A stretch of DNA of 57,070 bases from a bacterium (GTDB lineage: Bacteria > Actinomycetota > Acidimicrobiia > Spongiisociales > UBA5794): assembly GCA_024228555.1 (NCBI GenBank), contig JAAETI010000993.1:1-57070 (forward strand). The letters are read 5' to 3'. A program made the position numbers and the translations under genes. The notes beneath the pieces were generated by a model, which saw only the letters and a program-made list of their open reading frames with translations, did no database searches and had not been told where the DNA came from. How positions within the stretch are numbered: the first letter of the stretch is position 1; each line of letters starts with the position of its first letter. Shown here one piece after another: positions 1 to 57,070 of the stretch.

Positions 1-423
1 CATCAGGAACGTTGCCATTTGCTCACGGAGGACAGGGTTGCTCGGGCAATATCGTGTGTTGGCAGGTGGGTTGCATCCCTTGGTGATACCAGCAGCGGCG
101 AGACGGTTGATCGCATCTTCGAACACGCCACCCGAATCCGTGAACAGCGCATCGGTCGTTGCAGGGAGATTGAGAGCTCGTACCAAAAACGCAGCCATCT
201 GGCCCCTGGTAACCGGGTCTCCAGGGCAGAACAGGTTGTTTACCGGCGGGTTGCAGCCTTTGGTGACTCCGATCGCGGCTATTGCCTCTATCGCCCCTTC
301 ATGGGGAGAGTTGTCGTCGTCAAGAAAGGTGCCACCAGGCGCAACCTGGGCCAGCGCGGTTCCACCCACTGGGAGCAGAGCGACGACGAGTGCGAATGCG
401 GTCAACCAAGGGAGTTTTCTCAT
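1..423 (-). CDS. Secreted protein with SLH-like cysteine repeats (3' end beyond window)
   Basis: The first 141 codons are visible; the gene runs off the left edge. The protein opens with a signal peptide (MRKLPWLTAFALVVALLPVG, then an AxA-like site ending ALAQ). Two repeats of about 55 residues follow, each with a stretch of the form GVTKGCNPPxNxxFCPxxPVTRxQMAAFLVRAL. The repeats resemble S-layer homology modules in shape (hydrophobic helix, then TRxQMAxFL) but carry two cysteines, a form I associate with Acidimicrobiia and relatives. The same repeats end the gene at 8187-9563. If family habit holds, the missing part is a further repeat or the C-terminus. The product probably sits at the cell surface; no catalytic domain is visible. 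The ATG at 423 starts the signal peptide directly. Confidence 0.85.
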   Translation of the reverse strand, partial: MRKLPWLTAFALVVALLPVGGTALAQVAPGGTFLDDDNSPHEGAIEAIAAIGVTKGCNPPVNNLFCPGDPVTRGQMAAFLVRALNLPATTDALFTDSGGVFEDAINRLAAAGITKGCNPPANTRYCPSNPVLREQMATFLM

Positions 424-461
424 CGGCCAAAGGCTAATAGCGGCTCAGTTGCTACCCGGGA

Positions 462-1631
462 TTATCCGGTGAGGCGCCTCTCCGTCGGGGTTCTGAACCG
501 CGCCACGAATCTGCGCTCGCCGAGCCACCGCTGCAGCTCAGCGGCTCTTCGCTGCACTAGCTCAATAGATGCGGCATCAGCGGACTCGAGGTACTCAAGT
601 CGGACCTCGCCGCTCCCTGATTGCGCCCACCCGCCAATGATGCGTCCGTTGAGCCAGATCGTCGGCCCGGCATTGCCGTTGCGATCGTATAGGTCCGCAC
701 GATGGCTTCCGAGATACCAGTCGCGATCCTTCCACCCCATCACGGTTGAGTCGAGTGAAGGCAACAAGGCTGCCCATGGTTCAACCGGGTCTGTCGGGCC
801 GTGATCGTCAGGCGCCAAGTACCCAACTTCCCCATCGAGGTCCACTTCCACCGACTCGCACGCGCCAAGAGCAGCCTTGGTGAGTCCGACGCCCCAACCG
901 GTCCACCACTTGATATCTGTGAATGTGCCCGGGCCGTAAGTTCGCAACCAGCGACCTACCAACTCTGTCTGCGCCTCCTGCTCGGTCATTGGCGTAAACG
1001 GATCATCAAGCCAGGTATCTGTGCGGGTCCATCGATACTGGGTCGAAACCCAGCTGCCCAACGGTCGCACCCGTACGATGCGATTGCCGGCAGCCAGGAG
1101 AAACAGCACACGAGTCGACAACCCGACACGACCGCCCCACTTCTTGCCGTGACCAAATGTGATCTGGATACCGAGTTCCGGCACCCGTGTCTTCAGTTCA
1201 TTGGCGGTCGCCGCACCGAGCTCACCGAGTGCCTGCATGGTTCTGGTTTCGACATCTGCCAACCAGGCATCACAGTTTGACGCGATGTCGTGCTGCTCCA
1301 GGTAGCCGACGAGGCGCCTCCTCTCGGGCGCATGGAGCCGTTGCGCACACGCGGCGTCGACAACTGCCCCGAGCGTCGGTGGCACGACGAACATGGTTCG
1401 GCGCATCCCGAGCATGCGCAGCAGAGCGCGGTCTTCGTAGAGCGATTCCTCGAGATCCTCGACCGTGAACCCGTCGATACGTGCCTGACAGCTGAGAAAT
1501 GGGGTTGCGGGGTCGCTTGAATGCAGACCCATGAGAGCGTCCGCAACGTCTTCGACGGTCGCCGCCGGTTGCGCAAGAAGGTGGCGCCGCCCCAGCCGGC
1601 TGCGTCGCTCCTCGGTCGTAATCATCTGCAT
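462..1631 (-). CDS. Winged-helix DNA-binding protein of the AlkZ/YcaQ-like family
   Basis: About 389 residues. The N-terminal part (LGRRHLLAQPAATVEDVADA, then GLHSSDPATPFLS and a MRRTMFVV block) is typical of the winged-helix family that includes the crosslink glycosylase AlkZ/YcaQ (HTH_42). The middle has the family pattern of a WWTGWG motif and a late LNGRIIGGW. Catalytic activity cannot be assigned: the QxQ or QxD glycosylase motif of AlkZ/YcaQ is not evident, so a glycosylase-like or purely DNA-binding role are both open. Starts at 1631 and 1625 are both ATG; 1631 has a TACTGT eight bases upstream. The gene is divergent from the thioesterase at 1679, with 47 bases between them. Confidence 0.75.
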   Translation of the reverse strand: MQMITTEERRSRLGRRHLLAQPAATVEDVADALMGLHSSDPATPFLSCQARIDGFTVEDLEESLYEDRALLRMLGMRRTMFVVPPTLGAVVDAACAQRLHAPERRRLVGYLEQHDIASNCDAWLADVETRTMQALGELGAATANELKTRVPELGIQITFGHGKKWGGRVGLSTRVLFLLAAGNRIVRVRPLGSWVSTQYRWTRTDTWLDDPFTPMTEQEAQTELVGRWLRTYGPGTFTDIKWWTGWGVGLTKAALGACESVEVDLDGEVGYLAPDDHGPTDPVEPWAALLPSLDSTVMGWKDRDWYLGSHRADLYDRNGNAGPTIWLNGRIIGGWAQSGSGEVRLEYLESADAASIELVQRRAAELQRWLGERRFVARFRTPTERRLTG

Positions 1632-1664
1632 CGCCACCAACAGTAATCCGCAGCCCTGTTGCCA

Positions 1665-1670
1665 TATACT
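1665..1670 (+). promoter_or_regulatory. -10 hexamer TATACT, probable leaderless start of the thioesterase
   Basis: TATACT lies eight bases before the ATG at 1679 and there is no Shine-Dalgarno between them. With usual spacing, transcription would begin at or within two bases of the start codon. The same arrangement recurs at several other genes in the window. Confidence 0.5.
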
Positions 1671-1678
1671 CGCAGCAC

Positions 1679-2101
1679 ATGGACCTCACGCCTGCAATCG
1701 TCAATCAGTTCATTGCCGAGTCATTTCCACTAACGGTGGACAGCGGCTACTCATGTATCGAACTCGAACCCGGCACTGCTGTGGCGAGACTGGCATTCGA
1801 TCCGGACAACGTACGCCCTGGTGGCATCGTGCCAGGACCTGCCGTATTTGGTCTCGCCGACATATCGCTTTGGTTCGCCATCTTTACTGAGATCGGGATT
1901 GAACCCATGGCCGTCACCAGCGACCTGACGATCCACTTCCTGCGCCCCGCCATTGGATCGGCTCTACTGGCAAGGTGTGCCGTGACCAAGGTGGGAAAGC
2001 GTCTCGCCCATGGCGAGATCAGGATCTGGGAAGAGGGAGGGGACCCCGATCGGCTGATTGCGTTCGCATCGGGCGCATACGTCCTGCCGGACTCCGGCTA
2101 G
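1679..2101 (+). CDS. PaaI-family hotdog thioesterase
   Basis: A 140-residue single-domain protein with hotdog-fold features. A central helix follows GGIVPGPAVFGLADISLWFA, where the acidic residue in LAD is at the place of the catalytic Asp of PaaI-type thioesterases. Then come a strand with TSDLTIHFLRPA and a closing GEIRIWEEG strand. It probably hydrolyses an aromatic or short-chain acyl-CoA; the substrate cannot be read from sequence. It is followed after nine bases by an M24 peptidase and then a kynureninase, in one direction, so the three are likely co-transcribed. The -10 element nearly touches the ATG. Confidence 0.8.
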   Translation: MDLTPAIVNQFIAESFPLTVDSGYSCIELEPGTAVARLAFDPDNVRPGGIVPGPAVFGLADISLWFAIFTEIGIEPMAVTSDLTIHFLRPAIGSALLARCAVTKVGKRLAHGEIRIWEEGGDPDRLIAFASGAYVLPDSG

Positions 2102-2110
2102 GTTGCCCGT

Positions 2111-3355
2111 ATGTCACACGATGTTCTGTCGCTACGGGATCAGAGCGACCTCCTAGACCAACGCCTCAACGATCGGTTGAGCACAATCGTCCCGGAAATC
2201 ATGGAGCGGGCGGGTATCGACTGCTGGGTGTTGGTTGCCCGCGAGTACAACGAGGATCCGGTGCTCAAAACCATGCTGCCGGCTACCTGGCTATCGGCAC
2301 GACGCCGCACCATTCTGGTCTTCACATCGTTCGGCAAGGAACGAGTCGCGATCGCCCGTTATGGCGTGGGCACCGCCTTTCCCGCTGCCTGGTCACCAGA
2401 TCAGGAGCCGGACCAGTGGCGCCGGCTTGCCGATTACCTGGACGAACACAACCCGGCCCGGATTGCGATCAATCAATCCGCCACTTTTGCGGTCGCCGAT
2501 GGCATGACGACGACCGAGGCGGCCTCGTTCTTCGAGAGTCTTCCCGATCGCCTGAACGAGCGGGTCGTCGACGGCGATGCCCTTGCCGTGGGATGGTTGG
2601 AGGCGCGGACACCCGATGAGGCCGAGTCCTACTCGGACCTTTGTAGTCGCGCTCACGGCCTTCTCAGAAGAGCACTATCTCCAGAAGTCATCACCCCTGA
2701 AGTCACGACCACCGACGACGTCGAGTGGTGGCTGCGTCAAGAGGTGCAGGATCTTGGATACGGCACGTGGTTCCACCCGAGCGCATCGGTGCAACGCGCC
2801 GCCGATGAGGGCGCCTCGCCCACAGCGCACGGTGCTCCCGGCATCATCCTGCCCGGTGACCTCGTCCACATCGACTTTGGAATCATGTATCTCGGCCTAC
2901 ACACCGACCAGCAACAGCATGCATACGTGCTGAGACACGGCGAGACCGCGGCGCCCGAAGGCCTGCAGAGGGGCCTCGCCGCTGGCAATCACCTTCAGAA
3001 CATCGTGCTGGGCAGCTTCCGCACCGGTGCAACGGGCAACGAGATCCTCAGCAGGTCGCGCAATGAGGCGCATCAGGCTGGATTGCAGGCAACGATCTAC
3101 AGCCACCCGATCGGCATGCACGGCCATGGCGCGGGCCCGACAATCGGGCTTTGGGATCAGCAGGACGGAGTCTCAGGGACGGGCGACTACCCGCTATGGC
3201 CCAACACCGCCTACTCCATCGAGCTCTCGGTGCTTGTGGATGTCCACGAGTGGGACGATCAGAAGGTCCGGATCATGCTCGAAGAAGATGCGTACTTCGA
3301 CGGTGAGTCCGTTCGCTTCCTCGATGGGCGCCAGACCGAACTCTGGCTCGTCTAG
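2111..3355 (+). CDS. M24-family metallopeptidase (Xaa-Pro aminopeptidase-like)
   Basis: 414 residues. A creatinase-like N-terminal domain (about 1-190) precedes a pita-bread domain. Metal-ligand positions of the M24 fold can be followed: an Asp in DLVHIDFG, a second in GLHTDQQ, a His in SHPIGMHGHG, and Glu residues in YSIELSV and MLEEDAYF. Members cleave the bond before proline, or act as creatinase- or dipeptidase-like hydrolases; substrate is unknown. The start ATG is nine bases after the thioesterase stop, and the kynureninase follows eight bases downstream, so this is the middle gene of an apparent catabolic operon. It has no signal peptide and is likely cytosolic. Confidence 0.82.
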   Translation: MSHDVLSLRDQSDLLDQRLNDRLSTIVPEIMERAGIDCWVLVAREYNEDPVLKTMLPATWLSARRRTILVFTSFGKERVAIARYGVGTAFPAAWSPDQEPDQWRRLADYLDEHNPARIAINQSATFAVADGMTTTEAASFFESLPDRLNERVVDGDALAVGWLEARTPDEAESYSDLCSRAHGLLRRALSPEVITPEVTTTDDVEWWLRQEVQDLGYGTWFHPSASVQRAADEGASPTAHGAPGIILPGDLVHIDFGIMYLGLHTDQQQHAYVLRHGETAAPEGLQRGLAAGNHLQNIVLGSFRTGATGNEILSRSRNEAHQAGLQATIYSHPIGMHGHGAGPTIGLWDQQDGVSGTGDYPLWPNTAYSIELSVLVDVHEWDDQKVRIMLEEDAYFDGESVRFLDGRQTELWLV

Positions 3356-3363
3356 GTCCTCGG

Positions 3364-4641
3364 ATGCCTCTGCTACCGCTTGGCCCCTTTCCCTCAGATG
3401 CCGGCTACGCCACGGCAGTCGCCCTTGACGAGGCGGACCCGTTGCGATGCTTCCGTGCGGAGTTTGCGACACCAGACCCCAATCTCATCTACCTCGACGG
3501 CAACTCGCTCGGCAGGCTTCCCAATGCGACGATCGACCGTCTTGCCGGTGTGGTTGCAGACGAGTGGGGTGACGAACTCATCCGCTCCTGGCCCAACCGC
3601 TGGTGGGACCTCGCCGACAAGGTCGGCGGTCAGATAGCGCCCCTGATCGGGGCCGCCGCCGATGACGTGATCGTGACTGACTCCACGTCAGTTGTCCTTT
3701 TCAAGCTGATCATGGGTGCCCTGCAGATCCGGCAGGGACCCAAGCAGATCGTGACCGACGACCTCAACTTCCCAACTGACCTCTACGTTGCTGACGGCGT
3801 GGCCCGTCTATTGGGCGACACGGAGGTGACCGTTGTCAACACCGAACGTGCCGACCCGACAGAGGCAGTGGTGGCGGCAATTGACTCCACCACAACACTG
3901 GTCACCCTCTCCCATGTGGCTTTCAAGAGTGGCTATCTATACGACATGGAGCGGATCACTTCGGCTGCGCACGACGCTGGTGCCTTGGTTCTTTGGGACC
4001 TGAGCCACTCGGTCGGTGTTGTCCCGATTGATTTGCGGGGCTGCGCTGCGGACATGGCCGCTGGATGCACGTACAAGTACCTGAACGGAGGGCCAGGTTC
4101 TCCGGCGTTTCTATACGTGGCACCGTCACTACAGCTGGACAACCCCCTCTCAGGTTGGTGGGGTCACCGAGACCCCTTTGCGTTCACGGGCGAATACGAG
4201 CCTGACGCATCGATCAGGCGGTTCCAAACCGGAACTATGCCGATCCTCTCGTTGTCGGCGATCGAGCCAAGCGTGGCCCTGGTTCGCAAGGCAGGCGTGG
4301 TGGCAATTCGTCGCAAGTCAACAGCCCTCACAGAGTTCTTCATCGAGCTGTGCGACCGACTCCTCGAGCCTCTGGGGTTCCTGCTGGCGTCGCCTCGCGA
4401 TCCCAACCGTCGTGGGTCCCACGTGTCACTGCAACATGCCGATGGCTGGAGGATTACCCAAGCGCTCATCGATCAGGGTCAGGTCATCCCCGACTTCCGG
4501 GCACCGGACAACATCCGATTCGGCTTTGCCCCGCTCTACACCAGCTTTGTCGACGTGCATACGACGGCGCTTCGTATCGTCGAGTTGCTTGCGGCGGGCA
4601 TTCCCCTCCAATACTCGGCAGGCCGCGGCTCAGTTTCGTAA
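3364..4641 (+). CDS. kynU: Kynureninase
   Basis: 425 residues, a normal length for this fold-type I PLP enzyme. It hydrolyses kynurenine to anthranilate and alanine (or 3-hydroxykynurenine to 3-hydroxyanthranilate). Family blocks are visible in order: YLDGNSLGRLP near the N-terminus, an Asp-containing VLWDLSHSVG, the PLP-lysine region AGCTYKYLNGGPGSPAF, then GWWGHRDPF and the IRRFQTGTMPILSL stretch typical of KynU. No tryptophan dioxygenase or formamidase lies nearby, so the source of kynurenine is not shown here. It closes the thioesterase / M24 peptidase / kynU run. Confidence 0.9.
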   Translation: MPLLPLGPFPSDAGYATAVALDEADPLRCFRAEFATPDPNLIYLDGNSLGRLPNATIDRLAGVVADEWGDELIRSWPNRWWDLADKVGGQIAPLIGAAADDVIVTDSTSVVLFKLIMGALQIRQGPKQIVTDDLNFPTDLYVADGVARLLGDTEVTVVNTERADPTEAVVAAIDSTTTLVTLSHVAFKSGYLYDMERITSAAHDAGALVLWDLSHSVGVVPIDLRGCAADMAAGCTYKYLNGGPGSPAFLYVAPSLQLDNPLSGWWGHRDPFAFTGEYEPDASIRRFQTGTMPILSLSAIEPSVALVRKAGVVAIRRKSTALTEFFIELCDRLLEPLGFLLASPRDPNRRGSHVSLQHADGWRITQALIDQGQVIPDFRAPDNIRFGFAPLYTSFVDVHTTALRIVELLAAGIPLQYSAGRGSVS

Positions 4642-4679
4642 CCGTCTTCGAAGCAGCGCCCTGACGGCAACGGCGCACC

Positions 4680-4913
4680 ATGGACAACGCTCTTGACCTG
4701 GCCGACTTCCGTCATTGCGTGGCCGCCGAACTATGCGGCCATCCGAAACAGCGAGCCTGGCACGAAGGCAACGGCGGCAGACTCATTCTCGGCTTCAGCC
4801 ACGCCTACCACCCCAGTTGCGTCTGCAGCGATGAGCGGAGTTGCCCTCTGGCGCCGCCGGAGAATCGGATTTCCGCACATATCACAGCTGGAGAGAGGCT
4901 CCGCAACGGCTAG
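4680..4913 (+). CDS. Possible 77-residue Cys/His-rich small protein
   Basis: This frame fills the gap between kynU and the convergent EamA gene. It has an ATG start, a third-position GC content similar to neighbouring genes, and several Cys and His residues (AELCGHP, HAYHPSCVCSDERSCPL). It ends on TAG at 4911-4913, and the opposite gene ends on the same CTAG, a pattern that recurs at three firm convergent pairs in this window. I recognise no family, there is no ribosome-binding site, and the match could be chance. If it is not a gene, the 268-base gap holds nothing I can name. Confidence 0.3.
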   Translation: MDNALDLADFRHCVAAELCGHPKQRAWHEGNGGRLILGFSHAYHPSCVCSDERSCPLAPPENRISAHITAGERLRNG

Positions 4914-5761
4914 CCAAGGGCAAAGAGCACGACCGATGCCGCACCCAATGCGAACCCAACGAGCTGGAGCGGGCTGATCTGTTCCTTGGTGACCAGCCAG
5001 GCGAGCAGGATGGTCGGCCCGGGCGCCAAGGCGATAACCGCAGCAACAATTGCCACGGGACCCAACTGGTACGCAAGCACACTGAGTAGCACCGCAAGTG
5101 CGGTCAACACTCCGACTGCCACGTCGGGCATGAGTGCTTCCTTCTTGGGCCTAACCAACTGACCCGAGGCGAGAGCGACCGTCAGGAGCAGCACAGTGGC
5201 TGTGACTTGGGAGACGACTCCGGGAGCGATGCCGCTGTCTGGACTCGTCTGCCCGAAGAAGATGCCGGCACAACCGAGCAGACCGCCTGCAAGTGCACCC
5301 ATTGCCACCGCCTGCAGCGTCGAGAAGCCATCCTTGGATGTGTGATTGGACGTCGCCACCAACACCGCAGCAGGAAACGCGACCAGCAGTCCAATCAATT
5401 CGAGTCGTGACAAGCTGTCGCCGAGCAATGGACCGACAATCGCCGGCACCGCCATCGACACCAGTGCAAGGACGGGTGCAACGATCGCAATAGGACCGCG
5501 ACCCATCCCGATCATCAGAAGCGGCATCGCCAGCCCGACCACTACCCCTGCCGCCACGGCCCACCAGAAGTCAGCTCGGGTGAATTCCTCGGGTCTTGCG
5601 AGCGGGATCGCGGCGACCACGACCACAACGCCCAGAAGCAAGCTGATCAGCGTGTAGGTGATGGCGCTCGACGTGCGACCATCCTTGCGCAGCGTCACGC
5701 CGGCGAGATAGTCGGCAATCCCGAGCGATATCGCAGACGCAATGGCAAAACTCAACACCAT
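4910..5761 (-). CDS. EamA/DMT-superfamily transporter
   Basis: 283 residues from the ATG at 5761, which has GGGGA just upstream; an upstream TTG at 5788 is less likely. The protein is almost entirely hydrophobic, with about ten membrane segments arranged as two similar halves of five, the layout of drug/metabolite exporters with two EamA domains. Short basic loops such as RPKKEA separate segments. Substrate is unknown; relatives export amino acids or small metabolites. It diverges from the ribokinase-like gene at 5877 and its stop shares CTAG with the small frame ending at 4913. Confidence 0.85.
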   Translation of the reverse strand: MVLSFAIASAISLGIADYLAGVTLRKDGRTSSAITYTLISLLLGVVVVVAAIPLARPEEFTRADFWWAVAAGVVVGLAMPLLMIGMGRGPIAIVAPVLALVSMAVPAIVGPLLGDSLSRLELIGLLVAFPAAVLVATSNHTSKDGFSTLQAVAMGALAGGLLGCAGIFFGQTSPDSGIAPGVVSQVTATVLLLTVALASGQLVRPKKEALMPDVAVGVLTALAVLLSVLAYQLGPVAIVAAVIALAPGPTILLAWLVTKEQISPLQLVGFALGAASVVLFALG

Positions 5762-5863
5762 CGCTGTCCCCGATTCGGTCGCCTGCAACTACCGCAAAGA
5801 AGCTAGCGACTTCGTCCCGGGGCCACGATTCCTCCTCCAGATCGGTGCCGAACATCTCCGCTG

Positions 5864-5869
5864 TAGTAT
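5864..5869 (+). promoter_or_regulatory. -10 hexamer TAGTAT, probable leaderless start
   Basis: TAGTAT ends seven bases before the ATG at 5877, with no ribosome-binding site in between. This spacing places the transcription start at the start codon. Confidence 0.45.
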
Positions 5870-5876
5870 CCGTGGC

Positions 5877-6785
5877 ATGTCAATAGTTGTAGTTGGAAGC
5901 ATTGGAATTGATTTCGTAGCCGTCGCCCCGCGTCTCCCCAAGGTCGGTGAAACCGTTCTGGCGACGCAACCTCTGTACATAGGGCCGGGCGGCAAGGGCT
6001 TCAACCAAGCCGTCGGTGTGGCCCGTCTGGGTGGCGATGTGCGGTTTGCGACGAAGACCGGCAAGGGCAACCTAGGGTCGCAAGCGCGCTCCTTCCTGGA
6101 AGGTGAAGGGCTTCTTGGGCCCCTAACCAGACAGTCTGAAACTGACAATCAGGTTGCGCTGATCTTTGTGGACGACAGTGGCCACAACATGATCTCCGTG
6201 ACTCCAGGGGCGAGTGCGGATGTGCTTCCCTCCGATGTCGCTGACCTCGGGCTGGCCGAGGGGGACATCCTGTTGGCGCAACTCGAGATTCCCGTGGCCA
6301 CGGTCACAGCCGCAGCCCGACACGCCAAAGCCGCTGGCGCAACCGTTGTCCTCAATCCCGCTCCCGCCACCCCCCTGCCCGATGAACTTCTGTCCCTGGT
6401 AGACATCGCAACCCCCAACGAGACGGAATTGTCCATCCTCACCGGGATGCCAACCGATACCACCAATCAGGTGGTTGCCGCCGGTGAGCGGCTAATCGCA
6501 ATGGGTGTCGGGGAGGTTGTCGCCACCGTTGGCAGCAAGGGTGCCGTTCACATTGAGGGGTCAGGGAGCACCAAGTACGAGTCACTCCTCGTCGACGCCA
6601 TTGACACGACCGGAGCCGGCGATGCTTTCAATGCCGGTCTCGTCGTCGGGATGAGCCGCGGTCTTTCGCTGGCCGCGGCCATTGAACTCGGCGGGCAATC
6701 CGGCGCGTACTGCGTCACCCGTCTTGGCGTCCTCGACGGTCTGGCGACGGCTGAGGAACTCGCCGCGTTCGCAGCCAGCCAGTAG
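5877..6785 (+). CDS. Ribokinase-like PfkB-family sugar kinase
   Basis: 302 residues. The N-terminus (MSIVVVGSIGIDFVAVAPRL) and GPGGKGFNQAVGVARLGG are typical of ribokinase. The C-terminal ATP-binding and catalytic block reads DTTGAGDAFNAGLVVG, with the catalytic Asp in GAGD, and a PNETEL motif lies before it. The enzyme phosphorylates a sugar or nucleoside with ATP in the cytosol; ribose is the first guess, but PfkB substrates are hard to read. The start at 5877 is chosen because the fold begins there and a -10 element sits directly before it. No transporter or regulator for ribose is next to it; the neighbour is a divergent EamA exporter. Confidence 0.82.
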   Translation: MSIVVVGSIGIDFVAVAPRLPKVGETVLATQPLYIGPGGKGFNQAVGVARLGGDVRFATKTGKGNLGSQARSFLEGEGLLGPLTRQSETDNQVALIFVDDSGHNMISVTPGASADVLPSDVADLGLAEGDILLAQLEIPVATVTAAARHAKAAGATVVLNPAPATPLPDELLSLVDIATPNETELSILTGMPTDTTNQVVAAGERLIAMGVGEVVATVGSKGAVHIEGSGSTKYESLLVDAIDTTGAGDAFNAGLVVGMSRGLSLAAAIELGGQSGAYCVTRLGVLDGLATAEELAAFAASQ

Positions 6786-6888
6786 AGACCCCGGTCATAG
6801 GGAACAATCAACCGGCGATCTGGCGCAGCGAGACCGGGACCTTTGCCCCTGCCAGTCACTGTCACCGTTTGCGACGCTGTCAGTTGAT

Positions 6889-8190
6889 ATGAAGTCGTTC
6901 GCCGCCTTTCTAATAGCCCTCAGCCTGATGGTGCCGACAGCGGCGTCCGCCCAGGAGACCGAGTCCAACAGCGAACTCTGGTACCCGCAGGCTGAGGCCG
7001 AAGCGGGTTCCATTGCGTTGTACTTCGTGTACTCGGAGACCTGCCCCCATTGCTCAGCTGCCAAGCCTCTCATCGAAGACCTGGAGACGACCTACGACTG
7101 GCTCAAAGTGGTCAGGGTCAGTACGCAGACCGCAAGCGATGAGGAAATCGACACGGTGCTTACGCTGGCCGACGAGCTTGGCGAGGACATCGTTGGCGTA
7201 CCCACCTTTCTGTTCTGCGCGCGAATGGAGGTCGGGTTCGACTCGATCGAAACTACAGGGGCAAGCATCGAGTCATCCCTAGTCGCTTGCCACGAATACC
7301 AACGTGGCGAGACAACGGAGCCCGAGGAGCCCGAAGAAGACCTCCACGTCCCCGTTCTCGGTGACATCGACGCCAACGCGGTGTCGCTTCCTCTCTTCGC
7401 GGTGGCCATTGCCGGGCTTGACGCCTTCAACCCCTGCGCCTTCTTTGTTCTCCTATTCCTGTTGAGCCTCCTGGTCCATGCCAGGAGCCGGTGGCGCATG
7501 GCGCTGGTGGGAGGCGTGTTCGTTGTGATATCGGGCGTGATGTACTTTGCGTTCATGGCCGCCTGGCTCAACGTGTTTCTTGTGACCGGCCAGCTACGTT
7601 GGGTGACTGCGATTGCCGGCCTAGTCGCATTGGCCCTCGCCATCTTCAATATGAAGGACTACTTCTTCCCCGACACTGCCGGTTCAATCTCCATCCCCGA
7701 CTCAGCGAAGCCTGGGTTGTTTGCCCGCATGAGAAAGCTGACCACAGGTGATGCCATGCCCACCGTGTTGCTCGGGACCGTAGCGCTGGCTGCAGTGGCC
7801 AACAGCTACGAACTGCTGTGCACAGCGGGCTTCCCGCTTGTTTTCACGAGAGTGCTAACTCTCAACGATCTGTCGACTTCTAGCTACTACGGGTACCTAG
7901 GTCTCTACAACGTGGTCTACGTCATCCCCCTTCTCATCATTGTTGGAGTGTTTGTGTGGACGCTGGGCTCGCGCAAGCTATCGGAGACCGAGGGTCGCTT
8001 CCTCAAGCTGATGTCGGGAACCATGATGTTCGGACTTGCGCTGCTGCTTCTGTTCAAGCCAGACCTACTCGAGAACATGTTCGCCGCGGTTGGCATCATG
8101 GGAGTTGCCGTCCTCACGGCCTTCGCAGTGTCCTACTGGGACAAACACCGGCACACCCCGGTCAGCCCTACCGGCGCTAGGCCTGGCTAG
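6889..8190 (+). CDS. Membrane thiol-disulfide protein: N-terminal thioredoxin domain fused to DsbD/CcdA-like membrane domain
   Basis: 433 residues from the ATG at 6889. A signal peptide (ending near TAASAQ) is followed by an extracytoplasmic thioredoxin-like domain with a CPHC active site (in SETCPHCSAAK), an acidic linker, and about seven membrane helices. The membrane part has NPCAFF in its first helix and LLCTAGFP in a later one. A cysteine pair in two membrane helices is how CcdA/DsbD-type proteins move electrons across the membrane. I infer that the protein relays reducing power from the cytosol to its own outside thioredoxin domain. The order is reversed from classical DsbD, where the thioredoxin-like gamma domain is C-terminal. 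The stop shares CTAG with the convergent gene at 8187. Confidence 0.8.
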   Translation: MKSFAAFLIALSLMVPTAASAQETESNSELWYPQAEAEAGSIALYFVYSETCPHCSAAKPLIEDLETTYDWLKVVRVSTQTASDEEIDTVLTLADELGEDIVGVPTFLFCARMEVGFDSIETTGASIESSLVACHEYQRGETTEPEEPEEDLHVPVLGDIDANAVSLPLFAVAIAGLDAFNPCAFFVLLFLLSLLVHARSRWRMALVGGVFVVISGVMYFAFMAAWLNVFLVTGQLRWVTAIAGLVALALAIFNMKDYFFPDTAGSISIPDSAKPGLFARMRKLTTGDAMPTVLLGTVALAAVANSYELLCTAGFPLVFTRVLTLNDLSTSSYYGYLGLYNVVYVIPLLIIVGVFVWTLGSRKLSETEGRFLKLMSGTMMFGLALLLLFKPDLLENMFAAVGIMGVAVLTAFAVSYWDKHRHTPVSPTGARPG

Positions 8191-9563
8191 CCAAGCGCAC
8201 GGTGGAGGAAGGCTGCCATCTCCGCTCTGGTGACAGGGGAACTAGGGCAGAAGCGTGAATTGGCCGGTGGGTTGCACCCTTTGGTCACACCGGCAGCTGC
8301 CAGCGATTCGATGTTGGGCTCGAATATGGACCCATCATCATCGGTGAAGGGATCACCCGAAGCCGGCCCGTAGCCGAAGGCACGGACCAGGAAGGTGGCC
8401 ATCTCCGCCCTGGTCAGACTCCGGTTGGGGCAGAACTGATCGTTGGCCGGCGGATTGCATCCCTGGGTGATCCCGGCAGCCGCCAATGCTTCGATCTCGG
8501 CCTCGAACACGGAGTCGTCGTCATCGACGAACCGGTCTCCAGCCGGTGCTGCAGGTAGCGACAGTGCCCTTCCGAGGAACGCCGCCATTTGGCCGCGAGT
8601 CACTCCGGAATCCGGGCAGTACCGGTCGTTCGTCGGTGGGTTGCATCCCTGGGTGATCCCGGCCGCGGCTAGCCAGATGATGTCGGCCTCGAACACCGAT
8701 CCGTCATCGTCGCGGAAGGGCGGCTCAAAGAACTCGTCGTCGTCACAACCCACCCGGTCCGGCCCAAATGCCAGTGAGTCAAAGTGAATCTCGTTGTCAA
8801 CAACGGACTCTGTACCGCCGTAGTAGATGTCGAACCAGAAACTCTTGATGTCGATATCGGCTTCATTGGAGCGGCGAAAGGCGAGATCGCTCTTGGCAAA
8901 GGCAGCTGTCCCGTCCACCCAACCTTCCAGCACCCCATTGTGTGCACCCGGTGTATTGAGATCGATGTGACCCTCGACGCAATACCACTTGCCGTGATCC
9001 AGCGTTGCGACCGATGGGTCCCATGTCCAGATGTCTCCGCGATTGGAGGGACTATCGAGGTGATAGACATAGAAACCGATCAATGTCTTATCGTCAGGCC
9101 CGTTGGGGTAGCCCGGCTGCCCAAAGCTTGGATAGGTTCTCGAGAAGAGCATCCGAGCCGAGAAACAGGGTTCATCCGGTGTCGAAGGGCGACCGCCCAA
9201 GCAGTTATAGGTATAGAGACCGCCAACGCCCGGTAGCTTCCCACGATTTGGTGGCTCGATGTAGAAGCCGCTCGGGAACTTCACCCAATATCGCCACCAC
9301 AGCTCTTCAGGGTCATCCATAGCGTGCTCAGAGAAGTTCCAGTGCCCGCTACTCCCCCAGTGTTGCCCCGTGGGGATCGGCGAAAGCAATCCGCTCCCAG
9401 AGTGCCCCGCAGGCAGCGGCTGCATGCCCCAGGCACCATGGGAGAACACGTCTTCGGTGCCGTCGGCAAACGACTCATCCAGATATGCATTCGAGGTGTC
9501 TGCAACTGCCGGCACCAGTCCCAGCAGCACAAACGCCGCCGCCAATACGAGGACTCGTCTCAT
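8187..9563 (-). CDS. Secreted polysaccharide-lyase-like (PL14-type) protein with three SLH-like repeats
   Basis: 458 residues from the ATG at 9563, which has AGGGAG upstream; an earlier TTG at 9578 is less likely. A signal peptide (RRVLVLAAAFVLLGLVPAVA) precedes a domain of about 250 residues with the beta-sandwich pattern of PL14-like alginate or glucuronan lyases: ELWWRYWVKFPSGF, RGKLPGVGGL, ARMLFSRT, GFYVYHL, HGKWYCVEGHIDLNTPG and GVLEGWVDG. Three SLH-like repeats with GCNPPxNxxFCP end the protein. I infer an enzyme anchored at the cell surface that binds or cleaves an acidic polysaccharide. The lyase assignment is from pattern only; catalytic residues were not mapped. Confidence 0.75.
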   Translation of the reverse strand: MRRVLVLAAAFVLLGLVPAVADTSNAYLDESFADGTEDVFSHGAWGMQPLPAGHSGSGLLSPIPTGQHWGSSGHWNFSEHAMDDPEELWWRYWVKFPSGFYIEPPNRGKLPGVGGLYTYNCLGGRPSTPDEPCFSARMLFSRTYPSFGQPGYPNGPDDKTLIGFYVYHLDSPSNRGDIWTWDPSVATLDHGKWYCVEGHIDLNTPGAHNGVLEGWVDGTAAFAKSDLAFRRSNEADIDIKSFWFDIYYGGTESVVDNEIHFDSLAFGPDRVGCDDDEFFEPPFRDDDGSVFEADIIWLAAAGITQGCNPPTNDRYCPDSGVTRGQMAAFLGRALSLPAAPAGDRFVDDDDSVFEAEIEALAAAGITQGCNPPANDQFCPNRSLTRAEMATFLVRAFGYGPASGDPFTDDDGSIFEPNIESLAAAGVTKGCNPPANSRFCPSSPVTRAEMAAFLHRALG

Positions 9564-9589
9564 CACACTCCCTGACAAAGATTGGGTTG

Positions 9590-10000
9590 TAGCGTAGATA
9601 CACCCTGGGCTCTAGAGATGTATCGGCGCCTGCGGCTCAGTCTGAACCAGATGCCATCGGCCAGATCGGCCGGGCGCAGAGCAAGCAGCCAGGTCACCAC
9701 AGCAGACAGCATGATCAATACCAGCGAGATCGCCCCCATCGCGGCGAGAAAGCCCTCTCGAATCCGATGGGCGCAAGGAACAGCGTCACTGGTAGATCCT
9801 TGAGCGTCGACATCATCACCAGGCCGACCCCGCGAATATCCGGTCCCAATCAGCGGTGCCTCGACAGTGAGGAAACGACGCATCGGTCGCCCCCAGCATC
9901 TTGGCTTCCTCGCGAATCGACTTGGCAGGGCCGTAGGCGCTTGGAGTACCCAGTAGACAGCGCCAGCACGATCCCAGGGAGGGCGAGTGCTGCAGCAAGT
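9590..10000 (-). pseudogene. Remnant of an ABC-transporter permease (iron/thiamine/polyamine type)
   Basis: Reading the minus strand in all three frames gives family pieces in the right order but in changing frames. First comes LAAALALPGIVLAL, then SIREEAKMLGATDASF (the EAA loop that docks on the ATPase), then FLTVEAPLIGTG, then LKDLPVTLFLAPIGFE, and finally a membrane stretch near MGAISLVLIMLSAVVTWLL. At least three frame changes are needed to join them, so no functional permease can be made. It directly follows the ATPase remnant and points the same way as the GNAT gene. This accounts for most of the 690-base gap between the lyase-like gene and the GNAT gene. Confidence 0.7.
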
Positions 10001-10179
10001 TGGCATCGCCCACGAATCCGGCCAACCGCCGATCCTGTGGTATCTCATGGATCTCGGCCGGTGTGCCTTGTTGGACTATGTGTGGTTCCCCCTTCGGCGA
10101 CCAGCGAGATGTCACGATGAACGGGCGTCGGGCCGAACGAAAGAGCGATGTTCGAGGTGGCAAGGGACCGGGCAGACAC
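9981..10179 (-). pseudogene. Remnant of an ABC-transporter ATPase with internal deletion
   Basis: The N-terminal strand of an ABC ATPase can be read (TSNIALSFGPTPVHRDISLV, then AEGG). It is followed, with a frame change, by the C-terminal block HIVQQGTPAEIHEIPQDRRL and FVGDANLL, which is the end of the nucleotide-binding domain in FbpC/PotA-type proteins. Everything between, normally about 180-200 residues including Walker A, the signature motif, Walker B and the H-loop, is missing. Together with the permease remnant it marks a lost import system, probably for iron or a polyamine. Confidence 0.7.
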
Positions 10180-10252
10180 AATTCCCACTATGGCGAGTTT
10201 GCATATCAGGCGGGACCCAACCGGTGCAGGGGCGGCCACGCCACCGCGTTGA

Positions 10253-10753
10253 TCAGAAGTTGCGCTCCATCATGAGCACGGAGTGATACCCGCCAAGCTT
10301 GAAACCCACCTCATCCATTACCCCGACGTCGTGGTAGCCGAGCTTCCTGTGCAGAACGATCGACGGTTCATTCGGAAGCGCGATTAGTGCATACGCCCTG
10401 TGGACAGGAGCCGCAGCCACCCGGTCGAGCAGGGCCACGAACAGCTGCTCGCCAAGGCCGCGACCGACGAATTCTCCTCCAAGCACGATGGTTGTTTCAA
10501 CGGAACTTGAATAGGCCGCCTTCTTGCGGAATGGGCTACTCGAGGCAAAACCGGCGACCGTGCCCTCTGTTTCCAACACCAATACGTGGTAGCGACCGAG
10601 TGAGTCGTTGTACGCGTCGAACCAACTGCGACGCTCCGCAATGGTCCACGGCGCCTCATCAAAGGATGTGTGCCGGTCAACGATGTACTCGTTGTAGATC
10701 TGATTGATGCGGTCGAGATCCGCATCTGTTGCGTCTCTGATCGTCGGATTCAT
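10253..10753 (-). CDS. GNAT N-acetyltransferase, phosphinothricin-acetyltransferase-like
   Basis: 166 residues. The start RDATDADLDRINQIYNEYI and the middle TTIVLGGEFVGRGLGEQLFVAL, with the acetyl-CoA-binding R/Q-x-x-G-x-G/A pattern, are typical of the Pat/YncA branch of GNAT enzymes. LHRKLGYHDVGVMDEVGFK closes the fold. These enzymes acetylate amino groups of phosphinothricin-like compounds, methionine sulfone or related amines; the substrate here is unknown. The ATG at 10753 is chosen over a TTG at 10759. Downstream on the same strand lie only the dead ABC genes. Confidence 0.82.
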   Translation of the reverse strand: MNPTIRDATDADLDRINQIYNEYIVDRHTSFDEAPWTIAERRSWFDAYNDSLGRYHVLVLETEGTVAGFASSSPFRKKAAYSSSVETTIVLGGEFVGRGLGEQLFVALLDRVAAAPVHRAYALIALPNEPSIVLHRKLGYHDVGVMDEVGFKLGGYHSVLMMERNF

Positions 10754-10886
10754 CGGCAAAGACAGTACCCGAATGCCCTGCTCACCACGGACCCTTCAAG
10801 TTACAGCCACGTAATTGATCCCCCCGGCCCATTAAATTCTGGGTGATTCTGGCCGACACTGATAGGACGCTCTACAAAGGTGCCCG

Positions 10887-11480
10887 GTGCAGAGACTCAT
10901 ACGGCTTCTCGATGCCACAGACACAGAGTTGGCCGCGCACGGGCGCCGCGCTTCACGATTGGCTGGCGATATTGCGGCGACCATGTCGCTCGACGCCAAC
11001 CTCATCGGTCGACTGCGGGTCGCTGCCCAGTTGCACGACATCGGAAAGCTCTTCATCCCCGATGACATCCTCAATGAGCCCGGACCGCTCACGGATGCGC
11101 AGTGGGTAGAGCTTCGCCACCATCCGCGGATGGGCTACGAGTTGGTACGTGACCGAGTTCCCTCCGAAGTGGCGCGGATCGTGCTCACCCACCACGAGCG
11201 AGTCGACGGCACTGGCTATCCGAATGCCATCGCCGCCGCTGCAATCCCTCTAGAGGCACGAATCCTCCAAGTCGCCGACGCCGTTGATGCCATAACAAGC
11301 GATCGTCCCTACCAGCGGGCACTCTCCTTCGACTATGCGATCGACGAGATGATTCGGTGCTCCGGCACTCAGTTCGATCCCAGCGTGGTTGAGGCAATCG
11401 TGTCCTTGTCATCCAATCAAGCCTGGGTTGACAGCCGCTTCAGCGAGGCTTCGCCTCTACTCAGCGAGGTCGCTGTCTAG
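10887..11480 (+). CDS. HD-GYP domain phosphodiesterase-like protein without a sensor domain
   Basis: 197 residues, beginning at a GTG with AAAGG six bases upstream. The HD-GYP set of motifs is complete: AQLHDIGKLFIPDDIL, HHPRMGYEL, LTHHERVDGTGYP and ILQVADAVDAITSDRPY. Such domains hydrolyse cyclic di-GMP or related dinucleotides with a di- or tri-metal site. The usual N-terminal receiver, GAF or membrane domain is absent; only about 40 residues precede the HD motif. It is therefore a stand-alone domain whose input is not encoded in it. It is flanked by the GNAT gene (divergent) and a DoxX gene. Confidence 0.85.
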   Translation: MQRLIRLLDATDTELAAHGRRASRLAGDIAATMSLDANLIGRLRVAAQLHDIGKLFIPDDILNEPGPLTDAQWVELRHHPRMGYELVRDRVPSEVARIVLTHHERVDGTGYPNAIAAAAIPLEARILQVADAVDAITSDRPYQRALSFDYAIDEMIRCSGTQFDPSVVEAIVSLSSNQAWVDSRFSEASPLLSEVAV

Positions 11481-11549
11481 CCAGCCGCAGAATATCTGCC
11501 GCCACTCATTGGTTGAACGTTCCACAGCTTCACTGCGAGAGGAACCGCC

Positions 11550-12050
11550 ATGGAGAGCTTCGACTGGGCAATGCTCCTGCTCCGCGTCGGCACCGGATTG
11601 ATCATCTTGGCGCACGGGGTCAACCACGCCAGAGGGAGAGCCCGCACCAAGGCTTGGTTTGAGTCCATTGGATTTCGCTTGGCCGAATTGCAGTGGTTGG
11701 CGTCGACGACCAGCGAATTCGCTATTGGTCTGGCGCTGATCGCTGGATTGCTCACAGGACCGGCCGCAGCTGGACTCGTCGCGGTGATGTTCGTCGCCTA
11801 TTGGTCGGTCCACAGACATAATGGGTTCTTCGTCTTCCGGCCCGGTGAGGGTTGGGAGTACGTGGCCACCCTGGCGATGATCGGGGCTGTGATCGCAATA
11901 GCCGGACCGGGTTCAGCGTCACTTGACGACACGATCGGTCTGGCAGAGAACCTCAGTGGGTCAGTCGGCGCCCTGCTGGTGGTTGGAGCGGTCGGTCTGG
12001 CTGCCATCCAGCTGGCAGCCTTCCTACGGCCTCCTCCGACAGAGAGCTAG
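11550..12050 (+). CDS. DoxX-family membrane protein
   Basis: 166 residues with four predicted membrane helices and the DoxX pattern: LLLRVGTGLIILAHGVNH near the start, WFESIGF in the first loop, then helices with FAIGLALIAGLLTG and YVATLAMIGAVIAIAG. AGAGGA lies before the ATG. DoxX proteins are membrane components tied to redox balance or thiol stress, and their chemistry is poorly known. It ends on a TAG that is part of the CTAG shared with the convergent Na/Pi transporter. Confidence 0.8.
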   Translation: MESFDWAMLLLRVGTGLIILAHGVNHARGRARTKAWFESIGFRLAELQWLASTTSEFAIGLALIAGLLTGPAAAGLVAVMFVAYWSVHRHNGFFVFRPGEGWEYVATLAMIGAVIAIAGPGSASLDDTIGLAENLSGSVGALLVVGAVGLAAIQLAAFLRPPPTES

Positions 12051-13723
12051 TTTTCCGCTCGCTCTGTGGTCGGAATCGCCACTCGTGCCGTGCGGCGGGT
12101 GAAGTAGAAAATGCGGACAAGATGGGCGATGAGGTCAGTCTCGAAGGCATAGGTCTGAATACGATTCGGTTCGTCCGCGATCAGTCGATCGGCTTGGTGA
12201 CGTGTCGTCTTCTTCGCCAAGGAGTTGATTTCGCTCTTCATTGCGCCGACCCGGCGTGCGGCGTTCTCGTTCTTCTGGGTAACGGCCATCATTGCAAGTT
12301 CGTAGCCGGCCTGCACCTCGTCGTGGAGTTCGCCGAGGAGGACAGCCGTTTCGTCGCTCACCACAACATCCTGTTCGATTCGAGACAGACCTAGCTGGAC
12401 GAGGTTCGTCTCGATGATGTCACCGATGGCTTCGAGGTTGTTCGTGGCTTCCATCAGCTGGATCAGTTCTTTCGAATCCCGCTCGCCTAGCTCTTCCTTA
12501 CTCAACAGACCCAGGTATTCGAGTATCGAGCCGTACAGCGAGTCGACCTCGTCGTCCATGGCCTCAATCGTGACGAGGTCCGAATTCGTACCAGAGATAA
12601 CCGCGGGGACCGAAGCACGAAGCATCACCCGCACCCGCTCCGCCATCCGCAGCAACTCGAGTCGTGCTCGGTCGAGCGCCAGCGCCGGGGTGCTGATAAG
12701 ACCCTTGTCCAGATAACGGGGCCGCACGACCTCTGGCTCCTGACGATCAGGAACCAGACGGATAACCAACGCCGCAAGCTGTTTCGTGAACCCGATGAAG
12801 ATGACCGTGTTGACGACGTTGAAGATGGTATGGGCGTTGGCGATTTGGCGAGCCAAGCTCCCGCCGATGCCTTCTACCCAAGATGCCAGGAGCGGGATGA
12901 ACGGCAACCACAGCAAGACGCCGAGAACATTGAAGAATGTGTGAACCCAAGCCGCCCGCAGCGCATCGCGCGGTTTCCCGATTGCCGCGAGCTGGGCGGT
13001 AACGCTGGTTCCGACGTTGGCTCCAAATATCAATGCAATACCAGCCTCGATACCGATCAGTCCCTCGAATGCAAGAGCGAGCACCACACCTGTGGTTGCC
13101 GAGGACGACTGCACTACGGCGGTGAACATGGCTCCCGCAACCACCCCAGTGATCGGGTTGCTCATGCCTGCCATCCAATCGCGGAACGGCTCGTAATCGC
13201 TGAGCGGGCCCATTGCATTGCCCATCACCGACATGCCAAAGAAGATCATTCCCAGGCCAAGAAGCAGCCCACCTTGGGCACGACGGGTTTCATTCCTGGA
13301 GAAGAAGCGAATGCCAAATCCAACGCCGACGAGGGCGAGGGCATAGCGACTGACTTTGAACGCGATGATTTGGGCGGTGACCGTGGTACCGATGTTGGCG
13401 CCCATGATGACCCCAACCGATTGCTCGAGGGTCATGAGGCCGGCGGTAATGAACCCGACGACCAGGACGGTCGTCACTGAAGACGACTGAATGACTGCGG
13501 TCAATCCGGCACCGGTTGCAGCTGCTGCGAAACGGTTCGAAGTCAGCTTGTTGAGGATGGTGCGCATCCGGTCGCCAGCCATAACCCGCAGCGAACGAGT
13601 CATCCGATCCATGCCCATGAGGAAGAGGGCGAGACCGCCAAAAAGTCCGGTGACCACCACAAACCAGTCGATGGTGCCGGAGTCAGTCGCTGACTCGGTC
13701 ACGGCTAGCAATACATGTCCCAC
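12047..13723 (-). CDS. Na/Pi cotransporter family protein with PhoU-like tail
   Basis: 558 residues. The membrane half contains the inverted repeats of NptA-type sodium/phosphate symporters, each with QSSS: GLTAVIQSSSVTTVLVVGFI with GANIGTTVTAQI, and AVVQSSSATTGVVLALAF with GANVGTSVTAQL. The C-terminal 200 residues are helical, with two PhoU-like units, as in bacterial YjbB/NptA proteins. It moves phosphate across the membrane, coupled to sodium in characterised relatives; direction is not certain in the PhoU-fused kind. The GTG start has GGAG upstream. No pho regulon genes are adjacent. Confidence 0.87.
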   Translation of the reverse strand: MGHVLLAVTESATDSGTIDWFVVVTGLFGGLALFLMGMDRMTRSLRVMAGDRMRTILNKLTSNRFAAAATGAGLTAVIQSSSVTTVLVVGFITAGLMTLEQSVGVIMGANIGTTVTAQIIAFKVSRYALALVGVGFGIRFFSRNETRRAQGGLLLGLGMIFFGMSVMGNAMGPLSDYEPFRDWMAGMSNPITGVVAGAMFTAVVQSSSATTGVVLALAFEGLIGIEAGIALIFGANVGTSVTAQLAAIGKPRDALRAAWVHTFFNVLGVLLWLPFIPLLASWVEGIGGSLARQIANAHTIFNVVNTVIFIGFTKQLAALVIRLVPDRQEPEVVRPRYLDKGLISTPALALDRARLELLRMAERVRVMLRASVPAVISGTNSDLVTIEAMDDEVDSLYGSILEYLGLLSKEELGERDSKELIQLMEATNNLEAIGDIIETNLVQLGLSRIEQDVVVSDETAVLLGELHDEVQAGYELAMMAVTQKNENAARRVGAMKSEINSLAKKTTRHQADRLIADEPNRIQTYAFETDLIAHLVRIFYFTRRTARVAIPTTERAEN

Positions 13724-13793
13724 TGGTCGCCGGCTCCTCTCAGGCGGTCAGTTGTGCTCGCACCATAATCACCAAGCGCGGCTGCCTGCTGTC

Positions 13794-14936
13794 TCACAGG
13801 ACAGGAAGACCCAATCCCCTGCTGATAACGAGGCGCTGGATCTCGGATGTGCCTTCGCCAATCTCGAGGATTTTGGCATCGCGGTAGAAACGGGCAACGG
13901 GCGAACTCTCCATGAACCCAGCGCCGCCATATATCTGAGTCGCGATGCGGCTCGCTGATACCGCGGCTTCGCTGGCGTAGAGCTTGGCGACGGCCGCAGC
14001 CTGCTTGATTGGGCGACCGGCATCCTTGAGGGCGGCCGCCCGATAGGTGAGCATCCTGGCCGCATCAACCATGACTTTGAGGTCGGCACACTGGAAGGCA
14101 ACGCCTTGATTCGCTCCAATGGGACGACCAAAGGCCTGACGGGTCTTGGCGTAGTCCACCGAGACGTCAAGACATGCTTGCGCCAGCCCAAGAGCCAAGG
14201 CCGCGATGGCGATCCGGCCGTCATCAAGAGTCGCAAGAAATTGATGGAATCCTCGACCACGGGTACCAAGGAGATTCTCGGCGGGAACCCGGCAATCCTC
14301 GAAGACAAGCCCCCTGGTGTCGGATGCATGCCAGCCCATCTTCTTGTAGGCAGGCTCGACCGTGAAACCTTCTGTACCCGCAGGCACGATGATCGACGAG
14401 ATCTCGTTCTCGTTGGTGCGGGCCGTAATCGTCACCACAGAGGTGAGTTCGGTGCCGGCATTGGTAATGAAGGCCTTGGAGCCGTTGATTACCCATTCGT
14501 CACCGTCGAGAACTGCCTTGGTCTTCGTTGCACCCGCATCCGAACCCGCTTCGGCCTCGGTGAGGCCGAACCCCGCAAGCGCGTTGCCGGAGAGCAGATC
14601 CGGGAGAAGCCTCTCCTTCTGTTCAGCACTCCCGTAGTTGAAGATCGGATTGATGCCGAGGCCGACTCCGGCTTCGAGTGTGATCCCCATTGACTGGTCG
14701 ACCCGACCTATCTCCTCGATGGCGACACACAGCGAGGTGAAGTCGCCACCTATGCCGCCGACGTCCTCGGGGAAGGGAAGACCGAATAGACCCAACTCCC
14801 CCATCTTCCGGACCGTCGCGACGGGAAAGGCACCTGTCTCATCCCACCTGGCGGCCTGGGGGGCAATCTCTGCCTCGGCGAAGTCGCGGACGACCTTCCG
14901 GAATGATTCGTGCTCGTCGGCAAGTTCGAATCTCAA
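13794..14936 (-). CDS. Acyl-CoA dehydrogenase
   Basis: About 380 residues. Signature blocks are clear: LTEAEAGSDAGATKTKAVLD and GSKAFITNAGTE (FAD and substrate contacts), YAKTRQAFGRPIGANQGVAFQ, and MESSPVARFYRDAKILEIGEGTSEIQRLVI, in which the Glu of EGTSE is the usual catalytic base. It removes two hydrogens alpha-beta from a short- or branched-chain acyl-CoA, using FAD and passing electrons to ETF. The TTG at 14936 has AGAGG seven bases upstream. A GTG at 14951 would overlap the maf stop and is the alternative. It follows maf on the same strand. Confidence 0.87.
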   Translation of the reverse strand: MRFELADEHESFRKVVRDFAEAEIAPQAARWDETGAFPVATVRKMGELGLFGLPFPEDVGGIGGDFTSLCVAIEEIGRVDQSMGITLEAGVGLGINPIFNYGSAEQKERLLPDLLSGNALAGFGLTEAEAGSDAGATKTKAVLDGDEWVINGSKAFITNAGTELTSVVTITARTNENEISSIIVPAGTEGFTVEPAYKKMGWHASDTRGLVFEDCRVPAENLLGTRGRGFHQFLATLDDGRIAIAALALGLAQACLDVSVDYAKTRQAFGRPIGANQGVAFQCADLKVMVDAARMLTYRAAALKDAGRPIKQAAAVAKLYASEAAVSASRIATQIYGGAGFMESSPVARFYRDAKILEIGEGTSEIQRLVISRGLGLPVL

Positions 14937-14947
14937 TGCTGTTCCTC

Positions 14948-15559
14948 TCACATACGGGTTGGCACAATTCCGTTTCGTATCAGCAAATCAACCACGGATT
15001 CGAGAGGCAGGCCTATGACGGTCGAGCGCAAGCCTTCAACACTCTCTACGAAGCCTCTCCCTTTGCCCTGAAGCGCATATGCCCCAGCCTTGTCGAGCGG
15101 CTCGCCTGTAGCCGCGTAGGCAGCCGCCTCCTCATCCGATACGGCTCTCATCGTGACCCGAGCCGCATCGATTCCCGTCTCGATCTGCCCACCTGGCTGA
15201 ACCAGCGAAAAGCCCGTGTAGACCATGTGCGACCTACCAGCAAGCGACAAGAGCATCTCTGCCGCCTCGTCCTCGTCGACTGGCTTGCCATATACACGCT
15301 CACCCAGCGCGACACTTGTGTCGAAACCAAGAACGAATGCGTTCGAGTGGCTAGCGGCGACCACCTCGGCCTTCTCCTTGGCCATGCGCACTACGAACTC
15401 TTCTGGTGGTTCGTCTGCCAACCGGATCTCCTCAATATCGGGAGACACCACTTCGAACTCGAACCCCGCCATGCTGAGCAGCAGACGGCGGCGCGGCGAG
15501 CCACTGGCGAGAACCAGCGGCTTGGAGATCGGGTCAGTTACTTCAGACTCTTCGGTCAT
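14948..15559 (-). CDS. maf: Maf-family nucleotide pyrophosphatase
   Basis: 203 residues, normal for the family. LVLASGSPRRRLLLSMAGF is the N-terminal phosphate-binding signature, followed by RMAKEKAEVVA, VLGFDTSVALGERVYGKP and GRSHMVYTGFSLV. Maf proteins hydrolyse dTTP, UTP and modified nucleotides and affect septation and house-cleaning. The ATG at 15559 is preceded six bases earlier by TACCGT and lacks a Shine-Dalgarno, so it may be leaderless. The acyl-CoA dehydrogenase follows with an overlap or a ten-base gap depending on its start. Confidence 0.9.
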   Translation of the reverse strand: MTEESEVTDPISKPLVLASGSPRRRLLLSMAGFEFEVVSPDIEEIRLADEPPEEFVVRMAKEKAEVVAASHSNAFVLGFDTSVALGERVYGKPVDEDEAAEMLLSLAGRSHMVYTGFSLVQPGGQIETGIDAARVTMRAVSDEEAAAYAATGEPLDKAGAYALQGKGRGFVESVEGLRSTVIGLPLESVVDLLIRNGIVPTRM

Positions 15560-15565
15560 ACCGAC

Positions 15566-15571
15566 ACGGTA
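15566..15571 (-). promoter_or_regulatory. -10-like TACCGT before maf
   Basis: TACCGT (minus strand) is separated from the maf ATG by six bases and no ribosome-binding site is present. It is weaker than the TATACT or TAGTAT cases but has the same spacing. Confidence 0.3.
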
Positions 15572-15675
15572 GCGCGCTGGCTCGACCGAGATCGTGGCGA
15601 AGCTATGTTCCTGCCGGATCGGGAACTTCCCTCGGGCTATCGTGTCTATTGGGAGTACCGAACGGAGAGCAGCAG

Positions 15676-16530
15676 ATGCGTTGGCGCAACCTTGAACGCA
15701 GCAAGAACGTAGAGGATCGCCGCGGCCAGGGTGCCAAAATGGCCGGCGGGGTGGGGGGCCTCGGCATGATCGGCTTGCTTCTGGTGCTTCTCATGGGAGG
15801 AGGCGGCGGTGACGTTGGCGACCTTCTGGGTCAGTTGGCCACCCCATCCACCAGCGCACCGGCTCAGGACTCATCCGACTTTGAGGGCATCGATGATGAC
15901 GAAGCGTTCGTCATGGCCATATTGGGGACAACGGAAACCCTGTGGACCGACGTGTTTGCTTCCAGCGGGCAAACCTATGACCCCGCGACCGTGGTGCTCT
16001 TCAGCAACGCGACCCAGTCGGGTTGCGGTGGCGCCAATTCAGCTACCGGCCCCCACTACTGCCCTCTCGACGAGACCGTATACATCGATCTAACGTTCTA
16101 CGACGAGCTGCAACGCCGCTTCGGAGCGGAGGGTGGCGATTTCGCCGAGGCCTACGTACTCGCCCACGAGATCGGTCATCACATTCAGCACGAGACTGGG
16201 ATCATGGACCAGGTGCGGGAGGTGCAGCAGTCTCGACCGACAGATGCCAACGAATTCTCAGTCCGTCTCGAACTGCAGGCCGACTGCCTCGCAGGGGTTT
16301 GGGCCAATTCAATCTTCCAGCGAGAGAATGTGCTCGAACCGGGCGACATCTCAGAGGGACTGAGCGCAGCCGAAGCGGTCGGTGACGATCGTATCCAGAT
16401 GACGACAACCGGTCGGGTCAACCCTGAGTCATTCACCCACGGGACGTCCGAGCAACGCATCAAGTGGTTCAACGTTGGCTACGAAACCGGCGACCCTGCG
16501 GCTTGCGACACCTTCAACCAGGACATCTAG
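15676..16530 (+). CDS. Putative neutral zinc metallopeptidase (YpfJ family)
   Basis: 284 residues from the ATG at 15676, which has GGAG seven bases upstream. A short basic cytosolic head (MRWRNLERSKNVEDRRGQG) is followed by one membrane helix (GLGMIGLLLVLLMGGGGG) and an outside domain. The zinc motif is AYVLAHEIGHHIQHETG (HExxH), with YIDLTFYDEL before it and ELQADCLAGVW after it supplying a further Glu ligand. The domain order and the late TTGRVNPESFTHGTSEQRIKW block are typical of the family. Substrate is unknown. It converges on the glutaryl-CoA-dehydrogenase-like gene with nine bases between stops. Confidence 0.87.
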   Translation: MRWRNLERSKNVEDRRGQGAKMAGGVGGLGMIGLLLVLLMGGGGGDVGDLLGQLATPSTSAPAQDSSDFEGIDDDEAFVMAILGTTETLWTDVFASSGQTYDPATVVLFSNATQSGCGGANSATGPHYCPLDETVYIDLTFYDELQRRFGAEGGDFAEAYVLAHEIGHHIQHETGIMDQVREVQQSRPTDANEFSVRLELQADCLAGVWANSIFQRENVLEPGDISEGLSAAEAVGDDRIQMTTTGRVNPESFTHGTSEQRIKWFNVGYETGDPAACDTFNQDI

Positions 16531-16539
16531 GCCCGCCAC

Positions 16540-17727
16540 CTACGAGAACGCAGCGATCCCCGTGATTGCCTGCCCCATTATCAGCGTGTGAACTTCGTTG
16601 GTGCCCTCATAAGTGAACACCGATTCCAGGTTGTTCATATGACGAATCACGGGATACTCGAGCGTGATCCCATTGGCGCCCAGTACCGAGCGAGCCTCGC
16701 GGGCCACATCGAGCGCCATCCGCACATTGTCCATCTTGCCAAAGCTGATGTCCTCAACGCCGGCTTTTCCTTCGTCCTTCATCCTGCCGATATGAAGAGC
16801 GACCAGCATGCCTCGGTTGACCGCCACCATCATGTCGACGAGCTTGCGCTGGGTCAGCTGGAACGAAGCGATTGGTTTCCCGAATTGCTGACGCTCCTTT
16901 GAATAGTCGAGGGCGGCCTCGTAGCAAGCGCGTGCTGCGCCAACCGCACCGAACAGAATCCCGAACCGTGCCTCATTGAGGCAAGCCAGGGGGCCCTTCA
17001 GCCCAACCACGTTCGGCAGCATTGCATCGGCGGGAAGCCGAACGTCGTTGAGCACCAACTCCGAGGTGACAGAGGCCCGCAGCGAGACCTTCTTGTGGAT
17101 GTCGTTGGTGTCGAACCCTTCGGTATCGCGCGGCACGATGAACCCGCGCACGCCTTCTTCCGTTTGCGCCCACACGATGGCAACGTCGGACACTCCCCCA
17201 TTGGTGATCCACATCTTGGAGCCGTTGAGCACCCAGTCAGATCCATCGCGTTTGGCGTGCGTCTTCATGCTGGACGGATCGCTGCCTGAATCGGCTTCGG
17301 TGAGACCGAAACAGCCGATCAGATCGCCCGCCGCCATTCCGGGGAGCCATTGCTGCTTCTGTTCCTCCGAGCCAAAAGCCCAGATGGGGAACATCGAAAG
17401 CGACCCTTGTACAGAGACGAAGCTCCGGGCACCGGAGTCCCCTGCTTCCAGTTCGGTGCAGGCAAGGCCGTACTGGACGGCGCTCGTTCCGGCACAGCCG
17501 TAGCCATCGAGGTGCATCCCCAGCAAGCCGAGGTCACCCATTTCCCTGGCGAGTTCACGAGGGAAATAGCCCTCTTCGAACCAATCAGCCACATCCGGCA
17601 GAACGCGGTCGCCGACCCACTCACGGACGGTGTCGCGCAATAGACGATCCTCTCCGTCAAGAAGGGCGTCGACGTTCAGGAAATCCCGCGGATTTGGCTT
17701 CCGCGGCCCTACTGCACCTTTGCTCAT
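16540..17727 (-). CDS. gcdH: Glutaryl-CoA dehydrogenase-like acyl-CoA dehydrogenase
   Basis: 395 residues from the ATG at 17727, with AGGAG before it. Blocks typical of GcdH are present: EEGYFPRELAREMGDLGLLG, GYGCAGTSAVQYGLACTELE, FVSVQGSLSMFPIWAFGSE, LTEADSGSDPSSM, RNR-like VAVNRGMLVALHIGRMKDEG and TYEGTNEVHTLIMGQAITG with the catalytic Glu. The enzyme oxidises and decarboxylates glutaryl-CoA to crotonyl-CoA in lysine and tryptophan breakdown. Kynureninase earlier in the window fits tryptophan use, though the two are 12 kb apart. A related acyl-CoA substrate is possible. Confidence 0.82.
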   Translation of the reverse strand: MSKGAVGPRKPNPRDFLNVDALLDGEDRLLRDTVREWVGDRVLPDVADWFEEGYFPRELAREMGDLGLLGMHLDGYGCAGTSAVQYGLACTELEAGDSGARSFVSVQGSLSMFPIWAFGSEEQKQQWLPGMAAGDLIGCFGLTEADSGSDPSSMKTHAKRDGSDWVLNGSKMWITNGGVSDVAIVWAQTEEGVRGFIVPRDTEGFDTNDIHKKVSLRASVTSELVLNDVRLPADAMLPNVVGLKGPLACLNEARFGILFGAVGAARACYEAALDYSKERQQFGKPIASFQLTQRKLVDMMVAVNRGMLVALHIGRMKDEGKAGVEDISFGKMDNVRMALDVAREARSVLGANGITLEYPVIRHMNNLESVFTYEGTNEVHTLIMGQAITGIAAFS

Positions 17728-17790
17728 TGCCACTCCTGCTCGTTGAGACAACTTCCCAATGCTAGAAGGCTGTGGGTCGCCTCTATCCGG

Positions 17791-17796
17791 TATGGT
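17791..17796 (+). promoter_or_regulatory. -10 hexamer TATGGT before the D-cysteine desulfhydrase gene
   Basis: TATGGT, six bases, then the ATG at 17803, with no Shine-Dalgarno. The same hexamer and spacing precede the small gene at 32394-32552. Confidence 0.45.
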
Positions 17797-17802
17797 CATC
17801 CG

Positions 17803-18816
17803 ATGACCCAAGAACTACCTCCCCGGATCCATCTCGCTTCGCTGCCCACACCGCTCGAGCACGCCGAACGTCTCTCCAAGCACTGGGGTGGTCCCCAAAT
17901 ATGGATAAAGAGGGACGATTTGACCGGCTTCGGCCTATCCGGCAACAAGGTCCGCAAGCTTGAATTCCACTTCGCCGCCGCGGCCGCTAGCGGCGCCGAC
18001 ACCGTCATCACTTGCGGTGCAGTCCAGTCAAACCATTCGAGAGCGACCGCCTTGGCCGCAGCCCGTCTCGGGTACCGATGCATCTTGTTGCTGAGGAAGC
18101 CCGATTGCGTCGAGGTACCTGAGTTGCAGGGCAACTATCTCCTTGATCGGCTTGCTGGTGCCACCATCCGCTTCATGCCCCCGAACGACTGGGAGTTGCG
18201 CGACGAGTTGATGTCCGCAGAGGCGGCCACGCAACGGGCTGCCGGCCACGCGGCCTGGGTCATCCCGGAAGGTGCCTCCGACGCTCTTGGCATGTGGGGA
18301 TTTGTGGTGGCGATGCGGGAGTTGGCCGACCAGGCGGTGCGCATCACGGGAGCACCCGCAACGCTCTGGCATGCCGCGTCATCAGGGGGAACGACCGCAG
18401 GTATCGGCTGGGCAGCAGACCGTCTCGGCTTGGACATTCCGATCGCGGCGTGCTCGATTGGCGACTCGGCGGCAGAGATCAAGGCCAAGGTGTCAGCGAT
18501 CTGGCAGCAGGCGGCCATCGAGACCGCAACGGAGACCCCGACCGTTCCCATCGAATACATCGACCGCCACATCGGTGGCGGATACGGCATTGTGAGCGAC
18601 GAGGACCTCGACATCCAGGCGGAAGCGACCTCGCTCACCGGCCAGGTGTTTGACCCGACCTACACGGGCAAGGCACTTGTGGGGCTTCGCCGCGAGATTG
18701 CCGCAGGAACATATGGCAAGAAGGACAACATCATCTTTTGGCATACGGGTGGCGGTTTTGCCGCCTTCTCGCACGACTTCAGTCGAATAGCCGCTGCTGA
18801 CGGTCCTCACGCTTGA
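17803..18816 (+). CDS. D-cysteine desulfhydrase / ACC-deaminase family PLP enzyme
   Basis: 337 residues, fold-type II PLP enzyme. IWIKRDDLTGFGLSGNKVRK contains the PLP lysine (in SGNKxRKLE), followed by TCGAVQSNHSRATALAAARLG. A glycine-rich phosphate cup (ASSGGTTAGIGWA) and HTGGGFAAF near the end complete the fold. Members split D-cysteine to pyruvate, sulfide and ammonia, or open the ring of aminocyclopropane carboxylate; the first is more common in bacteria outside plants. Its last 38 bases overlap the convergent rnhB. Confidence 0.82.
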   Translation: MTQELPPRIHLASLPTPLEHAERLSKHWGGPQIWIKRDDLTGFGLSGNKVRKLEFHFAAAAASGADTVITCGAVQSNHSRATALAAARLGYRCILLLRKPDCVEVPELQGNYLLDRLAGATIRFMPPNDWELRDELMSAEAATQRAAGHAAWVIPEGASDALGMWGFVVAMRELADQAVRITGAPATLWHAASSGGTTAGIGWAADRLGLDIPIAACSIGDSAAEIKAKVSAIWQQAAIETATETPTVPIEYIDRHIGGGYGIVSDEDLDIQAEATSLTGQVFDPTYTGKALVGLRREIAAGTYGKKDNIIFWHTGGGFAAFSHDFSRIAAADGPHA

Positions 18817-19471
18817 TGCCCGACCATGGCAGGTTGTCCATGAACACCCATGATCTGCGATGGATCGTCGATGGGCCCAGCGCATGTAGAGCGGCCTTGT
18901 GGGTTGGGCCGGGATAGCCCTTGTTCCCCTCGAAGGCGTAGGCGGGGAACTCAAAGGACGCTTCCCGCATCAGCCGGTCTCTTGTGACCTTGGCGAGGAT
19001 CGAAGCAGCTGCAATTGAGAGCGATCTCGCGTCACCGCGTATGAGCAGGTCGGTCGGGCCGGCGTGGGCAAAGTCCCAGTTGCCGTCGAGAAGCAAGTGA
19101 TCTGGTCCAACCCCTAGGCCGTCTAGAGCTCGCCGTGCCGCCAATGTCATCGCCGCCGACATGCCGAGGTGGTCACATTCCCGCGGGGACGCATGCCCGA
19201 CCGCCCACGACACACACCACTCGCTGAGACGGTCGAAGATTGCCTCGCGCTCCCCCTCGGTCAGCATCTTCGAGTCGCGGATCTTGTAGATCCTCTTGTC
19301 TTGCGGAATGACGGCCGCACCGATAGTGAGCGGACCAGCCCACGCTCCGCGACCCACTTCGTCCATCCCGACGATGTTGGTCTTACCCTGCTCCCACAGT
19401 GGCCGCTCAAACCGGAGCGAGGGCGACTTGCCCCGATTCGCCGAACGTAGCTGCGGAACTGTTGACGCCAT
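18779..19471 (-). CDS. rnhB: Ribonuclease HII
   Basis: 230 residues. IVGMDEVGRGAWAGPLTIGA holds the first two catalytic acids (DE), HLLLDGNWDFA the third Asp and LSIAAASILAKVTRDRLM the fourth region, followed by YPGPTHKAALHALGPS. It cuts the RNA strand at single ribonucleotides and RNA primers in DNA. It starts two bases after the YqgE stop on the same strand, so the two are likely co-transcribed. The 38-base tail-to-tail overlap with the desulfhydrase gene is unusually long for two conserved genes. Confidence 0.92.
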   Translation of the reverse strand: MASTVPQLRSANRGKSPSLRFERPLWEQGKTNIVGMDEVGRGAWAGPLTIGAAVIPQDKRIYKIRDSKMLTEGEREAIFDRLSEWCVSWAVGHASPRECDHLGMSAAMTLAARRALDGLGVGPDHLLLDGNWDFAHAGPTDLLIRGDARSLSIAAASILAKVTRDRLMREASFEFPAYAFEGNKGYPGPTHKAALHALGPSTIHRRSWVFMDNLPWSGIKREDRQQRLFD

Positions 19472-19472
19472 C

Positions 19473-20018
19473 TCAGTTGGTCGTCAGGTCATGGGGATAC
19501 TGGGCGTACAGGCTCAGCCGTCCTGGCTGGCGCCGCAAAATCCGACTCCACAAGTCTGCCGGGTCCCCAAATACATCCGAAACTATCGGTTCGATCACGA
19601 ACCAGGAATCGATGGCCATCTCCACCTCGAGCTGCCCGGCATCCCAGCCCGAGTATCCGGAGTAGACACGCACTTGCTCGGGCAGGTCGTCTGAATCTGG
19701 TGGATCGGTCAGGTCGATGAAGCCAACCCCGGAGAAAAGACCATCCCTGCCCTCTCCGTCGATCTCCGACCACTCGGCGACACCGACGGCCACATCGTTC
19801 TGGACAGGACCACCTATGTACACAAGCCCCGGTTCGGCGAGAAGATTCGCCCATGCCGGAAGGTGCTCGCCTGCTTCTTCCTTGGTCGGGCGATTCAGAA
19901 TCGTTCCGAAAGCACCATCTTCGCCGTGCTCAAACAGCAGAACCACAGTTCTGTAGAAATTCGGGTCGCGCAACTCCGGGTTTGCCACCAGGAGCTTCCC
20001 GCTAAATGATGCTGCCAT
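19473..20018 (-). CDS. YqgE/AlgH family protein
   Basis: 181 residues. The N-terminal GKLLVANPELRDPNFYRTVV, then LLFEHGEDGAFGTILNRPT, LVYIGGPVQNDVAVGV and VYSGYSGWDAGQLEVEM follow the UPF0301 pattern closely. The function of the family is unresolved (linked to alginate regulation in Pseudomonas). The ATG has GGAG eight bases upstream. It lies directly before rnhB. Confidence 0.85.
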   Translation of the reverse strand: MAASFSGKLLVANPELRDPNFYRTVVLLFEHGEDGAFGTILNRPTKEEAGEHLPAWANLLAEPGLVYIGGPVQNDVAVGVAEWSEIDGEGRDGLFSGVGFIDLTDPPDSDDLPEQVRVYSGYSGWDAGQLEVEMAIDSWFVIEPIVSDVFGDPADLWSRILRRQPGRLSLYAQYPHDLTTN

Positions 20019-20096
20019 GTCGGTCTCCGTCGCCAGCTGAGGCTAGTTGAAAACTCCCCAGCCGCTCCCAGTATTGTGGACCCAAGGAGGTACAAG

Positions 20097-20726
20097 ATGG
20101 AGTTGACAAGCACCAGCATCGCAGACGGAACCCCGATTCACGGCGACTATGCATTTTGCCTACCCGATCCCGAGTCGCATGCGACATTCGGTCCTAACCG
20201 TAACCCACATCTGGCGTGGACAGAGGCACCCGCTGGAACCAAGTCCTTCGCTTTGATCTGTCACGATCCTGATGTCCCGACCAGGGCCGACGATGTGAAC
20301 CAAGAGGGCAGGGAGGTTCCTGAGGACCTTCCTCGTACGGACTTCTTCCACTGGCTCGTCGCCAATCTTCCCGCGGATCTCTCTGCAATCGCGGAGGGGG
20401 CGTTCAGCGACGGTGTTGTGCCCCGCGGCCAGCAGGTGGCCAGCGGCCCGCACGCAACGGCGCAGGGCCGCAATGACTACACCTCATGGTTTGACGGAGA
20501 TCCCGACATGGATGGCTCGTATTACGGGTACGACGGACCCTGCCCGCCGTGGAACGACAGCATCATCCACCACTACGTGTTCACGGTCTTTGCGCTCGAT
20601 GTCGCTGAGTTGTCCCTCCCCACGGGCTACCGCGGCGCTGACCTGCGCCAGGCAATCGATGGCCATGTCTTGGATCATGCATCTGTGACCGGCACCTATA
20701 CGCTCAACCCGAGGCTACGTACCTAA
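20097..20726 (+). CDS. YbhB/YbcL family (PEBP, Raf-kinase-inhibitor-like) protein
   Basis: 209 residues. The start at 20097 has an excellent AAGGAGG six bases before it. Motifs of the phosphatidylethanolamine-binding fold: NPHLAWTEAPAGTKSFALIC, HDPDVPTR, a DFFHWLVANLP helix and GPCPPWNDSIIHHYVFTVFA. The ligand-binding His and Asp positions are kept. Bacterial members have no settled function. No signal peptide is seen, so it is cytosolic. It diverges from yqgE and precedes add by 41 bases. Confidence 0.87.
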   Translation: MELTSTSIADGTPIHGDYAFCLPDPESHATFGPNRNPHLAWTEAPAGTKSFALICHDPDVPTRADDVNQEGREVPEDLPRTDFFHWLVANLPADLSAIAEGAFSDGVVPRGQQVASGPHATAQGRNDYTSWFDGDPDMDGSYYGYDGPCPPWNDSIIHHYVFTVFALDVAELSLPTGYRGADLRQAIDGHVLDHASVTGTYTLNPRLRT

Positions 20727-20767
20727 GTGTCAGCGTTGGGAAATCCAGGCGCTATCGTGCCCGGCTC

Positions 20768-21811
20768 ATGAACAAAGCAGTAATCGCCGACCTACCCAAG
20801 GTCGAGCTCCACAACCACCTCGACGGTGGGCTGCGCGTCGAGACCGTCATCGAGTTGGCCGCCGCCATCGACTACCCCGGCTTGCCCTCAACCGATCGTG
20901 CCGAACTCGAAGACTGGTTCCTCCAGGATGATTCCGGTTCGCTCGAGAGCTACCTTGCCGGATTTGAGCACACGATTGCCGTGATGCAGACCAAGACCGC
21001 AATCGAACGGGTCGCCTACGAGTCAGGCCTTGACGCCGCTGCCGACGGAGTCGTCTACGCCGAAATCCGGTTTGCACCAAGCCTCAACACCCAGCGTGGG
21101 TTGGCTCAGGAAGATGCCATTGAGGCTGCCCTCGCCGGATTTGCGCAGGCCGAGGCTGAGGCCCCGGTCACCTTGCGCCTCATCGTCGACGCAATGCGAA
21201 ATGAGCCAGATTCGATGGCCGCGGCCAAGGCTGCAACCCGCTTTGCGGGCCAGGGCGTCGTCGGCTTTGATCTCGCCGGTCCCGAGTTCGGTTTTCCTGC
21301 CGACGATCATGCGGAAGCATGTGCCTTGGCTCTCGACAACGGGCTCGGCCTAACCATTCATGCCGGCGAGGCTGAAGGGCCGGAGAGCATTCGCACGGCC
21401 ATCGAGAAGTGTGGCGCTCAACGTATTGGGCACGGGATCCGCATCATCGAAGATCTCGAGTTCGCCAACGGCGAAGTGACCCGGCTTGGTGATATCGCCA
21501 TGGTTGTGCGCGATCAGCAAATCCCGCTTGAGGTCTGCCCGACATCGAACATTCACACCCTCGGGATCAACGCCGCTTCTCATCCATTGGGATTGCTGAC
21601 CCGTCACGGTTTCAACGTAACCCTCAGCACCGACAATCGGCTGATGAGCGCCGTGACGCTATCCGACGAGCTACGACTCGCCGTCGACTATCACGGCTAT
21701 GACCTCACCGATCTGTGCAGGGTGACTCTTGCCGCGTTGGACGCGGCCTTTATTGATGAAGCCGAGCGGGCCCCCATCAGAGCCATCGTTGCGGCCGGTT
21801 ACGCCAGGTGA
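20768..21811 (+). CDS. add: Adenosine deaminase
   Basis: 347 residues. Metal and catalytic positions are visible: KVELHNHLDGGLR (HxH), GLTIHAGEAEGPES (His and Glu), AQRIGHGIRI (His) and LSTDNRLMSAVTLSDEL, where the metal Asp lies in STDN, a form seen in actinobacterial Add. It converts adenosine and deoxyadenosine to inosine and fits purine salvage with the hpt gene further on. Its 3' end overlaps the convergent lipase gene by 13 bases. Confidence 0.92.
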   Translation: MNKAVIADLPKVELHNHLDGGLRVETVIELAAAIDYPGLPSTDRAELEDWFLQDDSGSLESYLAGFEHTIAVMQTKTAIERVAYESGLDAAADGVVYAEIRFAPSLNTQRGLAQEDAIEAALAGFAQAEAEAPVTLRLIVDAMRNEPDSMAAAKAATRFAGQGVVGFDLAGPEFGFPADDHAEACALALDNGLGLTIHAGEAEGPESIRTAIEKCGAQRIGHGIRIIEDLEFANGEVTRLGDIAMVVRDQQIPLEVCPTSNIHTLGINAASHPLGLLTRHGFNVTLSTDNRLMSAVTLSDELRLAVDYHGYDLTDLCRVTLAALDAAFIDEAERAPIRAIVAAGYAR

Positions 21812-22608
21812 TCCTTTAGCCACGATGCAACGAACCCCAGCACCTCGGCCTGTTCCGGCTCGTTGTGCGTCTCATGGCGCAGCCCAGGGAAGAGCTTCCT
21901 CTCGACTCCCGGCAAGGCTGCCAACGGCGCAGATGCCGACGGCGGTACTAGCTCATCCTCGGCGCCATGAATAACAAGCGTCGGCGTGGTGATCCGACCG
22001 AGCTTGTCTTCCATCGCCTCCATCTGCCCCATCAATGCGGCGCCAAACTTTGCCGTTGTCTTGGTCTCCACCAACGGATCCGCAAAGTACTTCTCGCCGA
22101 CGGATGGATCACGCGACAACTGTTCGCCCTTGATCGAGCTTGGAAAGTACATTCCCGGGCGAACCCGGCTGACAACCTTGGCCGCAAGCCGAAGCGGTGC
22201 GGGGATTTCGGCCGCTAGTGCTGGCGCCGACATCACAAACAGATCTGGCTGGGGCCGGGTGCTCGCACCGTAGGACGCGGCGACGAGACCACCCATCGAG
22301 TGGCCGTAGATGATGAGGGGCAGATCGTCGTCGACCTCCGAAGCGACCAACTCCAGGTCGTCGAGGTACTCATCGAACGAATCGAGATGCACCCGGTCAC
22401 CCCCTGAAGCACCGTGACCACGCTGGTCATACGCGACGACCTCGAAACCTTCGTCTACGAAGTAGTCGCCAACGTGCTCGTAGCGACCCGAATGCTCGCC
22501 CAACCCGTGGACGATCAGAATGCGTGCCTGCGGTTTGGCGCAGGCCCAGTGCCGCACCAGGAGGCCCAGGCCGTCATTTGCCATCAGCTGCGAGGTTGTG
22601 CTGGTCAT
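21799..22608 (-). CDS. Alpha/beta hydrolase, monoacylglycerol-lipase-like
   Basis: 269 residues. The order LIVHGLGEHSGRYEHVGDYF, VAYDQRGHGASGG and IIYGHSMGGLVAASYG (Ser nucleophile in GHSMGG) identifies the serine-aminopeptidase-like S33 family that holds bacterial monoglyceride lipases. A late Asp (HGAEDELVPP) and His (LRHETHNEPE) complete the triad. No signal peptide is present. The gene starts inside the end of ppgK with a four-base ATGA overlap, so they are translationally coupled. Confidence 0.87.
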   Translation of the reverse strand: MTSTTSQLMANDGLGLLVRHWACAKPQARILIVHGLGEHSGRYEHVGDYFVDEGFEVVAYDQRGHGASGGDRVHLDSFDEYLDDLELVASEVDDDLPLIIYGHSMGGLVAASYGASTRPQPDLFVMSAPALAAEIPAPLRLAAKVVSRVRPGMYFPSSIKGEQLSRDPSVGEKYFADPLVETKTTAKFGAALMGQMEAMEDKLGRITTPTLVIHGAEDELVPPSASAPLAALPGVERKLFPGLRHETHNEPEQAEVLGFVASWLKDHLA

Positions 22609-23339
22609 GTTGTCCCTCCGGTTGCGAGAGCAGCTCCAATGATGCCTGCGCGATTGCGGAACCGCGCTGGGGTGATTGTGGCCCTGGTGTCGAACAGGTC
22701 TGAGTAGTGGTCAAAGTCCTTTGAGATCCCGCCACCGAGGATGAAGTGGTCGGGAGCGAGGACTCGCTCGACATGTAGGAGGTACTCATTCAGTCGGGCG
22801 GCCCACTTCCGTTCGGGGAGGCCGCTATCGACCACCCGGGCCGCCGCATAGGTTTCTGCGTCGGCTCCTTTGAACTCCAGATGGCCCAACTCTGTGTTGG
22901 GAACGAGAACCCCATCGGTGAAGAGGGCGCTCCCGATGCCGGTTCCCAATGTCAACAGCAACACCACACCCGACAGATCGCGTGCGGCGCCAAGAACATT
23001 CTCTGCGATCCCAGCGGCATCGGCATCATTGAGGACCGTCACCGGCAGGCCAAGGCGTGCGGACAGATCGGCGCCGGCGTCCGTGCCTATCCAACTGTCA
23101 TCGATGTTCGCTGCCGTGTAGGCGACACCAGACCTCACTACGGACGGCAGGGCGAAACCAACAGGTCCGGTCCATTCGAAGTGAGCGACTAATTCGTCGA
23201 TAACGGCATAGACAGCCTGCGGTGTCGAGGGCTGAGGGGTGGGGATCCGCTTGCGCTTCACGATCCGTTTGCCCGTTCCAAGATCGACGGGGGCTGCCTT
23301 GATACCACTGCCCCCGACATCGATTCCCAACGCCTGCAT
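22605..23339 (-). CDS. ppgK: Polyphosphate glucokinase (ROK family)
   Basis: 244 residues. The N-terminal GIDVGGSGIKAAPVDLGTG and KRKRIPTPQPSTPQAV match polyphosphate glucokinase more than other ROK kinases. GVVLLLTLGTGIGSALFTDG is the second phosphate block and PNTELGHLEF carries a family signature. The enzyme phosphorylates glucose using polyphosphate or ATP, a trait common in actinobacteria. AGGAAGG lies before the ATG. It is followed by the lipase-like gene with ATGA coupling and preceded by the P-protein-like gene ten bases upstream. Confidence 0.9.
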   Translation of the reverse strand: MQALGIDVGGSGIKAAPVDLGTGKRIVKRKRIPTPQPSTPQAVYAVIDELVAHFEWTGPVGFALPSVVRSGVAYTAANIDDSWIGTDAGADLSARLGLPVTVLNDADAAGIAENVLGAARDLSGVVLLLTLGTGIGSALFTDGVLVPNTELGHLEFKGADAETYAAARVVDSGLPERKWAARLNEYLLHVERVLAPDHFILGGGISKDFDHYSDLFDTRATITPARFRNRAGIIGAALATGGTT

Positions 23340-23349
23340 ATCTTCCTTC

Positions 23350-23880
23350 CTAGACGCCTGCTCGTACGATCGAACAGAACCTTGGATTCTCTTGTCGGGA
23401 CCACGCTACTTGCACGCGAAGCCCACCCGGGAATTCAGGGAAACGACGGCCCAGGGCCGTACTCCCCGCAAACCCTGCCGCGGACAGCAATCCGGCTGTC
23501 GCCTCAGCCGGTCCGGGCAGACTTACGATAAACACATCCGTCTCTGGTTCCTTGTGTGGTAGACGGACTCCGGGGATCTGGGCCAAACTTCTGGCAAGGT
23601 GACGAGCATCTTCAGGACCGCTCCAAGGCCGATCGATCGACATCACCGCAGCCCCCTCTGGTGGGGCGAGGTCGAACCTGCCAAAGAAGTTGGGTTTCTC
23701 CACAACGAACAGAACACCCGTTGGGTCGGGCACCGCCTCCCACACTGTCTTTCCGCCGACCACCGGGACCTGGGTGACACCGGTTGTGTCTGCCAGCCAG
23801 GTCGCTCGCGACACGATCACCCCGCTGAGACTTCGTGCGGCGGCGGCCTCCATTAGATCGGGATGAGCGAGATCGGTCAA
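23350..23880 (-). CDS. Short protein resembling pieces of glycine decarboxylase P-protein alpha subunit, coupled to gcvT
   Basis: 176 residues, intact frame. Residues 56-70 (VLFVVEKPNFFGRFD) resemble the PNFFG segment of GcvPA. Residues 91-170 (ARHLARSLAQIPGVRLP, DVFIVSLPGPA, LGRRFPEF, LRVQVAWSRQE) follow the order of the GcvPA C-terminal domain. The 170-200 residues that normally lie between are reduced to about 20, and the first third of GcvPA is missing. It starts on an ATGA that overlaps the gcvT stop, so the two are translated together. I infer a shrunken, probably non-catalytic relative or a deletion product kept in frame. Similarity is judged by eye. If wrong, it is an unknown protein tied to gcvT. 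Confidence 0.6.
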   Translation of the reverse strand: MTDLAHPDLMEAAAARSLSGVIVSRATWLADTTGVTQVPVVGGKTVWEAVPDPTGVLFVVEKPNFFGRFDLAPPEGAAVMSIDRPWSGPEDARHLARSLAQIPGVRLPHKEPETDVFIVSLPGPAEATAGLLSAAGFAGSTALGRRFPEFPGGLRVQVAWSRQENPRFCSIVRAGV

Positions 23881-24920
23881 CGATCGAGGAAGGGTGGATC
23901 GACCAGCTCGACAGCCTGCCAGTTACCCCTTACCTCGAGTTCCAGATTTGCGTCATTGTCGATCGGGGGCGTCACATAACCCATTCCGATACCGACCTCG
24001 AGCACTGGGCTGAAGTTGCCTGAGGCAACCTCGCCAACCGAGTCACCCGAACGTAACGGATATCCGTGGCGCGGCGGTCTCCGATCCGCGGTCCGGAAGG
24101 CGACCAGTTGCTTGCTCAGACCCGCGCTGCGCTGTGCGGCAAGGGCGTCACGGCCAACGAATTCATGGTCCCAATCGACCACCCAACTGAGACCCGCCTC
24201 GAGGGGGCTGGTTTGCTCGTCCAAATCTTGGCCCCACAGCGGATACCCCATCTCGAGACGCAAGGTGTCCCGGGATCCAAGACCCGCAGGTACCGCGCCA
24301 ACCTCGAGCAACGAGGCAAGCAATTGGCTGCCGTTTTCGTTCGGCACCGCAATCTCGGCACCTCTCTCGCCTGTGTAGCCGGTTCCTGAGACCCACATCG
24401 GCCCGTCGGCGAACTCGCCCGTTGCGACCCGGAATCGTCCCGGCACGATCCCTATGGCGTTGTCCAGGACTTCGGCGCTATCGGGACCCTGCACTGCCAG
24501 CAGAACTGTATCGGAACGTACGGGCGCAGCCTCCACACCAGGGGCGGCCGCAAAGCGACCGAGGAGCTCGTCGAAGTTCACGCCGTTCGGCATTACCCAA
24601 TACTCATCCTCGGCGAAACGCCAGATGATTATGTCGTCGACAACACCCCCCGTTTCATTCAGGGCCATCGTGTACTGGGCCCGCCCCGGCTTGATCTTGT
24701 CGATGTCGTTGCACAGCTCCTTGCGAATAGCTGCGGTCGCCCCCACACCAGTTAGGCGGAAACGGCCAAGGTGGGTGACGTCGAACACGCCGACTGACTG
24801 GCGGACCGCCATGTGCTCGGCGATTACACCCTTGTACTGCAACGGCATCTCCCACCCGCCGAAATCAGTGAAACGGGCGCCCAAAGCTTCGTGGTCGGAG
24901 CGCAGTGGCGTGTCGGGCAT
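23877..24920 (-). CDS. gcvT: Aminomethyltransferase (glycine cleavage T protein)
   Basis: 347 residues. The opening FTDFGGWEMPLQYKGVIAEH, then VGVFDVTHLGRFRLTG, ALNETGGVVDDIIIWR, GTGYTGERGAEIAVPNENG and DTLRLEMGYPLWGQDLDEQTSP follow GcvT. The Asp that binds tetrahydrofolate (in GGVVDD) is kept. It takes the aminomethyl group from lipoyl GcvH, giving methylene-tetrahydrofolate and ammonia. GGAGG lies eight bases before the ATG. gcvH is 4.5 kb away on the same strand; no full gcvP is in the window. Confidence 0.9.
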   Translation of the reverse strand: MPDTPLRSDHEALGARFTDFGGWEMPLQYKGVIAEHMAVRQSVGVFDVTHLGRFRLTGVGATAAIRKELCNDIDKIKPGRAQYTMALNETGGVVDDIIIWRFAEDEYWVMPNGVNFDELLGRFAAAPGVEAAPVRSDTVLLAVQGPDSAEVLDNAIGIVPGRFRVATGEFADGPMWVSGTGYTGERGAEIAVPNENGSQLLASLLEVGAVPAGLGSRDTLRLEMGYPLWGQDLDEQTSPLEAGLSWVVDWDHEFVGRDALAAQRSAGLSKQLVAFRTADRRPPRHGYPLRSGDSVGEVASGNFSPVLEVGIGMGYVTPPIDNDANLELEVRGNWQAVELVDPPFLDR

Positions 24921-24989
24921 GTGGGAAACCTCCAGAGTCGCTGCCGACGCAGCCTACAGGCGGTCACCGCCGCCCTGCTGCAAACGTTG

Positions 24990-25340
24990 CTAGCCGACCG
25001 CCAGCGTGTTGTCGCCACCAAGGTCTTCGATGCGGGGTGCACCTGGCATGCGAGTCGGAACCGGCGGCATGTCTTGGTCCGGCGGTTCCGCCAGGCCGTA
25101 CTTCACAAGCAGATTCAGATAGTCACGCTGATAGAAGACCTTGCATTGAATCTCGGGATGAAACTCGCCGAGAAGACGCACCTTCTTGTTCTTCTTCGTG
25201 ACGAGCTTCTGGCTCATGGTTGTGATCTCGATGTAGAGGTCGTCACCAGGCAGATAGAAATCGGGCCGGAAGAACTGTGCCGGATTTCCATCCTCGTCGA
25301 ACCCGATGGCGAACTCACGCGGCTCGTACTCCCAGTCCAC
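24990..25340 (-). CDS. PD-(D/E)XK-nuclease-like hypothetical protein; true start uncertain
   Basis: 116 residues from a GTG at 25340, but the protein-like sequence continues upstream in frame (SERQFALLLDFYEV before DWEYEPREF), up to a CTG at 25439 inside the MerR stop region. No ATG, GTG or TTG occurs in that extra stretch. The pattern is Glu in the upstream helix, Asp 27 in FRPDFYLP, Glu 38 in YIEITT, and a KKNKK run (50-54) before VFYQRDYLNLL. It matches the order of a PD-(D/E)XK nuclease-like core. I recognise this as a recurrent actinobacterial hypothetical protein but know no function. It follows MerR on the same strand. Confidence 0.6.
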   Translation of the reverse strand: MDWEYEPREFAIGFDEDGNPAQFFRPDFYLPGDDLYIEITTMSQKLVTKKNKKVRLLGEFHPEIQCKVFYQRDYLNLLVKYGLAEPPDQDMPPVPTRMPGAPRIEDLGGDNTLAVG

Positions 25341-25435
25341 TTCGTAGAAGTCGAGGAGTAGCGCAAACTGCCGTTCGCTCTCATGAGCGAAGTCGACAGC
25401 ATCAGCCGGTCGTGGCTCGTCGAGGAGGTCGTAGC

Positions 25436-25909
25436 TCAGTTGGCCTTCGCCTCCGTGATTTCGCTCACGACCGCACCCTCTTCAGGGAACAGGCGGTGGA
25501 TCTCACCTTCGAGCTCCTGCTGCACAGGACCGACGGCGATCCCAAAGACACCTTGGCCCTTCTGGAACACGTCCACTACCTCGTCGGGGCTGTGCGCCGC
25601 AAAGATGGTGGCGCCATCCGACAAGAGCGTCACGTCGGTGAGTGGGTTGTTGCTGGCAAGCTGTTCACGCAGGATGGCCATCGCGCTACGAATCTTCTTT
25701 AGGCTCATCCCGGCATCCAGAAGCCGCTTGACGACCTTCAATTGAACGATATCTCCGAAGGAGTAGCGACGTTGGGTGCCGGATCCTTGGGCGGATTGAA
25801 CCGACGGTTGAATGAGACCGGTACGAGCCCAATAGTCAAGCTGGCGATACGTGATCCCAACCAGACTGCACACCTGTGGGGCGCGATATCCGGTGTCCTG
25901 GTCTTTCAC
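25436..25909 (-). CDS. MerR-family transcriptional regulator (second MerR of the garA locus)
   Basis: 157 residues from a GTG with GGAGG six bases upstream. The N-terminal winged helix reads APQVCSLVGITYRQLDYWARTGLI and RRYSFGDIVQLKVVKRLLDAGMSLKKIRSAM. The C-terminal 60 residues lack cysteine clusters, so it is not a metal sensor. In mycobacteria a similar MerR gene (Rv1830) lies after the nuclease-like gene of the garA locus, and the order here agrees. Its target is unknown. Dyad sequences just upstream of its start may be its own operator. Confidence 0.82.
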   Translation of the reverse strand: MKDQDTGYRAPQVCSLVGITYRQLDYWARTGLIQPSVQSAQGSGTQRRYSFGDIVQLKVVKRLLDAGMSLKKIRSAMAILREQLASNNPLTDVTLLSDGATIFAAHSPDEVVDVFQKGQGVFGIAVGPVQQELEGEIHRLFPEEGAVVSEITEAKAN

Positions 25910-25928
25910 AGCAAGCCTCCTTATGGCC

Positions 25929-25948
25929 TGTAGCTTACATCGACGTAA
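25929..25948. promoter_or_regulatory. Overlapping dyads upstream of the MerR gene, possible operator
   Basis: TGTAGCTTACA (25929-25939) is a dyad with TGTA and TACA arms around AGC, read from either strand. It overlaps TTACATCGACGTAA (25935-25948), an imperfect palindrome. They sit between a candidate promoter and the start codon of the MerR gene, where an autoregulator would bind. No binding data can be inferred. Confidence 0.3.
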
Positions 25949-25973
25949 TTCCGCCCGCCGAACTACGCCAGTG

Positions 25974-26003
25974 AAGTTACAGATGAGGATCGCGACTTGT
26001 CAA
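25974..26003 (-). promoter_or_regulatory. Candidate sigma-70-type promoter for the MerR gene
   Basis: On the minus strand TTGACA (26003-25998) and TAACTT (25979-25974) are 18 bases apart. A TTATCCACA sequence lies just upstream, at 26018-26010. The intergenic stretch 25910-26074 otherwise holds no gene. Confidence 0.35.
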
Positions 26004-26009
26004 CAACCC

Positions 26010-26018
26010 TGTGGATAA
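26010..26018 (-). other. Single DnaA-box-like nonamer TTATCCACA
   Basis: The minus strand reads TTATCCACA, the consensus DnaA box. Only one copy is seen and none of dnaA, dnaN or recF is nearby, so an origin is not supported. DnaA-dependent control of the MerR gene, or chance, are both possible. Confidence 0.25.
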
Positions 26019-26074
26019 CCCAATGAATACGGGGTGCAATCTCGGCGTCGGCCGTCACTCCCCCAGCCGCGGCT

Positions 26075-26575
26075 CTACGAGTCGTGGGATTGGCCTGAAC
26101 CGAAGTCCTCGGGTGTGATGTCTTCGAGGAACTCACGGAAGCGCTCGATCTCTTCCTCTTGGCCATCTTCCTCGATCTCGACACCGACCTCGTCGAGCAA
26201 GGCACGGTCGGCGAATACCGGCGATTCGGTTCGCGCCGCAACGGCAATCGCATCAGAAGGACGGGCTGAGATAGTCGTCTCGCCGTCATCCCCGTTCATC
26301 ACAAGATTGGCGAAGAAGGTCCCACCGACAAGCTCTGTCACGTCGACACGCACAACCTCGGCGCCCAGGGCATCGATCACCTGCGTCAATAGATCATGAG
26401 TCATCGGACGTTGTGGCTCGATACCTTGCAGGGCGAGCGCGATGGCAGTCGCCTCGTTCGGACCAATCCAAATCGGTAGGTAGCGCGATCCGTCGGTCTC
26501 GCGAAGCAACAAGATCGGTACGTTGGATGGGAGCTCAATTCGTACTCCAACGAGTTGCATAGGTACAGGGTCCAT
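26075..26575 (-). CDS. Bifunctional nuclease family protein (BFN, DUF151)
   Basis: 166 residues. The family pattern is clear: MQLVGVRIELPSNVPILLLRE, RYLPIWIGPNEATAIALALQG, RPMTHDLL, VDVTELVGGTFFANLVM and SARPSDAIAVAART. A plant member has RNase and DNase activity, and the mycobacterial one lies between two MerR genes in the garA locus; the bacterial role is not settled. An acidic tail (EEDGQEEEIERFREFLED) follows the domain. It starts 12 bases after hpt ends, so the two are probably co-transcribed. Confidence 0.88.
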   Translation of the reverse strand: MDPVPMQLVGVRIELPSNVPILLLRETDGSRYLPIWIGPNEATAIALALQGIEPQRPMTHDLLTQVIDALGAEVVRVDVTELVGGTFFANLVMNGDDGETTISARPSDAIAVAARTESPVFADRALLDEVGVEIEEDGQEEEIERFREFLEDITPEDFGSGQSHDS

Positions 26576-26587
26576 GCTGCCAGCCTA

Positions 26588-27181
26588 TCACCGAGCGATT
26601 TCTGAGCTGCCGTCGACGGTGGATGCAAACACAGCTTCTGGAAAGGACTCGTCGAGGTCCTGAAGACGCTCCATGTCCATCACTGCCCACACGCCGGGGA
26701 GATTCCGGTACCGACCGTTCCAATCCAGCCCGTAGCCGAGCAGGAATTCGTCGCCGATTTCGAATCCGCGGTATTCGAGCGGGACCTCGACAATGCGGCG
26801 CGGCACCTTGTCCAGTAGGGCGACTGTCTTGAGACTCGCCGGTTGCCGGACGGCAAGATTGCGCAGCAGCGTGCTGAGGGTGAGACCGGTGTCAACGATG
26901 TCTTCCACAAGCAGCACATGGCGGCCTTCGAGAGAGATCGCCGTATCCATCGCGACCGATACCCGTCCTTTGGTACCGAACCGAGTCAATAACAAGAAGT
27001 CGACCTCGTGGGGTTCGTCAATGGCTCGGATGAGATCGGCAATGAAGGGGACACAGCCCTTCAACACACCGACGAGGACTGGATTCAGATCGGCATAGTC
27101 GGTGGCTATCGCTTCGCCGAGTTCGGCAATCCGCTTGGCCAACGCATCTTCACTGACAACCTCGAGGTACGGAGTCTTCAA
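26588..27181 (-). CDS. hpt: Hypoxanthine phosphoribosyltransferase
   Basis: 197 residues. The PRPP-binding block HVLLVEDIVDTGLTLSTLLR and the loops LVGVLKGCVPFIADLIR and YGLDWNGRYRNLPGVW mark a type I hypoxanthine phosphoribosyltransferase of normal length. It makes IMP or GMP from hypoxanthine or guanine and PRPP in purine salvage. The start is taken as the TTG at 27181, which forms a TTGA overlap with the dacA stop. Usual partners such as tilS and ftsH are absent. Confidence 0.9.
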   Translation of the reverse strand: MKTPYLEVVSEDALAKRIAELGEAIATDYADLNPVLVGVLKGCVPFIADLIRAIDEPHEVDFLLLTRFGTKGRVSVAMDTAISLEGRHVLLVEDIVDTGLTLSTLLRNLAVRQPASLKTVALLDKVPRRIVEVPLEYRGFEIGDEFLLGYGLDWNGRYRNLPGVWAVMDMERLQDLDESFPEAVFASTVDGSSEIAR

Positions 27182-28212
27182 CCCGATCCACCGAGAACGA
27201 TCGGCACCATCCCACGAACCATGTCGACGATCGCTTGAGTTCCAGGTGTATCTCCCCACGCCGTGGTCTGCTCGCGGCCGTTTACCAAAGGCCGCCGCAT
27301 CTTGATGACTGTCTGGGTGTCAAGATCGAGAGTCAGCCCGACGGTGCCTCCCCCACCCTCTTGCTCCACGAGCGGCATCAGAAAGCGGTCACGCAGCGAC
27401 AGACGGGCGGTTGCGTAGTCGAAGAGGATTGCGGTGTCGGCAAAGTGGTCCTCGCTCCCCATCACCACTCCAACGAGTTCCTGGCCGTCAGTTTCAATCA
27501 CCGACACGAGCACACGGCCGGCCTCACCCGTGTAGCCGGTCTTCATGCCGACGACCCCCGGATACTTGTTGAGCAAGCGATTCGTGTTCCTCGAGAAACG
27601 GTCCGCACCGTCGGGGCCGGGCTTGAACCGGATAAAGCCGGTTCGGGTGAGCTGAGCAAGTACGTCGTCATCCAGAACGGCTCGCGCCACAACGGTCAAG
27701 TCACGGGCTGAGGTGTAGTGCTCATCATCATCGAGACCATGTGGGTTGATGAAGTGGGAGTGTTCCAACCCCAACTCGATCGCCTTGGCGTTCATCATGT
27801 CGGCGAAACCCTCGAGACTCCCCCCTGCGTGTTCTGCGAGGGCCGTAGCGGCGTCATTGCCTGAGCGAACCAGAACGGCAGCCAAGAGATCCCGGATGCT
27901 CCACACCTCGCCGGCGACGAGTCCAATCTCGGCTTCGCCGACATCGGCGGCTGCCTGTGAGATTCGTACTCGAGTATCGAGGTCTGCGTGATCGCGAACG
28001 ACGAGGGCAGTCATCAGCTTTGTTACCGAGGCCATCGCCCTTTCCTCGTCGGCGTTGCCCTCGAGGACGGTGAGGCCGCTCTCGGCATCAACGACGATCC
28101 AAGCTCCCGCATCAATCACCGGCGGTTCGGGAACAACCGGAAACCGCACGGGCGCAGCCAGCGTGGTTACGGCCGCAAGGACCAGGATTGGGGAGAGTAG
28201 GCGTTGCATCAT
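27178..28212 (-). CDS. dacA: D-alanyl-D-alanine carboxypeptidase (class A PBP5-like)
   Basis: 344 residues. An N-terminal signal peptide precedes the penicillin-binding fold with all three active-site motifs: SVTK at 62-65, SGN at 117-119 and KTG at 224-226 (GVVGMKTGYTGEAG). It trims the terminal D-alanine of peptidoglycan stem peptides outside the cell membrane. The C-terminal part is short, with no clear amphipathic anchor helix, and ends near IVLGGSG. Its ATG overlaps the ftsR stop, so it is part of the garA-ftsR transcript. Confidence 0.9.
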   Translation of the reverse strand: MMQRLLSPILVLAAVTTLAAPVRFPVVPEPPVIDAGAWIVVDAESGLTVLEGNADEERAMASVTKLMTALVVRDHADLDTRVRISQAAADVGEAEIGLVAGEVWSIRDLLAAVLVRSGNDAATALAEHAGGSLEGFADMMNAKAIELGLEHSHFINPHGLDDDEHYTSARDLTVVARAVLDDDVLAQLTRTGFIRFKPGPDGADRFSRNTNRLLNKYPGVVGMKTGYTGEAGRVLVSVIETDGQELVGVVMGSEDHFADTAILFDYATARLSLRDRFLMPLVEQEGGGGTVGLTLDLDTQTVIKMRRPLVNGREQTTAWGDTPGTQAIVDMVRGMVPIVLGGSG

Positions 28213-28934
28213 CCCTCGAGGAGTCTGCGCAGCCGCGCCCGAACGAGGTTCTCCTGCAACTGAGCGCCTGCACTGGCACCGTCGGCGAGCAGCTCAGCAG
28301 CCCGCCGTCGGTTCTTCGGATTTCGGTGTCGCAACAGCGGCGTTGCCAGTTGGGCGAGCAAGTCGACCTCGCGGTCGGCAGCAAGCCGGAGCGAACGGAT
28401 GTGGCGACCCTCAAAACCCCTCGCAAACAGTCGGTGGGCCGAACGCGCAATGGCGAGGTCTTCATCACGGAAGATCTGACGACCGTCGGGAAGATCCAGC
28501 GGCGTCAGAACACCCTGCGAGATCAGCTCATCAACCTGCTCCCGAGTCAACCCGCTGGCCCGACATAGTTCGTCGACGGCCATAGAGACACCGGCGCTGC
28601 CAAAGTAGGCCTCAGGGGCAGGTCCGCTGTCGCGGGGCGTCGCCGTGTCCTCCCCCCGATCCCATGAAGTGAGCTTGGATTTGATGACCTTGAGCGGAAG
28701 GAAGTGATCGCGCTGCTCACTGAGCACGTAGCGGAGACGCTCAACATCGGCCTCGCCAAACATCCGGTACCCCGATGGGCTACGAGTGGGGCTGATCAGC
28801 CCTTGAGCTTCGAGAAAACGGACCTTGGAGACAGTGAGGTCCGGAAAGTCGGCACGGAGATTGTTGATCACTTCTCCGATTGACAGCGTCTTTCGGTCCG
28901 CCAGCTGCGCCGGAGCCGTCGCTTCGTCAGCCAT
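28209..28934 (-). CDS. ftsR: FtsR-like MerR-family regulator
   Basis: 241 residues. SIGEVINNLRADFPDLTVSK, VRFLEAQGLISPTRSPSGYR and LRYVLSEQRDHFLPLKVIKS follow the FtsR/Rv1828 pattern closely. In Corynebacterium the homologue activates ftsZ and lies next to the FHA gene odhI, as here next to garA. The C-terminal half (DELCRASGLTREQVDELISQ and following) is helical and may form the dimer. It overlaps garA by eight bases and dacA by four. I infer a role in control of cell division; the target is not shown. Confidence 0.85.
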   Translation of the reverse strand: MADEATAPAQLADRKTLSIGEVINNLRADFPDLTVSKVRFLEAQGLISPTRSPSGYRMFGEADVERLRYVLSEQRDHFLPLKVIKSKLTSWDRGEDTATPRDSGPAPEAYFGSAGVSMAVDELCRASGLTREQVDELISQGVLTPLDLPDGRQIFRDEDLAIARSAHRLFARGFEGRHIRSLRLAADREVDLLAQLATPLLRHRNPKNRRRAAELLADGASAGAQLQENLVRARLRRLLEG

Positions 28935-29340
28935 GTCCGCCCGCTACGACCAGGTGGAACTTGCCGATGATCACCTCGTCGCCGGGCTGAAGCCTGGCTG
29001 TGTCTTGTCGGTCAGCGTTGATGTAGGTCCCATTCGTCGACCGGAGATCCTCAACGCTCAGCCCATCGGCATCGACGGTGAAGCGAGCGTGATGACGGGA
29101 GACGGTTACGTCACCGAGAAAGATCTCGACATCGTCGGAGCGCCCGGCAAGCGTTTCGCCGTCTCCGAGTACATATGTGAGCCCGGCGCGGGGCCCTCTC
29201 TCGACTATCAGGGCGTAGCGGAATGCCCCCTCGATCTTCCCAACCATCTCACCGACGTCTGCAGAACCGGCGTCCGGGTTGTAGTAGACGGTCTTTTCTG
29301 CGTCGGGGAGGTCGTCAGGCGCGTTGTAGTGGTCGGCCAT
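28927..29340 (-). CDS. garA: FHA-domain protein, GarA/OdhI-like
   Basis: 137 residues from the ATG at 29340. The FHA core is complete: GRSDDVEIFLGDVTVSRHHA, then LRSTNGTYIN. GarA/OdhI binds and holds back 2-oxoglutarate dehydrogenase unless its N-terminal threonine pair (ETT) is phosphorylated. Here the N-terminal segment reads DAEKTVYYNPD, with one threonine (17) and no ETT. The phospho-switch may be altered, or another residue may serve. No PknB- or PknG-type kinase is in the window. Confidence 0.85.
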   Translation of the reverse strand: MADHYNAPDDLPDAEKTVYYNPDAGSADVGEMVGKIEGAFRYALIVERGPRAGLTYVLGDGETLAGRSDDVEIFLGDVTVSRHHARFTVDADGLSVEDLRSTNGTYINADRQDTARLQPGDEVIIGKFHLVVAGGHG

Positions 29341-29420
29341 GCCAATATCGTAGTCGCAAAGCCTCGACAACAGGTTGAGACTCTGGGCAATTCTCGATCA
29401 GCGGCGATGCTCCCTTGCGA

Positions 29421-29798
29421 CTATTCGCTGAATGCCTCGTATGCGGCTGGGTCCATCAGGGCTTCAACACCGCTCGCATCGCCAGAGATCACCACGAACC
29501 ATGCCGCTGCGTAGGGATCTGAGTTGATGGTTTCGGGGGCGTCGACAAGTACCTCGTTGGCCGCCGTGATGGTTCCACTGATAGGGGCATACACATCGGC
29601 GACGGACTTGGTTGACTCGATCTCGGCAAAAGCCTCACCCGCGGTGACTTCAGCACCGACGTCGGGGAGGTCAACAAAAACAACATCGCCAAGAGCGTCT
29701 TGGGCGAAGTCGGTGATACCGACCCGTACGCTGCCATCGTCTTGAACCTGAACCCACTCGTGGTTCTCGGTGTAGCGGAGTCCCTCTGGAATCTGCAC
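29421..29798 (-). CDS. gcvH: Glycine cleavage system H protein
   Basis: 125 residues from a GTG with AGGAG six bases upstream. LRYTENHEWVQVQDDGSVRV, GITDFAQDALGDVVFVDLP and AFAEIESTKSVADVYAP are typical; the lipoyl lysine is residue 64 in ESTKS. The protein carries the aminomethyl group between the P and T proteins. The gcvH-garA-ftsR order is conserved in mycobacteria, and the same order stands here. Confidence 0.93.
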   Translation of the reverse strand: MQIPEGLRYTENHEWVQVQDDGSVRVGITDFAQDALGDVVFVDLPDVGAEVTAGEAFAEIESTKSVADVYAPISGTITAANEVLVDAPETINSDPYAAAWFVVISGDASGVEALMDPAAYEAFSE

Positions 29799-29829
29799 GG
29801 CTTCTCCTGTGTTTCGATCTGCCTTGAGC

Positions 29830-30381
29830 TTAACTTGCCGAGGCGGATCGCCTTGTGCGAATCGCTTCGACAGCGTCGCCCGCATATTGCACGCCAACGA
29901 CGTAATACAAGATGAGGCCGGGGACGCCGACGATCCATGCAAGCACGGTTGTCAATTCCCACTCGGATCCGACAAAGAACAAGGCAACCGCCAGGTACAG
30001 CAGCAGAGTGGCCAGTTTGCCCATATCGCGCACGTCGAGCTTCGTGTGACCCATGATGGCAACAACGATTGCTCCGACACCGACGATGGCTTCGCGCACG
30101 ATCAATGCCCATGCGAACCAAAAGGGCAGGTCACCCGAAATCAACCCGGCGATTACCGCCGTAGCTACGGCGAGACGGTCTGCCAGCGGATCAAGAAACT
30201 TGCCGACCTCCGAGACCTGATCGAGCTTGCGAGCCAGGTAACCGTCAATCCAGTCGGTAGCGCCGATGAAGCCAAGGAGCCACCCAGCGGCAAAGGGGTC
30301 GTCCTTGCCAAACAGGAGCCATAGGAAGACCGGAATGAGCCCGAGACGGACGAGTGAGATCAGGTTAGGGATGGTAAGCAC
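29830..30381 (-). CDS. pgsA: CDP-alcohol phosphatidyltransferase (phosphatidylglycerophosphate-synthase-like)
   Basis: 183 residues with about five membrane helices. The family motif is DWIDGYLARKLDQVSEVGKF, then LDPLADR, with the metal Asp residues in place. LTIPNLISLVRLGLIPVFLW is the usual N-terminal amphipathic entry of PgsA. It joins CDP-diacylglycerol to an alcohol, probably glycerol 3-phosphate. The GTG start is seven bases after TACCGT and has no ribosome-binding site. Inositol-phosphate or cardiolipin-type substrates remain possible. Confidence 0.82.
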   Translation of the reverse strand: MLTIPNLISLVRLGLIPVFLWLLFGKDDPFAAGWLLGFIGATDWIDGYLARKLDQVSEVGKFLDPLADRLAVATAVIAGLISGDLPFWFAWALIVREAIVGVGAIVVAIMGHTKLDVRDMGKLATLLLYLAVALFFVGSEWELTTVLAWIVGVPGLILYYVVGVQYAGDAVEAIRTRRSASAS

Positions 30382-30394
30382 GAGGCTTACGGTA

Positions 30395-30802
30395 TCAGCC
30401 TACGCGGACGACACGGAAGCGAATGCGGTCCAGTTCCTGTTCCTCGAAGGTGACTGCGAACGCATAGCCCTTTGCATCGGGGAATTCGATGCCGTGGAAC
30501 GGGCTCACGATGGGCACAATGCTCGAAGAACCGGGAGGCAGATTGGGTGGCGCACCAACACGAAGCTTCCCCTTGGCCTCGACACCCATGTCGACACCGT
30601 CCTCGTCAATCAGGCGCAGCGAGATCTCCAGATCGCGATGCCGCTCATCAGGCTCGATCTCCGCAACCAGGGCAACGGTCAGGCTGCGATGGATCACCGG
30701 GAGTTTGCGAGCGCTGATCGTATCAAACCCGCCCCCGAGCACGAACAGTTTCCCGCCCTGAACTTGGGCCGAATCGGCAAGCATCGCCGTGGTCAAACGC
30801 AC
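30395..30802 (-). CDS. DUF6941-like hypothetical protein
   Basis: 135 residues from a GTG with GAGGAG before it. It starts with LTTAMLADSAQVQGGKLFVLGGGFDTI, a form I know from a family of unknown function in actinobacteria (DUF6941), and continues as a beta-rich domain (LTVALVAEIEPDE, LEISLRLIDEDG). No enzyme motif is seen. It precedes pgsA on the same strand with 13 bases between, but pgsA seems to have its own -10 element in that gap. Confidence 0.65.
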   Translation of the reverse strand: MRLTTAMLADSAQVQGGKLFVLGGGFDTISARKLPVIHRSLTVALVAEIEPDERHRDLEISLRLIDEDGVDMGVEAKGKLRVGAPPNLPPGSSSIVPIVSPFHGIEFPDAKGYAFAVTFEEQELDRIRFRVVRVG

Positions 30803-30931
30803 CGTTGTCTCCTCATCTTGCAGGCCTCATCAAAGGCTAGCGCCTGCATGTGTCACTCGAGTATTCGGACTCTTACCCCCCTGTATCGGTCGGTAAGCCC
30901 GCAGACCTAACCACTGATTCTGAGGCCTTCT

Positions 30932-30947
30932 ATCCCTCATTTGAGGG
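30932..30947. repeat. Perfect hairpin in the divergent intergenic stretch 30803-30990
   Basis: TCCCTCA and TGAGGGA flank a two-base loop. A second possible stem (CTTACC at about 30878 and GGTAAG at about 30898) lies upstream. These lie between DUF6941 and the divergent endonuclease-like gene and may bind a regulator or terminate antisense transcripts. The rest of this 188-base stretch holds only the -10 element before 30991. Confidence 0.4.
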
Positions 30948-30978
30948 AGGTAACGGCAACCCATCGGCACCGGTGACG

Positions 30979-30984
30979 TATTGT
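30979..30984 (+). promoter_or_regulatory. -10 hexamer TATTGT, leaderless-type
   Basis: TATTGT, then six bases (CCCCCG), then the ATG at 30991. No ribosome-binding site can fit between them. Confidence 0.45.
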
Positions 30985-30990
30985 CCCCCG

Positions 30991-31662
30991 ATGCCGTTGC
31001 GGATACTGACCATCAACCTATATAACGACCGGGCAGAATGCGACTCTGTGGCCGAGGCCCTGCGGCAATTCGAACCTGATGTTGTTGCTGCGCAGGAGCT
31101 ATCCAGCCGTGGAGCTGAGGTGTTGGACGAGTGGGGCGACTATGCGCTGCTCGACCCGCAGGACGATATGACGGGGATGGGCATTGCAGCCAGACGTCCC
31201 GCCGAATTCTCCCGCATGCAATATCCCAACCGGAATCCAGTGGTTGCACGGTTTGATGCGGCCGATGTGGGTTTTACGGAAGGTGTTGAACTCGTCAACG
31301 CTCACCTGGTCAACCCGATCTCTCGGCCCCTGCGAGAGTCAAAGCGGTTGCGTCGGCTCGAGGGAGATGCCCTAACCGAGCTCCTCACCAAGCCCTACGA
31401 GACATCTGCCCGGGTGCTTGCAGGGGATCTCAACTCCTCCCCCGCTTGGCCGATGTATCGCCGACTCGCCGCGGTAGCCACCGATGCTGCTGTCGAAGCG
31501 GGAAACCCCCTGCGAAGCTGGGGACCCACACCAACTTCCCCACGCATGCTGCGGATCGACCATGTCTTCACTCAAGGTGCGCGTTGCACCAGCGCACAGC
31601 TAGTCGATGTGGCGGGAGCCGATCATCGCGGGCTGCTGGTGGAACTGGAGCCGACTCGGTAG
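30991..31662 (+). CDS. Endonuclease/exonuclease/phosphatase family protein
   Basis: 223 residues from the ATG at 30991. The EEP fold is traced by RILTINLYNDR, PDVVAAQELSS (metal Glu), VELVNAHLVNP, RVLAGDLNSSPAW (Asp and Asn), LRIDHVFTQG and GADHRGLLVELE (catalytic Asp-His). Such proteins cleave phosphodiesters in nucleic acids, lipids or small molecules; the substrate is not evident. It has no signal peptide and is likely cytosolic. Its last 40 bases overlap the convergent DUF3054 gene. Confidence 0.83.
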   Translation: MPLRILTINLYNDRAECDSVAEALRQFEPDVVAAQELSSRGAEVLDEWGDYALLDPQDDMTGMGIAARRPAEFSRMQYPNRNPVVARFDAADVGFTEGVELVNAHLVNPISRPLRESKRLRRLEGDALTELLTKPYETSARVLAGDLNSSPAWPMYRRLAAVATDAAVEAGNPLRSWGPTPTSPRMLRIDHVFTQGARCTSAQLVDVAGADHRGLLVELEPTR

Positions 31663-32042
31663 CGGCGTGCCAGCGACCAGCCAAGCGCTACTCGCCACAG
31701 AACCAGCCCGAACCCGTTCACGAGGATGGTGACGACTACGAATACGGGCGGGATGTCGCGACCCAGAATTGCGCCGCGCAAGAAAGTCGCCAGCGGTGCG
31801 GCAAGCAACCAGGCCCACCCAACTCTCCAAATCGCTCTTGGCTCGTCGATGACCGCTGGGCTGTAGACGTCGAGGAACGGGGCCACCGCCCCCCATGCCA
31901 GCAGCGAGGCGACCAACGTGACTGCCATGCGGCCAAAGGCATCGAGCGTGAGGTGTGTGGCAAAGCCGACAACGGTCAAAGCAACCAGCACAACTATGTC
32001 GCCGACGATCGCTCGGCGTTGACTCTCTGTGAAATACGGCAT
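31623..32042 (-). CDS. DUF3054 membrane protein
   Basis: 139 residues with four predicted helices. GDIVVLVALTVVGFATHL, the loop VIDEPRAIWRVGWAWLLAAP and LRGAILGRDIPPVFVVVTIL match the family of unknown function DUF3054, common in actinobacteria. It overlaps the 3' end of the endonuclease-like gene by 40 bases, which suggests that at least one end is poorly constrained. Role unknown. Confidence 0.75.
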   Translation of the reverse strand: MPYFTESQRRAIVGDIVVLVALTVVGFATHLTLDAFGRMAVTLVASLLAWGAVAPFLDVYSPAVIDEPRAIWRVGWAWLLAAPLATFLRGAILGRDIPPVFVVVTILVNGFGLVLWRVALGWSLARRYRVGSSSTSSPR

Positions 32043-32193
32043 CAGGTCTCTTGCTCTTTAGACCCGACGAGATTAGCCCCGCGGTGTCGCCCAATCCGAC
32101 GGAACCGGACCCGACTCGGTGCGCGGCACAACGGCGGGCTCGAAAACCCAGGTGTAATCAATTGGCTGAGGAGACCGGCAATGCCGATCAGTT

Positions 32194-32292
32194 CTAGCCG
32201 TTGCCCTTGGCCTTTTTGGCCGCACGCTTTTCCTTGAGGGTCTTCGCAGCGGGCTTCTTAGCCGCTCTGCCGCCCTTGTCCTTCGATGCCAT
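32194..32292 (-). CDS. Small basic protein, 32 residues
   Basis: The ATG at 32292 has a perfect AGGAGG seven bases upstream. The product begins MASKDKGGRAAKKPAAK and is about one third lysine and arginine (KEKRAAKKAKGNG at the end). Short lysine-rich proteins with a DKGGRxxKKP start occur in many actinobacteria as hypothetical genes; I recall no function. The charge suggests binding to nucleic acid or ribosome. It stands alone between DUF3054 and a second small gene. Confidence 0.6.
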   Translation of the reverse strand: MASKDKGGRAAKKPAAKTLKEKRAAKKAKGNG

Positions 32293-32393
32293 GAATACCT
32301 CCTGGATCCCTCCCAACATAGCGGGAGAATCGTTGCATGAGACGCACTCGTTGCGGCAGGACACGACACCACCAGGGTTTCCCAGCCGCAACA

Positions 32394-32552
32394 TCACCTC
32401 GCTAGGTTCCGATCTTCAGCGGTGAATTCGGGGCGAGGCTCAACGTTCGCCGGATATGCAGTGACCTCAGGGTGCGTCGAGGAGAAGGCTGGGTCTCTCG
32501 AGGGCGGCAACGAAGACAACGAACGCCGGGACACACGCTTTGATCCACTCAT
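32394..32552 (-). CDS. Possible 52-residue protein with leaderless-type start
   Basis: The frame begins at the ATG at 32552. TATGGT (32564-32559) lies six bases upstream, the same hexamer and spacing as before the D-cysteine desulfhydrase gene. The protein starts MSGSKRVSRRSLSSLPPSRD and has an acidic end (EFTAEDRNLAR). It has no recognised family and looks disordered. The promoter match is the main support. It could be chance. Confidence 0.35.
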   Translation of the reverse strand: MSGSKRVSRRSLSSLPPSRDPAFSSTHPEVTAYPANVEPRPEFTAEDRNLAR

Positions 32553-32610
32553 GGCTGAACCATACCGATCACCCTCGGTAGGAGGGAGCGACATCGGGTG
32601 TCAGCCGTAC

Positions 32611-32772
32611 TCAGCTCGCTCGGAACTCTCGCACTGCCAGGTTGATGGTTGGGAACGAGCGGATCGTCCCCTCCGGCTCGAGCAGCCCGGCGCGGGTGAG
32701 CCGATCGATAGTGGGATGGTTGGCCCGCGCAATCCCGATGACGTCGATACCCCTGGTGACGTAAATGGTTGA
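32611..32772 (-). pseudogene. Remnant resembling the C-terminal STAS domain of a SulP transporter
   Basis: An open stretch of 53 codons reads VTRGIDVIGIARANHPTIDR, then LTRAGLLEPEGTIRSFPTINLAVREF. This resembles the end of the STAS domain in SulP anion transporters, where a GV/IxVxxARV strand is followed by DLLxRAGL and a FPT-x-x-AV helix. It has no start codon, a stop lies directly upstream, and no membrane part is present. With the stretch up to 32900, where I see nothing else, it makes a 300-base decayed region. Confidence 0.4.
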
Positions 32773-32900
32773 TCAGCAGTGGTCTCTGACTGGCAAGGGG
32801 CAACGCTTGCGTAGCATTGGCGGTAGCCGACTCAAACGTCGCTTCCACTTGCCGAACAGGCGTGCATCGGGAAATCCAGATCTGCCCCAGACGACGGCGG

Positions 32901-33470
32901 TTAATCAGCACACGCCACTTCAGCTATCGGTTCAGTGCGCAGCAGTGCGTGACCCTCAAAGACCATAAGCTCAGATCGGTCCACGCGATAGGCCGTGGTC
33001 TCACTGGCTCCGCGATTCTCAGCACGAAACACACAATGAGCGAGACGTTCGGCGACTAGAACGATGGACAAGCTCGGATTGTCTCGCCTCTCACCGCGAT
33101 ACCAATACTCATCCTCGCCCGTTGCGCATATCTCGATGTGGAAGTCTGCAGTCGTGAACCGCGCGATCGGCTCACCCTCTGACCGACTGGCCTGCGCTAG
33201 TAACTCCGGATGACACGCGCTACTACCCGAGTTCGGACCCCAATCCACGCTCACGTTCGACTCGCCTGCGATGCCCGTTAGCGATACGACACCCCAGTCG
33301 CCATCGCTCAATACGGCTTCTCGTACACCGTAGGCGAGGAGCGCTACGCCAGCTGAAGCGACTATGCCGGCAATCCAGCGGATTGCCTCGCGATCACTTC
33401 GGAGGCCCCCTGCCAGACCGGCGGCAACGATGGCTACTACAACGATTGACAGGCCGATGTTTATTAGCAC
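32901..33470 (-). CDS. Membrane-anchored hypothetical protein
   Basis: 189 residues if it starts at the GTG at 33470. That start is preceded by TACGCT and six bases, and it places a membrane helix directly at the N-terminus (LINIGLSIVVVAIVAAGLAG). A second helix follows (IRWIAGIVASAGVALLAYGV). The outside part has cysteines (SSACHPELL, IEICATGEDEYW, AHCVFRAEN) and no known motif. The frame stays open upstream through tRNA-Pro, but that part is RNA gene, not protein. Function unknown. Confidence 0.5.
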   Translation of the reverse strand: MLINIGLSIVVVAIVAAGLAGGLRSDREAIRWIAGIVASAGVALLAYGVREAVLSDGDWGVVSLTGIAGESNVSVDWGPNSGSSACHPELLAQASRSEGEPIARFTTADFHIEICATGEDEYWYRGERRDNPSLSIVLVAERLAHCVFRAENRGASETTAYRVDRSELMVFEGHALLRTEPIAEVACAD

Positions 33471-33625
33471 GCTCGTAGCGTAGATCCCCGAGCCCAGGTG
33501 TGACGCCAACCTCTCAAGAATCGGCGCCCATGCTGCCCGCGAGGACTGTCCCCAAGGCAGGTGATCGAAAGGCTCGGGGATGACCGCTTGCTTCCTGTAT
33601 CCCGCTCTCCCCGCCAATAGACAGA

Positions 33626-33646
33626 ATCCCTTGCAGCACAAGGGAT
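33626..33646 (-). terminator. Hairpin after tRNA-Pro
   Basis: An eight-base-pair perfect stem (ATCCCTTG and CAAGGGAT around a five-base loop) begins five bases after the encoded CCA of the tRNA. On the minus strand it is followed by TCTGTC, so the U-tract is poor, but position and symmetry fit a tRNA terminator. Confidence 0.5.
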
Positions 33647-33651
33647 CCCAC

Positions 33652-33728
33652 TGGTCGGGCTGGCCGGATTTGAACCGGCGACCTCTTGACCCCCAGTCAA
33701 GCGCGCTGCCAAGCTGCGCCACAGCCCG
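33652..33728 (-). tRNA. tRNA-Pro(GGG), 3' CCA encoded
   Basis: On the minus strand the acceptor arms CGGGCTG and CAGCCCG pair fully. The D arm contains GCGCAGC and GGCAGCGC. The anticodon stem CTTGA/TCAAG encloses the loop CTGGGGG, with anticodon GGG. The T arm reads GCCGGTTCAAATCCGGC. The discriminator A at 33655 is followed by an encoded CCA (33654-33652). The opening C1-G72 pair is usual for proline tRNA. Confidence 0.93.
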
Positions 33729-33791
33729 TTGTCGACCTGGGCCGACAGACGGCAACGATAGTCCATTGGCGATGACGACGGTTCGCGTCTT

Positions 33792-33841
33792 CCCCCCTCC
33801 TCGAGGCCGGAGGCTTTCGATCCTCCCACCAGGGGAGGATC
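33792..33841. repeat. Third, diverged copy of the structured repeat (two hairpins)
   Basis: A CCCCCCTC lead is followed by a stem AGGCC-GGA-GGCTT and then by ATCCTCCC, loop ACCA, and GGGGAGGAT with one extra G. This is the layout of hairpins A and B in the tandem copies at 34771-35037. Here a T has replaced a C in the stem and an A replaces the matching G, so pairing is kept. The second half (hairpins C and D) is absent. It lies between tRNA-Pro and nnrE. Confidence 0.55.
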
Positions 33842-33849
33842 GCTGCGCG

Positions 33850-34584
33850 TTACGTCAAGCGGACTATGTCACTGTGGGCAAAGACGTGTCCAACCGCGAG
33901 GTTCAGCGGTTCCCGCCCATAGAGCTGCGGGGGCACCGAGATGTCGGCCAGGTATAGCTCACCAACCACTCGCTCGGCCGCATCGCCTAATAGGCCTGCT
34001 TTCGGAAGCGCCAATGTCATGGTCGCCGCTGCCCTCATCGCTGGCTCAAACACGGTGCCACTTGTCGTGTCGAGTCCCGATGGGGCGTCAAGCGACAACA
34101 CCGGGGCATCGGCATCGTTCGCCCACTGGATCAGTTGGCCCGCCCTCCCCCGTGGATCTCCCTTCAAGCTGTAGCCGATGAGGCCATCGAGGATTAGGTC
34201 CGCAGACGCATATGGGAGGTCATGGTGCAGGATCGGGATCCCCAGTTCCTCGAGTATCCGCAGCTGTTGAGCGGGGACCGGTGTCATCTGGTCGCCAAGA
34301 GCTGTGACTGCGACCCGCACCGCGGCGCCGTAGCCGTGCAAACGACGCGCTGCCACCATTGCTCCACCGCCATTGCCGCCTGTCCCGGCGAGAACGACAA
34401 CCGTCTTGCCGCGTGGATCACCGTCGAGGAACCTAGTCCGGGCGAGATGCGCCAAGTTGCGGCCGGCATTCTCCATCATCCGGGTGAGGTCGATGCCAAA
34501 ATCCTCGATCATCGCTCGATCGACTTCGATCATCTGGTCGGTCGTCAGATACGGGACTTCGCCTTCTGCCCATGGGATGTCCAT
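33850..34584 (-). CDS. nnrE: NAD(P)H-hydrate epimerase (YjeF N-terminal domain)
   Basis: 244 residues. YLTTDQMIEVDRAMIEDFGI and LTRMMENAGRNLAHLA start the domain; VVVLAGTGGNGGGAMVAARR is the nucleotide loop and DLILDGLIGYSLKGDPRG the catalytic-Asp region. The enzyme interconverts the R and S forms of damaged NAD(P)H hydrate so that a dehydratase can repair them. The dehydratase domain often fused C-terminally is absent. It starts seven bases after a 48-residue membrane protein. Confidence 0.87.
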   Translation of the reverse strand: MDIPWAEGEVPYLTTDQMIEVDRAMIEDFGIDLTRMMENAGRNLAHLARTRFLDGDPRGKTVVVLAGTGGNGGGAMVAARRLHGYGAAVRVAVTALGDQMTPVPAQQLRILEELGIPILHHDLPYASADLILDGLIGYSLKGDPRGRAGQLIQWANDADAPVLSLDAPSGLDTTSGTVFEPAMRAAATMTLALPKAGLLGDAAERVVGELYLADISVPPQLYGREPLNLAVGHVFAHSDIVRLT

Positions 34585-34591
34585 CGCAACC

Positions 34592-34738
34592 TCAGATCTT
34601 GTCGATGACCCAGCCGACAGTCTGGATCAAGCGCCAGCCCAGGTAGAGCGCGGCGAGCGTGATAATGATCATGAATCCGATTGGCCAGGTTTCGTCGTCG
34701 GTCTCGGTCTCGGGGGTCGTCCCGGGGCCGTCATCCAT
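34592..34738 (-). CDS. Small single-pass membrane protein, 48 residues
   Basis: The ATG at 34738 has GGAG nine bases upstream. An acidic, outside-type or soluble head (MDDGPGTTPETETDDETW) is followed by one helix (FMIIITLAALYLGWRLIQTVGW) and a short tail. It ends just before nnrE and follows the repeat block. No family is known to me. The clear split into head and helix, and the tight spacing to nnrE, support a real gene. Confidence 0.55.
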   Translation of the reverse strand: MDDGPGTTPETETDDETWPIGFMIIITLAALYLGWRLIQTVGWVIDKI

Positions 34739-34770
34739 GGGGTTGCACTCCGCGGAGGGGGTAGAGCCCG

Positions 34771-34906
34771 TTCCCCCCCTCGTACGAGCTTCGCTCGTCC
34801 GATCCCCCCACAAGGGGGGGATTACCCGAAGACCTCGTGTTCGAACCACAAGCCACTCCCTCGAGTTCACCTTGCGAACTCCCAAGGAACCCACACCGTA
34901 GGTTCC
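34771..34906. repeat. Structured tandem repeat, copy 1 (hairpins A-D)
   Basis: Four hairpins in order. A: ACGAGC-TTC-GCTCGT (34784-34798). B: six C, loop ACAA, seven G, flanked by AT on both sides (34802-34822). C: GAGTTCAC and GCGAACTC around CTT (34863-34881). D: GGAACCCAC and GTAGGTTCC (34886-34906). The unit recurs immediately downstream with a period of 130-132 bases. It contains no gene. It fills the gap between the acyl-CoA carboxylase gene and the small membrane protein. Confidence 0.75.
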
Positions 34907-35037
34907 CCCCCTCGTACGAGCTGCGCTCGTCCGATCCCCCCACAAGGGGGGGATTGCTCAGAACCTGTTGAGATTCACTGGTCCTTCCCTGGAGCTCGCT
35001 TGGCGAGCTCCCAAGGAAACCACTTTGTGGGTTCCCG
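34904..35037. repeat. Structured tandem repeat, copy 2 (hairpins A-D)
   Basis: The same four hairpins. A: ACGAGC-TGC-GCTCGT (34916-34930). B: six C, ACAA, eight G (34934-34955). C: GAGCTCGC-TTG-GCGAGCTC (34993-35011). D: GGAAACCAC and GTGGGTTCC around TTT (35016-35036). In stem C a T-A pair of copy 1 is a C-G pair here, and an A-C mismatch is repaired to G-C; only the loops and unpaired spacers differ freely. It ends two bases before the stop of the carboxylase gene. Confidence 0.75.
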
Positions 35038-35038
35038 G

Positions 35039-36574
35039 TCATACCGGGGGGACGCCGTGGCGGCGGTCTGAGAAGTGGCGAGTCTTTCGGGAGGCGTAGG
35101 AGAGACGCTCGATGATCTCTAGACGCAGGTCCTCTGGCTCCACAACGCCGTCGATGATGATTTCGGAGGCGACTCGCATCAGGTCGACGTCCTCGTTGTA
35201 CTCCGCCTGGCGTTCGGCGACAAAGACCTCTCGCTCGTCCTCGGGGAGTTCTTGGATCTTGTTGAAGTAGACCGCATTGACGGCAGCTTCGGGGCCCATC
35301 ACTGCGATCTCTGCGGTTGGCAATGCCAGCGTGGCATCGGGGCGGAATCCGGGGCCGGAGAACGCATAGAGACCTGCTCCGTATGCCTTGCGAACGATGA
35401 TCGACAGACGGGGCACCGTTGCCTCGGCGATGGCGGTCAACATCTTGGCGCCGGCCCTGATGATGCCTTGGCGTTCGACATCGGTACCGATCATGAAGCC
35501 GGGCACATCGGCAAAGAACAGCAGAGGGATGTTGAATGCATCACACAGCCAGATGAACCGTGCCGACTTGTCGGCAGAATCCACAAAAAGCACTCCCCCG
35601 AGATGATTCGGTTGCGACGCAACGATCCCAACAGGCTGACCATCGATGCGGGCCAGGGCGGTGATGACTTCTCGAGCAAACAGCTCCTTGATCTGGAGCA
35701 GGCTGCCTTCGTCGAAGATGCCTCGCAGAAAGTCGAGCATGTCGTAGACCGCAGTTGGCTCCTCGGGCAACACTTCGTCGGGCTGGCACTCGGGGTCTGG
35801 ATCAGTCCCCTCGTATCGCATCGGGAGCTCGCGATAGCCGTCGGGCAGGTACGAGAAGTAGAACCGTGCCCAGTCGATGGCCTCTTCGTCGGAGTGCACC
35901 AACACGTCGCCACAACCCGAGGTGGTGCAGTGCATCCTCGCCCCACCAAGATCCTCCAGCGTTGTCTTCTCCCCGATCACCATCTCCGCCATACGGGGAG
36001 AACCGAGATACATCGAGGCGTTCCCCTCGACCATGATCACCACGTCGCAAAACGAAGGGATGTAAGCGCCACCGGCGGCCGACGGGCCAAACAGACAGCA
36101 GATCTGCGGCACCCGGCCGGACAGACGCACCTGGTTGTAGAAGATCTTCCCTGCCCCCCGCCGACCCGGAAACAAATCGATCTGATCGGTGATCCGCGCC
36201 CCAGCTGAATCGATGAGATAGAACACCGGCAACATCTCGTCGTATGCGTACTCGAGGGTCCGGATCATCTTCTCGACAGTCAACCGGCCCCAGCTGCCGG
36301 CCTTCACCGTCGGATCGTTCGCAATCACCGCAACCGGACGACCATCGACGGTCCCCCGCCCCGTCACGACACCGTCGGCACCGTGCTCAGGAGTGACAGC
36401 GTTCGCCAGCAGCCCGTCTTCGACAAAGCTGCCCTCATCGAGCAGTAGCTCGACACGGTCGCGGACAAAGAGCTTCTTCTGCGTCTTCAGCTTCTCGTGA
36501 TGCCGATCCGGTCCACCGCGGCGAGCGCTATCCGCCGCTTGACGGAACCGCTCGAAGGGACCGGGTTCGCTCAC
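35039..36574 (-). CDS. Acyl-CoA carboxylase, carboxyltransferase (beta) subunit
   Basis: 511 residues, typical of propionyl-/acetyl-CoA or branched acyl-CoA carboxylase beta chains. Blocks: LFVRDRVELLLDEGSFVEDG, LIDSAGARITDQIDLFPGRR, FGPSAAGGAYIPSFCD (first oxyanion loop), SMYLGSPRMAEMVIGE, then in the C-terminal half LFFADVPGFMIGTDVERQGI and KAYGAGLYAFSGPGF. It transfers the carboxyl group from biotin to an acyl-CoA. The biotin-carboxylase/BCCP alpha subunit is not in the window. The GTG start overlaps the der stop by four bases. Confidence 0.87.
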   Translation of the reverse strand: MSEPGPFERFRQAADSARRGGPDRHHEKLKTQKKLFVRDRVELLLDEGSFVEDGLLANAVTPEHGADGVVTGRGTVDGRPVAVIANDPTVKAGSWGRLTVEKMIRTLEYAYDEMLPVFYLIDSAGARITDQIDLFPGRRGAGKIFYNQVRLSGRVPQICCLFGPSAAGGAYIPSFCDVVIMVEGNASMYLGSPRMAEMVIGEKTTLEDLGGARMHCTTSGCGDVLVHSDEEAIDWARFYFSYLPDGYRELPMRYEGTDPDPECQPDEVLPEEPTAVYDMLDFLRGIFDEGSLLQIKELFAREVITALARIDGQPVGIVASQPNHLGGVLFVDSADKSARFIWLCDAFNIPLLFFADVPGFMIGTDVERQGIIRAGAKMLTAIAEATVPRLSIIVRKAYGAGLYAFSGPGFRPDATLALPTAEIAVMGPEAAVNAVYFNKIQELPEDEREVFVAERQAEYNEDVDLMRVASEIIIDGVVEPEDLRLEIIERLSYASRKTRHFSDRRHGVPPV

Positions 36575-37896
36575 TGCTCTCTCCGGTTGTGTCGACGTCG
36601 GGCGGTCAGACGAATCGGGGTTCCCATGAAGTCGTACTCCTCACGCAGCCGGTTCTCCAGATATCGTAGATAGTCCACGCCGATGTCGCCGCCCCGAATG
36701 AACAACACGATGTTCGGCGGCTCATTGCTGATCTGGACCGCATAGATGATCCGGGGACGCTTGTTCTTGCGCACCGGCGGCGGATGAGCCTCTTGCCACT
36801 GCCGAATCAACCGATTGAGCTCAGGGGTCGGGATGCGCTGGCGACGATTCTCCAACACCGCCCGGATAGCCGCTGGAAGACGATGTAGTCGACTCCCCGT
36901 CTTTGCCGCCATCCGCAGCACCGGCGCCCATGCCACAAACCCCAGCCGATCGGCGACCGAATCCTCGGTCTCGAGCCTCTCCTCTTCAGAAACGACATCC
37001 CACTTGTTCAACAGCACGATCAGGCCCGTCCCCGCCTCACGGATCTCCTCGGCCAGACGTTGCTCCTGATGAGTGGCCCCCCTGGTGCCGTCAACAAGCA
37101 GCAGCACCACATCGGCTCTCTTCAACACCTCACGGGCGCGCAGCGTCGCGTAATACTCGACGTCGTCCTTGATCTTGGTTGCCCGCTTGATACCGGCGGT
37201 GTCGATGATCTCGAACACCTCACCATCGAGTTCGACAAGCAGATTGATGGGATCACGGGTTGTCCCAGGCACATCGGAAACCAGCACCCGGTCATCACCC
37301 GCCAGCTGATTGAGCAACGTCGACTTGCCGACGTTGGGGCGGCCGATGATGGCCAGCCGGGCCAACCCAGGTTCGCCCTCATCTTCGCCTTCGACCACCG
37401 GCAGCTTGTCGACCAGTGCGTCAAGGAAATCACCGGTTCCGCGACCATGCTGAGCGCTGATCGGCATCGGCTCACCGAGTCCCAACGGCCACATCTGATG
37501 GAGATCGTCCTCCTGCCGCGGCCCATCCACCTTGTTGGCCACAAAGATGAAAGGCACCCCGCTGCGCAGCAACAGCCGAGCCACTCCCTGGTCATCGTCA
37601 ACCACCTCGGTGGTCGCATCGGTCACGAACACGACCAGATCGGCACCGCCGACAGCGGCTTCTGCCTGTTCACGGATGTTCATGGTGAGCTCCTCGTCCG
37701 GGTTCAGCTCCCACCCGCCGGTATCTATCAGCATGAATCGGTTGCCCTGCCACTCGGCGGTGAACTCGCGGCGATCACGGGTCACGCCCGCCTGTTCATC
37801 GACAACGGCAGCCTTGCGCTGCAAGATCCGGTTGACCAGGGTCGACTTGCCAACATTGGGGCGACCCAGCACGGTCACTACAGGCAGGCGACTCAT
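36571..37896 (-). CDS. der: Ribosome biogenesis GTPase Der
   Basis: 441 residues with two tandem GTPase domains and a KH-like C-terminal domain. The first P-loop is LGRPNVGKST (10-19) with VDEQAGVTRDRREF as switch I; the second is IIGRPNVGKSTLLNQL (about 184) with SDVPGTTRDPINLL. NKxD motifs are ANKVD and LNKWD. The C-terminal part has RIIYAVQISNEPPNIVLFI. Der is required for 50S assembly. It is coupled by ATGA to the DUF512 gene before it and by GTGA to the carboxylase gene after it. Confidence 0.95.
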   Translation of the reverse strand: MSRLPVVTVLGRPNVGKSTLVNRILQRKAAVVDEQAGVTRDRREFTAEWQGNRFMLIDTGGWELNPDEELTMNIREQAEAAVGGADLVVFVTDATTEVVDDDQGVARLLLRSGVPFIFVANKVDGPRQEDDLHQMWPLGLGEPMPISAQHGRGTGDFLDALVDKLPVVEGEDEGEPGLARLAIIGRPNVGKSTLLNQLAGDDRVLVSDVPGTTRDPINLLVELDGEVFEIIDTAGIKRATKIKDDVEYYATLRAREVLKRADVVLLLVDGTRGATHQEQRLAEEIREAGTGLIVLLNKWDVVSEEERLETEDSVADRLGFVAWAPVLRMAAKTGSRLHRLPAAIRAVLENRRQRIPTPELNRLIRQWQEAHPPPVRKNKRPRIIYAVQISNEPPNIVLFIRGGDIGVDYLRYLENRLREEYDFMGTPIRLTARRRHNRREQ

Positions 37897-39278
37897 ACCG
37901 AAGCTCCCTCGATCAGACCCGCCACAGTCGGTGCAACCACGTCTATAGGAACAGATGTTGCAGCGGCGACGTCCGCAATGTCCATATCGTCGAGGAAACG
38001 ACCACCCGGCACCGCGGTGTTGGGTACCAGATAGCGCCGTACCGGCAATCCGTCCGCAGCAATTGCCGTCCGGATATCACTACCGACCATTAGTCCGGCC
38101 ACAGCCACGTTTCCTCCAAAGAATTCATTTGCCACAGGCAAGACCCGCAGCTCGGTTCCGGTCAGTGTCTCGAGACGCCCAACCACATTTCCAAACACCC
38201 TCGCACCGTAGTCACCGGTAACGATGACGACCGGCCCGTCGCTGTCAGCACCAGCGCCACGGCTCTGCGGGCGCTCCTCTCGATAGCCCTCAGCGGGAGC
38301 GGCGGGGATCGTACTCCAGTTGCCGGTCATAGCGGGAAAGCTACCCCGAAGCCCGGCTTCGATCTGATCCAACTCGTCGTAGAAGCTGCGGATCATGCCG
38401 ATCCCGTTCTCGTGTTGGTCAAAGCCCTCGTACTCCGCAGCCGGCGGGACCGGGGCTCCGGCCAACAGATAGAGCTCGTCTGACGCAAAGAACAACCGCT
38501 TGCCCAACGCATCCAAAGCTCGCTGTTGCCAGAAGGTGATGATCTCGATGTCCTCGGCAGCGGTTTCAGGGGTATGGGCAACCAGTGTTGTTTCCCTGCC
38601 GTGTTTGGAGAGTCCGAGGGGGACGATGCCAACCGACGCCAAATCCGGGTAGCTAGTGATGATCTCAGCACAGGTTCCTTCGAGCACTGCACCCGAATTC
38701 ACGCCAGGGCACAGAACAATCTGGCCGTGCACTTCAACACCGTTGTCCAAAAGCGCCCGCAACCAACGCAGGCTGGTGGCGCCTCTCGGGTTGCGCAACA
38801 TCCCGGCCCGCACCTCCGGGTCGGTGGCGTGGATCGACACGTACAGCGGCCCCAACCGTTCCTCGACCACGCGCGCCAGGTCAAGCTCGGTGAACCGGGT
38901 GAGCGTGGTGAAGTTGCCGTAGAGAAACGACAGCCGGTAGTCGTCATCCTTGAGGTACAACGTGGTGCGCATCCCCGGCGGCAGTTGATAGATGAAGCAG
39001 AACTCGCAGTGGTTGTCACAAGTCTGCACCCGGTCAAAGATCGAGGAGTTCAGCCGAAGCCCCAGCGGGGCGCCCGCGGGCTTCACGATCTCAAGCGCAG
39101 ACGCGATGCCGTCGCGGCGGACTTCAAGCGCAACGGCCGACTCGTCAACCAGTTGCTGATACTCAATAACGTCAGTCGGCACTACCCCATTTACGGACAG
39201 CAGCTCGTCGCCCGGCTGCAAACCTGCAGCCGCGGCGGCACTACCGGGAAGGACCTCGAGGATCGTCGGATTCGACAT
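37893..39278 (-). CDS. DUF512 radical-SAM-like protein with N-terminal PDZ domain
   Basis: 461 residues from the ATG at 39278. A PDZ-like start (VLPGSAAAAAGLQPGDELLS) is followed by the cluster motif TCDNHCEFCFIYQLPPGMR, then LYLKDDDYRLSFLYGNFTTL and LYVSIHATDPEVRAGML, which fit a radical-SAM barrel. The C-terminal DUF512 part has VTGDYGARVFGNVV and NEFFGGNVAVAGLMVG. The family, found in many Gram-positive bacteria next to der, has no assigned reaction. It diverges from ispH with 89 bases between. Confidence 0.88.
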   Translation of the reverse strand: MSNPTILEVLPGSAAAAAGLQPGDELLSVNGVVPTDVIEYQQLVDESAVALEVRRDGIASALEIVKPAGAPLGLRLNSSIFDRVQTCDNHCEFCFIYQLPPGMRTTLYLKDDDYRLSFLYGNFTTLTRFTELDLARVVEERLGPLYVSIHATDPEVRAGMLRNPRGATSLRWLRALLDNGVEVHGQIVLCPGVNSGAVLEGTCAEIITSYPDLASVGIVPLGLSKHGRETTLVAHTPETAAEDIEIITFWQQRALDALGKRLFFASDELYLLAGAPVPPAAEYEGFDQHENGIGMIRSFYDELDQIEAGLRGSFPAMTGNWSTIPAAPAEGYREERPQSRGAGADSDGPVVIVTGDYGARVFGNVVGRLETLTGTELRVLPVANEFFGGNVAVAGLMVGSDIRTAIAADGLPVRRYLVPNTAVPGGRFLDDMDIADVAAATSVPIDVVAPTVAGLIEGASV

Positions 39279-39354
39279 GAGAGGCCAAAGCATAGAGCTC
39301 ACAACGCGGCCAGAGACACCGTTGGCCATGTCACCCATCCTCCCGCCCGTGGCC

Positions 39355-39360
39355 TACCAT
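39355..39360 (+). promoter_or_regulatory. -10-like TACCAT, supports the start of ispH at 39368
   Basis: TACCAT ends seven bases before the ATG at 39368. An earlier in-frame ATG at 39359 would lie inside the hexamer, so the later start is preferred. It also gives the usual MxEKVLLAEPRGFCAGV N-terminus. Confidence 0.4.
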
Positions 39361-39367
39361 GCCGCCT

Positions 39368-40414
39368 ATGGTGGAAAAGGTCCTGCTTGCGGAGCCGCGC
39401 GGATTCTGCGCAGGCGTCGAAATGGCGATCAAAGCCCTCACCTGGATGGTGAATATCTTTGAACCGCCTGTCTATTGCTACCACGAGATCGTGCACAACC
39501 AGGCAGTCGTCGAAGCATTCCAGGCTGCCGGAGTCATCTTTGTCGATGACATAAGCGAGGTTCCGCACGGTCGACCCGTGATGCTATCGGCGCATGGCTC
39601 CGCCCCCGAGATTGTCACCGAAGCAACCAACCGGGCCGCCGTCATGGTTGATGCCGTGTGCCCGCTGGTCACCAAGGTGCATCACGAGGTCAAGCTCATG
39701 GCCGGCAAGGACTTTGACATCATCTACGTCGGTCACGATGGCCACGATGAAGCCATCGGTGCAGTCGCCGAGGCACCCGCGGCGGTCACCCTTGTCGACC
39801 CAGAGCAAGGTCTTGGCTCATTCGAAGCCCGTGACCCATCCAAGGTCGCCCTCCTGGCCCAGACGACGCTCGGCATGCACGAATGGGAAGGCGTCCTCGA
39901 CACCGCCGCCGAGCGCTACCCGGAACTCACCACCGCCCGTCGCAGCGATCTGTGTTACGCCACCACCAATCGGCAGAGCGCCATCCGGCAGCTCGCCCAG
40001 GAAACCGACACAATCCTCGTCGTCGGGTCCGAAGCCTCGTCAAACACCCAAGCGTTGGTCCGAGTGGGTCGCAAGGAGGGCACACCGTCATACCGTGTCG
40101 ACGGTCCCGAGGACATCGATCCCAGCTGGCTCACCGACTCCAAGATCGTCGGGGTGACTGCCGGCGCCTCCGCACCCGACCAAAGGGTCCGCGAAGTCAT
40201 CGATGCGATTGCACCGAGCGACGGCGTTGCGATCTTGTCACTCACCGATGAGGACGAGTACTTCCCGCTGCCGCCGACGCTGCGCCAATTCGTCAAGACC
40301 CTCCAGGCCGTGGTTGAAGGTGGTTTTGCGGTCAAAAACCAGAACCGGCCGGGCCCGATCGAGCAAGACCCCGATTACTCGGCAACCGGGGCTCTGGACC
40401 TTCTGTGGGTCTAG
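39368..40414 (+). CDS. ispH: 4-hydroxy-3-methylbut-2-enyl diphosphate reductase
   Basis: 348 residues. The three cluster cysteines are in EPRGFCAGVEMAI, VDAVCPLVTKVHHE and DLCYATTNRQSAI; HGSAPEIVTEA, GHDGHDEAIG and VVGSEASSNTQAL supply the diphosphate-binding residues. It makes IPP and DMAPP at the last step of the MEP pathway. Its products could feed the UbiA-type enzyme at 43506. The stop TAG shares CTAG with the stop of the convergent membrane giant. Confidence 0.95.
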   Translation: MVEKVLLAEPRGFCAGVEMAIKALTWMVNIFEPPVYCYHEIVHNQAVVEAFQAAGVIFVDDISEVPHGRPVMLSAHGSAPEIVTEATNRAAVMVDAVCPLVTKVHHEVKLMAGKDFDIIYVGHDGHDEAIGAVAEAPAAVTLVDPEQGLGSFEARDPSKVALLAQTTLGMHEWEGVLDTAAERYPELTTARRSDLCYATTNRQSAIRQLAQETDTILVVGSEASSNTQALVRVGRKEGTPSYRVDGPEDIDPSWLTDSKIVGVTAGASAPDQRVREVIDAIAPSDGVAILSLTDEDEYFPLPPTLRQFVKTLQAVVEGGFAVKNQNRPGPIEQDPDYSATGALDLLWV

Positions 40415-43400
40415 CCGTCGCCCGACGGTGAGCTGTCCTGCCACGACGCCGCCAACCCATCAACAGCGGCAGCCATGAACGGATCACTCATGTAGCTGAT
40501 GTGCCAGAGAACGTCGGGTGGTCCCTGATGCTGTTGCCAATTCAGACTCGGTGGATCATGGAGTTCCACATCACCGATGCATCTCATGTTCTCAGACGGT
40601 CGATCCGCTTGAGGGTCAAGGATCGGTACATCACAGTCCGTCTGAGCAACGTCTCGGAATATCGGCTGCCCGATGGGGTCGGTAGCCCTGAAGAAGTTGA
40701 GCCAAGAGCCGTCGGCCCGATGTCTGTCCCGACCGATCCGTCTAGCCGTGGCGTCAATAAGATCATCGGGAAAGAACTTTGGGAAGAAGCGGGCATAGAA
40801 CCGGCGCAACGGGCTGCCATGAGTCACCAGCGCGAGGTTCTTGGCGACGGGTTCGGCAACCGAAGCCGCGGCCGCAAAGGCAACAACCGAGCCTTGACTA
40901 TGGCCGGACAACACAGTTGCGCCACCCTCACCGATCTCGGTTAGGCGCTGCTGCAGTTCCGGTACCGTGCGCACCGCATAAGAGGGTGGGGCAAAGGGAT
41001 GAAAGTGTCTAGGCCAGAAGCTCGTGACATCCCAGATGATTCCGATCTGCCGACGGAACCCCTGGTCGCGGAGCCCGGAACGTACCGCCAGAAGCCCGCC
41101 GAGGACGACCATCAACGTCACCCACGCCGAGGCGTTGACCAGCCCTTCCCATGAAGTACCGACCGGCTGATCTAGGAACTTGGTGAAGCCGACGCCCTCT
41201 CGCCAGAAGTGAACCACAAGGGCCATCGCGGCGTACAGCGTCACCATTGATATGTGCATTATGAAGACGTCGATAGCCTCCACGCCGCGGGCAAGGGTGA
41301 TCCAGTTCTGTACCTTGCCGGCGATCTTGGGCGGCGCCGGCTTCGTGCCTGCAGCCTCCAGCGTGCTGCGCATCCTCACGATCCTGGCCATTGCCTCGAC
41401 ACCAGCGGTTGCCCGGGTGAATAGGAACCACGCGATCAAGGCAACCAACGCACTGGCGAATACCGCGACAAAGCCCACCGTGATCCAGTCGTAGAGCTCG
41501 ATCGTTCGCAACTCATATCCCTCGCCGCTCAGCATCGAGGCAAACCGAATCAATCCGCCTGAGAAGAGCCCAGCTGTCAGCGAGACCGCAAGCAGGGCCA
41601 CCGCCCCCGGGCCGTTCCACCGAAAGGTGCCTGATGGTTTGATTGCGACCCAGAAGAACGAGGTGACCACCCAGGCAACGTAGATGACGACATAGACCAC
41701 ATCGATCCGTCCCACAAGTAGCCACACCACGACACCGATGGAGAGCAGGATCGCACTGACTACGGCCGGGAAGCCCAAGGCCACAACCCCGTACTGCGAC
41801 TGACCGTGCCGTGCTTCCTGTTCCTGGACTCGTACCTCTCTCAAGTATCGAAAGAAGAACAAGAAGTTGAGCGCTGCAGTGATGACAACGGGGGTGAGCC
41901 GGGGCCACTCATTGCCCCACACAGTGTCCGGCCAGGCTTTGCTGCCGACAAGCTGGAGCACGAGCAACCCAACGGTTGCTACCCCTATCTCGATCCATTC
42001 TCGACGGGGAGAAAAGCAGGCGCGCTGTCCACTCACGGCTGGCTCGGAGATCGACTCGGGTCTACATAGCTTCACCTCAACGTAGCGAGCGGGTATCCCG
42101 ATCGCGGCCGCCACCAGGGCCACGATCCAGGCATAGGGCCAAGCCAGGATCATGACACCTGCAATCGCTATGAAGAACAAAGGAGGATCCACCTGGCAGG
42201 TCACTGTCCACTTTGCGATTTCGACAAGTGAGAACAGCAGGACTATCAATATCGCCGCGGCAAAGAGCAGGACCGGTGTCCAGCCGAACCCCCAGAGATC
42301 TGAGAAGGCCGGGCTGGCCCACACGGTCTCATCCGTCCCCCGCAACTGCCAGACATTCACGAGCGCTGTCGCCGTCAGTGCAAGCGCCACCCGCAAGATC
42401 CAGTTGGAATTCCTCACGAGACCGGCGTTGTGGACGGCGTGTGGCTTCTCTTCCCTCCACACGCTTCGCCTGACAAATTCCACCACAGCAAGCGCCAAGA
42501 CGATGGATGCGCCAAAGAGGACTATTGCTATACCCCGGACAGGGGCGGCAGTGGACTCGCCGGGGACATGGTCGATGAACTGCCACGCTGCGTATGACGA
42601 GATGCCACTTAGGAACGCCAGGGCAAAAGCTACATGGGCGCGAAACAAGCGCGTGTGCCACAGGGCGGTGTGCCAAAACGTAGGATCGCCCATGTCGGCA
42701 CTGAGGATCGGCGGTCCCGCCTCGTCAACGGTGGACTTTGCCACACCGGCGGCCGCTCCAGCCTGCACCTGGCGGTCTTCTGTATAGGACTCGTATCGGG
42801 CCCGGCTTACAACGGAGATGACCGCAAACAGGACCAGTAGCCCAAGCGGCACCAGCGCACCCACGACAATCCTGCGGCCGGGGTGATCGACAAAGAACTG
42901 CCCTTGGAAGAACTCGGCGTAGAACCGGCCGGCCGCACAATCCGGCTGCGTTCCACACTGGTAGGCGAGCAGATTCGTCGACATCAGCGCAACCCACATC
43001 ACATATGCGCCCGTCAGAGCCAATGAGGTGAGATGCACAAGAAAACGTTGCGCCTTCTCCAAACTATTCGCAGCCCAAACCACGACCCCGACCAGCCGAG
43101 GGTCCCCCGGTTGCCGCTTGCGTCTTGGAATCGGCTCAACCATCCATCCAGCAAGGTTCACCAGCGCAAACGGCACCAGCAGCACCCACATGGCCCGAGT
43201 GCGGCTACGCGCCGTGAGACCTCCCCACGAGTACGCCTCCACGGTCCGGTTGGCGTGGGTCGGATTGGACACGCGGAAGAATCCCGCGGTGGCGTCGCCG
43301 GTAACCTGCTGAATATCGGTGCGACCGAGTGTCGTGGATGGATTGGCGCCACCGACACCGTGCACCCGTATCTCTGTTACGCCGGGTTCCGGCGGTGTGT

Positions 43401-43419
43401 GGTCAACGCGACCGCCCAT
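40411..43419 (-). CDS. 1002-residue membrane protein with alpha/beta-hydrolase motifs at both ends
   Basis: The ATG at 43419 has AGGAGG five bases upstream. Residues 12-60 read like the first strands of an alpha/beta hydrolase (VTEIRVHGVGGANPS). About a dozen membrane helices fill residues 75-790. The last 200 residues return to a soluble domain with a nucleophile elbow (GGATVLSGHSQGSVVAFAAA), then NLALVTHGSPLRRFYARFFP. I infer one hydrolase domain split by a huge membrane insertion, or two half domains that meet in the cytosol. The His and third acid are not certain. Similar giant proteins exist in actinobacteria without a function, and the substrate may be a lipid. The gene stands alone between ispH and the UbiA-type gene. 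Confidence 0.75.
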   Translation of the reverse strand: MGGRVDHTPPEPGVTEIRVHGVGGANPSTTLGRTDIQQVTGDATAGFFRVSNPTHANRTVEAYSWGGLTARSRTRAMWVLLVPFALVNLAGWMVEPIPRRKRQPGDPRLVGVVVWAANSLEKAQRFLVHLTSLALTGAYVMWVALMSTNLLAYQCGTQPDCAAGRFYAEFFQGQFFVDHPGRRIVVGALVPLGLLVLFAVISVVSRARYESYTEDRQVQAGAAAGVAKSTVDEAGPPILSADMGDPTFWHTALWHTRLFRAHVAFALAFLSGISSYAAWQFIDHVPGESTAAPVRGIAIVLFGASIVLALAVVEFVRRSVWREEKPHAVHNAGLVRNSNWILRVALALTATALVNVWQLRGTDETVWASPAFSDLWGFGWTPVLLFAAAILIVLLFSLVEIAKWTVTCQVDPPLFFIAIAGVMILAWPYAWIVALVAAAIGIPARYVEVKLCRPESISEPAVSGQRACFSPRREWIEIGVATVGLLVLQLVGSKAWPDTVWGNEWPRLTPVVITAALNFLFFFRYLREVRVQEQEARHGQSQYGVVALGFPAVVSAILLSIGVVVWLLVGRIDVVYVVIYVAWVVTSFFWVAIKPSGTFRWNGPGAVALLAVSLTAGLFSGGLIRFASMLSGEGYELRTIELYDWITVGFVAVFASALVALIAWFLFTRATAGVEAMARIVRMRSTLEAAGTKPAPPKIAGKVQNWITLARGVEAIDVFIMHISMVTLYAAMALVVHFWREGVGFTKFLDQPVGTSWEGLVNASAWVTLMVVLGGLLAVRSGLRDQGFRRQIGIIWDVTSFWPRHFHPFAPPSYAVRTVPELQQRLTEIGEGGATVLSGHSQGSVVAFAAAASVAEPVAKNLALVTHGSPLRRFYARFFPKFFPDDLIDATARRIGRDRHRADGSWLNFFRATDPIGQPIFRDVAQTDCDVPILDPQADRPSENMRCIGDVELHDPPSLNWQQHQGPPDVLWHISYMSDPFMAAAVDGLAASWQDSSPSGDG

Positions 43420-43505
43420 CGTGCCCTCCTCTAAGTCAGCGTATCCGAAAACGGTGGCACCGCGCAGTCATATCATGCCAAGATCGTTCGCTCGGAAGTG
43501 AGGAC

Positions 43506-44525
43506 ATGAGAGGGGACACGACAGATCCGAGCTGGAACCGGGGCGACTGGGCTCGCCTCATCCGGCTGTTCTCGATGGGGGCTACCGTCGTGTATGCCCC
43601 CTTGGGGCTGGCCACTGCGCCTGTCGCTCCCACCTTTGGTGCGTTGCTCGTTCTGGTTTGCATCGGCATTTCATTTCACCTTTTTGCGTTCCCGCTCAAC
43701 GATGTCATCGATCTGCCGCTCGACAGCACCAACCCTCGTCGGACCGACAACCCTCAAGTTCGAGGCTTGGTGTCGACGCAAACCATGCTTGGTGTCTCCT
43801 TGATACAAGTTCCGACCATGGCGCTGCTTCTCTTCCTCGGTGATGCGAACGGTCCGGCAGCGTCGGCGTGGTTGGTCGCGGTCGCTGGGCTTGCGATCTA
43901 CGACGTATGGGGAAAACGGATCCCGATTCCATTCGTCGCAGATTTCGAGCAGGGGGTTGGTTTTGCGGGTCTGGTGTTGCTGGGTGCCTACTGGTGGAGC
44001 CGACCCACCCTGTTGACCTGGCTGGTGGCCGCCTACGTCGTTGTATACATAGTGCAGATCAACGCGGTACACGGTGGCATGAGGGACCTTGCCAACGACA
44101 TCGCCCACGGTGTCACAACCACTCCCGTACTCCTCGGATGCGGAGTCGATGATTCTGGTATCCCTCGGGTGACACCAGCGCTTATCGGCCTTGCGCTAGT
44201 TACCGAGATTGCGATGGTCGGTCTTCTTATTGGCGTGGCGTTGGCGGTGCCGCAATCCGGCAGTGTCTGGTGGCTCCTCCCCAGTCTGGCGATCGGTCTG
44301 CGTTTGTTTGCGTCCTGGCTCGGCTGGCAGGCATACCGCTCCCGCACCGAACCTTCCCGGATGACGTCCCTCGGTGTGTGGCACCTCTTGTGGTCACTTA
44401 CGTCGGTCGTGGTGGCTGGGTTGGGCGGAGCTGGCTGGTGGGTGGCGACCTTCGTCGCTGTCGTCTATGTGACTCCGCCGCTCTGGTTTGCCTGGCTCAC
44501 GCGTCCAGACTCCCACCAGCATTAG
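43506..44525 (+). CDS. UbiA-type membrane prenyltransferase
   Basis: 339 residues from the ATG at 43506, with GAGGA upstream and about eight helices. The first Asp-rich motif is FPLNDVIDLPLDSTNPRRTD (NDxxDxxxD) and the second site lies around GGMRDLANDIAHGVTTTPVL, as in prenyltransferases that make menaquinone, chlorophyll or carotenoid-like products. Which aromatic or isoprenoid acceptor it uses cannot be read. It diverges from the membrane giant with 86 bases between and lies 3 kb from ispH. Confidence 0.8.
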   Translation: MRGDTTDPSWNRGDWARLIRLFSMGATVVYAPLGLATAPVAPTFGALLVLVCIGISFHLFAFPLNDVIDLPLDSTNPRRTDNPQVRGLVSTQTMLGVSLIQVPTMALLLFLGDANGPAASAWLVAVAGLAIYDVWGKRIPIPFVADFEQGVGFAGLVLLGAYWWSRPTLLTWLVAAYVVVYIVQINAVHGGMRDLANDIAHGVTTTPVLLGCGVDDSGIPRVTPALIGLALVTEIAMVGLLIGVALAVPQSGSVWWLLPSLAIGLRLFASWLGWQAYRSRTEPSRMTSLGVWHLLWSLTSVVVAGLGGAGWWVATFVAVVYVTPPLWFAWLTRPDSHQH

Positions 44526-44552
44526 GACCGGCTACCTCGACCTGCTTCGGGT

Positions 44553-45215
44553 TTAGAGCCGACCCTGTTCGAAACGATCGGCGACAACCTCGAGGATTTC
44601 CAACACCACTTCCTCGATGCCCATCTCGGAGGTGTTGACCTCAACGGAGTCGGCGGCAGGTCGCAGTGGCGACGTCTTGCGAGTCGAGTCGGCATGATCG
44701 CGCCGGTTGAGGTCGGCAACGATGTCGCTGACGGCCTGGTGCGCTGCTTCGGCATCACCAGCACGACGCGCCGCCCGCACCTCGGGATCGGCGGTCAGAA
44801 ATATCTTCACGGGAGCGTCGGGGAAGACAACGGTCCCGATGTCCCGACCCTCGACGACTGCACTGCCCCCGCGGTCGGATACCCAGCGACGTTGCATCTC
44901 CACAACGTGCTCCCGCACTCTCGGGAACGCCGAAACCGCGCTGGCGTTCTTGGTTACCGCATCAGACCGAACCTCTTCGGCAACCGACTCGCCGTCGAGC
45001 AAGATCGTGCCGTCGGCGTAGGCAATCTCAGAGGCCGTAACCGCAGCGAGAACCGTATCTTCGTCGGTCAGATCGGCCCCGGTGCGCAGGGCCGCAATCG
45101 TCGCCGCCCGGTAGGTCGCACCCGTATCGAGAAACTCCAGCCCCATCACCGTTGCCAAGCGACGGGTAACCGTTGACTTCCCGACACCACTCGGACCGTC
45201 TATTGCGATGACCAC
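44553..45215 (-). CDS. cmk: Cytidylate kinase
   Basis: 220 residues from a GTG. AIDGPSGVGKSTVTRRLATV is the P-loop, followed by GLEFLDTGATYRAATI, VVEGRDIGTVVFPDAPVKIF and LTADPEVRAARR, a full Cmk pattern. It phosphorylates CMP and dCMP. The start lies 16 bases inside the end of aroA, an actinobacterial and Gram-positive pairing. The order scpA-scpB-rluB-aroA-cmk continues towards der in many relatives; here der lies 7 kb away. Confidence 0.93.
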   Translation of the reverse strand: MVIAIDGPSGVGKSTVTRRLATVMGLEFLDTGATYRAATIAALRTGADLTDEDTVLAAVTASEIAYADGTILLDGESVAEEVRSDAVTKNASAVSAFPRVREHVVEMQRRWVSDRGGSAVVEGRDIGTVVFPDAPVKIFLTADPEVRAARRAGDAEAAHQAVSDIVADLNRRDHADSTRKTSPLRPAADSVEVNTSEMGIEEVVLEILEVVADRFEQGRL

Positions 45216-46483
45216 AGCGCCTCCAATGCCTCAAAGAAACGCGGCCAGGACACCCCAACCGACTCCGCACCAGAGATCGTAACGGGGCCAGTTGCCGCAG
45301 TCGCAGCCACCGCCCCTGCCATCGCAATCCGGTGGTCGCCGTCCGCATCGACTATGCCACCATCGAGCCAGCCCAAACCAAGGACCTCGAATCCGTCCTC
45401 ACGAGCCTGAGCTCCCCCACCCAGGGCGTTGACCATGGCAACTGTGGTGGCAATCCGGTCGCTCTCCTTGGCCCTGAGCTCCCCTGCATCAGCAACGGTC
45501 GTGATGCCTTCGGCATATGACGCCACAATCGCCAAGAGAGGCAACTCGTCCAGCGCCGAAGCAGCCAGTGCGCCCGACACGGTTGTGCCGTGAAGCGGGC
45601 TTCCCTTGACCTCCACATTGCCCACAGGATCGCCCAGAATCGCCCCTGTGACCTCGCCCGACACGGTCGCCCCCATCGCCTCGAGAACCTGCAGGAAACC
45701 AATGCGCCCCGGATTGAGCGAAACGTTCGGAGTGGCCACATGTGCCCCAGGCACAATCGCCGCCGCCGCCCACAGGAATGCGGCCGAGGAAGGATCGCCG
45801 GGGATGTGATATTCGTAGCTGGGGATGTCGCCCGGGTAGATCCGGAATGTGGTCGGCGACTCCTTCTTGCCGAGTCCCATCGACTCCAACCAGCGCTCGG
45901 TGTGATCGCGGAAGCCGGCGGGACTGGTCACGGTCGACTCCCCGTCGGCTCTTGTTGCTGCAAGCGAGAATGCGGTTCTCACCTGGGCGGAAGCTAGGGG
46001 GATCTCGACATTGGCAGCCGTCGTCTGGGGGGCGCCTTGGATATCGATTGGCGCAGTGCCCTCTTCACTCAACCCCACCTTCGCCCCAAGGGCCTGCAGA
46101 GGATCCACCAACCGCCGCATCGGGCGCCGCATCAGAAACCCGTCGCCTACCAGACTCGCCGTAACGCCAGAACCGCTCAACGCCCCCGCCAGCAGACGCA
46201 TCGTGGTACCCGAATTGCCACAGTCGAGAGCAGCTGCGGGCGAGTTCCACCCATCGATACCGGGAGACAGGAAGCTCGATCCATCGACCTCGATACCCAG
46301 CGCCTTCACAATTTCGACCGTCGCAGCGACGTCGCGACCTGTGGCAGGTCGGCGCACCACGCTCACACCGGTGGCCATTGCCGACAGGATGATGGCCCGG
46401 TGCGACAGTGACTTGTCGCCTGGCACCTCAATCCCAGCTGCGAAAGGACGCCCTGGCCCCTCGACTACGACCGATTCGCTCAT
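45200..46483 (-). CDS. aroA: 3-phosphoshikimate 1-carboxyvinyltransferase (EPSP synthase)
   Basis: 427 residues from the ATG at 46483, which forms an ATGA overlap with the rluB stop. IEVPGDKSLSHRAIILSAMA and ALDCGNSGTTMRLLAGAL bind the substrates; AAFLWAAAAIVPGAHV, LGLGWLDGGIVDADGDHRIAMAG and the RAKESDRI block (ELRAKESDRIATT) complete the family set. It joins PEP to shikimate 3-phosphate in aromatic amino-acid synthesis. Confidence 0.94.
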   Translation of the reverse strand: MSESVVVEGPGRPFAAGIEVPGDKSLSHRAIILSAMATGVSVVRRPATGRDVAATVEIVKALGIEVDGSSFLSPGIDGWNSPAAALDCGNSGTTMRLLAGALSGSGVTASLVGDGFLMRRPMRRLVDPLQALGAKVGLSEEGTAPIDIQGAPQTTAANVEIPLASAQVRTAFSLAATRADGESTVTSPAGFRDHTERWLESMGLGKKESPTTFRIYPGDIPSYEYHIPGDPSSAAFLWAAAAIVPGAHVATPNVSLNPGRIGFLQVLEAMGATVSGEVTGAILGDPVGNVEVKGSPLHGTTVSGALAASALDELPLLAIVASYAEGITTVADAGELRAKESDRIATTVAMVNALGGGAQAREDGFEVLGLGWLDGGIVDADGDHRIAMAGAVAATAATGPVTISGAESVGVSWPRFFEALEALWSSQ

Positions 46484-47202
46484 TCCGTACTTTCCTCTCC
46501 AACAACCTGGGGGGCATCTTGCCACTCTGCACCGGCATCCGCATATAGCGAGCGCACCTCTTCAAGTGTCAACCTCCGCCAGGCACCCGGCTCAAGAGCG
46601 GTATCCCGGATCGACCCGATCGCAGTACGAACCAGTTGCTTCACATCGTGGCCAACCGCCGTCAGCATGCGTCGCACCTCTCGCTTGCGGCCTTCCGCCA
46701 TTACAAGCTCAACCAGCGATTCCGATTTGTGGCGATCCACAATCCGCGCCGTGACGGCCCGCGCCATCCCGTCATCCAATTCAACACCTTCGGCCAGTTG
46801 GCGCAGGGCGGCGTTCCCCGGGCTTCCTTCGACTCGCGCCAAATACGTCTTGGTGACTTGGTAACTGGGATGGGTGACGAGATTGGTCAGCGACCCGTCG
46901 TTGGTGAGGATCAGCAGACCCTGCGAGTCGGCGTCGAGACGACCGACCGGGTATACCCGAGTGCCGACGTCAACGAGATCCACCACGGTCTCCCGCCCCT
47001 GCGGATCCTGCGACGTGCTGATCACACCAAGTGGCTTGTTCAACAGCACATAGACGAGGTCGGCACGGACCGGCAGGGGAACATCGTCGACCGTCACACG
47101 CGCCACCATTGGGTCACCCCGATCCCCGAGCACCGCAACTTCGCCATCGAGCGTGACTCTCCCCTGCCGGATCATGTCCTCGGCGCGACGCCGCGACATC
47201 AA
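46480..47202 (-). CDS. rluB: Ribosomal large-subunit pseudouridine synthase (RluB/RsuA family)
   Basis: 240 residues from a TTG at 47202. An S4 domain (RRRAEDMIRQGRVTLDGEVA) is followed by the synthase with VYPVGRLDADSQGLLILTND (catalytic Asp in GRLD) and MAEGRKREVRRMLTAVGHDV. In-frame residues before this start (LQKLIAHTGL, read back to about 47229) match the usual S4 opening. They lie inside the scpB end and have no ATG, GTG or TTG; an ATC at 47238 follows GGAGGA. The true start may therefore be non-canonical, or the S4 domain is shortened by about ten residues. Confidence 0.87.
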   Translation of the reverse strand: MMSRRRAEDMIRQGRVTLDGEVAVLGDRGDPMVARVTVDDVPLPVRADLVYVLLNKPLGVISTSQDPQGRETVVDLVDVGTRVYPVGRLDADSQGLLILTNDGSLTNLVTHPSYQVTKTYLARVEGSPGNAALRQLAEGVELDDGMARAVTARIVDRHKSESLVELVMAEGRKREVRRMLTAVGHDVKQLVRTAIGSIRDTALEPGAWRRLTLEEVRSLYADAGAEWQDAPQVVGEESTE

Positions 47203-47216
47203 CCCGGTGTGGGCGA

Positions 47217-47801
47217 TCAGCTTTTGAAGTCTGTCGATGATTCCTCCGGGCGGAACGGCCGCTCCAACGTATCCACAATGTCCTTGGGGGGCACGTGGTC
47301 GGCAAGGGGCGGCAACTCTTCCAGTCCGCGCACACCCAACTTCTCGAGGAACAAGGGTGTGGTTCCAAAGAGCGTTGCCTGGCCGGGGCCGGGTGCCGTA
47401 CCGATTTCAACGATCAAGCCACGCCGTTCCAGAGTGCGCAGTGCCCGGTCGGAGTCCACGCCCCTAACTTCGGAGACCTGACCACGCGAGACCGGCTGCT
47501 TGTAGGCGACTACCGCAAGCGTCTCCAACGCGGCCTTGGAGAGTCGGGTGACACGATCGGTTGCAGCGAATCGTTCCAAATAGGGCCGGGCCTCGGGGTG
47601 GCTGAAGAGACGCCAGCCGCCGGCCAGCTCCCTGAGGACGAAGCCACGTTCAGCAGTGTCGAGTTCTGCCGCATAGTCACGTAGTTCGTCCGCGACGACC
47701 GTCTGGGATTCTTCGATGACCTCAGCCATTTCGGAAACCGGAATCGGCTCCTCAGCAACGAACAGCATCGCCTCGATGACGGAACGCGTGCTCAAACTCA
47801 T
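47217..47801 (-). CDS. scpB: Segregation and condensation protein B
   Basis: 194 residues. SVIEAMLFVAEEPIPVSEMA, GWRLFSHPEARPYLERFA, LSKAALETLAVVAYKQPVSR and VRGVDSDRALRTLERRGLI show the two winged-helix units of ScpB. It joins ScpA and SMC in condensin, which compacts and separates chromosomes. The ATG at 47801 forms an ATGA overlap with the scpA stop; an ATG at 47813 is the alternative. Confidence 0.93.
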   Translation of the reverse strand: MSLSTRSVIEAMLFVAEEPIPVSEMAEVIEESQTVVADELRDYAAELDTAERGFVLRELAGGWRLFSHPEARPYLERFAATDRVTRLSKAALETLAVVAYKQPVSRGQVSEVRGVDSDRALRTLERRGLIVEIGTAPGPGQATLFGTTPLFLEKLGVRGLEELPPLADHVPPKDIVDTLERPFRPEESSTDFKS

Positions 47802-48571
47802 GCGTCGCTCCATTCGCTCTGCAGTTGCTCGGAGCCGTACCCGTCAGCACCCTTGTGCACGACCTGAATCGGTGCATCCCTGTGTTCCTGGGTGACGCTG
47901 ACAACGCCCCAGCGGGCCAACTCCAAGAGCGCCAGGAAGTAGGCGACCACATCAAGCGACCGGTCGCAGTGCGCAACCAACTCGTCAAACTCCGACTCGA
48001 TCGCCGCAGCCATCCGAATTCGGACGTCTGCAATCGCATCACCGACCGAAGGAAGATCAAGATCGAGGTGGTCGAGGTCCGGCTCATCAGGAGCAGCTTG
48101 GAAGGCTCGCTCGGCGATCACCGCAAACTGGTCGAGGTTGATCCCGAGATTGACGTCGGGCTGCAGCGGTGTGATATCCGGGTCGAGGCCGGCGAGTCGT
48201 GGCACGAATCTGGCGTTGCCATCGAAACGATGCGCCAAGACCGCAGCGACATCCTTGAACGTGAGACAGGCAAGCAACCTGGCCAACAAGCGATCACGCT
48301 CCTCGGCGAGTGCCAACTCGTCATCGATGTCGATCTCCCGATCGTCGGGGAGAAGATGACGGGCCTTGAGTTGGATCAGAGTGGCGGCGATCAACAGGAA
48401 TTCGCTGGCCACTTCGATATCCATCTCCCCCATCAGATCCAGATGACGGAGGTACTCGCCGACGAGGTCCATGAGGCTCACTTCAGTGATCTCGACCTGA
48501 TGAGACGTGATGAGCTGCAACAGCAGATCCAGGGGACCCTCGAAGACCCTCGTTTTTACTTCGTAGCTCAT
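47798..48571 (-). CDS. scpA: Segregation and condensation protein A
   Basis: 257 residues. YEVKTRVFEGPLDLLLQLIT is the SMC-binding N-terminus of this kleisin; YLRHLDLMGEMDIEVASEFL and AATLIQLKARHLLPDD follow. The C-terminal winged helix has VVAYFLALLELARWGVVSVTQ. GAGGT lies six bases before the ATG. It opens the scpA-scpB-rluB-aroA-cmk run. smc itself is not in the window. Confidence 0.93.
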   Translation of the reverse strand: MSYEVKTRVFEGPLDLLLQLITSHQVEITEVSLMDLVGEYLRHLDLMGEMDIEVASEFLLIAATLIQLKARHLLPDDREIDIDDELALAEERDRLLARLLACLTFKDVAAVLAHRFDGNARFVPRLAGLDPDITPLQPDVNLGINLDQFAVIAERAFQAAPDEPDLDHLDLDLPSVGDAIADVRIRMAAAIESEFDELVAHCDRSLDVVAYFLALLELARWGVVSVTQEHRDAPIQVVHKGADGYGSEQLQSEWSDA

Positions 48572-48631
48572 GTGGTTACCTCGGGCGGCATGCTATTACC
48601 TAGGAACGCGGTAGAGGCGGTTTTCCCTGGA

Positions 48632-49114
48632 TTATGCATTGTCGGCAGCCAGCAGCGCATCCCAGGCAACCTGGTCTATTGCCTCGGTGGACACAACCGA
48701 TCCTCTCGCAAAAGCGACCGTCAAGGGGTCGGCACCGATCGCGGCAAGGTCCGCAGCACCAAGCGGGCCGTGGCCACGATAGCGGCGCCACTGTGCCGGC
48801 ATTGGGAGATGGGCCGCATCAAGAACCGTTGCCAACGAGCGGGTCACCGGGCCAAGGCTGCTGTGCCGTTTCCCGACGTCATGCAGTAGCGCTGCCTGGA
48901 GCGCAGCCCGGTCCTCACCAAGGCTATCGCGTACCCGTTGCGCCACATCGAATGAATGGCGCTGGTCAATGGAAGCCTGCTCCCAGAAGAGCTTGGCGGC
49001 GTCAGGGGCGAGGATGGCATTGACCTCGTCTTGAGCACCGGGACCCAACCGTTGGCTGGTTATCACACCGAAAAAGCGCGAGACAAGATGCCGAACGTGG
49101 CGCAGAACCGTCAC
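48632..49114 (-). CDS. HD-domain protein
   Basis: 160 residues from a GTG. HD-type metal motifs can be followed: His in SIDQRHSFDVAQRV, His-Asp in ALLHDVGKRHSSLGPV and His in RYRGHGPLGAADL. A late Asp in the AWDALLAADNA end is at the fourth ligand place. It is a metal-dependent phosphohydrolase of unknown substrate and lacks a sensor domain. It follows the DksA-like gene on the same strand after 11 bases. Confidence 0.75.
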   Translation of the reverse strand: MTVLRHVRHLVSRFFGVITSQRLGPGAQDEVNAILAPDAAKLFWEQASIDQRHSFDVAQRVRDSLGEDRAALQAALLHDVGKRHSSLGPVTRSLATVLDAAHLPMPAQWRRYRGHGPLGAADLAAIGADPLTVAFARGSVVSTEAIDQVAWDALLAADNA

Positions 49115-49125
49115 TACTGGCTGGG

Positions 49126-49470
49126 CTAGGCCGACCGGCGTGATTTGCAGTCAACGCAATAGCGAGAAGTGGGCCGGAACTCCATCCGCGCCGCACCGAT
49201 CTCTTTGCCGCATGACTTACATCGGCCGTAGGTGCCGTCTTCGACCTTGGCCAGAGCCTGGTCAACGTCGGCAAGCAGCTTGGTGACATTCTCGACAATG
49301 CCGAGTACCTCGCTGCGCTCCGCAGTCGCGGCCGCGGCGTCGGCAAAGCCGTCCCCATAGTCAACATCGCCCGTGAGCTCACCGTTCTCATTGGCTCCGA
49401 GTTCGGCCAGCTGACGGACCAGCTTGGTCCGCTCTTCATTCAACGCTGCAACGGCGCCATCGATCTTCAC
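49126..49470 (-). CDS. DksA/TraR-type zinc-finger protein
   Basis: 114 residues from a GTG with AAGGA upstream. A helical, coiled-coil-like first half (ALNEERTKLVRQLAELGANE and LGIVENVTKLLADVDQALAK) precedes GTYGRCKSCGKEIGAARMEF and TSRYCVDCK, the four-cysteine zinc finger of the DksA C4-type family. Such proteins touch the secondary channel of RNA polymerase, although short actinobacterial forms may act otherwise (CarD- or RbpA-type control is separate). It lies between xerD and the HD gene. Confidence 0.83.
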   Translation of the reverse strand: MKIDGAVAALNEERTKLVRQLAELGANENGELTGDVDYGDGFADAAAATAERSEVLGIVENVTKLLADVDQALAKVEDGTYGRCKSCGKEIGAARMEFRPTSRYCVDCKSRRSA

Positions 49471-49500
49471 GACAATCCTTCCGGATCTACTGCGGGTGGC

Positions 49501-50400
49501 CTAGCGGCCACGCGGATGCGAGGTCACATAAACCTCAAACAGATGCTGAGGGGACACCCTCGTGTACGTCTGTGTAGTAGAGATACTAGCGTGACCGAGG
49601 AGTTCTTGGATGCTGCGCAGATCAGCACCGCCCTCAACCATGTGGGTGGCGGCCGAATGGCGAAGCACGTGCGGTGAAACCGCCGCGGCATCGAGGCCGG
49701 CAGTTGCCGCCACCTTCTTGATGATTTGCCAGACGGCTTGTCGAGTGAGCCTCCTCCCCCTCACGCTCACAAACACGGCACCAGGGTCGAAACCCTTACC
49801 GATGAACTCCTGGCGGACCGGGTAGTAGCGCCGCAGCGCAGCAACGGCGAACCCTCCCAGTGGCACCAACCGTTGCTTGGAGCCCTTCCCGGTCACCAAT
49901 GCGGTTGCCTCATCAAGGTCTACAGCTATCTGGTCAAGGTCAGTTGCCTCGGACACCCGGGCCCCTGTCGCATACAGAAACTCGAGGAGGGCGGCGTTGC
50001 GAACCCCGAGCGGCTGGTCGAGGTCTACCGCGTCAAGCAGGGCAACGACTTGATCGACGCTGAGGGCTTTGGGGATTCCCAGCTTCCGCTGCGGGCTGTC
50101 AAGCAGCGTTGTCGGGTCTGTCTCGACGTATTCTTCGATAGCCAGAAACCTGTGCATTCCTCGAATCGCTGCAATCTTGCGGCCGATCGTTGCCTCAGCC
50201 GCACCAAGATCGCGCAGCATTGCCACATATGCGGTCACTGTTGCGGGTTCGATATCCTCGATCACGACGTCGCCATCGGTCGCCAGGAATTCTCCGTACT
50301 GAGTGAGATCACGCCGGTAGGCGACAACCGTGTTGGCTGCCAGGCCACGCTCGGCAATAAGCGAGGTCAGATATTCCTCGATCGCAAGACCCAGCTTCAC
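49501..50400 (-). CDS. xerD: Tyrosine recombinase XerD
   Basis: 299 residues, the normal Xer length. The SAM-like N-terminal domain starts IEEYLTSLIAERGLAANTVV. Catalytic residues lie in LYATGARVSEATDL (Arg), SPHVLRHSAATHMVEGGADL (His, Arg), LLGHASISTTQTYTRV (His, Tyr). It resolves chromosome dimers at dif; no dif site was recognised in the window. The GTG start overlaps the nudix stop as GTGA. A phage-type integrase is less likely because of the housekeeping context. Confidence 0.9.
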   Translation of the reverse strand: MKLGLAIEEYLTSLIAERGLAANTVVAYRRDLTQYGEFLATDGDVVIEDIEPATVTAYVAMLRDLGAAEATIGRKIAAIRGMHRFLAIEEYVETDPTTLLDSPQRKLGIPKALSVDQVVALLDAVDLDQPLGVRNAALLEFLYATGARVSEATDLDQIAVDLDEATALVTGKGSKQRLVPLGGFAVAALRRYYPVRQEFIGKGFDPGAVFVSVRGRRLTRQAVWQIIKKVAATAGLDAAAVSPHVLRHSAATHMVEGGADLRSIQELLGHASISTTQTYTRVSPQHLFEVYVTSHPRGR

Positions 50401-50962
50401 GAGCCGGCGGCGGGGGCAATCACTCCGTGTTGCCGAAGCAAGAGCGCCATCAAACCAATCACGGTCTTGCTGTCTTCGATCTCGCTCAGGATTTTGGGGA
50501 TGTCGGCGATCGCAATACGGACGATCTCCGCCGCAACCTCTTCCGCCCCCATCGGGTTGGTTGCCGTCGGTGTCAGATCGGTGGCGATGAACACGGTCAT
50601 CTCTTCGTCGGCAAAGCCGGGGCTAGTAAAGAACCGAGCAACCTGTTCGAGATGCCCGGCTCGGTAGCCGACCTCCTCTTCGAGCTCGCGGGCTGCCGCC
50701 ACCGCCCGGTCCTCACCGGGGACATCAAGTTTCCCGGCAGGCAGCTCGAGCAGAGGTGCATCAAGCGGCGTGCGGTACTGGCGGATCAGCACCACTTCGT
50801 CGTCAACGACTGGCACCACTGCAACTGCGCCACCAAAGCGAACCGCAGTCCGCAGTTGGATCGAGCCGTCGGGTGTCTCGAGATCGATCTCTTCGAGCCG
50901 AATCAGCGGCGTCTCAGCCACGAGGCGCTTTTCGACGATGCGAAAGCCGGTTCCTGGGCTCA

Positions 50963-50963
<1 letters not shown>
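50397..50963 (-). CDS. Nudix hydrolase, ADP-ribose pyrophosphatase-like
   Basis: 188 residues. ELPAGKLDVPGEDRAVAAAR and ELEEEVGYRAG form the Nudix box (REL-EEEVGY), in a form close to ADP-ribose pyrophosphatases but with an extra residue before GED. VLIRQYRTPLDAPLLELPAG is typical of that branch. It hydrolyses ADP-ribose or another nucleoside diphosphate-X compound. Its ATG shares one base with the pyrG stop and its end overlaps xerD, so pyrG-nudix-xerD form a tight operon. Confidence 0.85.
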
Positions 50964-52684
<1,721 letters not shown>

Positions 52685-54292
52685 CTATTTCTGCCGTTGT
52701 GCCGAAGAGAGCAATTCTTCGGCATGGAGTTGGCCACGCTCGCTGTCTGGAAGACCGCCCAGCATCCGCGACAGCTCCGCGAGCCGCGGTTCGCCGTCGA
52801 CCAATCCAACCCTCGCTTCTGCCCCGTCCCGAGTGACCACGTAGTGGGCGTCGGCATGTGCCGCTACCTGCGGCAGATGCGTGACGCAGAAGATCTGCCG
52901 ATCTCTACTCAGAGCGACAAGCTTCTCGCCCATTGCCAGGGCCGTCGCTCCCCCGATGCCCGCGTCTACCTCATCAAAAGCGATGAGCTTGGCGTCCCCG
53001 ATGCCGGTGGCGAGCCGCAGCGCCAACGTGAGCCTGCTCAGCTCTCCCCCTGACGCCACCTTGGCGGCGGGGCCCGGCGTTAGGTTTTCATCCGAAGCGA
53101 AATACAGGTCGATCCGGTCGGTACCGTGGGGGCCAAGCTCTGCCTCGCTGAAGCCGAACTGAACCGTCGGTGCCACCATCCCCAGCTCTTGGAGATGACC
53201 CACCGCGGTCGTAGCTGCCTTGGCTGCGGTCTTCTGGCGTTCTTTGCTCAGCCCGGCGGCTGCCTCGGTGGCGGCAAGCGTGGCGGCTGCAATCTCTTCC
53301 GCGAGTTGGTCGGCGGTACTCAGAAGCTCGCTGAGTACGGTGGCTCGCGCCGCGGCACTCTCGCCGAACGCCAGCACCTCAGCTAGCCCGTCGCCATATT
53401 TTCGCCGGAGCACACCAAGCTGCTGGATCCTTGTTTCTAGAGAATCAAGCTCACCCGGTTCATGCTCGAGATCTGCCGAGGTGGCTGCCAAGTCGACTTG
53501 CAGCTCGCCAAGAGCCTCCGCCAGTGACACCAGGCGCTCGACCCCATCCGCCAGCAACGGGTCGAGCCGCGCCAGCTTGCGCAACTCAGCAAGAGCGACA
53601 CCCATCTGGGAGGCGGCACCGTCTTCACCAAGTGCCTCCAGCACCGCATCGAATCCTCTGGCGAGGTCTTCGCTATTGCGAAGACGCGTCGCTCGTGCGC
53701 TCAAGTCCGCGTCGTCACCAGGCTGGAAGCCGGCAACCGCGATTTCGTCGGCCTGGTACTGCGTCATCTCCAACTCGCGCTCCAGCTCGCGCCGGCCCCC
53801 ACCTAGTAGTTCGAGCTTCTGGCGCACCAGAACCAGCGACTCCCATGCCCTGGCATAGGCGGCCGCTGCTTTCTGGCCGGACTTCGACAGCGCTCCGTCG
53901 ACAAGACGACGGGCACCGTTGCTTGTTGTCAACAGCATGTGGTCGTGTTGTCCGACGACCTCAACGTTGTTGGCGGTTCGTTCCTGCAGGGCCTTGGCGG
54001 GGACCATGCTTCCGTCCACATAGGCCTTGGACCGGCCTTCTCCGGTAACACGGCGCCGCAGCGTAACTTCTTCATCAGAACTGAAGAGGAACCGACCATC
54101 GACGATGGCATCATCACCAAACGGTCCCACCGATTCGCGACGGCTTGCCGAACCCATCAGCAAGCGCAGCGCACCGAGCAGCATCGTCTTGCCCGCACCG
54201 GTTTCCCCTGTAACCACCACGAAGCCGGGACCGGGCTCGAGATGGGCCTCTTCGATTATTCCGAGGTTCTTGACGATCAACTCGTCAAGCAT
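52685..54292 (-). CDS. recN: DNA repair protein RecN
   Basis: 535 residues. LDELIVKNLGIIEEAHLEPG and the Walker A at 29-36 (GETGAGKT) start this SMC-like ATPase; the C-terminal part has KVASGGELSRLTLALRLATG (signature) and LIAFDEVDAGIGGATALAMG (Walker B). Two coiled-coil arms lie between. RecN acts early in double-strand break repair. It overlaps nadK by eight bases in the conserved tlyA-nadK-recN order. A 75-base gap separates it from pyrG. Confidence 0.94.
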   Translation of the reverse strand: MLDELIVKNLGIIEEAHLEPGPGFVVVTGETGAGKTMLLGALRLLMGSASRRESVGPFGDDAIVDGRFLFSSDEEVTLRRRVTGEGRSKAYVDGSMVPAKALQERTANNVEVVGQHDHMLLTTSNGARRLVDGALSKSGQKAAAAYARAWESLVLVRQKLELLGGGRRELERELEMTQYQADEIAVAGFQPGDDADLSARATRLRNSEDLARGFDAVLEALGEDGAASQMGVALAELRKLARLDPLLADGVERLVSLAEALGELQVDLAATSADLEHEPGELDSLETRIQQLGVLRRKYGDGLAEVLAFGESAAARATVLSELLSTADQLAEEIAAATLAATEAAAGLSKERQKTAAKAATTAVGHLQELGMVAPTVQFGFSEAELGPHGTDRIDLYFASDENLTPGPAAKVASGGELSRLTLALRLATGIGDAKLIAFDEVDAGIGGATALAMGEKLVALSRDRQIFCVTHLPQVAAHADAHYVVTRDGAEARVGLVDGEPRLAELSRMLGGLPDSERGQLHAEELLSSAQRQK

Positions 54293-55100
54293 GGTCGAGG
54301 CCGAACTGATGGCGCACCGCTTGCGGGAACAGATGGCTACCCATTGTCAGGAATTCGACACCACGATTTCCGGCGTGCACGACAACGCTTTCACCCTGTT
54401 CGAGGATGGAGCCGACATGGCCGTCCAGGTTGACCCGCACCCTGCGTTCGGTGGCCACCGTGAACCGCAACGAGGTCGCCGGAGTGAAGACCGTTGGTCG
54501 ACTCATCAGGCTGTGGGGTGCCACCGGAGTCATGATCAAAACGTCGAGATCGGGGTCTACCACAGGGCCGCCGGCTGAGAGCGAATAGGCCGTCGAGCCA
54601 AGCGGGGTTGCCACAATCAACCCATCGGCGCGGTAGGTCGTGTAGAACTCGTCATTGACCTCGATCGATATCTGGACAAGGCGCTGGCTGAGGACCTTCT
54701 CCATGACGACATCATTGATACCGTGCAGCGTTGTGCCATCGGGCATCTCGGCCGCGACCGTCATCCGGGTATGGGTACCCAGACCGCCGTCGGCAAGCCG
54801 GCGCAGCATCTCACCGATGTTCTCGGGCTCGACCTCGGTGAGATAGCCGACAGTCCCCAGGTTGATGCCGATAACCGGCACCCGTCTGGTGTGGGCAATG
54901 TGAGCGGCTCGGAGCAACGTGCCGTCGCCGCCGATGCCGACTATCAGATCAAGATCCACGTTCCGCATTTCGTCGCCCAACGCATCAACCGTCTCAAAAC
55001 CCAGGGCCGCCGCTTCTTTGGCGAACTGAGCCTCGACCTCGGTCACGTCGGCGCGGCCGTTGAGGACAAGCGTTCCGATTCTCTTGGGCACGTCATACAT
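54285..55100 (-). CDS. nadK: NAD kinase
   Basis: 271 residues from the ATG at 55100. LIVGIGGDGTLLRAAHIAHT is the GGDG motif with the catalytic Asp; GINLGTVGYLTEVEPENIGE, RADGLIVATPLGSTAYSLSA and GGPVVDPDLDVLIMTPVAPH follow in family order. It makes NADP from NAD and ATP. It overlaps tlyA and recN by eight bases on each side. Confidence 0.94.
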   Translation of the reverse strand: MYDVPKRIGTLVLNGRADVTEVEAQFAKEAAALGFETVDALGDEMRNVDLDLIVGIGGDGTLLRAAHIAHTRRVPVIGINLGTVGYLTEVEPENIGEMLRRLADGGLGTHTRMTVAAEMPDGTTLHGINDVVMEKVLSQRLVQISIEVNDEFYTTYRADGLIVATPLGSTAYSLSAGGPVVDPDLDVLIMTPVAPHSLMSRPTVFTPATSLRFTVATERRVRVNLDGHVGSILEQGESVVVHAGNRGVEFLTMGSHLFPQAVRHQFGLDHA

Positions 55101-55875
55101 CGTGGTCAACCTTAAACAAGTTGTCGACTGTTATCGGCGTGCCCGTGCGCCGCAGCCACAGAAGTGCCTCACGGTTTCCTGACCCACCACTGATCGGCGA
55201 CTCCATCGCTCCCACCGTCAGAAGACCGACACCCTCCAAGAGTGCGGCGACATCTTGAATCGCAGCCTTTCTTGCATCCTCCGAACGGACCACTCCACCC
55301 TTACCCAGGCCCTGCTGGCCAACTTCGAACTGCGGTTTGACCAGCACCACCCAGTCGGCTCCGTCATTGCCCAGGCTCATGAGAGCATCGGCGACCACTC
55401 CGAGCGAGATGAACGAAAGATCGACGGTGACGACATCGAACGGACCCCCGAGCTCGGTGACTGTTACCTCGCGAACGTTGGTGCCCTCCCTGACCACAAC
55501 CCGAGGATCCGACCGCAATCGAGGGTCCAGCTGATCGTGACCGACATCGACGGCCACGACTCGTTCGGCTCCTGCTTCCAGCAATACCTCAGTAAACCCG
55601 CCGGTGGATGAGCCAACGTCTACAGCAGTGCGGCCGGCCACGGATACCTCGAAGGCGCTGAGCGCGGCCGCCAACTTGCGTGCACCCCTCCCCACATAGC
55701 GAGCAGCATCAGGCTCGACCTCGATGGCCGAGAGGGGCGAAACCTTCATCGCCGGCTTCTCGGCAACGTCGCCGTCCACCCGGACGAGGCCGTCGAGGAT
55801 CGCAATGCGGGCGCTGCTCCGGGACGGCAGCAGGCGTCTCGAAACCAGCTCTTGATCGAGCCGGGTCCGGGTCAT
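55093..55875 (-). CDS. tlyA: TlyA-family rRNA 2'-O-methyltransferase
   Basis: 260 residues. An S4 domain (RTRLDQELVSRRLLPSRSSA) precedes an FtsJ-like methyltransferase with VDVGSSTGGFTEVLLEAGAE (SAM site) and VVTVDLSFISLGVVADALMS. In Mycobacterium TlyA methylates 16S and 23S rRNA cytidines and is needed for capreomycin sensitivity. It is the second gene of the run that starts at 56102. Confidence 0.92.
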   Translation of the reverse strand: MTRTRLDQELVSRRLLPSRSSARIAILDGLVRVDGDVAEKPAMKVSPLSAIEVEPDAARYVGRGARKLAAALSAFEVSVAGRTAVDVGSSTGGFTEVLLEAGAERVVAVDVGHDQLDPRLRSDPRVVVREGTNVREVTVTELGGPFDVVTVDLSFISLGVVADALMSLGNDGADWVVLVKPQFEVGQQGLGKGGVVRSEDARKAAIQDVAALLEGVGLLTVGAMESPISGGSGNREALLWLRRTGTPITVDNLFKVDHDV

Positions 55876-56102
55876 GGGCGATCCGGGTCTGCGGGTGTGT
55901 CCAGGTCGGCCTGGAGCTGGACTGGATCGGGAGCGGCGGCTCCCGATTCCTCTAGCTCGACGGCAAGATCCATCGCATAACGCTCGGCCAAGGGCGGGGC
56001 GTCGGCCGGATCAGCCGCGGCTATTCCGTCGATGGGATCACCTTCGGAAGGTGTGGGAGGCGTCCCGGGGTCTGTCGGTTCAGAGTTGTGCGTATCATTC
56101 AT
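55872..56102 (-). CDS. Small acidic protein, first gene of the tlyA-nadK-recN operon
   Basis: 76 residues from the ATG at 56102, rich in Asp, Glu, Pro and Ala (DPADAPPLAERYAMDLAVEL is the only ordered-looking stretch). GATAAT lies six bases before the ATG with no ribosome-binding site, so it is likely leaderless. The stop overlaps the tlyA start (ATGA). A short helical protein often precedes tlyA in actinobacteria, but I know no function. Confidence 0.55.
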   Translation of the reverse strand: MNDTHNSEPTDPGTPPTPSEGDPIDGIAAADPADAPPLAERYAMDLAVELEESGAAAPDPVQLQADLDTPADPDRP

Positions 56103-56108
56103 GGCAGC

Positions 56109-56114
56109 ATTATC
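56109..56114 (-). promoter_or_regulatory. -10 hexamer GATAAT of the tlyA-nadK-recN operon
   Basis: On the minus strand GATAAT is followed by six bases (GCTGCC) and the ATG at 56102. It is a near-consensus -10 element and the best example of the leaderless layout on this strand. Confidence 0.5.
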
Positions 56115-56142
56115 ACGCCTGCCCACGACAAGGGACGTTCTT

Positions 56143-56880
56143 TTGTTCCCATTGCGAGACCTGAACCCGACTCGGATCTTCCCGATTGTGACGATCGGCC
56201 TGATCGCGGTGAACATCCTCGTCTTCTTCTGGCAACCCGCTGACGATCCTATTGCAGAAGAGAACTTCCTGTACGAGCGTGCCGCCATCGCATGCGAATT
56301 GACCACTGGGGACCCCCTTTCTGATGCGGAGATCGCGGGCGGCGAGTGCAGCGACAACGACGGCAATCCCGCCTTCCCCGACAAGAACGTCTGGTTGGCC
56401 GCTCTGGTATCCATGTTCCTCCACGGCAGCCTTGGGCATCTGCTCTCCAACATGTGGTTCTTGTGGATCTTTGGCAACAACGTCGAAGAGGCCTACGGAA
56501 CCGGCGGTTACGTGCTGATGTACCTGGTCGCCGGGTTAGGGGCGACGGCGGCCTTTGTGTTCGCCAACCCGGACACCACCGTTCCGCTGGTGGGAGCATC
56601 TGGAGCGATTGCGGGAGTACTCGGCGCCTACCTCGTCCTGTTCCCCACCCATAGAGTGTTGACGCTGTTCTTCTTCATCTTCGTCCACGTTCCTGCGGGG
56701 GCATACCTGGCGCTGTGGTTCTTCCTCCAGTTTGCCTATCAGCAGCACGGTGTTGCTTGGGAAGCCCACGTCGGAGGATTCATCATCGGCGTGCTGCTGA
56801 CGCTGCCGCTGCGCTCGGTGCTACTCGCCAGAGTTCGCCGACTGCATCAGCCAACGCCACAGCTGCGGATGTTCCGCTAG
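56143..56880 (+). CDS. Rhomboid-family intramembrane serine protease
   Basis: 245 residues from a TTG at 56143 with AAGGGA seven bases upstream. This gives the usual FPLRDLNPTRIFP opening; an ATG at 56101 would overlap the start of the divergent gene. Six helices are present. The catalytic Ser is in PLVGASGAIAGVLGAYLV and the His in WEAHVGGFIIGVLLTL. An SNMWFLWIFGNNVEEAYG stretch and a long outside loop (56230-56390, with two cysteines) lie between helices 1 and 2. Substrate is unknown. Confidence 0.87.
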   Translation: MFPLRDLNPTRIFPIVTIGLIAVNILVFFWQPADDPIAEENFLYERAAIACELTTGDPLSDAEIAGGECSDNDGNPAFPDKNVWLAALVSMFLHGSLGHLLSNMWFLWIFGNNVEEAYGTGGYVLMYLVAGLGATAAFVFANPDTTVPLVGASGAIAGVLGAYLVLFPTHRVLTLFFFIFVHVPAGAYLALWFFLQFAYQQHGVAWEAHVGGFIIGVLLTLPLRSVLLARVRRLHQPTPQLRMFR

Positions 56881-56890
56881 CCGCCCGTTC

Positions 56891-57070
56891 TCATTCGACA
56901 CCGAGGACCGCAGGCAAGTCGGCCAGCGACTCGAGAACGATGTCCGGCTTGTATTGCTCGGGTACTGCCGCAGGATCGGCAGTGACACCGGTCAGGACCA
57001 GCGCCGTTGCCCAACCCTCGACTTTGCCGAGAGCCAGGTCGGTGTCGGGTCGGTCACCAACGATCAGCGG
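56891..57070 (-). CDS. HAD-superfamily phosphatase, NagD/PGP type (5' part outside window)
   Basis: Only the last 59 residues are visible. They open with PLIVGDRPDTDLALGKVEGW, the HAD motif IV with two acidic residues, then ATALVLTGVTADPAAVPEQY and KPDIVLESLADLPAVLGVE, which is how the IIA subfamily (NagD, phosphoglycolate phosphatase-like) ends. In actinobacteria such a gene often lies before tlyA, on the same strand as tlyA. Here the rhomboid gene is inserted on the opposite strand between them, with ten bases between the two stops. Confidence 0.85.
   Translation of the reverse strand, partial: PLIVGDRPDTDLALGKVEGWATALVLTGVTADPAAVPEQYKPDIVLESLADLPAVLGVE

Follow-up and report, generated by a model that had tools for sequence, protein, structure and literature searches.

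The closest described counterparts of the repeats treated here are the PIT, BoxC and TM_ECO elements, in which a pyrimidine tract (Y), a short loop, a purine tract (R), a spacer and a further purine tract follow one another on one strand (Hoyne and Maher; Holder et al. 2015, PMC4666352). Close pairs of TM_ECO in E. coli always combine a type A and a type B element in inverted orientation, and the elements are intergenic and without strand bias (PMC4666352). For TM_ECO, neither work on duplex DNA nor in vivo DMS footprinting revealed a stable triplex, and RNA does not adopt purine-motif triplexes (PMC4666352). A comparable layout occurs in whalefall-1 (RF01762; Weinberg et al. 2010, PMC2864571), an sRNA in Rfam that its authors marked as "certainly" RNA and that comprises a hairpin (UCuCuCC-UuGG-GGaGaGA), a second hairpin and a conserved, supposedly unpaired tail (AGgGuGAGGAC).

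Here, we analyzed a double repeat in a 57,070-nt stretch of DNA (the window) from an acidimicrobial draft genome (G000; 5.4 Mb, 1027 contigs, 97.7% complete). A preliminary description had presented it as a tandem 130-base repeat of four covarying hairpins, A to D, that suggested selection for folded RNA or a cruciform and not for protein.

Composition of the double repeat

The double repeat was confirmed at 34770-35036, with two units that each carry the described hairpins. The supposed 130-base unit, however, consists of two independently dispersed elements in tandem, AB and CD, and the site is an AB-CD-AB-CD mosaic of two separate dispersed element types, not one single structure (order AB+ CD+ AB+ CD+; a further module, E, is absent there). 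The features of the site and its surroundings are as follows:

33780-33846, plus strand: degenerate third AB/E-type copy (CTTCCCCCCTCC, hairpin, GATCCTCCC, ACCA, GGGGAGGATC)
34592-34738, minus strand: gene for a small single-span membrane protein, downstream flank of the insert
34730-34734: GTCAT (minus strand ATGAC), left copy of a putative target-site duplication
About 34735-35037: insert of about 303 nt between the carboxylase and membrane genes, from comparison with relatives
34770-34823, plus strand: AB copy 1, with outer C-tract Y1 (34773-34779), hairpin A (34780-34802), inner C-tract Y2 (34804-34809), loop ACAA (34810-34813) and G-tract R (34814-34820), then an ATT tail
34862-34907, plus strand: CD (F) twin-hairpin element, copy 1, with hairpin C (34862-34882), CAA and hairpin D (34886-34906)
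34902-34955, plus strand: AB copy 2, with Y1 (34905-34911), hairpin A (34912-34934), Y2 (34936-34941), loop (34942-34945) and R (34946-34952)
34991-35036, plus strand: CD (F) twin-hairpin element, copy 2, with hairpin C (34991-35011), CAA and hairpin D (35015-35035)
35038-35042: GTCAT (minus strand ATGAC), right copy of the putative target-site duplication
35039-36574, minus strand: acyl-CoA carboxylase carboxyltransferase-type gene, upstream flank of the insert, named from the preliminary description and its own sequence

On the minus strand, AB copy 1 reads Y - loop - R1 - hairpin - R2. The AB copies in the window are 98% identical at a spacing of 132 nt, and the CD copies 78% identical over 51 nt at a spacing of 129 nt. 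Several details of the preliminary description were borne out: between copies of stem C a T-A pair is replaced by C-G and an A.C mismatch by G-C, stem D has nine positions with a single mismatch in each copy, at different places, and a third copy exists as the degenerate AB/E-type element at 33788-33841, within 33780-33846. Hairpin B has the reported C6 stem and ACAA loop in both copies, but its other arm is G7 and not G7-8. The double repeat folds much more strongly than chance would allow (minus strand, z = -7.7; plus strand, z = -5.9; none of 200 shuffles was as good), and the chance expectation of the core 29-mer in the window is 0.00 occurrences. Elsewhere in the window, 84-nt coding-type repeats with 67-75% identity lie at 43-126 and 8244-8696, three of them spaced 183-186 nt.

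Dispersal and stem covariation of the AB and CD elements

A search of the genome found the AB and CD parts as separate, dispersed copies. In G000, 28 copies scored strongly with the covariance model of AB (60-92 bits) and a few others weakly; the model also gave 15 matches in a congener (G014), in line with the further copies that the preliminary description had anticipated, and other genomes of the family contain elements of AB architecture, each with a consensus of its own. In a pattern scan of named genomes, the AB-like form was also found in the Acidimicrobiia MAGs MO_207.B6, UBA6912 and MAG_Ve_Sed_51 and in the Alphaproteobacteria MAGs Marinicaulis and Loclat_bin-14143. The CD model gave 53 matches in G000 and 1-6 in each congener.

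AB consists of a C-tract, a hairpin, a second C-tract, a short loop and a G-tract, with the consensus (TC)ACGTCYTCA-CCCCCC-TCGtACGGGC-TCC-GCCCGTcCGA-T-CCCCCC-ATCAA-GGGGGG-ATTGC. Hairpin A has 24 cells with two-sided changes compared with 8.3 in shuffles, and 95.6% of its cells are paired. CD consists of two hairpins (consensus GGAGTTCGC-nnn-GCGAACTCC-CAA-GGAAC....GTTCCC) with 26 such cells compared with 8.1 and 96.3% of cells paired, so that the covariation noted between the units of the window extends across many copies of both elements. The outer C-tract, which is unpaired in the modeled AB fold, is invariant in 27/27 aligned copies. Search selection accounts for part of this invariance, and more weight is therefore given to the mirror test described below. 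All 27 aligned copies have the order Y - loop - R - loop - R on the minus strand, as does the E family, and the second loop is 23-24 nt long and hairpin-forming in the window copies and the alignment. A count of wobble pairs did not separate the two strands as candidates for folding (G.T 7 versus A.C 4). At one AB locus (L007; G000 C519:60657), a full element is directly followed by a duplicate of 67 nt that contains half an AB element, and the break lies inside hairpin A, as in replication slippage.

Absence of the elements from orthologous sites

At all three sites that were checked, comparable sites in relatives lack the element. At the window site, the stop of the carboxylase gene and the start of the membrane gene overlap as ATGA without an insert in G013 and G017, and in G018 the insert is likewise absent and the two genes are adjacent (GTATAACAATGG). 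The ends of the insert are approximate because these relatives are only about 70-80% identical; the two GTCAT words around it are a candidate 5-bp target duplication. On the minus strand, a 103-codon open frame (34731-35042) begins where the membrane gene started ancestrally (ATGA), crosses the entire insert with no stop codon and ends over the start that this gene has now (ATGGATGA); the insertion could therefore leave translational coupling intact.

The E-AB pair at own site C237 is absent from G013 and G018, and the orthologous region of G014 (L243; C95:10440-10620) holds a distinct three-tract element with identical orientation, which represents either a hot spot or an old, fast-diverged element. 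The mosaic at own site C486 is absent from G015 and G018. Between the AB sites of G000 and those sampled from G014, no flanking-gene matches were found.

Mirror symmetry of the outer tract

An outer tract that serves as an alternative Watson-Crick partner of the G-tract has to repeat the inner tract directly. If the outer tract instead provides, on the other DNA strand, a purine-motif third strand in antiparallel orientation, it has to be the mirror image of the inner one. Pure C/G tracts, including those of the window copies, are mirror and direct at once, and the test was made with patterns whose tracts contain one off-centre T (e.g., CCCCTCC..CCTCCCC..GGGGAGG) in 395 genomes of the class. 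The mirror pattern gave 275 matches in 26/395 genomes and the direct version 91 in 15, of which 71 came from a single genome (G074) whose tract CCTCCCCCTCC fits both; without G074, the sums from the search tables are 196 mirror and 20 direct matches. With the reversed asymmetry, 124 genomes of the order contained 47 mirror matches in 8 genomes and 12 direct matches in 5, and 5 of these 12 also satisfy the mirror form. Backwards-read patterns for the first pair of searches yielded 11 and 10 matches. Mirror matches come partly from related families and copies are not independent, so the genome counts (26 versus 15; 8 versus 5) are the fairer comparison. In both polarities, then, the third tract is more often the mirror of R1, as an antiparallel purine-motif strand would be, than its direct copy. 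The middle hairpin is enriched (93/218 versus 20/218 in shuffled sequences), with genome-specific hairpin sequences. In mirror register, 11 of 13 letters opposite A in the third tract are A or T, but this small count is biased by the many loci fetched with mirror patterns and carries no weight in the argument.

These counts bear on a two-state Watson-Crick switch, in which the G-tract would alternate between the inner and the outer C-tract. The C6/C6/G6 composition of AB permits such alternation, the minus-strand window copies even favor pairing of the G-tract with the outer tract in silico, and TCG/TCAA forms a partial extension; in the non-homopolymer relatives, however, the outer tract is a mirror and thus mismatched to the G-tract. 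Because of this mirror excess, a triplex third strand is favored over the switch, which we regard as very unlikely.

Module E and the mosaics

Module E (CGTCTTCCCCCTCCCGG-hairpin-CGCCCTCCC-ACCAG-GGGAGGGCTGC) has the three-tract design of AB and shares its CGTCTTC start. Wherever AB and E are neighbors (gap < 60 nt), they are in opposite orientation (22/22 pairs), often in alternating runs, so that AB/E mosaics show the alternation of oppositely oriented modules that is typical of BIMEs; the window site, which is without E, does not. A further recurrent element (CCCCCCTACCCC-hairpin-GGTACCTTCCCCCC-AAA-GGGGGG) with near-mirror tracts was seen in several genomes of the family (L023, L068, L077, L078 and L082).

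Short palindromes in intergenic positions, high copy number, inverted heterodimers and BIME-like mosaics are also what would be expected of classical REP/REPIN elements that owe their mobility to a RAYT transposase of the Y1 (HUH) type, which may since have been lost. The corresponding profile (PF01797) nevertheless had no match in G000, while the five control genomes were detected, and in the aligned copies neither GTAG nor CGTC adjoins the stem: CCG precedes hairpin B, and CGTC sits before the outer C-tract only. The three-tract architecture furthermore lies outside the definitions of REPs (PMC3733652), and we consider this origin quite unlikely.

Another account would regard the repeats as drifting debris whose fold is not under selection: template-switch (quasipalindrome) correction would keep the palindromes complementary, and slippage would multiply them. 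Template switching can yield two-sided stem changes, and local duplications of copies or part-copies do occur at L007, L030 and L012. Yet this leaves the mirror third tract, the conserved ACGTCTTCA flank and the strict AB/E polarity unexplained, and the unpaired tract and flank are conserved in independently founded families and across genera, which makes it an improbable explanation.

Gene context and relation to structured RNAs

Neighboring genes were called with a small codon-usage gene finder, and copies were collapsed to independent intergenic regions. All 28 strong AB copies are intergenic, in agreement with the view of the preliminary description that protein coding is not the reason for their conservation. 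For the 21 independent sites with both neighbors called (one further AB region had a single called neighbor and stands outside these), the pyrimidine strand is co-directional with transcription in 8 and opposite in 7, while 6 sites lie between convergent and 0 between divergent genes. With a split of 8:7, AB does not favor either strand with respect to transcription, and its absence between divergent genes makes transcription of most copies probable. The window site showed neither a promoter nor a terminator consensus, and no hairpin followed by a T run as in intrinsic terminators.

At the curated cut-offs of Rfam, the window contains matches to tRNA only, and the earlier statement that the repeat matches no RNA family holds at that level. 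It does not extend to architecture: in a permissive search, both window AB copies match the full whalefall-1 model with 15.6 and 14.8 bits (cut-off 37), the best score seen in G000 is 25.0 bits, and AB relatives score 28-36 bits, led by 36.3 (E 7e-6), 34.2, 33.4 and 32.8, although the cut-off was reached by 0/20 AB-like loci. Laid antiparallel on the R1 arm GGaGaGA, the whalefall-1 tail gives G.G, G.G, A.A, G.G, T.A and G.G plus one misfit, so that by hand reading of the printed consensus 6/7 triplets are of types allowed in the purine motif. On this reading, whalefall-1 looks like a relative in kind and may itself be a DNA repeat. A match to Guanidine-III (E 0.53) was rejected since CGGACGAG is not conserved among AB copies. 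In a separate region (L179, 1567-1682), the palindrome TGTCATCCCCGCGAAGGCGGGGATCCAG matches WsnRNA46 and FtrB of Rfam below the cut-off and resembles an Alphaproteobacteria CGTC-type REP rather than a small RNA.

The hairpins of the minus-strand transcript might still act as an mRNA stabilizer, a processing site or a whalefall-1-like small RNA, with RNA folding as the selected property. The strong RNA folding and covariation, the lack of AB sites between divergent genes and the standing of whalefall-1 as an RNA all point in this direction. Against it stand the equal use of strands, the missing promoter and terminator consensus, the scores of about 15 bits for the window copies relative to a cut-off of 37, and the mirror rule, which calls for a triplex of a kind that RNA does not form (PMC4666352). 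The AB repeats are therefore probably not regulatory RNA; we rate selection for RNA folding as rather unlikely, and the preference of the preliminary description for folded RNA was not upheld.

Interpretation

With a probability of roughly 60%, we read the site as a REP/BIME-like non-coding DNA mosaic in which AB and E would be intrastrand triplex elements of the PIT/BoxC/TM_ECO type with a hairpin as second loop. A mosaic of dispersed non-coding elements would have entered between two neighboring genes. In both AB and E, one strand carries a purine tract and two pyrimidine tracts, and the hairpin separates the latter two. When the DNA becomes single-stranded during replication, repair or transfer, the inner tract could pair with the adjacent purine tract, and on the purine-rich strand the second G-tract could fold back as an antiparallel purine-motif third strand, hinged at the hairpin. 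Most likely, AB and E pairs that face opposite ways both persist and spread as DNA that is selfish or promotes instability, no RAYT being encoded in the assembly. The dispersal, architecture and stem covariation of the elements, the mirror relation of the third tract, the even use of strands, the empty sites in relatives and the strict AB/E polarity are observed, whereas triplex formation in the cell, the mechanism of spreading and any host benefit are what we infer.

A broader proposal, which we put forward tentatively and think slightly more doubtful than credible, is that these repeats belong to a widespread, unnamed superfamily of DNA repeats in at least the Acidimicrobiia and Alphaproteobacteria, which encode an intrastrand triplex hinged at a hairpin and which, without a RAYT, move or amplify as heterodimers of strictly opposite orientation, with whalefall-1 as a DNA member and not an RNA. 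If these readings are true, the conserved unpaired tract in repeats of this design acts as the third strand of a triplex, and selection for triplexes can be tested from sequence alone by the mirror rule, a test that is absent for the known E. coli repeats. Three literatures would then be joined (PIT/BoxC DNA repeats, REP/BIME mosaics and an Rfam RNA), with the warning that covariation in dispersed palindromes can pass for non-coding RNA.

Comparison with known repeat classes

AB and the PIT/BoxC/TM_ECO elements share the single-strand order of Y, short loop, R, spacer and second R, are G/C-rich, dispersed and intergenic without strand bias, have a mirror-type third tract and occur as neighboring inverted heterodimers of two types. 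In AB, however, a variable hairpin (about 15-30 nt) takes the place of the 3-nt second loop, the tracts measure 6-8 nt instead of 9, and the elements occur in different taxa and with a conserved ACGTCTTC flank. The second loop exceeds the limits set for PITs both by Hoyne (0-10 nt) and in the ITxF search (1-6 nt), and AB is therefore called a variant and not a member of the PIT class.

With REP/BIME/REPIN, AB has in common short palindromes, intergenic location and mosaics of oppositely oriented modules, but it differs in that no RAYT was found, the GTAG tag is missing and a third tract is added. The CGTC-tagged REPs (PMC3733652) resemble AB in a stem with an AT base, a loop of 4-5 nt and no known dedicated transposase, whereas the CGTC near the end of AB is separated from the stem by the C-tract and a whole hairpin. 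The G-rich motifs of the archaeal Methanomicrobiaceae (PMC8044849) are likewise intergenic and combine G-runs with an adjoining C-rich tract, and an antiparallel triplex was seen with them in vitro; unlike in AB, no hairpin between the tracts is described, and a G-quadruplex is an alternative. Whalefall-1 agrees with AB in layout and length, with a Y hairpin with a 4-nt loop, a purine arm, a variable hairpin and a conserved purine tail, and differs in being filed as an sRNA from a whale-fall metagenome only and in its mixed CU/GA tract.
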